This document shows positions 1-40,925 of a DNA stretch of 40,925 nt, one piece after another. The notes below the pieces were generated by a model. It made no database searches. It saw nothing but the letters and a program-made list of their open reading frames with translations, and was not told the DNA's origin. Source of the stretch: Planctomycetaceae bacterium (GTDB lineage: Bacteria > Planctomycetota > Planctomycetia > Planctomycetales > Planctomycetaceae); contig CANJQC010000039.1 in the NCBI GenBank assembly GCA_947476295.1, positions 1 through 40,925 of the forward strand. Reading direction: 5' to 3'. Each line of letters starts with the position of its first letter. Within the stretch, counting starts at the first letter, position 1. The position numbers were made by a program, and so were the translations under genes.

Positions 1-115
1 CTTTGTTGGTGGGCACGAGAGCCACCCTGCTGTGGCGCTGGAGTGGCTGAGCGCGAAACGGCATGCTGTCACAGTACGATAACCGTTACGGTTCACGGCA
101 TTGGCCGAGCGCAAT

Positions 116-155
116 AAAAAACACTGCTTTGAAGGTTCAACCTTCAAAGCAGTGT
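116..155 (-). terminator. Intrinsic terminator of the BON-domain gene
   Basis: A perfect 15-bp inverted repeat (121-135 with 141-155, 5-base loop) is followed, on the minus strand, by a run of T (120-116). It lies about 50 bases past the stop codon of the minus-strand BON gene. This is the classic layout of a Rho-independent terminator. Confidence 0.88.
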
Positions 156-206
156 CGTCAGCAGTCCGTATTCATTCAGAACCGTGGTTTGATTATCCGT
201 CGATGG

Positions 207-1367
207 TTACCAGTGCTTTGGATGCAGAATCCAGTACCACTTGTCTTTTTCTTTGTTGAAGTTCAACTGCCAGTAGCCATCGTCCCATTCCAGTGATACT
301 TCACGCCATCCCATCGGTACCTGAGGGTACGGATAGAACGGGCCAATGTATGGAAAGGCACTTGCGCTGTACTGAGTCGGATAGCTGACTGCCGCCGAGT
401 TTGGATACTGAGCGTAGGCCGGCCATGCGTGACCCGGCAACTGAGGATTGTTGAAGCTGGTTGGAGCATACCCGGTCGGTGATGGCATCATCGACGGGTC
501 CGTGGCCATGCCCGGCTGAGTGTACCCTGCAGGCATCATCTGTGGTGCGTACTGCTGAGGAGCAAACTGCGGTTGACCACTCGCCATTGGCGCGGACTGT
601 GCATTGAAGGCTGTCTGAGTGAATTGACCACCAACACGCAGCTCGTTGTTGACACTCTTTACGCCTGGAATTTCTGAAACCGACGATGACGCTGCCTGAC
701 GCTGCTGCACCGTGGCCACATCGCCAATCAGCGTGGCTACGCCGGCGTTGTAGCGAATCTCGATGTCGTAGCCCACCAGACCGACGCTCGCCAGTGTATC
801 ACCGATCTGTTGAGCCACAGCCTGATTGTCAGGTGCTGGCCTTGAAGAAACGGCGGACACTGTTGTCCTAGCTGCAGTTCGAGATGCAGTAGCTGCGACA
901 GAATCAGCTTCACCACTCACCTGACGAATTCCCGATCCGCTGTCTCCGGTTTCATTGAGACCGGCCTGAGTGACTCGCGAGTCAAACTTGTCAGCCTTCA
1001 TCACTCCTGAAGCTGGCTGCACCTGACCACGAGCATCCGGCATGAAGCTAATTTTGTTCTCGACGCCCTGGATGCCGGGCACTGACTGAGCCAGACGCTG
1101 AGCAAGTGCCCGGTCACTGGCCTTGTTGACTTTGCCTTCCAGAATTGCGACGCCATTCTGGACTTCGACGCTCACGCCGGAACCCTGAATCGCGGCATCC
1201 TTCATGGCTGCAATGATCTGATCGGCCTGAGCCTGATTTTGTTCTTTCTGGGCGGCTCCAGAAAACGGCGTCCGTATCCGGCCGCCAAGGAAACCATCCG
1301 CACTGGCCGCGACCGGGCTTGCCGCCAGGACTCCCAGCACGAGTAACCATTTACCGTACTTTCGCAT
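207..1367 (-). CDS. Secreted protein with two BON domains
   Basis: This 386-residue exported protein starts with a signal peptide (residues 1 to about 24: MRKYGKWLLVLGVLAAS, Ala-rich cleavage region). Two BON-like segments follow, at about 40-110 (GVAILEGKVNKASDRALAQR, then PGIQGVENKI) and about 180-245 (GVATLIGDV, then IPGVKSVNNEL). The tail is rich in Pro, Gln, Met and Tyr and ends in a Trp-rich segment. BON domains are thought to contact phospholipid or other envelope surfaces, so a periplasmic or envelope role is likely. The exact function is unknown. The ORF is open further upstream, but the ATG at 1367 has GGAGGAG seven bases before it and leads straight into the signal peptide. A strong terminator follows the stop codon, so the gene is probably monocistronic or the last of its unit. 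Confidence 0.85.
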   Translation of the reverse strand: MRKYGKWLLVLGVLAASPVAASADGFLGGRIRTPFSGAAQKEQNQAQADQIIAAMKDAAIQGSGVSVEVQNGVAILEGKVNKASDRALAQRLAQSVPGIQGVENKISFMPDARGQVQPASGVMKADKFDSRVTQAGLNETGDSGSGIRQVSGEADSVAATASRTAARTTVSAVSSRPAPDNQAVAQQIGDTLASVGLVGYDIEIRYNAGVATLIGDVATVQQRQAASSSVSEIPGVKSVNNELRVGGQFTQTAFNAQSAPMASGQPQFAPQQYAPQMMPAGYTQPGMATDPSMMPSPTGYAPTSFNNPQLPGHAWPAYAQYPNSAAVSYPTQYSASAFPYIGPFYPYPQVPMGWREVSLEWDDGYWQLNFNKEKDKWYWILHPKHW

Positions 1368-1797
1368 GAAAGTTCTCCTCCGTGAGGTACCTTCCGTTCC
1401 GGACTGCACTTGTACTGCTGAAAAACCGTCCCGGTGGTTCGATGACAAATTCTCGGACGCTGACTGCCTCTGGCAGAAACATCCGCCAGAACCCCGGACT
1501 GCTGTCGATATCTCGTAGTTTCAGCAAAATTCCGTGTTCACCGGAGTCCGCTGACGCGACAACGCAACAGAACGATACGCTGCTTACATCGGTCCAGCCG
1601 TACCGTCTGGATAAACATTTCTGTCTTTTTGGCTCGTAGAGGTTGTTTCGAAGATCCATGTCGAAGCGATTGGCAACCACAACGGCAGTTTCCGCTGAAT
1701 CATGAGCGAGCATCGCAAGCAAAAGTGCCTCCAATTCGAAGGGTTGACGTCGTTCCGCTCGTCCGATTCAAGTGAAAAAATCCTGCAAAACCTTTGA
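1368..1797. other. Stretch without a confident gene
   Basis: About 430 bases lie between the divergent BON gene and the sigma-like fragment and should hold both promoters. An open frame of 127 codons runs on the minus strand (1734-1351) from a TTG. It has no Shine-Dalgarno sequence, no family I recognise, and it runs through the BON gene's ribosome-binding site and start, so I do not call it. TTGACG at 1744-1749 could be a -35 box for the plus strand, but no good -10 box sits 16-18 bases downstream. Confidence 0.4.
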
Positions 1798-2310
1798 GTG
1801 ATCTCCGCTGCGAGCGGACACTCAACTCAAAAGGACCAGCATTTGGAACTCACTGACGCAATTCACAGATTTCGCGGCCCGTTAATCGGGCTTATCATCT
1901 CATGGGGTGCGCCTCATACCGACGCTGCAGAAATCGCGCAGGACAGTTTTGCCGACGCATGGCTGAATCGAGACAACTGCCGAGGCGATCTCTCTGATCC
2001 CAAAATCTTCGGAGCATGGCTTCGCGGCGTTGCGAAGAATACCCATCGAAACTGGGCCAGAAGCCGAACCCGCCGTGAACGACGAGTGAAGCTGGTCGAT
2101 GCCGCATTTCTTGATGTCGCACACGAACCGCAAAAAGAAGCCGACCATGACGAACTGACCCGCCTTCGAGCTGCGGATTCGCAAAAATTCGTCAGGCGAA
2201 ACTCGGCGAACAAACCGGCGATGTCGACTACCTTGCGCTCGCGGCTGCTCAAAAGCAATGGTGGAAGAAATACGCCTTGCCGATCGGGATCGTCATCGCC
2301 GCAGCATTGA
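1798..2310 (+). pseudogene. ECF-type sigma-70 fragment (region 2 only)
   Basis: The first ~125 codons from a GTG start read like sigma-70 region 2 of an ECF factor. Examples are AAEIAQDSFADAWLNRD, then GAWLRGVAKNTHRNWARSRT, followed by a basic stretch. After about residue 128 (DELTRLRAADSQK) the reading becomes Ser/Arg-rich with no resemblance to sigma region 4. No region 4 is visible in any frame nearby. Adding one base in the A5 run at 2183-2187 would join this frame to the downstream membrane protein (…AADSQKIRQAKLGEQTGD…). That protein has no normal start codon of its own at its natural N-terminus. Either the two are remains of adjacent genes joined by a deletion, or they are one frameshifted sigma-membrane protein fusion. 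An inactive sigma relic is the simplest reading. Decayed genes lie just downstream. Confidence 0.6.
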
Positions 2311-3812
2311 TTTCACCGTTCTTCGGATATTCACTCGTGTTTCCAATGCTTCTGGCGTCCGGCGTGGCAATGGTCTCGCTGGTCGTCGCTCTTGGCAAAG
2401 CCGGTGTGGTGAACCGTCAGGCGATTGGCGGGAGCCTCGGAATGGGGCTGGCGCAATTGGCGTCAATCGCGAATATAGGCGTAACCACCGGATCAGAAAT
2501 TCATTTGCTCGATCAGGCATTTGTGATGTGCACGCTGAACACCGGAACGCTGATACTGCTGGCAATGCTCAGCCTCAATTCCGGATTTGATAAACCAGCC
2601 GAGCAATTTGATTCCAGGAGACTCTGGTGGGTGATCGTAATCCTCGCGATCGTATGTCCGTTCGCTTTCGGAGTCCATCTCTTGGTGGGAGGACTGGTGC
2701 TCGCAGTCACCATAACACTTCTGCATTTTGCATGCTTCACAAGACGAGTTGGACTGGCGACTCTGAGCCTGTGCGTTGCGGGTGGAATTCCGTTCCTACT
2801 TCTGATCGGATGGATGGGACAATCGCTGTTGTTTCCTGTTTCGCCAGGCACGATTCAACAATGTGTCGAATCCTTTGACACGGCTCCCTATTCATCGGCG
2901 AGCTGGAAACAATGGGAAGTCTCCGCCGCATGGCTGACGGATTCGGGTAGCGAGTTTGATCATTCGAAGCCTCGACAACTGCTTGAACAGGAATTGGATG
3001 GCAAACAAAATCCATTGATCCTGAAGTCAGCATTCCGGACGGGCTTGATTGGTCCGGAAGATGTAAATCGTCTGCGAGATCTGAATAAGAAAAACGATAT
3101 CGTCTACGAAGGCGATCCCGCACGGCGTTACTACGAAGAACAGCGAGCAGAAGGGTTCTTCGGAAAACCGATACTGTCGTTGGACATGGACGACTACGTC
3201 ATCAGAGCGTTGATCACGACAAATCAACTCAGCGAATCTGAACGTGATCTATTGGAGACGCGACTGCTGGCGACATTTCGCGACATTTCAAACAGTGAAT
3301 TACATCTGCCAATTCAGGACTCTCTGACCGTGACGCAGTTACTGGAAGTCATCGGACGCTCTCGCCACATTGACGAGTTTCGGCCGTATGTTCATGGTCT
3401 GCTGGTCGATTTTCAGTACCTTGAAAACAAGCATTTCCAGGCGCCCGGAGGATTTCGTAGTTACCCGAAGACAGATGCCAGCGACGACAATGCCACGACG
3501 GCCGCTGTCGAATTGATGCAATACTACGGTGTTCCAAAAGAACTGAATCTTGTCGCTCTTCGCTCGTTCCTTCGCTCAACGATGCGTGATCGCTCGCAAC
3601 TGAGTCGCTCGAATTTGCGCGGCACAGCTCATACGGCAACTCTGCTGCGACTCGAAAGTCTGCCGGATGTCCCGCCAATTTCCGTCTGGGATTATATCCG
3701 TTACGAATCGAACCTCTGGATGGCGGTTCTGCTGGTACTGCTGTGCTGCTACGCCACGCTGAGCGCTCCGAATCGAAACCTGCAGCACGGACAGACAAAC
3801 GCCATACTATAA
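2277..3812 (+). CDS. Multipass membrane protein with a helical, prenyltransferase-like domain; 5' end lost or frameshifted
   Basis: About 511 residues can be read from a TTG at 2277, but that TTG lies inside the first hydrophobic segment (ALPIGIVIAAALISPFFGY). It is therefore unlikely to be the real start. The open frame reaches back to a stop at 2148-2150 without any ATG, GTG or TTG. The first ~190 residues form five or six membrane segments. A soluble, mostly helical domain of about 280 residues follows, and one last membrane segment sits near the C-terminus (WMAVLLVLLCCYATL). Within the soluble part, GGFRSYPKTDASDDNATTAA followed by LMQYYGV resembles the GGF…D…T…A repeats of the prenyltransferase/squalene-cyclase alpha-alpha toroid. 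The catalytic residues of those enzymes are not evident, so no reaction is proposed. The gene could be a broken neighbour of the sigma fragment or the C-terminal part of a frameshifted fusion with it. Confidence 0.5.
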   Translation: MPIGIVIAAALISPFFGYSLVFPMLLASGVAMVSLVVALGKAGVVNRQAIGGSLGMGLAQLASIANIGVTTGSEIHLLDQAFVMCTLNTGTLILLAMLSLNSGFDKPAEQFDSRRLWWVIVILAIVCPFAFGVHLLVGGLVLAVTITLLHFACFTRRVGLATLSLCVAGGIPFLLLIGWMGQSLLFPVSPGTIQQCVESFDTAPYSSASWKQWEVSAAWLTDSGSEFDHSKPRQLLEQELDGKQNPLILKSAFRTGLIGPEDVNRLRDLNKKNDIVYEGDPARRYYEEQRAEGFFGKPILSLDMDDYVIRALITTNQLSESERDLLETRLLATFRDISNSELHLPIQDSLTVTQLLEVIGRSRHIDEFRPYVHGLLVDFQYLENKHFQAPGGFRSYPKTDASDDNATTAAVELMQYYGVPKELNLVALRSFLRSTMRDRSQLSRSNLRGTAHTATLLRLESLPDVPPISVWDYIRYESNLWMAVLLVLLCCYATLSAPNRNLQHGQTNAIL

Positions 3813-3889
3813 GATCACTCATTGCCGCACGAGTACTGAGCGCGCAAATTCTGGTGATTTGTCCACTGCCAACTCCTGAAGCGGCTGCA

Positions 3890-4843
3890 CTATTCTGCTT
3901 CTACCTCAGGCGACACATGAACTTCATTGTGGTAAACGATCTTTACATCCCACAAATGAAATGACCACGGAAGTTGCGTCCCTGAAGGCGGCAGGTTGTC
4001 GAAATGCCGCACCGTTGCCAGTTGCGTTCCGTAGGGATTCCATTTGGCAGCCAGAACCTGCCCGGGTACTTCTGCTGTTGCAACACGCTGACCTCGCAGG
4101 ACGTCCCAGGCGGTGACGGATGTGACTGTTGTCTGATCAGAGTTTCCCGTGTACCGCGTTCCTGTCGTCCACAACAGAGATCCTCCATCGCCGAACCCAA
4201 TGGTCGAAGCATGGATGATGGTCTTCCCAAACCGAAGCGGGAATTTTTTCAGCGAGGAGCCGTCCTGCATAGACATCACGACCAGTTCTTCGTTTTGCAG
4301 TGCCATTGCCAGTCGAGCGGGCGAGAGAAGACCGTTCACACTCTGCGAACCCTGATCCAGCGCCATCGCGGACGGCTGGGCAGCCAGATCAGCCTGCCAC
4401 TGAATCTTACCTGAGTCCACTTCTGTTTTCACAATCGTGGGAGTCGTGCCTTCGTCATAGACCGGCATTACGCCTAGCGGCATACCTTCAGCATATTTTA
4501 GTTCCCGCATCTCCCCAAAGCGACGACCGGACGTGGAAACCAGTGACTGGCAGTTCAGAGTGAACTCCAGATGCTGGACTTCCCCAATGTGCGGTTGGAT
4601 TCTTTGAATTCGTCGAAAGTTCTTCGGCGGTGGACTGGGGTCATCCGGACGATACGGCCAATCAGAAGTGACCAGTCCGCGAGGTCGATCGGGCAATGTC
4701 TGACCTTCCGCGGTCCACAGTTCCACTGAACCATCCACTGTCGGATAAACATAGCCGGGGATGTTATCGCCGAATCTCATACCCGCCAGATACCGAGTTC
4801 TCACTACATCACGTTTCGACTTCCCAAACACAGGCGTTTTCAA
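3890..4843 (-). CDS. WD40-like beta-propeller protein, probably lacking its N-terminus
   Basis: This 317-residue reading contains scattered beta-propeller blades. Examples are HIGEVQHLEFTLNCQSLVST, SVTAWDVLRGQRVATAEVPG, then LAAKWNPYGTQLATVRH and SFHLWDVK. The pattern is that of WD40 repeats in large planctomycete proteins, often joined to kinases or exported domains. It begins only at a TTG at 4843, with an in-frame TGA nine bases further upstream. There is no convincing Shine-Dalgarno sequence and no signal peptide, and the first blades appear incomplete. I read it as the C-terminal part of a longer gene whose 5' half is gone. It sits convergent with the membrane protein and back to back with a clearly broken hydrolase gene, in a patch of decay. 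It may not be functional. Confidence 0.45.
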   Translation of the reverse strand: MKTPVFGKSKRDVVRTRYLAGMRFGDNIPGYVYPTVDGSVELWTAEGQTLPDRPRGLVTSDWPYRPDDPSPPPKNFRRIQRIQPHIGEVQHLEFTLNCQSLVSTSGRRFGEMRELKYAEGMPLGVMPVYDEGTTPTIVKTEVDSGKIQWQADLAAQPSAMALDQGSQSVNGLLSPARLAMALQNEELVVMSMQDGSSLKKFPLRFGKTIIHASTIGFGDGGSLLWTTGTRYTGNSDQTTVTSVTAWDVLRGQRVATAEVPGQVLAAKWNPYGTQLATVRHFDNLPPSGTQLPWSFHLWDVKIVYHNEVHVSPEVEAE

Positions 4844-4928
4844 GAAGTTAATTCAAAAAGACGGCGAATAAGTTTCCCGCCGACACGGATTTCGGCACTT
4901 CTGGGGAAGTCGGGTTAGTGTCCGAGCA

Positions 4929-5643
4929 TTGAAACTGGATTCTGAAAAAATCCAGGATGTCGAATTGAAGACTCACGATGGCGAGATCCTGCACGGCTGG
5001 TTGCTCAAAGCCAACAATCCGACCGAAACAGCCCGCAGGCTCGTAATTTGTTTTCCAGGCAATTCCATGAATCGCCTTGAACGGCTCGGCGATCTCCAGG
5101 AAATCGCCTCATTCGGATACAATGTGTTGGTATTTGACTATTGAGGATTCGGGGACAGCACTGGATTCTCCGTGCGAATTGGCTCTTTCCCATGACGCCA
5201 GATTGATCTGGCAGTACTCGTGCAGAGATCTCAACTACTCAGAGAAGAACATCGTCATATTCGGCGAATCGCTCGGCGGTGCCGTCGCGTTGTCGCTGTG
5301 GTCGGACGAGGATTCAGATGCACCGCGACCGCAGGCCGTGATTCTCAGTTCAACTTTTGCCTCAATGCCGCGAACAGTCCATCTGAACTATCCGTGGTTT
5401 CCTTTTCAGTATCTGGTTCTTGATCGCTGGCCATCGATCGATCGTATCCATCGAGTGACATGTCCCGTCACGATTCTGCATGGTTCGAACGATGAGATGG
5501 TTCCCGTCAGCGAGGCTCGGGCACTCGCTGCTGCGGCCGGTTCTCACGCGACATTCACAGAAATCCCCTGCGCAGGACACAACGATGTGCCTATGAATCA
5601 GCTGCGGTCAATACTTCAGGCAAAGAGTTCCTCAGGACATTGA
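4929..5643 (+). pseudogene. Alpha/beta hydrolase with nonsense codon and frameshift
   Basis: Two reading frames together make one alpha/beta hydrolase of the serine aminopeptidase S33/BEM46-like type. The first (from a TTG at 4929) gives the N-terminal core ending in NVLVFDY. There TGA (5142-5144) stands where the family has Arg in DYRGFGDS; the next codons read GFGDSTG, so the stop is an in-frame substitution (CGA to TGA fits). The reading then has to change frame near 5165-5175 to continue as SPCELALSHDARLIW. The second part holds the nucleophile elbow GESLGG, the acidic residue in LHGSNDEMVP and the His in AGHNDVP. The catalytic triad is therefore still encoded but cannot be made in one chain. 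The usual N-terminal membrane anchor is also missing. Confidence 0.88.
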
Positions 5644-5740
5644 AAACAACAGTGTCGGGAAAGGTGCAGGGGCGTGAGGGGCAGAATTTCATCGTGCCGG
5701 CAAGCTGCCGCATGCCGCTCGCCGGGATTCGAAAAATCTG

Positions 5741-7147
5741 TCACGTCAGATATTGAGTGGCGACTTCGTAGAAGATGACCACCGCGAGGATGTCGATCAT
5801 TGCGGCGATCAATGGATTAGACATGATGGCCGGGTCCATTCCTGAACGGCGCAGACCGAGTGGCAGAAGTGTGCCTGCAGACGTACCCAGAATGACTACA
5901 ACCACGACGGTGGTGGCAATCGCTGCGGCCTCGGCAATGCTTAATCCAAAGAAGACCCAGGCTACGAAAAAATCGAGCGCCGCCAGCGTCACGCCGAGAG
6001 CCAGTCCGATCGTAAACTCGCGCAGGATCAGACTGCGGTTGATGAGTCCATCCGCTCCGCCTTTGGAATCCGTCGGCTGCAATGCAAACATGCGTATGAA
6101 CAATGTCGCTGACTGCGAGCCTGCATTTCCGCCACTGGCCATCACCAGCGGAAGAAACAACAGGATGAGTGTCGCCAATCCCGTCTCGTGCGGGACAATC
6201 TGCGGTGTATCGCTCGTGGACGATCGGTAATGATCGATCACGCGTGCATTCATAAGTGCGACGATTGAAAGAAATAACAGCCAGATGCCGCGCTTCCATA
6301 AAATCGTGAGCAGCGGTGTGTCTTCGTACTTGTCATCCAGCCGGCCAACGGCACTCTGCAGATAGGCGTCTTCCGTCGCTTCTTCCTGCACAACGTCCAT
6401 CGCATCGTCGTGCGTCACAATGCCGACCAGCCGATCATCTGCATCCACAATCGGCAATGCGATGAAGTTGTATCGCCCCATTTCCTGGGCCACAACTTCG
6501 CGCTGTTCGCTCACTTTGAAGCGAATCACGTCTCGCTGCATGATACTTGACAGTCGCGCGTCGGGTTTTGCCAGAATCAATTCACGCAGCGAGATAAATC
6601 CTTCCAGCTTGCGATCTTCATTGATGATGTAGACGTAGTAAATCGTTTCGCTGTTCGGAGCCTGCAGACGCAGCTGATCGAGGGCCTCTCGAACGGAGAT
6701 ATTCGCCAGCAACGAAGCGTACTCCGTTGTCATAATCGCTCCAGCGCTGTCTTCGTCGTAAGACAGCAGCTTACGGATATCGTTGCGCTCAGCTCGAGCG
6801 ATCAATCGGAGGACGTCTTCGCGGCGGTCCTGAGGCATGCGGGACAGCAGGTCCACGCGATCGTCGGCTGACATCCATTCGAACAGTTCGGACAGCTTTG
6901 CCGGATCCAGTTGTTCGACAAGCCCAATCTGTCGTCTCAAAGACAGATATTCGAAGATCTCAACACGAACCGGAAGCTCGGCTTTATCCAGAATCGGCCA
7001 GATCTGATCATCTTCAAGTTCGTCAAGAATCTCTGCTACGGCCGCCGGATGGACGACCGTACAAAAGGCCGCAAGGCCAGCGGCGTCGCCTTCCTGCAGC
7101 ATAAGTTGCACGTCAGGGAGAATGAGCGATTGATAGGCGTCCTGCAT
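5741..7147 (-). CDS. mgtE: Magnesium transporter MgtE
   Basis: This 468-residue protein has the full MgtE layout. A helical N-domain spans about 1-135 and two CBS domains about 136-260. A linker follows, then a five-helix membrane domain from about 285 to the end. The pore signature MASGGNAGSQSATL is at about 336-349. DPAIMSNPLIAAMIDIL near the C-terminus carries the conserved pore Asp (D452 here). The family forms a Mg2+-gated channel in the inner membrane that closes when cytosolic Mg2+ binds the N/CBS domains. The frame is open upstream, but the ATG at 7147 starts the family's usual N-domain, with GAGAGG eight bases before it. An intrinsic terminator at 7180-7214 separates it from rpsI, so it is probably transcribed from its own promoter or by read-through. 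Confidence 0.95.
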   Translation of the reverse strand: MQDAYQSLILPDVQLMLQEGDAAGLAAFCTVVHPAAVAEILDELEDDQIWPILDKAELPVRVEIFEYLSLRRQIGLVEQLDPAKLSELFEWMSADDRVDLLSRMPQDRREDVLRLIARAERNDIRKLLSYDEDSAGAIMTTEYASLLANISVREALDQLRLQAPNSETIYYVYIINEDRKLEGFISLRELILAKPDARLSSIMQRDVIRFKVSEQREVVAQEMGRYNFIALPIVDADDRLVGIVTHDDAMDVVQEEATEDAYLQSAVGRLDDKYEDTPLLTILWKRGIWLLFLSIVALMNARVIDHYRSSTSDTPQIVPHETGLATLILLFLPLVMASGGNAGSQSATLFIRMFALQPTDSKGGADGLINRSLILREFTIGLALGVTLAALDFFVAWVFFGLSIAEAAAIATTVVVVVILGTSAGTLLPLGLRRSGMDPAIMSNPLIAAMIDILAVVIFYEVATQYLT

Positions 7148-7179
7148 CGGAAAAACCTCTCGAACCGAGACTGCCCATG

Positions 7180-7214
7180 AAAAAATCCCTGCAGGAAAGA
7201 ACTCCGGCAGGGAT
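7180..7214 (-). terminator. Intrinsic terminator of the rplM-rpsI unit
   Basis: On the minus strand the arm ATCCCTGC (7214-7207) pairs with GCAGGGAT (7192-7185), leaving a 14-base loop, and a run of T follows (7185-7180). It lies about 50 bases past the rpsI stop and ends about 30 bases before the mgtE start. It should end most ribosomal-protein transcripts before mgtE. Confidence 0.8.
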
Positions 7215-7265
7215 CTGATCGCCAACCTAAAATTGCCCGATGACCAGCAGTCTGGCCGCAGCAAT

Positions 7266-7811
7266 TCAGCGTTTTGAGAACTGGTAGCTTCGACGAGCCT
7301 TGCGGAGACCGTATTTCTTGCGTTCGACCATGCGGTCGTCGCGAGTCAAAAGTCCCGCGTCAGCCAGTGCGTGATGCCATGCAGGATTCATGCCCTCCAA
7401 AGCGCGGGCGATACCCAGAATAATGGCCCCGGTCTGGCCAGTCGTGCCGCCGCCCTGAACGCGAATTGAGATATCGACTTTTCCCACTTTGTCTGCGACT
7501 CGCAACGGGAACATGACGCTGTCACGGTCCCGTTCGACGCACAGATACTCTTCCAACGCACGACCGTTGACAACGAAAAGTCCACTGCCTTCCTTGATTC
7601 GAACGCGAGCCACCGACGTCTTGCGGCGTCCGGTTCCCATCGCAACACCGAAACGGTCAATCTTACCACGAATGATTGGCTGATACGTCGGGTCCACGGT
7701 TGCTGCTGCGGAACCGCCACCGATCATCAGCTCAGGCAACTGTGAAGATGGAACTTCGGGCTGCGATGCAGTCACATCGTCATCCGTTGAAACAAGAGGT
7801 TCCGTACTCAT
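7266..7811 (-). CDS. rpsI: 30S ribosomal protein S9
   Basis: This 181-residue protein has the S9 core from about residue 50 onward. Signatures are GTGRRKTSVARVRI, VNGRALEEYL, VQGGGTTGQTGAI, and the C-terminal tail KARRSYQFSKR that reaches the P-site tRNA. The first ~50 residues (Ser/Thr/Val/Ala-rich, acidic) extend beyond the ~130-residue bacterial norm. Extended S9 N-termini are plausible for this phylum, but I could not check. The ATG at 7811 is preferred over a TTG two codons earlier; its Shine-Dalgarno sequence is weak (GTGAG). It is encoded 127 bases after rplM, an unusually long spacer, and followed by an intrinsic terminator. Confidence 0.97.
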   Translation of the reverse strand: MSTEPLVSTDDDVTASQPEVPSSQLPELMIGGGSAAATVDPTYQPIIRGKIDRFGVAMGTGRRKTSVARVRIKEGSGLFVVNGRALEEYLCVERDRDSVMFPLRVADKVGKVDISIRVQGGGTTGQTGAIILGIARALEGMNPAWHHALADAGLLTRDDRMVERKKYGLRKARRSYQFSKR

Positions 7812-7938
7812 GGGCAAAACTCACAGCGAAGAAACAATGAACATGGTGAGGCCATTTACAAATGGCCGGAAATCAACTGTTGCAGGCAAATGACACCTAA
7901 CTATCTTAGGGCCGTGTCACGCACAGCAACGAAAGCGG
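7812..7938 (-). promoter_or_regulatory. Structured rplM-rpsI spacer with two hairpins
   Basis: The 127 bases between rplM and rpsI contain two strong inverted repeats. One pairs TGACA plus CCTAA (7891-7900) with TTAGG plus TGTCA (7906-7910 and 7915-7919), with a 5-base apical loop and a 4-base bulge. The other is GGCCATTT (7850-7857) with AAATGGCC (7860-7867), ending about 40 bases before the rpsI start. Neither is followed by a T run on the minus strand, so they are not obvious terminators. They could be processing sites or a translational control element for S9. Confidence 0.45.
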
Positions 7939-8448
7939 CTAGCTCTTGACCTTGCGGTCGGGAACCAAATGGGCTGGAAATGGCTTTGGAGCCTGAGCCT
8001 GATGCGGATGATCGGTGCCGACAAAAATTCGCAGTTTCCCCAGCATTTGACGGCCCAGTTTGTTTTTGGGCAACATGCGCCGAACGGCTTCGCTCAAAAG
8101 CTGATCAGGTCGCTTTTCCCATGTTTCAACGGCAGTACGAGTCCGCAGACCACCCGGAAATCCGGTGTAACGATCGTACTTTTTCTTTGCCATCTTGGTC
8201 GTCATGTACGGCACTTTGGAATGCTGTACAGAATTACCAGTAAAGCGGATCCGATCGCAATTGAGCACAATCACGCAGCCGCCCGTATCGACGTGGGCTG
8301 TGTAATTCGGCTTGTGTTTGCCCATCAGAACAGTCGCGATCCGACTAGCCAGACGTCCCACAATATGAGCGTCTGCGTCGATGATAAACCACTCGTGGTT
8401 GTCGCTCTCTTCTTTTTTCGCCATCCATGTTTTGCCAATTGCCAGCAT
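7939..8448 (-). CDS. rplM: 50S ribosomal protein L13
   Basis: This 169-residue protein matches L13. WFIIDADAHIVGRLAS is followed by GKHKPNYTAHVDTGGCVIVL, then FTGNSVQHSK and the GRQMLGKLRIFVGTDHPHQ segment near the C-terminus. It is an early-assembling large-subunit protein. The ATG at 8448 has AAGGA ten bases upstream, so it is chosen over an internal ATG eight codons later. The short Lys/Glu-rich N-terminal extension and a C-terminal tail make it longer than the 142-residue E. coli protein. It is the first gene of the rplM-rpsI unit, an arrangement conserved across bacteria. Confidence 0.97.
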   Translation of the reverse strand: MLAIGKTWMAKKEESDNHEWFIIDADAHIVGRLASRIATVLMGKHKPNYTAHVDTGGCVIVLNCDRIRFTGNSVQHSKVPYMTTKMAKKKYDRYTGFPGGLRTRTAVETWEKRPDQLLSEAVRRMLPKNKLGRQMLGKLRIFVGTDHPHQAQAPKPFPAHLVPDRKVKS

Positions 8449-8466
8449 GGAACAATTATCCTTCGC

Positions 8467-8484
8467 GCTGTCGGAACGGACAGC
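8467..8484 (-). promoter_or_regulatory. Hairpin in the rplM leader
   Basis: GCTGTC (8467-8472) and GACAGC (8479-8484) form a perfect 6-bp stem with a 6-base loop. On the minus strand the stem ends just before the AAGGA ribosome-binding site of rplM. Its position would suit autogenous control by L13, as known from L13 leaders in other bacteria, but the structure is small and could be chance. Confidence 0.3.
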
Positions 8485-8689
8485 CTGATCAAGAGGTCAG
8501 AATCAAAAAACAACGCCAAACCGCGCAAAATACGCAAAATACAGTGCTTTTCCGCCTATGGTGGGCATACGGCGTCGATTGATTGCCGGCCCATGGCGAA
8601 ACGAAGGAGGTCAATCTAACGACTTTGCCCCACACAATCAATGCTCGACCCCGCATTTCGCGTGGTTGATTCTCAACCGTGGTCCGCGC

Positions 8690-8721
8690 AAGAAAATGGG
8701 CACCGGCATGATACCGGTGCC
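8690..8721 (-). terminator. Probable intrinsic terminator of the surface repeat-protein gene
   Basis: An 8-bp GC-rich stem, GGCACCGG (8699-8706) with CCGGTGCC (8714-8721) and a 7-base loop, is followed on the minus strand by ATTTTCTT. It lies about 120 bases past the stop at 8839. The T run is interrupted, so termination may be partial. Confidence 0.55.
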
Positions 8722-8746
8722 GCGAGGGGACGCATCAACCTGAACC

Positions 8747-8780
8747 AGAGGGGAGAGAGGGGAGAGGAGGGGGGAGAGGA
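8747..8780 (+). repeat. 34-base pure purine tract
   Basis: All 34 bases are A or G, with G runs of 4, 4 and 6 separated by AGAGA and AGAGGA. It lies between two minus-strand transcription units, just upstream (in their direction) of the probable terminator at 8690-8721. The plus strand could form a G-quadruplex, and the duplex could form a triplex. The rest of the 390-base gap 8449-8838 holds the rplM promoter region and that terminator, and no gene. Confidence 0.6.
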
Positions 8781-8838
8781 TTAAATGAGTGCAACCGGGG
8801 AGATTGCACTCCGTTTCATGTCGGCTCTGCGATTGCGA

Positions 8839-9996
8839 CTATCGTTCGCGAACTGAATCGGCCATCGAGATTGACGGCTTCGTCAGGTCACTTTGTGAAA
8901 TGCTTCGTTCGCTGGACTTGCGTGTTGCTCGCCAGCCGGAAGACTTGGTTTCGGAGTTTTCGCCCACTGCTGCCGTTGAAGACGAGCGGCGATGTGCTGC
9001 CGGGGCAACTTCCTTGTTGGATTCACGGCGAGCAGACGGTGGAAACATAGTCGGCTCGTCATCACGGGCAGGTGTTTCGTGCGATGCACCATTTGCCGGG
9101 GTAGTCGAACTGCTGCGGTCGTATGGCTTGTCCGCTTCAAAGTTCTCCTTAGTAGCAGTGCGTGATGCACCGCCACCGACTGTATCGGGAATCGGTCGCT
9201 GAGCCGACTGGGTTGTGCTGTTAATAATCGGGTAGCCGAAGGCCATCTGTGTGCCACCGTAGTATCCGCCGTAAGCCATTGATGACCCAATGGGTACGGT
9301 GCGGTAGGCCGTCTGCGGACGCATCACGGTGACTTCCTCTTTCCGCATGACCAGTTTTTGTACGGCCACTTTCTCCCTCTTGAGTTCAGCTACCATTTTT
9401 GTGTCCTGAACGGTAACGCTGCGCGTTCCCTGCACAGCGACCTGACGTACCGAAGGCACGTTGCATGTCATCATGCTCGGAACATACTCACGAGACGTTG
9501 TGTAGTTCGGTACGAATGCTGTTCGCATCGAGTAACCCGTGCGATTCATCCATCCCATCACGCCCGGTCGCGGATCGACCTGACCCGGGGCACATTTGGC
9601 CACTGGGTGATACTTTGTAACCCAACGACCCATGTCACGGTTGACTGTGCGATTTTCGACGACGTTCTGATACGAAACAGTCGGAACTTCGACTTGCCGA
9701 CTGGTTGTCACAGGACGGTAGACTGTGACTTCACGTTCTTCCATCGCGGTTTCGTAATGCGGCACTTCCACAGTCTGTTTTTCACGAGCATACGTCGTGA
9801 CCGGAACAGTCTGATAGCAGGTCGCCTGCAACGGCTGAATTGGCGTACAACAACTGGCGGCGGTAATCGGTGCGGCCATCGATGTTCCGCAACTGGAACA
9901 TCCATCACCGTAGTACTGAGCCCTGGCGACACTGCTTTGCAATGCTACAGCCAACGCACCAAGCGCGGCACCAAGGGCGATTCTTCTGGACAGCAT
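8839..9996 (-). CDS. Secreted Tyr/Thr/Val repeat protein, likely cell-envelope
   Basis: This 385-residue protein has a clear signal peptide ending in ARA (about residue 26), then a Cys-rich patch. A long region of degenerate repeats follows: TVPVTTYAREKQTVEVPHYE, REVTVYRPVTTSRQVEVPTV, VSYQNVVENRTVNRDMGRWV and later RQVAVQGTRSVTVQDTKMV. The style resembles the Tyr-Thr-Val (YTV-like) envelope proteins described in planctomycetes; that assignment is inferred from composition and repeat pattern. After a Gly/Tyr-rich bridge, the last ~120 residues are hydrophilic, Ser/Arg/Ala-rich and probably disordered. The ATG at 9996 is set by AGGGA eight bases upstream. A structural role in the proteinaceous envelope is likely; no enzymatic motif is visible. 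Confidence 0.75.
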   Translation of the reverse strand: MLSRRIALGAALGALAVALQSSVARAQYYGDGCSSCGTSMAAPITAASCCTPIQPLQATCYQTVPVTTYAREKQTVEVPHYETAMEEREVTVYRPVTTSRQVEVPTVSYQNVVENRTVNRDMGRWVTKYHPVAKCAPGQVDPRPGVMGWMNRTGYSMRTAFVPNYTTSREYVPSMMTCNVPSVRQVAVQGTRSVTVQDTKMVAELKREKVAVQKLVMRKEEVTVMRPQTAYRTVPIGSSMAYGGYYGGTQMAFGYPIINSTTQSAQRPIPDTVGGGASRTATKENFEADKPYDRSSSTTPANGASHETPARDDEPTMFPPSARRESNKEVAPAAHRRSSSTAAVGENSETKSSGWRATRKSSERSISQSDLTKPSISMADSVRER

Positions 9997-10489
9997 GAGC
10001 TTCTTCCCTGAAGAAAGGATCACGAGCCTGCACACAGTTTGACAATAAACTGCAAGCGGGCGGATGAGACGGGTTTGGGCGTCAGTGTCACAACGCAGTT
10101 TGCTTCAGTGCGGCTGAAGTGGAATTGCGGTATGTCTGAAACCACTGAGGTGAGACAGAAGGCTCGCTTGTTTCTCTGCAAGGAAGCAGATCAGCAAGCA
10201 GAGCGTGATGAACAGGAGGATTTGGAAAGGAGTCGCAACAGTTTGGCTGAATCTGCCGGGAAACCCGTTGCGTGCGAGGGGAGATTTATCCCAACTCAAA
10301 ATTTGGGTCAAGACCTCTTAAAGTTTTGATTGCAATTATTCGAGAGCTCTGCACTGCAAAGCACGAAGCACTACAAAACAGGGCCTAGGATCGGCAGTTT
10401 TGGCCGATCAGTGCAGCCACCGGCACGTCCTGCGTGTATCACGGGTGTTTTGCTGGAAGTCGGATTCATGCAGCGGCAGAGACGAACAG
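9997..10489. other. Intergenic stretch without a confident gene
   Basis: About 490 bases lie between tadA and the repeat-protein gene, both on the minus strand, and should hold the latter's promoter. Open frames on both strands (e.g. 10039-10329 plus; 10311-10105 minus with one hydrophobic helix) lack ribosome-binding sites and recognisable families. GATCGGC (10389-10395) with GCCGATC (10403-10409) is a 7-bp hairpin about 80 bases past tadA, with no T run beyond it. Confidence 0.4.
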
Positions 10490-10981
10490 CTATTTCTTTC
10501 CAAGTGCGCGCTGTTGCCGAAAAAATTCCTGAAGAATTGCGCGGCAGTCTTCCTGCATCACGCCGCCCAGCACCGCCGCCTGATGGTTCAGTCGAATGTC
10601 GGATGTCAGACTGAAGAGCGAATGACAGGCCCCCGCTTTTGGATCGGTTACCCCATAAACCACGCGAGGAATTCTGGCCTGAACGATGGCACCAGCGCAC
10701 ATCGTACACGGCTCAAGCGTGACGTACAGCGTACAATCAAGCAGTCTCCAGGACTGCAGAACCTCCGCCGCCTGAGTGATCGCGATCATTTCAGCGTGTG
10801 CTGTCGGATCATTGAGCATCTCGCGCTGGTTGCAGGCTTCAGCAATGATTTTTTCCTGATGCACAATGATCGCCCCGACCGGAACTTCTCCCTGATCAAA
10901 CGCCAACACTGCCTGATCCAGCGCTTTCTTCATCCAGAAATCGTGTGGCGTAAATGGATGGGATGGAAGTGGGTCCGACAC
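10490..10981 (-). CDS. tadA: tRNA-specific adenosine deaminase TadA
   Basis: This 163-residue zinc deaminase converts A34 to inosine in tRNA-Arg(ACG). The zinc/active-site residues are all present: H62 and E64 in TAHAEM, and C92 and C95 in PCTMCAGA. The DPTAHAE and [10 protein letters not shown] blocks together with the C-terminal helices distinguish TadA from cytidine deaminases. I place the start at GTG 10981 because AAGGA lies nine bases before it and the length then fits the family. The frame remains open 19 codons further upstream without a ribosome-binding site. The gene is flanked by non-coding DNA on both sides, so it is probably monocistronic. Confidence 0.93.
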
Positions 10982-11146
10982 AGGCAGAGTTCCTTGCAAA
11001 AGCAGGACTGAAAAATTGCAATTTTGTAAACATTGCAACGATCGAGCATTGTAAGAAATTCAAAACCATCCGACGAATCATGGTCGCTGGACCGCATGCC
11101 GAAAGCACCTGAAAAAACATGATCATGCTGTAAGTACAATAAAAAT

Positions 11147-11437
11147 AATGGGTTGCGGTGATTTAGAAGTGGCGATCGTGTCGAATTTCGACATGCTCCG
11201 ATGCTCGAATGGCACAGACATTGCTTAGTGGTTGTGATGAGAGAGAGAATGGGCTCGGAGTGAGATCCTTGAGCCCGACCGCTGCCCTGAGAACGCAGCA
11301 CACTGCCTTGAGACGCAGTGCAGAGAGAGACGATGGCTCGCCTGAGAAACGAGCCCGTGTATTTGAGCGAGTGCCTGAGAAACCTCGCTCCTTGAAAAAG
11401 GCCATCGGATTCAATTCAATCCGATCGGCCTTTTTTT
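11147..11437 (+). ncRNA. Candidate structured RNA: five hairpins sharing a UGAGA loop
   Basis: No credible gene occupies 10982-11599. On the plus strand, five hairpins follow each other at 11251-11276, 11281-11299, 11301-11320, 11335-11355 and 11365-11390. The stems differ (GGGCTC/GAGCCC, GCTGC/GCAGC, CACTGC/GCAGTG, GGCTCG/CGAGCC, GAGCGAG/CTCGCTC). The loops are nearly the same: GTGAGA, CCTGAGAAC, CTTGAGAC, CCTGAGAAA, CCTGAGAAA. Different stems that all pair, under a fixed loop core TGAGA, are what selection on RNA structure would leave. A sixth hairpin without the motif lies at 11177-11195. A strong intrinsic terminator closes the series at 11437. The 5' end is uncertain: TACAAT at 11135-11140 is a possible -10 box (start near 11147), but no good -35 box is seen. 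A multi-site protein-binding or sponge RNA is one possibility. The family is not one I recognise. Confidence 0.7.
11395..11437 (+). terminator. Intrinsic terminator of the candidate RNA
   Basis: GGCC plus ATCGGATT (11400-11411) pairs with AATCCGAT (11418-11425) and GGCC (11427-11430), with one bulged C and a 6-base loop. T7 follows at 11431-11437. The A5 run on the other side (11395-11399) would allow termination in both directions, but no gene on the minus strand reads into it from the right. It must therefore serve a plus-strand transcript starting in the gene-free stretch. Confidence 0.85.
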
Positions 11438-11599
11438 ATGCGCCAACGTCAGTGGTTTTTCTGATGGCATGGAGTTCGATACACTGGCGTCAGCAGAGGA
11501 CGGGGTCGCCGCGACGGCTGGGGACAGTCTGTCCGCGACCGCGGGGAAAGAATCGACTCACAGCAATCCTGGTTTATTTTAGAATCGAAAGCGAAAGTC

Positions 11600-12061
11600 A
11601 TGTCTGATCAGGACAAACGAAGCACCATTATTTCTGAACTCTGTGTCGCCTACTGGATGGAGATGGAAACGGTGATGAATTACATCGCCTGCTCCATAAA
11701 TCTGGATGGCGTTCGGGCGGAAGAAATCAAGTCGTCGCTGCAGGCAGATATTGCTGCGGAAATGATGCATGCTCAGTTGCTGGCGAAACGCATCAAGACG
11801 GTCGGCGGAATCGTTCCCGGCAGTGCGTCGTTCGTGTCGCGACAGGACAGCCTGCAACCTCCGAAAAAGATGACAGACGTGGTCTCCGTCATCAAGGGTG
11901 TGATTGTTGCCGAAGACTCAGCGATCGCACAGTATTCAAAAATCATTCAACTGTGCGATGGCTTCGACTATGTGACGCAGGATCTGTGCATCACCGCACT
12001 TGGTGATGAAGAAGAGCATCGCCGTGAATTCATGGGCTTTCTGGCTGAGTACGAAGGATAA
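11600..12061 (+). CDS. Ferritin-like diiron protein
   Basis: This 153-residue helical protein carries ferritin-like diiron ligands in the expected order: Glu in MEMETVMNY (E21/E23), E54 and H57 in AEMMHAQ, E105 in VAEDSAIAQY, and E137/H140 in GDEEEHRREF. The length and the four-helix spacing fit bacterioferritin- or Dps-like proteins of the ferritin-like superfamily, probably cytosolic and involved in iron storage or peroxide protection. I see no Met clearly placed as the heme ligand of bacterioferritin. The ATG at 11600 has only a weak Shine-Dalgarno sequence (GAAAG). It stands alone, downstream of the candidate RNA's terminator, so its promoter should lie in 11438-11599. Confidence 0.82.
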   Translation: MSDQDKRSTIISELCVAYWMEMETVMNYIACSINLDGVRAEEIKSSLQADIAAEMMHAQLLAKRIKTVGGIVPGSASFVSRQDSLQPPKKMTDVVSVIKGVIVAEDSAIAQYSKIIQLCDGFDYVTQDLCITALGDEEEHRREFMGFLAEYEG

Positions 12062-12149
12062 ACCTGGAAGGCCAGAGAGGGCACGCCCCCCAACACTCAT
12101 TCATTCCATCTGTGGCACCCACAGAAGGATCCATACCATCCGCTTAAGC

Positions 12150-12171
12150 ACGGTCGGCTTGCTCCGACCGT
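12150..12171. other. Perfect 8-bp hairpin at the end of the sulfatase relic
   Basis: ACGGTCGG (12150-12157) and CCGACCGT (12164-12171) form a perfect stem with a 6-base loop, touching the last base of the relic's stop codon. There is no T run on either strand. It may be a transcript-stabilising 3' end or a fragment of a dispersed palindrome. Confidence 0.4.
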
Positions 12172-12923
12172 CACTTACCTCCGCGCATGGCTGATTCCCA
12201 CTTTGGTTCCCATGCTGGAATCTCGGTGCGCGCGGATTGCAGCCAAGTGCCGATTGTCGCAGCGATTTCGGGATGCAACTTGGCCACATCATTAACTTCT
12301 GCGACGTCCGTTTCTGTATCGAAGAGTTGCACGGGAGCGTTCGGGCTGCCCGTGCGAATTCCTTTCCAGCGACCTCGATACAGAGCGGCCTGACGGAAAC
12401 CGCCTTCGTGGAATTCCCAGTACAGGAATTCATACTCGGGCTGCTGATCGGGATGGCCCGTCAATGTAGGCACAAAACTGATCGAATCAATTCCGGGAGG
12501 CGGTGCAGCCTGAGCCAGTTCGGTCGCAGTCGCCATCCAGTCGCCAAAATAGGCCACATGAGGCGACTCGGTTCCGGCAGCGATGTGCTTCGGCCACCAG
12601 GCAATCGCGGGAACACGAATGCCGCCGTCCGTGAGACTGCGTTTGATGCCGGAATAGGGCCCGCTCGGATCGAATCGCTTCAGACCATGATGACTTTCAT
12701 TGTGCGGGCCATTGTCACTGGTAAAGACGACGAGCGTGTTTTACGCGATGCCCAGTTCCTGAAGTTTGTCGAGCAATCGACCGACATGCCCGTCCAGCCG
12801 CGTGATCATCGCCGCATGTCCTTTTGGCGTTGACTTCAGCGTGTCAGCCGCAGTCGCCGCTGAAATCATGCAAAAGCAAGCCAGTACCACGGTGAAAAAA
12901 ACATGCATGGATCGATGGTTCAT
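12171..12923 (-). pseudogene. Sulfatase relic: in-frame internal deletion plus stop codon
   Basis: Read from the ATG at 12923, the frame gives a signal peptide (MNHRSMHVFFTVVLACF…ATAA). It then jumps directly into the second half of an arylsulfatase: KGHAAMITRLDGHVGRLLDK, then NTLVVFTSDNGPHNESHHG, then SLTDGGIRVPAIAWWP. The N-terminal half with the formylglycine motif (C/S-x-P-x-R) and most metal ligands is missing, although the frame is kept. A TAA at 12741-12743 interrupts the chain where relatives have Asp or Glu (LGI-A-x-NTLV). The rest stays open to the stop at 12171. No active sulfatase can be produced. Planctomycetes carry many sulfatase genes, so loss of one copy is unsurprising. Confidence 0.92.
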
Positions 12924-13432
12924 TATACTGATTTTCTCTGCTCAGGCCGTTGGCGTTGTGGCATGATCTAGCTCGGTCGCACTAAAACACGACGGTCAAC
13001 GCTCAGGGCGTAAACTAGGCATGTTCCTGGATGACCTTCAGGCTTTGTTCGATTGAGGTGGCATCGTACATTTCAACCCATGCGCACGCGATTCAAGGGC
13101 CGGAGGCACGACTTACCTCCGCACTTGTCCGAGTCGGCCGACCCCGCAGGTAAACCATTGATTGGCGACGGTTTACAATGTTGACATACACCGGCAACAC
13201 GGTGAATTCACGGTGAATTCATTGAAATAGAGTCGATCGCCTCAAGAGGGGTCTGGACACATGGTGACCATGCATCATTGTGAACGACCAACAGCAACGG
13301 CCTTCGATACAAAGGAAGTCTGCACGCATGACTGGAAATTCACGGCAGCTTCGACAGAATGCGGGCAGACTTCGCTGAGTGCCTGTGCGGGGAAGTCAGA
13401 ATTCGCCCTGTTTTCTGCGGAAGCGTTTTTCA
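12924..13432. other. Gene-free stretch with a probable gene remnant
   Basis: About 510 bases hold no complete gene. On the minus strand, 13090-13015 reads IACAWVEMYDATSIEQSLKV and ends at TAG. That looks like the C-terminal scrap of a lost gene, but it is too short to name. ACGGTGAATTC occurs twice in tandem (13199-13209 and 13210-13220). TTGACA at 13181-13186 is a fair -35 box for the plus-strand peptidase operon, but the matching -10 is poor (GAATTC at 13204). The 12-base string acttacctccgc occurs both here and at the 3' end of the sulfatase relic. Confidence 0.4.
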
Positions 13433-15502
13433 ATGACGTCTAAGAGTTCGATACGACAATGGATTTGTACCTGGCCGATGCTGGTCGCAATGGCTCTGGC
13501 TTCTGTCGCTGGTTTCGCGACCGCAGAGGACACGAAACTGGATTCCGGCATTGATCCGGATGGCTTCGATACGACGGTCCGGCCGCAGGACGATCTGTTT
13601 CTGCATGTGAACGGACGCTGGTTGCTGTCCACGGAAATCCCGTCTGACAAGTCCAACTACGGATCATTCACGGCGCTCGATGATGCGGCTCGGGAAAATA
13701 TCCGTGCCATCATTGAAGAGTCCGTTAGAAACCCAACCGATGACAATAGTCACAAAGTCGGCGACTTCTACCGCAGCTTTATGAACGAAGAGTTGATTAC
13801 GAAAAAAGGCCTGACGCCTCTGAAGGCACAACTGGATGCGATCGATTCGCTGTCCACAATTGAAGATGTCGTGCGATTTTTCGGCCGCGTCAACGTCGTC
13901 GGAATCGGCAGTCCGTTTGGTTTTGGCATTGGGACGGACGATAAAAACTCATCACGCTATCTGGCGGGGATCTCTCAGGGCGGAACGACGCTGCCGGATC
14001 GTGACTACTACCTTGAGAGTGATGAAAAGTACGCACAGGCACGCACGGCATTGAAGGCTTATATCGTCACGCTTTATGAACTTGCCAAACTGCCACACGG
14101 TGATGCTGCGGCCGAAAATATTCTGAAACTGGAAACCGCTCTGGCCAAAGCTCAGTGGTCACGAACAGAACTTCGCGACGCGGAGAAGCGATACAACCTG
14201 TATGAAGTTGCGAAGCTGAGTGAGATCTCCACAAAGTTGCCGTGGTCAGCATTCTTCGGAGCGGTCGGTGCGCCGGATCTCAAAGAAGTCAACGTGATCA
14301 CTCCCAGCTTCTTCGTGGCGCTGGAAACCATTCTGGCCGAGACGCCGATTGACACATGGAAGCAGTATTGTCGATTTCGGCTGCTGGATGCTGCCGCAGA
14401 ATATCTGACACCTGAATTTGTCGATGCGCACTTTGAGCTGCATGATCGCACAATCACTGGCGTTCCCGAACAGCAGCCTCGCTGGAAGCGAGCCGTCGAT
14501 GCAACATCCGGCGCGGGTGCAGGAGATTTTGGAGTGCTGGGCGAATCGCTGGGACAGCTTTATGTGCAGAAACATTTTCCGGCAGAATCACGACGGCGGA
14601 TGGACGAGCTGGTCGCGAACCTGATGAAGACATATGAAATCAGTATCCATGAGCTTTCATGGATGACAGACGCAACCAAAGAAAAGGCGCTGGACAAACT
14701 AAGTAAGATCACGACAAAAATCGGATACCCGGATGAGTGGCGGGACTATTCCAAACTGGAAATCAAGGCCGACGATCTGGTTGGAAACATGATGCGCTCC
14801 GCAGAGTTTGAACATCATCGTCAGTTGGATCGTCTCAACCAACCGGTCGATCGCAAGGAATGGGGGATGACGCCTCAGACAGTGAACGCTTACTACAATC
14901 CCAGCATGAATGAGATTGTTTTTCCGGCCGCCATTCTGCAGCCTCCCTTCTTTGATGCACTGGCCGACGATGCGGCCAATTATGGTGGCATCGGTGCTGT
15001 CATCGGTCACGAAATCAGTCACGGCTTCGACGATGAAGGCAGCAAGTACGACGGTGACGGCAATTTGCAGAACTGGTGGACGGAAGCAGACCGCGAAGCC
15101 TTTGAAAAGCTCACCGGCCAGCTGGTCACACAATTTGAAGGATACGAAGCACTGCCAGGTCGTAAACTCAACGGCAAGCTGACGCTTGGTGAGAATATCG
15201 CTGACCTGAGCGGTATGGCGATCGCCTACAAGGCCTACCGCATGTCACTGGGCGACAAAGACGGCCCTGTGATTGACGGTCATACTTCGGCTCAGCGGTT
15301 CTTCCTCAGCTGGGCACAAATCTGGCGGCGTAAGTACCGGGAGGATGAACTCATTCGCCGCCTTGTAATCGATCCGCATTCGCCGTCCAGCTTTCGTGCC
15401 AACGGGCCGATCTCCAATCTGGATGCGTTTTATGAAGCCTTCAGCGTGAAACCCGGTGACAAGTTGTTTAAGCCTGAAGCAGACCGCATTCAGATCTGGT
15501 AG
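13433..15502 (+). CDS. pepO: Secreted M13 (neprilysin-like) zinc metallopeptidase
   Basis: This 689-residue peptidase has an N-terminal signal peptide (about 1-32). A long M13 N-domain follows, then the catalytic core: NAYYNPSMNEIVFPA, then HEISHGFDDEG with zinc ligands H526 and H530 and catalytic E527, and GENIADLSG with the third ligand E587 and D591. It ends in IQIW, close to the usual C-x-W ending of the family. M13 enzymes cleave short peptides; with the signal peptide this copy should act in the periplasm or outside. The ATG at 13433 has GGAAG nine bases upstream, so an in-frame start 18 codons earlier is rejected. It is the first gene of a probable five-gene run ending with the photolyase. 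Confidence 0.93.
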   Translation: MTSKSSIRQWICTWPMLVAMALASVAGFATAEDTKLDSGIDPDGFDTTVRPQDDLFLHVNGRWLLSTEIPSDKSNYGSFTALDDAARENIRAIIEESVRNPTDDNSHKVGDFYRSFMNEELITKKGLTPLKAQLDAIDSLSTIEDVVRFFGRVNVVGIGSPFGFGIGTDDKNSSRYLAGISQGGTTLPDRDYYLESDEKYAQARTALKAYIVTLYELAKLPHGDAAAENILKLETALAKAQWSRTELRDAEKRYNLYEVAKLSEISTKLPWSAFFGAVGAPDLKEVNVITPSFFVALETILAETPIDTWKQYCRFRLLDAAAEYLTPEFVDAHFELHDRTITGVPEQQPRWKRAVDATSGAGAGDFGVLGESLGQLYVQKHFPAESRRRMDELVANLMKTYEISIHELSWMTDATKEKALDKLSKITTKIGYPDEWRDYSKLEIKADDLVGNMMRSAEFEHHRQLDRLNQPVDRKEWGMTPQTVNAYYNPSMNEIVFPAAILQPPFFDALADDAANYGGIGAVIGHEISHGFDDEGSKYDGDGNLQNWWTEADREAFEKLTGQLVTQFEGYEALPGRKLNGKLTLGENIADLSGMAIAYKAYRMSLGDKDGPVIDGHTSAQRFFLSWAQIWRRKYREDELIRRLVIDPHSPSSFRANGPISNLDAFYEAFSVKPGDKLFKPEADRIQIW

Positions 15503-15567
15503 TGTGTGTGCTTTTGCCCCGATGTCAATTGTTTAAAGTGTGTATGTTTTATCCAAAAGGATACCTT

Positions 15568-16740
15568 ATGCGACTACTTATCGCACCCATCGCAGTTGTC
15601 CTGCTGACAACGGCCATGATGTCCGGTGTTCGCGCTGATGATATCTCCGCTGCCATTAACGTGCTCCGGGCGGTTCAGCCGGGAGCCGTGGATTCGGCTG
15701 CGGCCCGCGACGCCGTTCGTGAGCTGACAACGGGCGGTTCGCAGGCATTGTTACCGTTGCTGCGTGGCTTTCGCGATGCTACTCCGCTTACAGTCAACTG
15801 GCTGAGAAATGCCTTTGAACAAATTGCGGACGCGGAAACCAAAGCCGGTCGTAAGTTGCCGCAACAGGAACTGGAAGCATTTGTGCGGGATCAGAATCAG
15901 TCGCCGTTCGCGCGGCGACTGGTGTATGAAACGCTGAAGCGGTCAGATGCCGGGATTGAGGATCGGTTGATTCCAGACATGCTGCTTGACGCCAGTCCTG
16001 AATTTCGCCGTGACGCTGTCGCGCTGCTGATCAAAGAAGCCAGCGCCATCCCTGATGCCGCCAAAGCCACACCGCTTTATCGCAGAGCATTCAGCGGAGC
16101 AGTCCATGAAGATCAGGTCAAAACAATTGCCGAGGCACTTCGCAAGCACAACGAAGTGGTTGATATTCAGAAGCACTTCGGTTTTCTTCCCCAATGGTCG
16201 ATCGTCGGGCCCTTCGATAACAAGGACGGAAAAGGCTTCGCAGTGGCTTGCGGACCGGAACTGGACGTCAACGCTTCAAAAGCTCCGGACCTGCAGGCGG
16301 AGTATGACGGACAAACTGACAAAGTTCGCTGGCGGCCCATTGCCACAACCGACGACTACGGCGTCGTAGATATTGCGAAACAAATCGAAAACTACAAGGG
16401 TTCTCTGATGTACGCCACTACGATATGGACGAGCAACAGGGATCAGCAGGCTGAGATTCGTCTGGGCACGCCCAATTCGTGGAAACTGTGGGTGAATGGC
16501 AAGCTGGTCTTTGAGCGTGAAGAGTACCATCGCAGTTCGCAACTGGACCAGTATCGAGTCCCGGTGACTCTGAAAGCAGGCAGCAACACTCTGCTGTTTA
16601 AGATCTGTCAGAATGAACAAACTCAGGACTGGGCTCAACGTTATCAGTATCAAATCCGCATCTGTAACAGTACGGGTTCTGCGCTGTTGCCATCGACCAG
16701 TACCGCGCGAAGTGACGCGAGATCAGGAGTTCAACAATGA
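15568..16740 (+). CDS. Secreted HEAT-like plus jelly-roll protein
   Basis: This 390-residue protein has a signal peptide (MRLLIAPIAVVLLTTAMMSG…RA). An all-helical part of about 175 residues follows, resembling HEAT-type repeats (e.g. DASPEFRRDAVALLIKEASA). The last ~180 residues are beta-rich: PQWSIVGPFDNKDGKGF, then GTPNSWKLWVNGKLVFEREE and KAGSNTLLFKI. Such segments resemble carbohydrate-binding or PA14-like jelly rolls in planctomycete exported proteins. No catalytic motif is seen. The ATG at 15568 has AAGG seven bases before it. Its stop overlaps the next gene's start (ATGA), so the two are probably translationally coupled. A role with the neighbouring propeller protein is likely but unknown. 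Confidence 0.75.
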   Translation: MRLLIAPIAVVLLTTAMMSGVRADDISAAINVLRAVQPGAVDSAAARDAVRELTTGGSQALLPLLRGFRDATPLTVNWLRNAFEQIADAETKAGRKLPQQELEAFVRDQNQSPFARRLVYETLKRSDAGIEDRLIPDMLLDASPEFRRDAVALLIKEASAIPDAAKATPLYRRAFSGAVHEDQVKTIAEALRKHNEVVDIQKHFGFLPQWSIVGPFDNKDGKGFAVACGPELDVNASKAPDLQAEYDGQTDKVRWRPIATTDDYGVVDIAKQIENYKGSLMYATTIWTSNRDQQAEIRLGTPNSWKLWVNGKLVFEREEYHRSSQLDQYRVPVTLKAGSNTLLFKICQNEQTQDWAQRYQYQIRICNSTGSALLPSTSTARSDARSGVQQ

Positions 16741-17945
16741 AGTGGAGCATTACTTTTCTGATTCTGGCTGCGGCCACACTCCCGACATCGATGGCTGCGG
16801 ACTGGAGACAGTTTCGCGGTAACGCAGCAAATTCCGTGGCGACAGGGGAAACTCTGCCGACGGAGTTGAGCGGTGATACGATCGCATGGAAGACCAAACT
16901 TCCCGGACGAGGGCTGTCAGGGCCGATTGTCGTGGGCGAACAGGTCTTTATCTCAGCCAGTTCCGGATACACGCAGGATCGTCTGCATGTGATCAGCATT
17001 GACGCTGCGACCGGCAAACAACTGTGGGAGCGGGAGTTTATCGCCACTGGCCGCACGTTGACTCACGACAAGATGTGCAATGCAACACCCACCATGGCCA
17101 GCGATGGTCAGCGGGTCTTTGCATTCTTTTCCAGCAACGATCTGGTCTGCCTAGATCTTGCCGGGAATCTGCAGTGGTTTCGCGGCTTCGGCAGTGAGTT
17201 CCCGAATGCCAGTAACAGCCTTGGCATGTCGTCATCTCCAGTGGTGATTGGCCATACGGTCGTGGTGCAGGTCGAGAGCGATGCAGAATCGTTTGCCTGC
17301 GGAGTTGACGTCGAATCGGGCGTCACCATCTGGCAGATTGATCGTCCTCGCGCGGCCAACTGGACATCGCCTTCAATCCTGCCTGCGACTGATCAAAAGC
17401 CGGCATTGGTACTGTTGCAGTCATCAAAAGGACTGACCGCGGTCGATCCGGTCTCGGGTATCATCGTCTGGAATTTCGACAAGGGAGCCTCCACGATTCC
17501 ATCGGCAACTGTGGATTCCGGTTCAATCGTGATTCCATCAAACGGTCTGACGGCCATTCGTCCAGCCAAAGACAATACCTTTGAACAACTCTGGAATTCA
17601 TCGGGCATCAGTCCCGGAACTTCCAGTCCTGTGGTTGTGGATGGTATGGCATTCGTCCTGAACAGTGCCGGCGTTTTGTCGGCGGGTGACACAAAATCAG
17701 GCGAACGTCTTTGGCAACTGCGACTTCGCGGATCATTCAGCAGTACGCCAATCACAGCCAACGGTTATCTTTATCTCTTCAACGAAGACGGAAATGCGTT
17801 CGTCGTGAAACCGGAAAAAGACAAAGGCATCATTGTATCGGAACTGGATTTGGCGGAAAAAATTCTATGCAGCCCTGGTGCAGCCAACGGGGCGTTGTAC
17901 GTTCGCAGTGATGAACATCTTTTCAAAATTGCGGAACGGCATTAG
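16737..17945 (+). CDS. Exported PQQ-like beta-propeller protein
   Basis: This 402-residue protein has a signal peptide (1 to about 20) and then DWRQFRGN, the usual opening of planctomycete PQQ-like propellers. Repeated blades follow with the pattern …V.SIDAATGKQLWERE…, VCLDLAGNLQWFRG, GVDVESGVTIWQ, AVDPVSGIIVWNFD and AGDTKSGERLWQLRL. The fold is that of BamB and the quinoprotein dehydrogenases, but I see no PQQ-binding or catalytic residues, so a scaffolding or binding role in the periplasm is more likely than a dehydrogenase. Translation probably couples to the preceding gene through the 4-base overlap. Confidence 0.85.
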   Translation: MKWSITFLILAAATLPTSMAADWRQFRGNAANSVATGETLPTELSGDTIAWKTKLPGRGLSGPIVVGEQVFISASSGYTQDRLHVISIDAATGKQLWEREFIATGRTLTHDKMCNATPTMASDGQRVFAFFSSNDLVCLDLAGNLQWFRGFGSEFPNASNSLGMSSSPVVIGHTVVVQVESDAESFACGVDVESGVTIWQIDRPRAANWTSPSILPATDQKPALVLLQSSKGLTAVDPVSGIIVWNFDKGASTIPSATVDSGSIVIPSNGLTAIRPAKDNTFEQLWNSSGISPGTSSPVVVDGMAFVLNSAGVLSAGDTKSGERLWQLRLRGSFSSTPITANGYLYLFNEDGNAFVVKPEKDKGIIVSELDLAEKILCSPGAANGALYVRSDEHLFKIAERH

Positions 17946-17969
17946 CGCCGAATTGCAACAGAATACTAC

Positions 17970-19808
17970 ATGTCGGCACCGTATCTTTATTCGCCAGCTT
18001 CGTCATCTGACCGCGCCGTTTCGGATCCTCGTGCAGCCTATCAAGCGCGAGTTGACGACATCGCCGTGCAGGAAAAAAAACTGACCCGCCGTGACCAGCG
18101 GTTCGTACACCTGCGCGTCGCCATTTTTGTTCTGGCTGTCGGGCTGGCCATTCTTTGTCTGGGTGATCCGGAATATGTTTCATGGTGGTGGATCACGATT
18201 CCGGCCGTTCTATTCTTCGCGCTGTTGCCGTTTCATCATGCGTGTCTCAAACGCCTTAAGCACGCACGGGCTGTGAGCGCATTTCATGCCAGCCGTTTGC
18301 GGAGACTGGACCGCGAATTCGGCGCTGATGTTTCCAGTGGTGCAGAATTCTCAAGTGATCTGCATCCATGGACACAGGATCTGGATGTGTTTGGCCCGGG
18401 CTCGCTCTTTCAATTGCTCAACGAATGCCGCACTCAGCCTGGTCGGCGAAAACTGGCCGAATGGCTGCAGACAGTCTGCGATGGTGACACGATTCGACTG
18501 CGCCAGGCCCGCGCTCAAGGATTGAAAAACGAGCTGGTTCTCCGAGAATCGCTGGCCTGCGTTCCGGACTCCGCTCAATGGGCCACCGCAGAACGCTTGC
18601 TGATGGAATGGGTTCATGAATCCGCTCAGCCAATGCCGTGGTGGATCGTGGCGTGGTCGCTGCTGATGGGTCTTATTGCGATTCCTGTGATCGCGTTGGT
18701 TCTGACGGACGTCCTGCCACTTAAGATGCTGCTGCTGGTGATTCTGTTGCAGGCTCCTGCGATTGCATCGACGCGACGTCAGATCCGTTCTGTCGCCCAG
18801 CGAATGGACAATGTCGATTCGGCCCTTCGGCAGTTTGGTGCCGTCATTGGTGTATTTGAACGCCATTCCGTCGAAGAGCCTACTATTCGAGATTTACAAA
18901 ATCGATTTCACTCCGAATCTGAAACGGCGTCGCAGGCCATTCGTCGGCTCAGTCGGTTGACGCAGTGGCTGAACAACGCTATTCGCAATCAGTTCTTCGC
19001 GCCGATCGCATGGGCCTGTGGTCTGTTTGTGTTGCTGACTTTTCTGCTGGAACGCTGGCGCCTGAAGCATGGACGCGATGTCGCCGACTGGCTGGAAACC
19101 ACAGCGTGCCTCGAAGCGTCGCTCTCCGTGGCGGGTTATTCGTTTGATCATCCGGACGATTGTCTGCCGGTAGTCTCAGACACGGTGCCGGAACTGATTG
19201 CCGAACAGTTGGGGCATCCGCTGCTGAAAGAATCTGCCTGCGTCCGAAACAGTGTGTCGCTGACGGGCGAAAGGCCGTTGCTGTTGATCAGTGGATCCAA
19301 CATGTCTGGCAAGAGTACGTTCCTGCGCAGCCTGGGCGCAAGTGTGGTTTTAACGCTGTGCGGATCCGTCGTGCGTGCGAAGAGTTTTCGTACATATCCG
19401 TTTCAGGTTGCAACTGCGATGCGGGTGAGCGACTCGCTGCAGGAAGGTCGTTCACTGTTCTTCACCGTCGTGCGTCGTCTGAAGACCGTAGTCGATCTGA
19501 CGGAACAGCCACGAATCGTACTGTTTCTGCTGGACGAAATTCTCAACGGAACAAATTCGCACGACCGTCGCCGCGGCGCAGAAGCCGTTATTCGTTCCCT
19601 TGTCGCCCGCCATGCGCTGGGGATTGTGACGACACACGATCTGGCTCTGACGCAGATTGCCGATTCGATGTCTGATCAGGCCGTCAACAAACATTTCGAA
19701 GACAGGATCACTAATGGCCAGATGACATTCGACTACACACTCCGCGACGGCGTTGTTGAACGCAGCAATGCGATCGCCCTGATGCGCATGCTGGGCCTAG
19801 ATGTGTGA
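17970..19808 (+). CDS. Membrane-anchored MutS-like ATPase
   Basis: This 612-residue protein ends in a MutS-type ATPase domain. Walker A is SGSNMSGKST (K448). The MutS-like motif DSLQEGRSLFF is at about 488-498. Walker B VLFLLDEILNGTNSHDRR has D522/E523, and a TTHDLAL switch follows. Instead of the mismatch-recognition domain, the N-terminus has two membrane helices (about 47-90). A second pair lies at about 223-268 and a single helix near 342-362, with clamp/lever-like helices between. The mismatch-reading Phe-x-Glu motif is absent, so it is not canonical MutS, and the C-terminal Smr nuclease of MutS2 is lacking. Such membrane MutS relatives exist in several phyla, with no established role that I know. 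It lies 24 bases after the propeller gene and 26 bases before the photolyase gene. Confidence 0.85.
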   Translation: MSAPYLYSPASSSDRAVSDPRAAYQARVDDIAVQEKKLTRRDQRFVHLRVAIFVLAVGLAILCLGDPEYVSWWWITIPAVLFFALLPFHHACLKRLKHARAVSAFHASRLRRLDREFGADVSSGAEFSSDLHPWTQDLDVFGPGSLFQLLNECRTQPGRRKLAEWLQTVCDGDTIRLRQARAQGLKNELVLRESLACVPDSAQWATAERLLMEWVHESAQPMPWWIVAWSLLMGLIAIPVIALVLTDVLPLKMLLLVILLQAPAIASTRRQIRSVAQRMDNVDSALRQFGAVIGVFERHSVEEPTIRDLQNRFHSESETASQAIRRLSRLTQWLNNAIRNQFFAPIAWACGLFVLLTFLLERWRLKHGRDVADWLETTACLEASLSVAGYSFDHPDDCLPVVSDTVPELIAEQLGHPLLKESACVRNSVSLTGERPLLLISGSNMSGKSTFLRSLGASVVLTLCGSVVRAKSFRTYPFQVATAMRVSDSLQEGRSLFFTVVRRLKTVVDLTEQPRIVLFLLDEILNGTNSHDRRRGAEAVIRSLVARHALGIVTTHDLALTQIADSMSDQAVNKHFEDRITNGQMTFDYTLRDGVVERSNAIALMRMLGLDV

Positions 19809-19834
19809 TGCAGGTACACTGAGGGAGCGATTTC

Positions 19835-21310
19835 ATGACACAAACTCCCGCCGTTCGTATTCGGGATCTCAACAATCATCCGATCCGCCACGACGGACAA
19901 TTCGTCGTGTACTGGATGACGGCTTATCGCCGGCTGTCATCCAACTTCGCCCTACAACGCGCGGCTGAACTGGCTCGCATGCATCACAAGCCGCTGTTAA
20001 TTGTGGAAGGCTTGCGGCTGGCCTATCCGTGGGCAAGTCGTCGATTGCATACGTTTGTGCTGCAGGGGATGCGTGACAACCGCGATCATGCCAAGCGGCA
20101 TTTGCATTGTTACGTGCCATTTGTGGAAACTTTTGCGGGGCAGGGTCAAGGGATGATGGAATGGCTTGCAACGCAGGCTGCCACGATTGTTACTGATGAT
20201 TTCCCGTGTTTCTTTCTGCCACGCATGATCAATGCCGTCGCGCGTCGAATTAACGTGAAGATGGAGGCCGTCGATTCGAATGGTCTGTTTCCGATGCACG
20301 TCGCAGACACAGAATTTCCGACAGCATTTGCCTTTCGTCGCTATCTGCAGAAAACCCTGAGCGTCTATCTGCCGGTCATGCCGGAACAGGAACCGCTGGC
20401 CGATCCGGAAATCCCGCGCCTTGCATCGCCGCCCGCTGAACTGACGTCGCGCTGGCCGTCTGCAGATCCGTCGCTGCTTGATTGCGAAGCGGCAGCGCTG
20501 GACCTCCTGCCAATCGATCAGTTCGTGAAGGAAGCGGCAATGACAGGTGGCCCAAACGCCGCGCGAAAGCAGTTAGACAACTTCCTCGAAACACGAATGT
20601 GTCGTTATGCATCAGACCGAAATCAGCCAGACGAAGATGCGTCCAGTGGTCTGTCACCGTATTTGCACTTCGGTCACATTTCCGCGCACGAGATTTTCCT
20701 GCAACTTGCAAAACAGGAAGACTGGTCGATCAACAACCTCGCCGATCCGAAAAAGACGCGAGGCAGTCGAGCCGGTTGGTGGGGCATGTCGGAGAACGCG
20801 GAATCGTTTCTGGATGAACTTGTGACGTGGCGCGAACTGGGGTTTAATATGTGTTCGCGTCGCGATGATTTCGATCGTTATGAATCGCTGCCGGAGTGGG
20901 CTCAAACGACACTCCGAATTCACGAGTCCGACGCTCGCCCCGTTGTCTATTCCTTCGACCAGATGCGCAACTCTGAAACGCACGACCAGCTTTGGAACGC
21001 CGCTCAGCATCAACTTACCACGACAGGTCGCATGCACAATTACCTGCGAATGTTGTGGGGCAAAAAGATTCTGCAATGGTCCGAAACACCGCGCGAAGCG
21101 CTCGACACCATGATTCAACTCAATAATCGTTTCGCTGTGGATGGACGCAACCCGAATTCGTACTCCGGAATTTTCTGGGTACTCGGACGCTACGATCGCG
21201 CCTGGGGCCCTGAACGTCCGATCTTCGGCAAGATCCGTTATATGACGTCAGAAAACACGGCCCGCAAGCTGCATCTGAGCAAATATCTGCAACAGTTTTC
21301 GCCGAGGTAA
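19835..21310 (+). CDS. phr: Class II CPD photolyase
   Basis: This 491-residue flavoprotein repairs cyclobutane pyrimidine dimers using light. It shows class II features: SGLSPYLHFGHIS, ELVTWRELGFNMC, GRMHNYLRMLWGKKILQW, then NNRFAVDGRNPNSYSGIFWV and GPERPIFGKIRYM near the C-terminus. These frame the FAD pocket and lesion site. The N-terminal antenna-type Rossmann domain (YWMTAYRRLSSNFAL…) is complete. It is the last gene of the probable operon and follows the MutS-like ATPase closely. Light or damage control is not evident from the sequence. Confidence 0.94.
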   Translation: MTQTPAVRIRDLNNHPIRHDGQFVVYWMTAYRRLSSNFALQRAAELARMHHKPLLIVEGLRLAYPWASRRLHTFVLQGMRDNRDHAKRHLHCYVPFVETFAGQGQGMMEWLATQAATIVTDDFPCFFLPRMINAVARRINVKMEAVDSNGLFPMHVADTEFPTAFAFRRYLQKTLSVYLPVMPEQEPLADPEIPRLASPPAELTSRWPSADPSLLDCEAAALDLLPIDQFVKEAAMTGGPNAARKQLDNFLETRMCRYASDRNQPDEDASSGLSPYLHFGHISAHEIFLQLAKQEDWSINNLADPKKTRGSRAGWWGMSENAESFLDELVTWRELGFNMCSRRDDFDRYESLPEWAQTTLRIHESDARPVVYSFDQMRNSETHDQLWNAAQHQLTTTGRMHNYLRMLWGKKILQWSETPREALDTMIQLNNRFAVDGRNPNSYSGIFWVLGRYDRAWGPERPIFGKIRYMTSENTARKLHLSKYLQQFSPR

Positions 21311-21451
21311 ATGACCACTGAAAGCGAGGCAAGCCGGGATACTTTGCTGTCATCTGTGGCGATCGACAGTCGCCGTGTTAAACTGTTCGGCTAATGATCA
21401 CGACCTGCGGTCCGACCTGGACCGTGAACTGTTTTCGAGAGGCGACATTTC

Positions 21452-22528
21452 ATGCGACTTTCTGTTCATTCTTGGTTCTGTGCAGCAGTTATGGCGGCTG
21501 GCAGCTTGTTGATCAATTCTGCTTTGGCAGGCGACACTTTGGTTTTCCAACCACCCCATCCGGGCGTCAACGTCAAGCACATTGTGCTGATTTCAGGCGA
21601 TGAGGAATATCGGTCAGAAGAAACAATGCCGATGCTGGGGAAAATTCTGAGCCAGAAGCACGGCTTCAGGTGTACGGTGCTGTTTGCCTTCGGACCTGAC
21701 GGTGCTGACTACATCGACTCGAATAATCAGCAGGGGCTGCGCGGACTGGAGTCTCTTGATTCTGCTGATCTAATGATCATCGCGACTCGATTCCGTAAGC
21801 CGGATGCGGAGCAGGCAAGACACATCGCCGCATTTCTGAATGCTGGCAAACCGGTCATCGGATTGCGAACGGCTACGCATGCTTTTCAGGGCGGTGAAAA
21901 TTTTACTGACTCACTGACGTATGACCAGTTCGGTCGTCAGATTCTGGGTGAGCAATGGGTTTCGCATCACGGAAAGCACAAAGTCGAAGGGGCGAGAAGT
22001 GTGGTGGAGCCGGGTGCCGGGCAGCATGCGATTCTGCACGGCGTCTCGGAGATATTTGCCCCGAGCGACGTCTACGGCGTGACTCACCTGACCGACACGG
22101 ACACCATTCTGCTTCGCGGAGCGATCACGGAATCTCTCGATCCTGAATCAAAGATACTCGTCGATGACGACCGCAACAAGCCCATGCAGCCACTCGCATG
22201 GCTGCATCCTTACACCGCTCCATATGGCAAAACAGGTCATTCCTTCTGCACAACCGCTGGCGCGTCTCTGGACTTTGTTGACGAAGATCTTCGGCGATTG
22301 ATTGTCAATGCCGTGATCCATCTCACCGGCGGCAAAGTCCCTGAGAAGGCCGATGTGGAATACGTCGATCCGTTCTATCCGACGTTCTTCTGCTTCATCA
22401 ACGAACCGGATTATTACAAGAACATAAACATGAAACCCGAAAACTTCGGTCTCGGTAAAACTCCTCACCGACCAGACCCTCCCGGCAATCCAGCTTGGCC
22501 GTGGCGACCAACTCCTGAGAAAAAGTAA
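21452..22528 (+). CDS. Secreted ThuA-like (trehalose-utilisation type) protein
   Basis: This 358-residue protein has a signal peptide (1 to about 26, ending ALA). A ThuA-like, class I glutamine-amidotransferase-fold domain follows: HIVLISGDEEYRSEETMPML, DSADLMIIATRFRKPD, GKPVIGLRTATHAFQ, then the QILGEQWVSHHGKH segment. The His-rich loop and the GLRTATHAFQ strand match ThuA relatives common in planctomycetes, often near DUF1501 and sugar oxidoreductase genes. The substrate is unknown; ThuA itself is linked to disaccharide oxidation. The ATG at 21452 is preceded by GAGAGG. A 140-base gap separates it from the photolyase gene, so a separate promoter is likely. Confidence 0.87.
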   Translation: MRLSVHSWFCAAVMAAGSLLINSALAGDTLVFQPPHPGVNVKHIVLISGDEEYRSEETMPMLGKILSQKHGFRCTVLFAFGPDGADYIDSNNQQGLRGLESLDSADLMIIATRFRKPDAEQARHIAAFLNAGKPVIGLRTATHAFQGGENFTDSLTYDQFGRQILGEQWVSHHGKHKVEGARSVVEPGAGQHAILHGVSEIFAPSDVYGVTHLTDTDTILLRGAITESLDPESKILVDDDRNKPMQPLAWLHPYTAPYGKTGHSFCTTAGASLDFVDEDLRRLIVNAVIHLTGGKVPEKADVEYVDPFYPTFFCFINEPDYYKNINMKPENFGLGKTPHRPDPPGNPAWPWRPTPEKK

Positions 22529-22628
22529 CTGAGGCGATTTCCGCAGGACAGACATTCAAGTCCGTCGTGTAGCGATGAATGTAGTCGAGGCGAAGACTAT
22601 TGTGCCGCAAGAGACCTTCGGCCAATGG

Positions 22629-22647
22629 GACGTTGTCCGACAACGTC
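22629..22647. promoter_or_regulatory. 19-base palindrome upstream of the DUF1015 gene
   Basis: GACGTTGTC and GACAACGTC flank a single C, a perfect palindrome ending 63 bases before the DUF1015 start. It could be a dimeric regulator's operator or an RNA hairpin at the ThuA-like gene's 3' end. No T run follows. Confidence 0.4.
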
Positions 22648-22710
22648 TCGGACAAGAACTTTCAGGCTGCGTAATTTGATTTTTAAGACAATTGACGAAA
22701 GAATTTTTTA

Positions 22711-23943
22711 ATGCCTCGTATCAAGGCGTTTCAGGCTTTGCGGCCGGTTCCTGAACTGGCCGCCAAAGTGGCTTCGGTTCCTTATGACGTTGTCAATCGC
22801 GACGAAGCTGCGGAGATGGCGGCGGGGAATCCACTGAGCTTTCTGCATGTGGTCAGACCGGACATCGACTTTCCCCCCTCAAAGAATCCGTACGATTCTG
22901 ACGTCTACGATAAGGCAGCGGACAATTTTCGGAAACTGATCAGCGATGATGTCCTGCAGCGTGATCCGGCGAACTGCGTCTATGCGTACCGCCAGATCAT
23001 GCACGGTCACTCACAAGTCGGCATCGTCTGCTGTTGCCACATTGATGACTACGAAAACAATCTCATCCTGAAGCACGAGAAAACCCGGAAGAGCAAAGAA
23101 GACGACCGCACTCATCATGTTCTGGCATTGAATGCAAATGCGGGGCCCGTGTTTCTGACCTATCGCGGCGTCGAACAAATCAATTTTATGGTGGCCGCTG
23201 CAACTAAGGGCGAGCCGCTTTATGATTTTGTCGCGGTTGATGGTGTACAGCACACCGTCTGGCGGATTGAAAACGCGCAGCCGTTTGTTGAGGCGCTGTC
23301 GGCAGTTTCGTATTTTTATATTGCCGATGGTCATCATCGAGCTGCCAGTGCGTGGCGCGCCGGTAATGAACTTCGACACAGGGTCTCCGGCGGAGGCACC
23401 GGCGACGAAGAATGCAACTGGTTTCTGTCCGTGCTGTTCCCGTCCAGCCAGCTGCGGATTCTGGCATACAACCGCGTGCTGAAAGAGATGAATGGTCACA
23501 CAGTCAGTGACCTTCTGGAAAAACTCGACGAACTGGGTGAGCTGTCACAGACGGACAATCCTGTCCCCGATGCTCCGGGTTCGTTCTGCTTTCTGATTGA
23601 TAACCGCTGGTGGAAACTCACCATTCCGTCGGACCCTTTGTTTGTGAATGATCCGATTCGTTCTCTGGACGTTGCAATCCTGGAACGACTGGTCCTGCAT
23701 CCGATCTTCGGTATCGAAGACGTACGCACAGACTCACGGATTGATTTCGTAGGGGGAATTCGAGGTACTGCGGAATTGGAACGACTGTGCATCCCGGGTA
23801 ACTGGTCAGTCGGTATTTCGATGTACCCGACGACGCTTGATCAACTGATGTCGGTCTCCGATGCGGGTGAGATCATGCCACCGAAGAGCACATGGTTTGA
23901 GCCCAAATTGCGCAGCGGTCTGCTGGTTCATACACTGGATTAA
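22711..23943 (+). CDS. DUF1015 family protein
   Basis: This 410-residue cytosolic protein matches the DUF1015 family in order and length. An N-terminal segment reads MPRIKAFQALRP then VASVPYDVVNRDEA. GNPLSFLHVVRPDID follows, then KHEKTRKSKEDDRTHH, the signature YIADGHHRAAS, and the ending MPPKSTWFEPKLRSGLLVH. The family is often encoded near serine-biosynthesis genes in other bacteria. The DGHHR motif resembles the nucleotide-binding motif of ParB/sulfiredoxin-fold serine kinases (SerK, SbnI). A kinase-like role is therefore possible but only inferred. No serine-pathway gene is present here. The upstream sequence gives a weak ribosome-binding site (GAAAG). Confidence 0.92.
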   Translation: MPRIKAFQALRPVPELAAKVASVPYDVVNRDEAAEMAAGNPLSFLHVVRPDIDFPPSKNPYDSDVYDKAADNFRKLISDDVLQRDPANCVYAYRQIMHGHSQVGIVCCCHIDDYENNLILKHEKTRKSKEDDRTHHVLALNANAGPVFLTYRGVEQINFMVAAATKGEPLYDFVAVDGVQHTVWRIENAQPFVEALSAVSYFYIADGHHRAASAWRAGNELRHRVSGGGTGDEECNWFLSVLFPSSQLRILAYNRVLKEMNGHTVSDLLEKLDELGELSQTDNPVPDAPGSFCFLIDNRWWKLTIPSDPLFVNDPIRSLDVAILERLVLHPIFGIEDVRTDSRIDFVGGIRGTAELERLCIPGNWSVGISMYPTTLDQLMSVSDAGEIMPPKSTWFEPKLRSGLLVHTLD

Positions 23944-24021
23944 TCCGGCTTAAGCGATTGGCAAACACAACTATAGAAAACACTTAGAATCATATTCGCT
24001 CAGGATATCTTCTAGGTTATT

Positions 24022-24468
24022 TTGCGGGACGATGGTGTGCTGGAACACAGGACTCGAATTCGAGGTCACGAACGAACTCGCCGCGATCATGCGACCGAGC
24101 TGACGCAGGACTATGTCGAAGCAATCGCCGAACTGATCCAGCAAACCGGTGAATGCCGCGTGCGTGACCTAGCGAAGCGGTTTGCGGTGAGTCATGTGAC
24201 AGTCAATCGAGCGATTGCCAGAATGAAACGTGATGGCTTCGTTGACACTCAACCGTATGCCCCGGTCACGCTCACGAACCTAGGTAAAACGCTCGCAGAG
24301 TTTTCTGAACGGCGGCATCGAATCGTGTTCCATTTCCTGAGGGCTCTCGGTGTCAGCGAACGCACGGCGGCAATCGACAGCGAAGGAATCGAGCATCATG
24401 TGAGCGAAGAAACGCTGCAACTGATGGAACAATTCGGTACGAAAACACCCATGGACCACCCTGCGTAG
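24022..24468 (+). CDS. mntR: Manganese-responsive repressor MntR
   Basis: This 148-residue regulator is of the DtxR/MntR family in its proteobacterial-like form. It has an N-terminal basic segment (HERTRRDHATELTQDYVEAI), a winged helix (CRVRDLAKRFAVSHVTVNRA, then MKRDGFV), and a dimerisation part with RRHRIVFHFLRALGV and SEGIEHHVSEE. The last carries the conserved Glu-His-His Mn2+ ligands. With Mn2+ bound it should repress manganese uptake genes; none is visible nearby. It starts at a TTG (24022) with an in-frame stop three codons upstream and AGG before it. The NHL-repeat gene begins 23 bases after it and may be co-transcribed. Confidence 0.88.
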   Translation: MRDDGVLEHRTRIRGHERTRRDHATELTQDYVEAIAELIQQTGECRVRDLAKRFAVSHVTVNRAIARMKRDGFVDTQPYAPVTLTNLGKTLAEFSERRHRIVFHFLRALGVSERTAAIDSEGIEHHVSEETLQLMEQFGTKTPMDHPA

Positions 24469-24491
24469 AATCACTTTTAGGATCTCATGAG

Positions 24492-25655
24492 ATGAGTCCT
24501 GCTGACATCAACATTCGACCGCTTCTTGGCAGATTCCTCCGAACACTCACGGCACTCGGTGTTGCATGGCTGATCGTGTCATCATCTGTGATGGCAGACA
24601 ATCAAGCAGTAGTCAACCCCGTCGTAACCATTGCAGGCAATGGCAGAGACATAACAATCCCGTCTAATGGACCTGCGATCACTACGGCGATCTCGCAGCC
24701 ATTCGGAATCTGCACCGGGCCTGACGGCGCACTCTATGTGTGCGAAGTCGGTTCTCACGTCATCCGTCGAGTCGATCTGCAGTCCGGACTGATGACCACT
24801 GTTGCTGGCTGCGGACGCAGGGGATACGCGGGCGACGGTGGCGCAGCGACAACTGCAGAACTCAACGAACCCTACGAAGTGCGATTTGACAGCCACGGAA
24901 ACATGGTGTTCGTTGAAATGCAGAATCATATCGTGCGGAAAGTGGACGCCAAATCGGGCATCATTTCAACTCTGGCTGGCAATGGCACTGCCGGTTTTTC
25001 GGGAGACGGTGGTCCGGCAACAGCCGCGCAACTGAATCAACCGCATTCCATCGTACTGGATAACGAAGGCCGTCTCTATATCTGCGACATCCGGAATCAT
25101 CGTATTCGAGTTGTCGATACCGTGACCGGAATCATTACGACCTTTGCAGGGACGGGTGAACGGTCTGCAGCGCCGGACGGAGCTGCACTGAATGGCACGC
25201 CACTCAATGGCCCGAGAGCACTTGATTTTGACGGTCAACATTCACTCTATCTCGCACTGCGAGAGGGCAACTCGATCTTCAGAATCGATCTTCAGAATCG
25301 CACGCTTCAGCATCTGGCAGGAACAGGCAGAAGCGGCTATACGGGCGACGGTGGCCCGGCGAAGATCGCGCAGTTGGCCGGACCGAAAGGCGTCAGTCTG
25401 TCAAAGGCCGGCGATCTGTATTTCGCCGACACGGAAAGCCATACCGTCCGTGTCCTGCGAAAGTCATCAGGAATTGTGGAAACGGTGATCGGCGACGGCA
25501 CGCCCGGGGACGGACCGGATGGCGATCCAAAGCACTGCCGCCTCAGTCGGCCGCATGGCGTCTTCGTATCAGCCGACGACTGGCTCTACATTGGCGACAG
25601 CAGCAACCACCGTGTTCGCCGACTCAGCCTCCTGCACCGAGATGTCGAACGCTAG
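24492..25655 (+). CDS. Secreted NHL-repeat beta-propeller protein
   Basis: This 387-residue protein has an N-terminal hydrophobic signal (about 17-36) followed by NHL repeats. Recurrent units are LNEPYEVRFDSHGNMVFVE, LNQPHSIVLDNEGRLYICD and LAGPKGVSLSKAGDLYFAD, alternating with STLAGNGTAGFSGDGGPAT-type linkers. The whole should form one six-bladed propeller. NHL proteins of this kind bind partners or act as lactonase-like enzymes; no catalytic residues are evident. The ATG at 24492 has AGGA nine bases upstream. It sits 23 bases after mntR, which may be chance or may suggest Mn2+-linked expression. Confidence 0.88.
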   Translation: MSPADINIRPLLGRFLRTLTALGVAWLIVSSSVMADNQAVVNPVVTIAGNGRDITIPSNGPAITTAISQPFGICTGPDGALYVCEVGSHVIRRVDLQSGLMTTVAGCGRRGYAGDGGAATTAELNEPYEVRFDSHGNMVFVEMQNHIVRKVDAKSGIISTLAGNGTAGFSGDGGPATAAQLNQPHSIVLDNEGRLYICDIRNHRIRVVDTVTGIITTFAGTGERSAAPDGAALNGTPLNGPRALDFDGQHSLYLALREGNSIFRIDLQNRTLQHLAGTGRSGYTGDGGPAKIAQLAGPKGVSLSKAGDLYFADTESHTVRVLRKSSGIVETVIGDGTPGDGPDGDPKHCRLSRPHGVFVSADDWLYIGDSSNHRVRRLSLLHRDVER

Positions 25656-25742
25656 CTCCCTCTGCTTCACCACACATGTTGCCGTTAGGTCATGGTGGTC
25701 ATTCTGTCTGCTTCCGTCGTATCGATGCTGATTCGACGGCGT

Positions 25743-28700
25743 CTATTCCTTAAAACGTTCCATCGCCAGATCTTTCACCGCGCGCAGATCCAGTTTTCCG
25801 GTCCCCAGCAGCGGGATCTGATCGACAAGGATAAAACCGTTCGTGGACGGGATGAACAGATTCGGCAATCCGGCAGCTTGCAGGCGGTCTATTATCTCCC
25901 GCACGGGTTTCTTAATTGGTCTGTGCAGCACAATCAACTGTTCGCCTTTCTTTGGGTCCGGCACTGCAGTGACAGCACACAGGACTTCCGTTTCGTCGCC
26001 CTGATCTTCTTCCAGGATCTTTGCGATTTCCTGTTCGATCAGAATATGCGGCACCATTTCACCACCAATCTTTGAGAAACGACTCATCCGACCGGTGATG
26101 CGTATAAACCCGTCCTCATCGATCATTGCCATGTCGCCGCTGTTGTACCAGCCGTCCTGAATCAGTTCCGCAGTTTTCTCAGGCTGATTCAGATATCCCA
26201 GCATGATGTTGGGCCCCTTGATTTTGAGCAAACCTTCCTGATTCGCCCCCAGCATCGCGCCGGTTTCCAGATCGATCACGGCAGCGGCAGAACCGGGGAT
26301 GACTCGCCCCACCGTGCCATGCTTCGTTCCGATCTCCAGCTTTGCTTCTTCGCCCATGCGTACCTCGGGAATATTGAACGCAGCCACTGGCGACATTTCC
26401 GTCGTACCATAACCTTCAGTCGGTTCAACCCCGAACTTTTCCTTGAAGGCCACACGCAGATCGTCCGACAATTTTTCCGCACCGACAATCACCAGATTCA
26501 TCGACTTCATTTCTTCGACGGTACAACGCTTCAGATATGACCGCAGGAAGGTGGGCGTCGCGATGAGGATCGTACACTTGTACTTCTCAGTGAGTGACCC
26601 CACGGTCCGGGCATCTAGCGGGTTGAAATGAAACACAGCCGATGGATCGACACTCAGAGGCATCCACATCGTGACGGTGAAGCCGAAACAGTGAAAAAAC
26701 GGCAGCACGCCCAGCAATCGGTCGCTCGACTTCAGCCGCATCAATTCATTCACCGCATCCACATTGGACGTGAGGTTGTGCTGCGACAGGACCACTCCCT
26801 TGGGCTCTCCGGTGGATCCCGATGTAAAGATCACTGCGAGCGGATCATCCGGTTTGATGCGATCAAGCCCCAACCGTCGGCACAGCATCCCGATCGGCAT
26901 CAGCCTGGCCAGCGCAAACGCTTTGGCTTTGTCCGCCCCGGTAATTTGCAGCTTCAGATCTTCCAGATACACGAGTTCGGCATCGAGTTGCATCGGCCGT
27001 TTTTCCATAAACGCGCGACTGGTGAGAATCTGTTTAATGCCGGCTTCACGGATGCAGAAATTGACGAGGTCTACTGTGAGTGTGTAATTCAGATTGACGG
27101 TGACCTTTCCCGCCAGTGAGAGCGCCGCGTTGGCCAGTATGCCACCGACGGAAGGCGGCAGCAGCAGTCCGACGTGCTGAACATCTGGCTTCAGGATTCG
27201 CTCTGTGAGCAGCGCATGAAACGCCAGCGAACCGATCAGCAGTTTGCCACCGGTCAGTTCCGTGCCACTCGAATCTGCGACCTTCATCCGCTTCCATGCC
27301 AGTCGGCACTGCCGAATCAACCGCCGAGCCGGAATTACGCTTCGTTCCTTTCTGAGGAGCACGGATTGAGCATTCAACTGCAGCACAGCATTGCGCACGA
27401 TATCCACATCGTCCACATGCAGTAATGGCTGACCGAACGAAATCGAGACCGGATAAGGCCAGTACTTAGGCTTCTTCCAGATGAACCGTCCGCGTTCGTA
27501 ACTGAAGATGCTGCCCCACAACTCGTCTAGGCAGACTGGCACTACAGGCGCGTCCGTATCTTTCAGGATTCTCAGCATCCCTCGTTCAAATTTCTGCAAC
27601 TGACCGGTTCGACTGATCTTGCCTTCTGCAAAGATGCAGACCAGTTGGCCGCTCAGCAAAGCATCGCGAGCCGTGTTTAGAGAATGAATCAGTGCTCGAG
27701 GTCCATCGCCGCTGCGGATGGGAATAATACCAAATAAATTCGACAGCCGCCGCGCGAGGCGCCCTTGAACGTAGTCGGCATAGGCCACCATCCGAATGGG
27801 TCGTGAACTTGCCAGCAGAATCAGGATACCATCGATCCAGGACACATGATTGGCCACCAGCAGCGCCGGGCCGCGTTCGGGAATGTTTTCGATCCCGTAC
27901 GTACGAACTCGATACACAAATCGACTGAGCAGCCATACAAAAAAACGAATCGTGGCCTGCGGCAACAACCACAGCACATAAATCACAATCGGAATGATGC
28001 TCAGACCCGATATAAGGAAGATCTGCGGAGCGGACATCTTTAACGGTGTCTGAAGCACCCAGAACAGTCCCGAGACAATCAGCATTCCGACCGCCGTCAA
28101 TTGCTGTCCGGCAGCGAGGATTGCCCCCAGTCGGTCATGCGGACTGCGTTCCTGAATGAAGGCCTGCAGGGGAACGTTGAAGAGCCCGCCACCCAGTCCG
28201 ATCACGATCAGCATCGCCCCGGTCATGACGGGGGAGTCAATGGTGAAGTACAACAGGATGCAGGCTAGTCCCATGAGCATGCTTCCGAACGCCACCATTC
28301 CCAGTTCAACTCGACCGTTGGACCACCAGCCAGCCAGCAGGCTTCCTACTCCCACGCCAATCACCAGCATTGCCATGAACGGCCCGGGATTGGAGTTGGG
28401 AGTATCGTCAGCAAGTTCCTGATTGACGAACACATCGATGTTCATTTGAGCCATCGAGGCCAAACACCAGAAGAAGACGATTCCAAGGGTGACTCGAAGT
28501 ATGGCTCGATCTACCATGACCAGCTTGATGTCTCGCCAGGAATCCGTCACCAGATTCCACTGGAACTTTGTGGTGGGGCTGGCAGCAGGAACGTGAGTAA
28601 TCACCATCGCCGCCACTGTTCCGAAAACAGCGGATCCAATCAGAGCGGCTGCGGACATCGACAATCCGAGGACGTGACTTGTCTGAGTCAGATCGGCCAG

Positions 28701-29186
28701 AGCGTATCCGGCGACGGTTCCCACAATGACGGCCACGAGCGTCGCCAGTCCGGACAAGCCGTTGGCAGCGGAGATGTCCGACCTTTTCACAAGCTCCGGA
28801 ATGATCCCCAGCTTGGAAGTTCCGATGAAGGCCGCCTGGATCCCAATGAGAAACAGGATGGCAAACATTGACGGCACGTGAGCCGCATGGATCGCCCAGA
28901 TTCCGGCCGCCATCAGAATGATCTCAACCAGTTTGAGCCAGATAATCGAGGTTCGTTTGCTGAATCGGTCTGCCGCCCAACCGGCCCATGGTGCGAACAG
29001 GACAAACGGCAGCATGAAACAGGCAAGCCCCAGCGACAGCACGACGGTCTCCGCATTTTCCTCTGTCCATCCGAAGTCCTCGTGAAACCTCAATTTTCCA
29101 ATCGGAACAATCAGCCAGCGAAACATGCTGTCGTTGACCGCTGTCAGAAACGTCATCAGCAAATAGCCGACAAACGATGACGACAT
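25743..29186 (-). CDS. aas: LplT-PlsC-Aas type fusion: lysophospholipid flipping and reacylation
   Basis: This 1147-residue protein joins three activities. Residues 1 to about 420 are a 12-helix major-facilitator domain like the lysophospholipid flippase LplT. Residues about 430-620 are a PlsC-type acyltransferase with NHVSWID (H447, D452 of the HxxxxD motif) and a FAEGKISRTGQL block. Residues about 640-1147 are an acyl-ACP/CoA synthetase with the adenylation motif FTSGSTGEPKG (K796), the EGYGTTEMSP block and the NSGDMAMIDEDGFIRITGR region. Together they would import lysophosphatidylethanolamine across the inner membrane and reacylate it. In E. coli, LplT and Aas are separate; fused forms are known elsewhere. 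It is convergent with the NHL gene. The ATG at 29186 is the natural start of the first membrane helix. Confidence 0.92.
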   Translation of the reverse strand: MSSSFVGYLLMTFLTAVNDSMFRWLIVPIGKLRFHEDFGWTEENAETVVLSLGLACFMLPFVLFAPWAGWAADRFSKRTSIIWLKLVEIILMAAGIWAIHAAHVPSMFAILFLIGIQAAFIGTSKLGIIPELVKRSDISAANGLSGLATLVAVIVGTVAGYALADLTQTSHVLGLSMSAAALIGSAVFGTVAAMVITHVPAASPTTKFQWNLVTDSWRDIKLVMVDRAILRVTLGIVFFWCLASMAQMNIDVFVNQELADDTPNSNPGPFMAMLVIGVGVGSLLAGWWSNGRVELGMVAFGSMLMGLACILLYFTIDSPVMTGAMLIVIGLGGGLFNVPLQAFIQERSPHDRLGAILAAGQQLTAVGMLIVSGLFWVLQTPLKMSAPQIFLISGLSIIPIVIYVLWLLPQATIRFFVWLLSRFVYRVRTYGIENIPERGPALLVANHVSWIDGILILLASSRPIRMVAYADYVQGRLARRLSNLFGIIPIRSGDGPRALIHSLNTARDALLSGQLVCIFAEGKISRTGQLQKFERGMLRILKDTDAPVVPVCLDELWGSIFSYERGRFIWKKPKYWPYPVSISFGQPLLHVDDVDIVRNAVLQLNAQSVLLRKERSVIPARRLIRQCRLAWKRMKVADSSGTELTGGKLLIGSLAFHALLTERILKPDVQHVGLLLPPSVGGILANAALSLAGKVTVNLNYTLTVDLVNFCIREAGIKQILTSRAFMEKRPMQLDAELVYLEDLKLQITGADKAKAFALARLMPIGMLCRRLGLDRIKPDDPLAVIFTSGSTGEPKGVVLSQHNLTSNVDAVNELMRLKSSDRLLGVLPFFHCFGFTVTMWMPLSVDPSAVFHFNPLDARTVGSLTEKYKCTILIATPTFLRSYLKRCTVEEMKSMNLVIVGAEKLSDDLRVAFKEKFGVEPTEGYGTTEMSPVAAFNIPEVRMGEEAKLEIGTKHGTVGRVIPGSAAAVIDLETGAMLGANQEGLLKIKGPNIMLGYLNQPEKTAELIQDGWYNSGDMAMIDEDGFIRITGRMSRFSKIGGEMVPHILIEQEIAKILEEDQGDETEVLCAVTAVPDPKKGEQLIVLHRPIKKPVREIIDRLQAAGLPNLFIPSTNGFILVDQIPLLGTGKLDLRAVKDLAMERFKE

Positions 29187-29540
29187 CAGACGCTGTGGTC
29201 CTGCAGCGGGTACGATGTTCGCTTCAGCACTGGAAATGGCCCTGACTCCTTACTTATTCTGGATGGGATCGAACCTGCAGGGCACATCTGTCACGATACC
29301 GCAGGCCCTTCGTAGTTCTGGAAACCCTGATTGTAGGTTCGCGCAACTCGAGCTGCATTCTCTGTCTCATCGTCCACCAGCGGCGGGAATCGGCTGTATT
29401 CTTTCGTAAACAGTCTGCCGATCTCCATCGCGTATTTCACAGGACGCATGAGCAGTGTACTCTGGACGGCCTGTGATACAATATACACAGAATACACAGA
29501 CAGGTCGGTCCCCACGCGACACCCGGAACTGCATCAACTC
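29187..29540. other. Intergenic stretch between aas and larE
   Basis: About 350 bases, bounded by divergent genes, should hold both promoters. Within it, TACAAT at 29477-29482 is a possible -10 box for larE, without a good -35. ATACACAGA is repeated in tandem (29483-29491 and 29492-29500) just after it. A short minus-strand open frame is described separately. Confidence 0.4.
29291..29449 (-). CDS. Possible small protein (52 residues), unassigned
   Basis: This open frame from the ATG at 29449 gives a hydrophilic 52-residue protein (MRPVKYAMEIGRLFTKEY, then VDDETENAARVARTYNQGF). It has balanced charge and natural-looking composition, unlike most chance frames here. There is no clear Shine-Dalgarno sequence and no family I recognise. 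It lies upstream of aas on the same strand and could be a small gene or the tail of a lost one. Confidence 0.3.
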   Translation of the reverse strand: MRPVKYAMEIGRLFTKEYSRFPPLVDDETENAARVARTYNQGFQNYEGPAVS

Positions 29541-30410
29541 ATGCCATCTTTAGAGCCCCCCGAACCACCACTCAAGGCATCAGCTCAGTCGCTCGTGGCG
29601 AGGCTGCGTTCGTACTGTTCAGTTGCCGTCGCGTTTTCGGGTGGCGTGGACAGTGCTGTGGTGGCGAAAGCAGCAGCCATGGCTTTGGGTGATCGAGCCG
29701 TAGCAGTTACCGCAGTCAGCCCCAGTCTCGCGTCGAGTGAGCTTGAGATCGCGCGCCGTGAAGCGATGCTGATCGGCATTCGTCATGTCGAATTTCAGAC
29801 ATGGGAATTTAGTCGGCCTGAGTACCGTCGAAACGCGGGTGACCGGTGTTTTTTTTGCAAAGACACGCTTTATGAACTGACGCGGTCACGGCTGCAGAAC
29901 CTCGGCGTTGAGGTGATTGTCAACGGAGCCAACACGGATGATCTCGGCGATCACCGCCCGGGAATGCAGGCAGCGGTTAATCACAATATACGCAGCCCGT
30001 TGATTGAAGAAGGGCTGAACAAAGCCGCAGTTCGCGAATTGGCGCGGTACTGGAATCTGTCCGTTGCCGAGAAGCCCGCGTCGCCGTGTCTGTCCAGCCG
30101 CATTGCCTATGGTGTCGAAGTGACTGAAGAACGAGTGTTACGCATTGAACGGGCAGAAGCGTTCCTGAAAACCACCACCGGAATTCTGGAACTTCGCGTA
30201 AGGCACGAGGCGCATGAACTGGCGCGAATCGAAGTGCCAGTCGATCAAGTGGCACTCCTACTGGAGCAGGACCTGCGAGAACGGATTACGAAGGAACTCC
30301 GTTCGCTGGGGTTTCGATTTGTGACCGTCGATCTGGACGGATTTCGGTCTGGCAGCATGAACAGCGTACTGCCGCTTGTGCAATTGCAGTTTGGAATTGA
30401 CGGACGATGA
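29541..30410 (+). CDS. larE: ATP-dependent sulfur transferase LarE
   Basis: This 289-residue PP-loop enzyme helps build the nickel-pincer nucleotide cofactor of lactate racemase-type enzymes by adding sulfur to the pyridinium precursor. The PP-loop is SGGVDS (33-38), followed by the ANTDDLGDHRPG segment. Cysteines C103 and C106 lie in CFFCK, and C183 in ASPCLSSR. C183 aligns with the sacrificial Cys (C176) of the Lactobacillus enzyme. Three cysteines at these places match the LarE type that holds a [4Fe-4S] cluster and recycles sulfur. The ATG at 29541 fits the family's N-terminus; the frame is open earlier, across the promoter region. No larA, larB or larC is in the window. Confidence 0.9.
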   Translation: MPSLEPPEPPLKASAQSLVARLRSYCSVAVAFSGGVDSAVVAKAAAMALGDRAVAVTAVSPSLASSELEIARREAMLIGIRHVEFQTWEFSRPEYRRNAGDRCFFCKDTLYELTRSRLQNLGVEVIVNGANTDDLGDHRPGMQAAVNHNIRSPLIEEGLNKAAVRELARYWNLSVAEKPASPCLSSRIAYGVEVTEERVLRIERAEAFLKTTTGILELRVRHEAHELARIEVPVDQVALLLEQDLRERITKELRSLGFRFVTVDLDGFRSGSMNSVLPLVQLQFGIDGR

Positions 30411-30606
30411 TACACATGTCCGATTCACGGACGCCCGTGCAGGTATTGTTTTCGCTGTCAACCTTCTGTCAGCTTTCCACGACAGACTCCAGCAAGCAGC
30501 GTGACTGGTAAATTTGCAACCTGAGCGTCAACATTGCCGCTTGTGAAAGTTGAAACTGCCGCAGGTTCATCCCGCTTTTTTGCGATTCAGGTTCAGGAGT
30601 CCCCGC

Positions 30607-31680
30607 ATGAAATACCATCGACGTCAGGTTGTCAAAGGAATCGGCGGCACACTTGCACTGTCGCTGCTGTCGGATTCAACTCACGCTGTGCCGAAAGATA
30701 CCAGTGCGAAGCCACGCATTCGGATTGGTCAGATCGGCGTCGGGCACGCGCATGCCAGCAAATTATCCGTGTATCGGAAGTCGCCGGATTACGAAGTCGT
30801 TGGGATTGTGGAACCAAACGCGGAGCTCAGAAAGCAGGCGGAGGTTCAGGAGCCGTTTCGTGACCTGCCCTGGATGACTCAGGAAGAGTTGCTCAACGTA
30901 TCGGAGTTGCAGGCGGTTCTGGTGGAAACGCAGGTCCGCGAATTGCTGGATGTCGCTGAGACCTGCGTCAAGGCTGGTAAGCATGTGCATCTTGACAAAC
31001 CAGCCGGCGAATCACTCGCACAATTTACTCGCATTCTTGAATCTGCATCGCATCAACAGCTGCTGCTGCAGATGGGTTACATGTATCGCTACAACCCGGC
31101 CATCGTGTTGCTGAGAGACTTCCTGAAACGCGGCTGGCTGGGCGACGTTTTTGAAGTTCACACCGTGATGAGCAAAGTCGTCAGCCCCGAAAGTCGTCGG
31201 GAGCTGGCGGAGTTTCGCGGGGGGATCATGTTTGAACTGGGCGGTCACATCGTCGATCTGGTCATCGGTGTGCTCGGAAAGCCTGTACACGTCGCTGCAT
31301 TTCCCCGGCGTGTCGGCACGCAGGATGACAAGCTTATGGACAACATGCTGGCGGTGTTCGAATATCCTCACGCTACGGCAACAGTGAAGTCCAGTGCTGT
31401 CGAAGTGGATGGCGGTGAACGACGACATTTTGTGGTGTGCGGAACTGAGGGAACTTTTCATGTCCAGCCGCTGGATAATCCTTCCGCCCGAGTCACTTTC
31501 TCATCCACCCGCGACACATACATCAAAGGGTATCAGGACGTCACCTTTCCAAAATACGTTCGCTACGTTGAAGATGCCGCAGACATGGCGAAAATCATTC
31601 GAGATGAGAAGGAGTCTGACTTCGCGCCGGATCATGATCTGGCCGTACAGACATCGTTGTTAAAAGCGTCCGGGCTGTGA
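30607..31680 (+). CDS. Tat-exported Gfo/Idh/MocA oxidoreductase
   Basis: This 357-residue protein starts with a twin-arginine-type signal (YHRRQVVKGIGGTLALSLL). The Rossmann half follows: RIRIGQIGVGHAHASK, then HVHLDKPAGES, where the family's EKP motif reads DKP. The C-terminal Gfo/Idh domain contains GGIMFELGGHIVDLVIGVLG with the catalytic-type His, and ends at the GTG start of the next frame. Such exported sugar oxidoreductases are numerous in planctomycetes. They are thought to oxidise sugars or polyols with a bound NAD(P); the substrate here is unknown. The ATG at 30607 has AGGAG eight bases upstream, a strong start. Confidence 0.93.
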   Translation: MKYHRRQVVKGIGGTLALSLLSDSTHAVPKDTSAKPRIRIGQIGVGHAHASKLSVYRKSPDYEVVGIVEPNAELRKQAEVQEPFRDLPWMTQEELLNVSELQAVLVETQVRELLDVAETCVKAGKHVHLDKPAGESLAQFTRILESASHQQLLLQMGYMYRYNPAIVLLRDFLKRGWLGDVFEVHTVMSKVVSPESRRELAEFRGGIMFELGGHIVDLVIGVLGKPVHVAAFPRRVGTQDDKLMDNMLAVFEYPHATATVKSSAVEVDGGERRHFVVCGTEGTFHVQPLDNPSARVTFSSTRDTYIKGYQDVTFPKYVRYVEDAADMAKIIRDEKESDFAPDHDLAVQTSLLKASGL

Positions 31681-32174
31681 ATTCAGTTGCAGATGCACTG
31701 CATAAACTGGCTTGTCTGTGTTTCTGGATCGCAGCAACATTCACGTTTGCCGATGACCTGGTGTCAGACGTGCCATTTGTTTCCGGCTTCGACCGATTCG
31801 GGCGACATGCTGACATTGATCAAGTCACTGCCGGTCGCCTGTTGATCACGGAACTCAGTTGCACGGCTTGCCACGCAGCTGAAGATGCACTGCTGCTCCC
31901 AAAACGCGGGCCTGTGCTGGACTGGCCTGATGCACGAGCCGGAAAATGGGCGAATTGGGTTTGCGGGGAAAATGGAAATCTGTTGCGCTCCCCAGTATCA
32001 AACCCTCTAGTTTTCACTCAAGGCGAAGGAGCGCAACAGGGAGCTCGAGAGGCGTCACTGTTGGGAATACGCTTGGGTTCTATGTTGAGGACATCGCCAA
32101 TGGCCACGTTCACGCATATACCTTTGACTCTGGGCCATTGTGTTCTGTCGATCCCCAAGGACCGCTCCAATTGA
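31677..32174 (+). pseudogene. Truncated exported c-type cytochrome
   Basis: This frame begins at a GTG overlapping the oxidoreductase stop (GTGA), so it was probably coupled to it. It has a signal-like hydrophobic segment (LACLCFWIAATFTFADD). A cytochrome start follows, with a CxxCH heme site (SCTACHAAEDALLLPKRGP) as in PSCyt1-type domains. After about residue 82 the sequence no longer looks like a cytochrome: the expected W/L-rich helices and the Met ligand are not found, and the frame ends at 32174. The protein is far shorter than the large PSCyt1-containing family. I read it as a gene cut near 31925 by a deletion or insertion. Confidence 0.65.
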
Positions 32175-32883
32175 GGCCAACCAGTTTTGCCTTTTTCCGA
32201 CAGTTCACGGATTTTTTTTCTACAAACAGTTCAGGTGCTGTCGGACTGCCAAGAACGTGATCAATTTCCAGATACACTCGGGTCTGTCGACCTGGGCGAT
32301 TCTGGCTTTGATAGACCAGAATTCTTCCCTCCATCGCACCCGGCAAGCCGATGCACAGAACCCGTTGGACTACTGCCTCCCACCGCATCAACTCTGCATA
32401 GTAATCCTAGGCAAATGGGTCACGAGGCCGATCGCTGGATGTTCTTTCCCGACGCTCGCGACACCAAGAACGGTATTTGTGGTCCGAAGGGTTGACCAAT
32501 GAGACATTCCGAATGAATCTGTTCTGCATAGCGGCCCCCATAATCAGTATTAGATCACGACGGTTGACTTCCATGACGGTGTTGCGAAGGAGTGGCGTGT
32601 GGAGACCGTCTGATGAAATCACGAATCGAACTGGAGCGTGCGGTGTGGAGTGAAGAGTAGTTTGGCAGCTGTCATCTCGGAGACATGCAGCGAACGCAGC
32701 GGCTGGTGCGTTATGCGCAGCAAATGGCAGAAAAGCCGGATGCTTCAACACCCAGTCACAGACCGAATATCGGACTGCAGTGCCAATCACCTTGGTATCT
32801 GCACCAGTCACATTTGGTATCACCAGATTTCGCAGCCCCGCTCACGCGCAATCTATCGCTGGATCTGGATATTTGAAGTGAAT
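31925..32883. other. About 0.95 kb of unassigned sequence
   Basis: After the cytochrome signal fades, no recognisable gene appears before the DUF1501 stop at 32884. Two minus-strand frames are open (32823-32407, 138 codons; 32388-32110, 92 codons from ATG). They lack ribosome-binding sites and known motifs. The second has a plausible coding feel (TRVYLEIDHVLGSPTAPELF). An A-T8-C run is at 32211-32220. No terminal inverted repeats or transposase motifs were seen. The stretch may be decayed genes or an insertion. Confidence 0.4.
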
Positions 32884-34314
32884 TTACACGATCTCCTCAA
32901 TAACTTTGCCTTCCAAGAACGTCAGCCGCTCATTTCTACCCTGATGCGGATATGTCAGCAGATGCTGATTGAGCCCCATTTGATGCAGGATGGTGGCGTG
33001 CAGGTCACGAAAGTGACAGGGACGTTCTATCGCACGTAGTCCAATGGCGTCGGTTGCGCCGACGACGCAGCCGCCCCGAATTCCACCTCCGGCCATCCAC
33101 ATACTGAAGCCCAGATTGTGATGGTCTCGGCCGTTAGCCGACTGCGCTTCCGGTGACCGGCCAAACTCCCCGCCCCATACCACCAGCGTTTCATCCAGCA
33201 GTCCGCGGCGTTTCAGATCTGTTAGCAGCCCTGCAATCGGCATGTCTGTTTCACCAGCTTTGCGAAGATGATTTTCCTCGATATCTGCATGTGCGTCCCA
33301 CTGCATCGCGCCTGGGCCACCTCCAGAAACAACGCAGACAAAACGCACTCCTGATTCGACAAGTTTTCGAGCTAACAGGCAACGTTGGCCGTAATCTCGA
33401 GTTGGTTCACGGTCGGCACCGTACAGTGCGAGAGTATCCTTAGTTTCTTTGGAAAGATTCAAAATGTCCGGCGCGCTCATCTGCATTCGAAATGCCAGAT
33501 CGTAGCTGTTGAGGCGGGCCTGAAACTCCTGATCCCCGGGGCGAATCGTGGCTGTGTTTAGTTCGTGGATCAGGTCCAGAGTGCGACGTCGCCCCTCCTG
33601 AGAGACGCCGGTCGGCAGTGCCAAGTTAAGGACAGGTCGGTTGCCAGAACGAAACACGGTCGGTTGAAAAGCCGCCGGCAGGAACCCCTGCATATACATC
33701 GGCTGACCGGCCTCAAGTGCACCGACCGGATCAGGCATCACAACGTATGCTGGCATCGACTGGCTTTCAACGCCCAGGCCATACACCAGCCATGATCCCA
33801 TACTGGGGAAACCGGGATTCAGACGTCCCGAAAACAGTTCATATTGCGCTGCGGAATGAACAACCATATCGCCGTACATGGACCGAATGACGGCAATGTC
33901 GTCGATACACTTCGCCGTATGCGGAAACAGATCGGAAACCTCAATTCCACTCTCACCATGTTTTCTGAAGCGACGTTTCGTACCCAGAATCGTCGTGTCA
34001 CCCTGGATCTGCTGATATTTGGCTTCGCCGAATTCTGCCGGACGTTTGTGACCGTGCAACTCGTTCAAGAGTGGTTTCGGATCAAATGTTTCGAGGTGAC
34101 TTGGGCCACCTGCCATAAACAAGAAGATCACAGATTTCGCTTTGGCTGGCCAGTGACAGGATCGCTCCGCAAGTGAATTCTGCATGCCCGCATCGGACTG
34201 GTTCGCCCGCAACAGCGATGCCATGGCCAGTCCGCCAAATCCACAGCACGCATCGCTGAGCATCTGGCGTCGGCTTAATGGAAATGGTGATTGTAATGTG
34301 TTGTCACGGGACAT
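32884..34314 (-). CDS. Tat-exported DUF1501 protein
   Basis: This 476-residue protein begins with a twin-arginine signal (SRRQMLSDACCGFGGLAMAS). It continues with the DUF1501 pattern: SVIFLFMAGGPSHLETFDPK, GNPVL-type loops, CVVSGGGPGAMQWDAHADIE, then LVVWGGEFGRSPEAQ, GRDHHNLGFSMWMAGGGIRG and a C-terminal HATILHQMGL. The family has an alkaline-phosphatase/sulfatase-like fold and is exported in planctomycetes; its reaction is not established. Its start overlaps the last 11 bases of the upstream PSCyt1/DUF1549/DUF1553 gene, the standard paired layout. An ATG four codons earlier (34326) is equally open; neither has a clear ribosome-binding site, as expected for coupling. Confidence 0.93.
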   Translation of the reverse strand: MSRDNTLQSPFPLSRRQMLSDACCGFGGLAMASLLRANQSDAGMQNSLAERSCHWPAKAKSVIFLFMAGGPSHLETFDPKPLLNELHGHKRPAEFGEAKYQQIQGDTTILGTKRRFRKHGESGIEVSDLFPHTAKCIDDIAVIRSMYGDMVVHSAAQYELFSGRLNPGFPSMGSWLVYGLGVESQSMPAYVVMPDPVGALEAGQPMYMQGFLPAAFQPTVFRSGNRPVLNLALPTGVSQEGRRRTLDLIHELNTATIRPGDQEFQARLNSYDLAFRMQMSAPDILNLSKETKDTLALYGADREPTRDYGQRCLLARKLVESGVRFVCVVSGGGPGAMQWDAHADIEENHLRKAGETDMPIAGLLTDLKRRGLLDETLVVWGGEFGRSPEAQSANGRDHHNLGFSMWMAGGGIRGGCVVGATDAIGLRAIERPCHFRDLHATILHQMGLNQHLLTYPHQGRNERLTFLEGKVIEEIV

Positions 34315-36634
34315 AGAGAAAATCATTCAGATTAAACAGAGCCAACGCGAATTCTTCCAAGGGCTGTTCGGCCAGAAATCGGATACTCAGCTCCTTTTCC
34401 GCTGCGTTTGGCATTCGTCCAAGCACAAGGCTGAATCCGCTGTCCGTCAGTCGTTCAGAATCGCTGCCGGCGATCATCCGCAGGCGTGCCGCTAGGGAAT
34501 GGGCCATGCTGTTAGAAAACGATCCGTTCAGCAGTTCCAGCGCCTGAGGCGCGTGAGTGCTCGATTCTCTTCGCGCACAACTGCTCATGAGAGTCGGCGC
34601 GTCGAATACTTCCATGAACGGAAGTCGCAGATTTCGTTTCGCGATCAGGTAGATAGACCGTCGATCATTATTGGAACTATCCGCAGGAACTTGCCATTGT
34701 GCAGGTTTATACAATAACTGGACCAGTTCCGGATCGACAGGTGTCATGATTCCTGGCCCCCCGGCCGCGCGGTTCAATCGGCCGGAAACCATCAGCATCG
34801 CATCCCGAAGCTGTTCGGCTGTCAATCGTCGCCGCGGAAAATGCCACAGTAGCCGATTCTCGGGATCGGAGATTGTCGCGTCTGATACGTGTGCTGAATC
34901 GCATCCCTGCCGATAAGTTTCGCTCAGCACAATCAGCCGATGAACTGACTTCAACTGCCAGCGATTTTTGATCAGATAGCTGGCCAGCCAATCGAGGAGC
35001 TCCGGGTGACTGGGAACGCCGCCGCGTGTGCCAAAATCATTGGGCGTACTCACAATCCCCAAACCGAAATGCTGTTGCCAAACTCGATTGACAATTACCC
35101 TCGCTGTCAGCGGGTTATCAGCAGCAGTCAGCCACTTTGCCAGTAGCGTGCGGGGGTTCTCCACGTCGAGTGGTAACTCGGGAACATGGGCGCCCACGAG
35201 GATACTTAAGGGGCGCGGGCCGACCCGTTCGCCTTTTTGCTCCCAGACTCCCCGGTGGAGTATATGGATCGCCGTTTGGTTCAAAAAGTTGTTCCGTGTG
35301 CCAGGGATTTGAGGCAGCGGCTCCGGCCGTCTGGATTCCAGTTCCTCTGCTTCCTTTTCGAGCTGCGATCGTTCAGGACCGGCAGCAACTCTGGCTTGTT
35401 CTCTCAGCCTGGCCTGGTGTGCTCTGACGTCCTCGGTGGACTTCTGCCAGGCGTCCTGCTGCGCCGGCGATGCCAGCGTCAGATTATTTTCGTCTGTTGC
35501 CGCAAAGTACGCCTGCAGGCAGTAATAGTCCTTCTGTGAGATAGGCTCCAGTTTGTGATTATGGCAACGTGCACAACCGATAGAGAGTCCCAAAATGGCC
35601 GTTCCGATTACGTCTGTGCGCTCGGTCAGCACTTCATTTCGGCTCAGGGCTAGCTCAGGGTTTCCCGCGTTACGACGGACAGGTCCAAGGCGATGAAAAA
35701 TAGAGGCCGTCTGATACTCTGTGTTGTTCGCGTCCAATTCATCGCCTGCGATCTGTTCTGTGATGAACTGATCAAACGGTTTATCACGATTCATGGAATC
35801 AATAACGTAGTCCCGGAATTGCCAAGCACCCGGCAAGTGGGTGTCGTATTCGAAGCCTTCGGTTTCTGCGTAACGAATGACATCCAGCCAGTGTTGCGCC
35901 TGGCGTTCTCCAAAATGCGCACTGTCCAGTAGTTGGTCGACGACTTTTTCGTATGCCTGAGGCGAAGCGTCCTGCAGAAAAGTCTGGACCTGTGCTGGTT
36001 CCAGCGGCAGGCCAATCAGATCCATCGCGACGCGGCGGATCCATGCTGCACGATCAACGGCAGGGGCCTGTTTCCAAGCCTCTTGCTCCAGTCGAGCCAG
36101 CACAAATGCATCCACTGGATTTCTAACGTCAGCTGGATTTTGCGAGCCAGGCAGCGCAGGTGATGAGAGAGGCTGAAATGCCCAGTGGTTCTTCGGATCA
36201 TCGGTTTCTGCCAATTCCGGTTCCACGTGGCGAGGATCCATAGCACCCTTCTCAATCCAACGTATGAAATCAGCAATGACCTGATTAGGCAGCGGGTCTC
36301 GATTCGGCGGCATCTGCAAGCTGTTCTGATGCCGCAACGCCTGCAGCAGCAGACTCTCATCAGGCTTACCTGGCACGATCGCCGGACCACTATCGCCACC
36401 CCTCAGAATTCCTAGGCCGGAATCCAGTCTCAGTCCGCCCTCAATCTTGTTTGCATCTTTAGAATGACACTGATAGCACTCCGCTTTCAGCACCGGCTCG
36501 ATCCGCTCGGAAAAATACTGCAGGAGCGTTGCATCACTGCCGTCCGAATTCTCCGCTGCCAGACTGTCTGTGCCGGATCCTGTCAGCAAACTGATTGTCA
36601 GCAGGGCTACGAGTTTTCCGGTTTCGAGTAACAT
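34304..36634 (-). CDS. Exported PSCyt1-DUF1549-DUF1553 multidomain cytochrome
   Basis: This 776-residue protein has a short N-terminal hydrophobic signal (about 8-27). A planctomycete cytochrome-c domain follows, with CYQCH at 53-57 and a QMPPNRDPLP segment carrying the Met. DUF1549 (PSCyt2) starts near HWLDVIRYAETEGFEYD and includes SIGCARCHNHKLEPIS, a second CxxCH. A coiled, charged linker leads to DUF1553 (PSD1), with NPLTARVIVNRVWQQHFG, then PSHPELLDWLASYLI and SETYRQ. These proteins, always paired with DUF1501 partners, are a planctomycete hallmark. They are presumed to move electrons in the periplasm; the substrate is unknown. The ATG at 36634 begins the signal peptide; its ribosome-binding site is weak. 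Confidence 0.93.
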   Translation of the reverse strand: MLLETGKLVALLTISLLTGSGTDSLAAENSDGSDATLLQYFSERIEPVLKAECYQCHSKDANKIEGGLRLDSGLGILRGGDSGPAIVPGKPDESLLLQALRHQNSLQMPPNRDPLPNQVIADFIRWIEKGAMDPRHVEPELAETDDPKNHWAFQPLSSPALPGSQNPADVRNPVDAFVLARLEQEAWKQAPAVDRAAWIRRVAMDLIGLPLEPAQVQTFLQDASPQAYEKVVDQLLDSAHFGERQAQHWLDVIRYAETEGFEYDTHLPGAWQFRDYVIDSMNRDKPFDQFITEQIAGDELDANNTEYQTASIFHRLGPVRRNAGNPELALSRNEVLTERTDVIGTAILGLSIGCARCHNHKLEPISQKDYYCLQAYFAATDENNLTLASPAQQDAWQKSTEDVRAHQARLREQARVAAGPERSQLEKEAEELESRRPEPLPQIPGTRNNFLNQTAIHILHRGVWEQKGERVGPRPLSILVGAHVPELPLDVENPRTLLAKWLTAADNPLTARVIVNRVWQQHFGLGIVSTPNDFGTRGGVPSHPELLDWLASYLIKNRWQLKSVHRLIVLSETYRQGCDSAHVSDATISDPENRLLWHFPRRRLTAEQLRDAMLMVSGRLNRAAGGPGIMTPVDPELVQLLYKPAQWQVPADSSNNDRRSIYLIAKRNLRLPFMEVFDAPTLMSSCARRESSTHAPQALELLNGSFSNSMAHSLAARLRMIAGSDSERLTDSGFSLVLGRMPNAAEKELSIRFLAEQPLEEFALALFNLNDFLYVP

Positions 36635-36771
36635 ACAAAGGCGGCTATTCCCTAGGTTCCTCCGGACTTCACTACCGTAGCTGAGTCTATCGGAATGGTT
36701 GCAGCAAAAGAAACGATCAATGATCGAAAGCAACAGCAATCTTGCGCTGAGCTATCTCCTGTTCCATCTTC

Positions 36772-38205
36772 CTAAGCAAAGAGTCCCTCGATTGGGGGAG
36801 CCCGGTACAATTCGTGAGGACGACCGTCGATGTCTTTCCAGATGGTCTTTTCTGGAATTCCAAGAGTGTGAAAGATTGTGCCGGCGATGTTCTCGGGGGT
36901 TTGTCTGTCGCTGATTGGATATGCGGCGATGTCATCGGTTTCTCCAATAGCTCGCCCCCCTTTCACACCTCCCCCAGCAAATAGGCTGGTCATTGCCGGT
37001 CCCCAATGATCACGTCCCGCATCCTTATTGATTGCGGGTGTCCGTCCAAATTCGCCGCTGACAACGACTAAGGTGGACGCCAGCATGCCGCTCTCGTCCA
37101 GATCGTCCAATAACGCGGATAACGCGCGATCAGCATACGGCAGCAGGTTATTCTTCAGATTCGAAAAATTATTGGCATGCGTATCCCAAGAGGAATTCTT
37201 TCCAAGATTGACCTGTACCAGACGGACACCTGCTTCTACGAGGCGCCGCGCCATCAGGAGAGACAGGCCGAATTTATTTTTTCCGTAACGATTCGTGGTT
37301 TCCACTGTGGCATTCTCCACGTCGAACGCCGATCGAACTTTTGCATCGGCTAGCACTGAAATGGCCTGAAGCCGATCTCGATCCAGTTTCCCGGTCATCG
37401 CCAACTGTTGCAGCATGGACTGTTGACGTTCGACACTCGAGAGCAACTGAACACGGTTTGTGAAACGCGATTGACCACCATCGGGCAGAGTCAGCATCGG
37501 TACGTTGAGGACCGACGGCGCGGCATGTTCGAAAACTTCGCCAGTGAAACGAAAACAGTGCGGGCAGGCTCCATTTCCCATTCCACACGGCGCAGCAATG
37601 TCGATATGCCACGCCTCCCACCGGCTTCCTAGGCGTCCAGCATATTGACCTGGTCGAATCGCGTTCGCCTCGTTAATACTGGGCTGCGGCAACACAGCAG
37701 CCGGCGGCAGCGGACCGCCATCGTCCAGTACATAATTGACTTGAGACAGCAGCGACGGCCATTCGTTGACGCTGATTTTCCCTTGATCCACAAAGCCGGC
37801 TGGAAAGTCGAGCCGACCAGTAAACAGCATATGGCAGGCCGGGCCATGGTCACTGCTGTCTGTCGAAAGCGAACGCACGAGGGCATATTTTTCCGTCCGG
37901 GCTGCCAGCATCGGCAAGTGTTCACAAATGTGAATCCCGGGAGTCTGTGTGTCGATTGGCTTAAACTCGCCACGTACACTGCTGGGTGCGTGAGGTTTCA
38001 TGTCGAATGTGTCTTGGTGCGACAGCCCACCGTTAATAAAGACAAAGATGACCGACTTCTTCGTTCCGCTTGTTTTGCCAGACATCGCCCCGTCAAGAGC
38101 CGCCAGTTGAGGCAGTCCGAGTCCAAGCATGCCAATTGTGCCGACGTTTAGCATCGAACGCCGCGATATTGCCGCACTCATCAATGATGGACGTTGCCGA
38201 GGCAT
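36772..38205 (-). CDS. Second Tat-exported DUF1501 protein
   Basis: This 477-residue protein has a twin-arginine signal (ISRRSMLNVGTIGMLGLGLP). The DUF1501 core reads SVIFVFINGGLSHQDTFDMK, then DHGPACHMLFTGRLD, LVQVNLGKNSSWDTHANNF, LVVVSGEFGRTPAINKDAGR and DHWGPAMTSLFAGGGVKGGR. A CGMGNGACPHCFRF segment adds several cysteines. It is only distantly similar to the other DUF1501 in the window, so it is not a recent copy. It lies 137 bases upstream of the PSCyt1/DUF1549/DUF1553 gene in the same direction and may join its transcript. The usual cytochrome partner upstream of it is absent. The ATG at 38205 has GGGAAC before it; an ATG eight codons later is also possible. Confidence 0.93.
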   Translation of the reverse strand: MPRQRPSLMSAAISRRSMLNVGTIGMLGLGLPQLAALDGAMSGKTSGTKKSVIFVFINGGLSHQDTFDMKPHAPSSVRGEFKPIDTQTPGIHICEHLPMLAARTEKYALVRSLSTDSSDHGPACHMLFTGRLDFPAGFVDQGKISVNEWPSLLSQVNYVLDDGGPLPPAAVLPQPSINEANAIRPGQYAGRLGSRWEAWHIDIAAPCGMGNGACPHCFRFTGEVFEHAAPSVLNVPMLTLPDGGQSRFTNRVQLLSSVERQQSMLQQLAMTGKLDRDRLQAISVLADAKVRSAFDVENATVETTNRYGKNKFGLSLLMARRLVEAGVRLVQVNLGKNSSWDTHANNFSNLKNNLLPYADRALSALLDDLDESGMLASTLVVVSGEFGRTPAINKDAGRDHWGPAMTSLFAGGGVKGGRAIGETDDIAAYPISDRQTPENIAGTIFHTLGIPEKTIWKDIDGRPHELYRAPPIEGLFA

Positions 38206-38499
38206 ATTTGTTCCCGGTATGAAACGAATCCACGCGATGCCACAGATTCAGCCTGTCGCTGTTCTGCACTTCCTGCAGTTTAGTCATTCAGGAGGCGTTC
38301 AGGAACATAATAATGCGGTCAATCTGCGCGCAGCCACGCGGTCCAACTGGTTGCAGCCTAGAGGCCATCCAAAAGTACCTGCAGCAATTCACCGGGGAGC
38401 CAGTGGTGAAGTGGACCCACAGAGATTCTGGACCATAACCGTCGGTGGATCGCTGTTTTTAAGAAAAACTTACCGGTGGCGGGTGCCATTTCGCTTCGC

Positions 38500-39261
38500 T
38501 CACAAAATCCGGGAAAACCGCTTCATCACAACGCGAACAAATAGCGGAAACAACCCTAACAGGACCAACGCTATAAGAATTTGAGTGATCTGGCCGGGAG
38601 TGAAGACAGCGTTTATTCCTTTCTCCGCCAGTGTCTGAAGTCGTGGCACGCTCGCACCGGCATAAACGTAGACGACGGTGCCGGGAAGCATGCCTAGTTG
38701 ACTGACCCACCAGAAAGTACGAACACGGAGTGGCGTCAAGCCCATCGCTGCGTTGATCACAAAAAACGGCACGACAGGAATCAATCGCAGCGTGAACAGG
38801 TAAAATGCACCCTCGCGGCGCAAGGCATCATTAAAGGAAATCAGACCATCGCCAAAGCGGCGAGTCATAAAATCCTGCAGCAGGTATCTGCTCAACAGGA
38901 ACGCAATCGTCGCTCCGGCCGTTGAGCCAAAGCTTACAACAAGTATGCCACTCCAGAGGCCAAACAGCCAGCCTAAGACAAGCGTCATTGGTACAGCTCC
39001 AGGCAACGAAAGTCCGGTCACTGTGACGTAGGTTGCAAACGCTGCCAGATACACGATGACCGGGTATCCAGCCTGAAACTGCCTGAACGCCGTCTCGCGA
39101 GCCGCCAGTTTTGTCAGCGTCAATTCGTCACCAAGCGCCCAGACACTAAGCACAACGGCACTCAGGAGAAGAATCAGCACAAGCAGTTTTGGAACGGCTG
39201 CTCGGTTTCGAGCTGCCGGGACAAAGTCGGATGTTGCTTCAGTCGCAGGGACATTCGACAT
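38500..39261 (-). CDS. VTT-domain (TVP38/TMEM64-type) membrane protein
   Basis: This 253-residue protein has about six membrane segments and the VTT signature of the DedA/TVP38 superfamily: FGSTAGATIAFLLSRYLL, then LRLIPVVPFFVINAAMGLTP and MLPGTVVYVYAGAS. Relatives are proposed to flip or scramble lipids in the inner membrane; this member's cargo is unknown. The ATG at 39261 is set by GGAGG five bases upstream, rather than one four codons earlier. It begins 41 bases after the stop of the large membrane protein, so the two are probably co-transcribed. Confidence 0.9.
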   Translation of the reverse strand: MSNVPATEATSDFVPAARNRAAVPKLLVLILLLSAVVLSVWALGDELTLTKLAARETAFRQFQAGYPVIVYLAAFATYVTVTGLSLPGAVPMTLVLGWLFGLWSGILVVSFGSTAGATIAFLLSRYLLQDFMTRRFGDGLISFNDALRREGAFYLFTLRLIPVVPFFVINAAMGLTPLRVRTFWWVSQLGMLPGTVVYVYAGASVPRLQTLAEKGINAVFTPGQITQILIALVLLGLFPLFVRVVMKRFSRIL

Positions 39262-39302
39262 GCAAGCCTCCATTTTCCTTCAGACTGCTGACAACGCCGA
39301 TT

Positions 39303-40823
39303 CTACCGCTTGCTGATTTCCGGTCGTTCCGGCAGCTGACTGTGGACTAAATCTACGGTGACCTGCTGCGAACTCCAGGGGCCGCGAGGCACTTCGCCTT
39401 TGGCGAGTGCGAAAACCAGGCCAACGGCGACCAGAAGCGTGGGAATCGAGATGACTGCAAACACCGGAGCTGCTGTGACACGTCGCAGCGCGGTACCCTT
39501 CCGCCACTGTCGAATTCCGAAACCAGCCGAACATACACTCAGCCATGTCAGTCCAACAACGACTCCCAGTCCCATGATCCGATCCTGCTGGACCGACTGT
39601 CGAATCTGTCGCACCGCCATCTGATCCACGGCTTCAGGGAATTCCAGCAACGCATAGAGAATTCGAAACGGCTTCGGACCTTCGGTTGCCGTATTCATCG
39701 TTTCAAGACGTTCGTAAGTGTCCACGACATATTTTTTTGCTGTGGCCTGCGACAATTCCATGCGAACGGACTTCGCCTGAACTTGCAGGGCTGTGTTCAT
39801 TGGTGCAGTCACGGCCTGGACATGCTTCGCCAGCGCCTCATTGATGGCCACCGTCAACGGAGTTTCCGCATCATCGCCTGCAAGGATTGGTTTGGTATGG
39901 ACCACGATTCTGCGACCATCAGTTTTGCTCACCCAATCCGGAATCGGACGAATCTGAGGCGCTACAGCGAGAATGCCTTCAGCCTCAGCCGGCAGCGCGG
40001 TGTATTCAGCAGCGGCCGGCATTGCAGACTCAGCATGTTCCACGAACGAGACGATTGAATTCGCAATCATTTCCAATCCGCCCGCCGCCAGCAACGGCTT
40101 GACGGGGACCGTCGATCCTACCGGCGGCGTGAGCGGGATTAAAGCGTAGGTCTGACGAATGCGGCCCGGCAGTTCGGAATTGAATGACTTGAGTAAATCC
40201 TGACCGGCAGTCCCCAGGATCTGCTGCACCATTTCGTCTGACAATTGAAAGACAACCACATCGCCGTTATCCGATTTTGCGGCCTGTCCAAAAATTGTCG
40301 CACTCTGTTTGTCGCCGACCATTTCCAGATTGGAACGCACGAATTGCCCGATACTGGACACCAACTGCTGAAGCTGTGCCTTTCTCGCTTCAAGGACAGC
40401 CGCCTGCTCTTCCGTAGGATGGACATTCTTGTCCGTCGATCTCACCAAAGAATTAACCAAATCCGCCTGCTCCTGTTCAACAGCCGCCGCAAGTTGACGA
40501 GCGCGTTTATCGGCAGCATGTTCCAGCAGCGGTTCACTCTCCTGAGCCTGAGCGTTCAATACAGCTGGATGTTCATGTGCCGCTGACTGCACCGTGCGGT
40601 AACTCTTGAGACCAATCACCAGCAGTCCAGCAAACACCGTTGCCGACACAATCATCGCCGTCAGCACTCCCGACCACGCAGCTGCCTTTGCAGGCTGCGG
40701 AGACTTCCGACGTCCCATCAGTGCATTCACCAGCAATGACAACAGTTTCAGCGCAGCCAGTCCAACCGCAATCACGATGAGCCCGACGAAAATCAGGCCA
40801 AACCAAGAGATACCAATTTGCAT
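39303..40823 (-). CDS. Large membrane protein of unknown function
   Basis: I do not recognise this 506-residue protein. It has two N-terminal membrane helices (about 7-31 and 51-73). A long charged, helical region at about 85-170 (EHAADKRARQLAAAVEQEQA) may be coiled coil. A mixed soluble domain follows at about 170-410, then two more helices (about 420-440 and 455-477) and a short polar tail. Both termini are therefore on the same side. The soluble domain contains VVVFQLSDEMVQQILGTAGQ and RRIVVHTKPILAGDD, with no catalytic motif. It heads a pair with the VTT protein, which hints at a joint role in the membrane. The ATG at 40823 is preceded by GGTGA. Confidence 0.7.
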   Translation of the reverse strand: MQIGISWFGLIFVGLIVIAVGLAALKLLSLLVNALMGRRKSPQPAKAAAWSGVLTAMIVSATVFAGLLVIGLKSYRTVQSAAHEHPAVLNAQAQESEPLLEHAADKRARQLAAAVEQEQADLVNSLVRSTDKNVHPTEEQAAVLEARKAQLQQLVSSIGQFVRSNLEMVGDKQSATIFGQAAKSDNGDVVVFQLSDEMVQQILGTAGQDLLKSFNSELPGRIRQTYALIPLTPPVGSTVPVKPLLAAGGLEMIANSIVSFVEHAESAMPAAAEYTALPAEAEGILAVAPQIRPIPDWVSKTDGRRIVVHTKPILAGDDAETPLTVAINEALAKHVQAVTAPMNTALQVQAKSVRMELSQATAKKYVVDTYERLETMNTATEGPKPFRILYALLEFPEAVDQMAVRQIRQSVQQDRIMGLGVVVGLTWLSVCSAGFGIRQWRKGTALRRVTAAPVFAVISIPTLLVAVGLVFALAKGEVPRGPWSSQQVTVDLVHSQLPERPEISKR

Positions 40824-40853
40824 AAGTCACCGTTTACTGGCGAGCGGCAGGGC

Positions 40854-40925
40854 GTCAGCCCTCCGAGCACGAAAAATTGAATCACTAAATATCCTGATCC
40901 CAAAAGTAACCCTCGGAGGGCTGAC
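40854..40925. repeat. 14-base inverted repeat, probable dispersed palindromic element
   Basis: GTCAGCCCTCCGAG (40854-40867) and its exact reverse complement (40912-40925) flank a 44-base AT-rich spacer at the window's right edge. The repeat may extend beyond the window. Perfect arms around a non-coding spacer upstream of a gene are typical of REP- or MITE-like elements. No second copy was found in the window. Confidence 0.6.

Follow-up and report, generated by a model that had tools for sequence, protein, structure and literature searches.

A short intergenic stretch of a Planctomycetaceae contig (the window, 40,925 nucleotides analysed at full length) carries a row of five hairpins on its plus strand, and the question it raises is what such a row of hairpins is, how far it is conserved and what it might do. 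The features that we recognise in it are collected in Table 1. The stems of all five hairpins differ, TGAGA is present in five of the five loops, and the series ends in a terminator, as a sequence-only reading of this DNA had described and as both the sequence and the predicted fold confirm. The same reading had named a nine-base loop, CCTGAGAAA, as occurring twice; it forms the whole loop of h4 only, whereas the h5 loop has 12 nt and includes it as a part. It had also begun the feature at 11147, which is too early: a sigma-54-type promoter lies downstream of that point, and the usual spacing between such promoters and the transcription start puts the expected beginning of the RNA near 11236, so that positions 11147–11209 are upstream of the promoter and outside the RNA. 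The next gene, which had been placed about 160 bases further on, indeed starts at 11600, 162 bases past the T run.

Table 1. Features of the small RNA locus and its divergent flank (window coordinates; h1 to h5, hairpins 1 to 5).
Feature	Position	Strand	Remarks
tadA (tRNA adenosine deaminase)	10490–11038	−	NCBIfam equivalog over cut-off; divergent flank, outside the RNA
Sigma-54-type −24/−12 promoter TGGCACAGACATTGC	11210–11224	+	Strict pattern match
Small RNA transcript, ~200 nt	11236–11437	+	Predicted from sigma-54 spacing (start) and T run (end)
5' GAGAGAGAGA leader	11239–11248	+	Start of the R1 match; GAGA-rich counterpart in homologs
Hairpin 1 (h1)	11251–11276	+	GGGCTC-GGA-GTGAGA-TCC-TT-GAGCCC; inner part GGA-GUGAGA-UCC
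Hairpin 2 (h2)	11281–11299	+	GCTGC-CCTGAGAAC-GCAGC; loop CCUGAGAAC
Hairpin 3 (h3)	11301–11320	+	CACTGC-CTTGAGAC-GCAGTG; loop CUUGAGAC
AGAGAGAGAC linker between h3 and h4	11322–11331	+	Conserved in alignment
Hairpin 4 (h4)	11335–11355	+	GGCTCG-CCTGAGAAA-CGAGCC; loop CCUGAGAAA
Hairpin 5 (h5)	11365–11390	+	GAGCGAG-TGCCTGAGAAAC-CTCGCTC; loop UGCCUGAGAAAC
Intrinsic terminator with T7	11395–11437	+	Terminator-like stem and T run also in inspected homologs

Between positions 11235 and 11391 there are five UGAGA hairpins with a stem of at least five pairs, against at most two in any of 5000 dinucleotide shuffles, and when segments of 160 nt were taken in steps of 20 along both strands of the window, three or more UGAGA hairpins were found solely over the RNA stretch. 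The fold energy of the window RNA has a z-score of −4.46 and is lower than in any of 200 shuffles. Its genome contains the stretch once (one match at E ≤ 0.001), and a repeat finder run on the window reported no repeats, because the stems differ.

A DNA search of 59 relatives identified clear homologs in 13 genomes, 12 from the same genus and one from another, which together with the window gave a first set of 14 sequences. A covariance model running from the leader to the fifth hairpin (R1, built from nine sequences) and searched against 170 genomes of the family returned 37 rows in 33 genomes at E ≤ 1. The small RNA accounts for 29 of these rows, one per genome and all at E ≤ 5.9e-6, and is thus found in 29 of the 170 genomes and in 6 of the 58 genera: 13 loci belong to the window's genus, four to g42, seven to g43, three to g68 and one each to g6 and g63, the last of these (genome G131) being the weakest match at 31 bits. 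The remaining rows are four mRNA leaders, which are described below, and four weak matches (G077:C64, G175, G183 and a second one in G071) that have no sigma-54 site and that we take as chance. The window's genus is represented by 18 genomes; no R1 row came from G002, G010 and G014, and in G005 and G015 the mRNA leader was detected and the RNA was not; several of these five are incomplete assemblies.

Rfam searched at gathering thresholds gave no match over the window. At E ≤ 5, five loci returned 11 matches, none of which reaches its family cut-off, and the sole match on the strand of the RNA is to a fungal snoRNA model (22.1 bits against a cut-off of 48). Among the papers listed from the open full-text literature, outside of which most subscription journals fall, no title or abstract opening describes such an RNA family; for the whole PVC group, the table of one review holds eight distinct annotated small RNAs (PMC9029176). 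Judged from comparison of genomes, the locus represents a real, conserved small-RNA family that is undescribed as far as the Rfam and literature searches reach.

We aligned to R1 all homologs except that of G074, which lies at a contig end. In the resulting 28-row alignment (A4), 91.8% of the cells are paired and two-sided changes are seen in 24 of 30 pairs; none of 500 shuffles reaches any of five pairing measures, and sliding the partners by one column lowers pairing to about 43%. For h4, 98.1% of the cells are paired, with two-sided changes in four of its six pairs. An alignment based on R1 leans towards the model; in a separate MAFFT alignment of 14 sequences, RNAalifold scored two-sided changes in 16 of 33 pairs. 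The homologs thus show the compensatory changes expected from selection on RNA structure, which the sequence-only reading had proposed from the window by itself. Its suggestion of a covariance-model search in relatives has yielded homologous loci with kept loops and covarying stems in the 29 family genomes, and its statement that it knew of no described family with this loop agrees with the Rfam results.

Hairpin number, spacing and stem sequences all drift between genera. A mechanical count over the 29 loci found 103 hairpins whose loop holds UGAGA or UGAGG, and their 5' stems comprise 63 distinct sequences; there are four hairpins in 17 loci, three in five, five in three, two in two and one in one, and the single locus with none is G131. 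In the alignment of 14 sequences, the position of h3 is filled in the window's genome (G000), G001, G012, G013 and G022 only. Under a stricter stem rule applied to the first 180 nt, the 29 loci have 92 UGAGA-loop hairpins against two GGA-loop hairpins. Both of the latter are in G131, which has no UGAGA hairpin, and one of them, CCGGAGAAA, stands at the place of h4. The earlier claim that the loop is not the GGA motif is consequently correct for all loci but G131: a scan of the other 28 shows no GGA-loop hairpin whose stem reaches five. The G131 locus (L068 / L087) keeps a sigma-54-like site and a GAGAGAGAC leader despite its GGA loops, and is a possible bridge to loops of the CsrA type.

A relaxed −24/−12 pattern is found 25–31 nt upstream of the R1 model start in 29 of 29 loci, compared with 1.2% of 45-nt segments drawn at random from these loci, and the strict pattern (TGGCAY-N4-5-TTGC) is found in 23 of 29, compared with 0.116% of such segments. 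On the plus strand of the window, the site in Table 1 is the sole match to the strict pattern; a second one on the minus strand, at 34223, is within a large coding frame (32884–34326, minus strand) and is probably chance. A sigma-70 scan of positions 10900–11700 gave one site, at 11557–11585, and none upstream of the RNA. The GAGA-rich leader of the homologs follows the promoter at the same distance as in the window, in variants that include GAAAGAGA and GAGAGCAA. When 397 genomes of the class were searched for the strict promoter pattern followed by AGAGAGA, 23 matches in 22 genomes were recovered, against one for the reversed control. Sixteen of the 23 are the small RNA, all of them in the window's family, and the other seven are not homologs of it. 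Two of the matches, L265 (G394) and L284 (G001:C54), lie immediately upstream of small genes whose products we take, from their reading frames, to be a CsbD-type protein and a DUF2383-type four-helix protein, which suggests that these are sigma-54 stress genes.

R1, although built on the small RNA alone, also matched four mRNA leaders (E values of 1.9e-5, 2.1e-4, 2.6e-4 and 0.15). Each is preceded by a sigma-54-type promoter and followed by a gene whose product, of 256–285 aa, has by eye a single N-terminal hydrophobic segment and a Cys-rich body; this protein presumably resembles pilin-like proteins, and no family in Pfam or NCBIfam was found for it. In the window's genome the leader gene is G000:C110; upstream of its start codon lie a sigma-54 site, at 415 nt, and a GGCGG-CCTGAGAAA-CCGCC hairpin, at 240 nt. 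We compared 58 homologous loci with sequence, including five from other families; close orthologs were split from the rest by tblastn score alone (above 80 bits), and the counts exclude two loci that have less than 300 nt of upstream sequence. A UGAGA hairpin and at least two GAGAGA strings are present within 600 nt upstream in 11 of the 12 close orthologs, and the twelfth, in G022, has GAGAGA strings and no UGAGA hairpin. Among the 44 more distant homologs, 41 have neither and three have both; these three, in G007, G008 and G011, are homologs with a long ORF and perhaps the same leader gene. A sigma-54 pattern, strict or relaxed, lies no more than 600 nt upstream in seven of the 12 close orthologs and none was found within that distance in the other five, of which G006 has a short contig; in front of the G070 leader gene the pattern lies slightly farther away, at 603 nt.

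The leader stems vary by genome (GAAGGTGG/CCACCTTC, GGCGG/CCGCC, CAGCCTG/CAGGCTG, TGCTCG/CGAGCA and CGTGTC/GACACG), and because they differ while UGAGA stays, the loop of the leader looks selected too. No close ortholog of the leader gene was found in six RNA-bearing genomes (G001, G003, G071, G072, G076 and G143), and it can therefore not be the sole target.

In 14 genomes, SSCCTGAGAAASS was matched 95 times and its reversed control 52 times. Of the matches that belong neither to the small RNA nor to the leaders, 27 are GC-closed, and seven of these have a stem of at least five; five of the seven represent a single hairpin, located at the stop codon of a regulator with HTH and receiver domains, and the other two are within reading frames. 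No wider target set emerged from GC-closed CCTGAGAAA hairpins in the 14 genomes. The stop-codon hairpin was rejected as a target and is regarded as coincidence; its loop is made up in part of Ala and stop codons, it is also present in three genomes of the same genus that are without the RNA, and other genera have different loops. The regulator itself is 79–100% identical in 24 of the 26 family genomes searched, and in many genomes its gene ends in an inverted repeat around the stop codon; in the window's genus, nine of 11 genomes have CCTGAGAAA or CCTGAGAAC as the loop (the loci are G000:C50 (L152), G001:C9, G004:C86, G006:C241, G009:C102 and relatives).

We judge it reasonably probable that the RNA is a sigma-54-controlled decoy that titrates a UGAGA-binding protein away from mRNA leaders, a reading that we infer from the anatomy, conservation, covariation, promoter motif and shared leader element observed above. 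Transcription of the free-standing RNA gene would be switched on in some condition by sigma-54 RNA polymerase and an activated enhancer-binding protein, and would end at the intrinsic terminator. The transcript would display a repeated recognition element, consisting of the UGAGA loop on a short stem and of single-stranded GAGAGA strings, to which a small RNA-binding protein would bind. The same element in the 5' leader of the Cys-rich-protein mRNA, in many genomes behind a sigma-54-type promoter, would be bound likewise, and the small RNA would compete for the protein and titrate it off the leaders, with release or exposure of the leader as the presumed direction of the effect. The sequence-only reading had seen the hairpin series and overlooked the sigma-54 promoter and the mRNA-leader relatives; its comparison with RNAs that hold many copies of one protein-binding loop now has indirect support, at the level of sequence, from the constant loops, the changing stems, the variable hairpin number and the hairpin in the mRNA leader.

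The anatomy would also suit any other multi-site protein-binding RNA, for example a ribonucleoprotein core or a regulator of an enzyme, in which the loops bind protein for assembly and not for titration. We consider such a role unlikely, since the drift in hairpin number, spacing and stems and the presence of the element in an mRNA leader are a better fit to a decoy and its target. The RNA might instead act by base pairing, its CCUGAGAAA loops and GAGAGA strings meeting pyrimidine-rich sites (UUUCUCAGG, UCUCUC) with the repeats adding avidity; the loops are conserved and predicted to be open, and some sigma-54 small RNAs do act through pairing. However, the 11-mer SCCTGAGAAAS occurs 20 times on both strands of the RNA's own genome against 13 times for the reversed control; the small RNA and the leader account for three of these 20, and complementary sites of this length are without clear excess. 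Moreover, the related leaders carry the motif in sense orientation, as the small RNA does, and not its complement. With an equal sense motif in both RNAs, they would not pair with each other through it, and a shared binder is the simplest reading; on balance, action by pairing appears quite unlikely.

That R1 aligns to the leaders over model positions 1–140 is what would be seen if the leader element were a duplicated piece of the small-RNA gene, the loop being shared by descent and not through a shared binder. Against this, leader stems differ between genomes and UGAGA is kept, and we regard this explanation as decidedly improbable, while common origin and a shared binder are compatible with each other.

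The ferritin/Dps-like gene at 11600 is on the same strand as the RNA, and its relatives follow the RNA in G001, G012 and G013 also; given that the element does serve as an mRNA leader elsewhere, the RNA could be a cis-acting leader or attenuator of this gene. Yet a strong terminator stands between the two, the ferritin-like gene was seen downstream of the RNA at four loci that are all in the window's genus, and six of nine other loci of its relatives have no R1 match as far as their flanks reach. Elsewhere the downstream neighbours of the RNA vary in family and strand, and on its other side the RNA adjoins tadA, divergently, in 15 of the 29 loci (the window and 14 others) from five genera. With varying downstream genes and synteny with tadA, a free-standing gene is the best reading of the RNA, and a cis-acting role is highly improbable. 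Two public MAG records, L031 and L036, contain close relatives of the window's ferritin-like protein (94% and 83%, respectively), and L031 also carries the small RNA; both are titled Candidatus Kuenenia stuttgartiensis, an organism name that looks wrong for these contigs. Finally, hairpins and GA strings are individually simple, but the absence of a comparable series from all 5000 shuffles, the single copy, the conserved locus and the covariation leave virtually no likelihood for a chance cluster or a mobile repeat.

The decoy reading that we prefer can be compared with protein-titrating small RNAs, which are known mostly from proteobacteria. CsrB/CsrC and RsmX/Y/Z, which titrate CsrA/RsmE, are alike in repeating one loop motif on several hairpins and in single strands between them, in ending at an intrinsic terminator, in having a variable copy number, and in the occurrence of the motif within the 5' leader of an mRNA as well. 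They differ in that their loop motif is GGA, GGA to AGA mutations having been made to abolish RsmE binding (PMC4005645), whereas here it is UGAGA and the promoter is of the sigma-54 type. GGA is present in none of the five window loops, and that at 11257–11259 belongs to the stem of h1. No CsrB/Rsm family of Rfam matched, either over the window at gathering or in the five loci at E ≤ 5. Since its loops are without GGA, the RNA is not a member of the CsrB family.

RNAs of the EutX/Rli55 type titrate ANTAR proteins by means of a repeated stem-loop common to the small RNA and mRNA leaders, and a small stem-loop shared in this way is found here too. ANTAR elements, however, are paired hairpins with six-base loops, whereas the RNA described here has several single hairpins with UGAGA loops mostly of nine bases; the loops of h2 to h5 have 8–12 bases, and a six-base loop can be closed in h1 only. 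CrcZ uses A-rich single-stranded sites, in contrast to the purine GAGA motifs, mostly on hairpins, of the present RNA, and is found at the cbrB locus, in contrast to the tadA neighbourhood and the lack of an Rfam match here. The likeness to CrcZ/CrcY of Pseudomonas, which titrate Hfq/Crc, is in the sigma-54-type promoter, recognised here by motif only; transcription of CrcZ and CrcY requires sigma-N and CbrB, and the two RNAs bind Crc/Hfq (PMC8871633).

The search for a binding protein covered CsrA (PF02599). CsrA is present in 59 of the 59 relatives searched, with 2–16 matches each and nine in the window's genome (contigs C9, C32, C40, C49, C85, C120, C141, C161 and C173), and several copies are altered around the HRxE segment (LRKE, VMRGE, IVRE, ITRPE). 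Trees were made of 84 csrA loci from six genomes with the RNA and six without, at first with 78 sequences and then with all 84. One divergent clade is present in six of six genomes with the RNA and in none of the six without (support 0.91 with 84 loci). Its members, L252, L287, L299, L306, L255 and L312, read ESI(Q/E)I...VRLSI...VR(V/I)(L/V)R(K/G)E; none of the six loci added to the 84-sequence tree joins them, and the nearest G021 sequence, L315, falls outside. The member from the window's genome, L252, scores 71 bits against a Pfam CsrA cut-off of 27 and is just under the NCBI csrA equivalog cut-off (65.3 against 70.1). At the sequence level, the co-occurrence of this clade with the RNA is suggestive and makes it a candidate only, in a contrast of 12 genomes and about ten paralog groups compared by eye, where G002, G010 and G014, of the same genus and without the RNA, group on the CsrA tree and leave perhaps two independent contrasts.

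In the 350 nt upstream of the clade csrA genes, neither a sigma-54 site nor GAGAGA was found in any of the six genomes. Across the 44 csrA loci scanned, a sigma-54-like pattern lies upstream of two, and the match in the window's genome falls in the terminal part of an upstream ORF and appears spurious; the 44 upstream regions contain no UGAGA hairpin and one weak GGAGA hairpin. Sigma-54 targets in Planctomycetia are enriched in csrA (COG1551), according to a genome-wide study (PMC12316311). We regard a diverged CsrA paralog as the likeliest binder, at the rank of a candidate. More tentatively, and as a possibility that we would not yet call probable, planctomycetes with many CsrA paralogs may run insulated Csr-like circuits, in which the RNA would be the sigma-54 decoy of the L252-clade CsrA, specificity would have moved from GGA to UGAGA, and the UGAGA-leader mRNA would be among the targets. 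If this were true, G131, where GGA loops replace UGAGA, would show the older state.

Few small RNAs are annotated in planctomycetes, and a conserved protein-titrating one that has a sigma-54 promoter and a distinct loop code would give the phylum a Csr-like decoy. The RNA, its leader relatives and the candidate protein are open to direct testing, and the finding would make testable why these genomes keep 2–16 CsrA matches, as each paralog may have its own RNA code.
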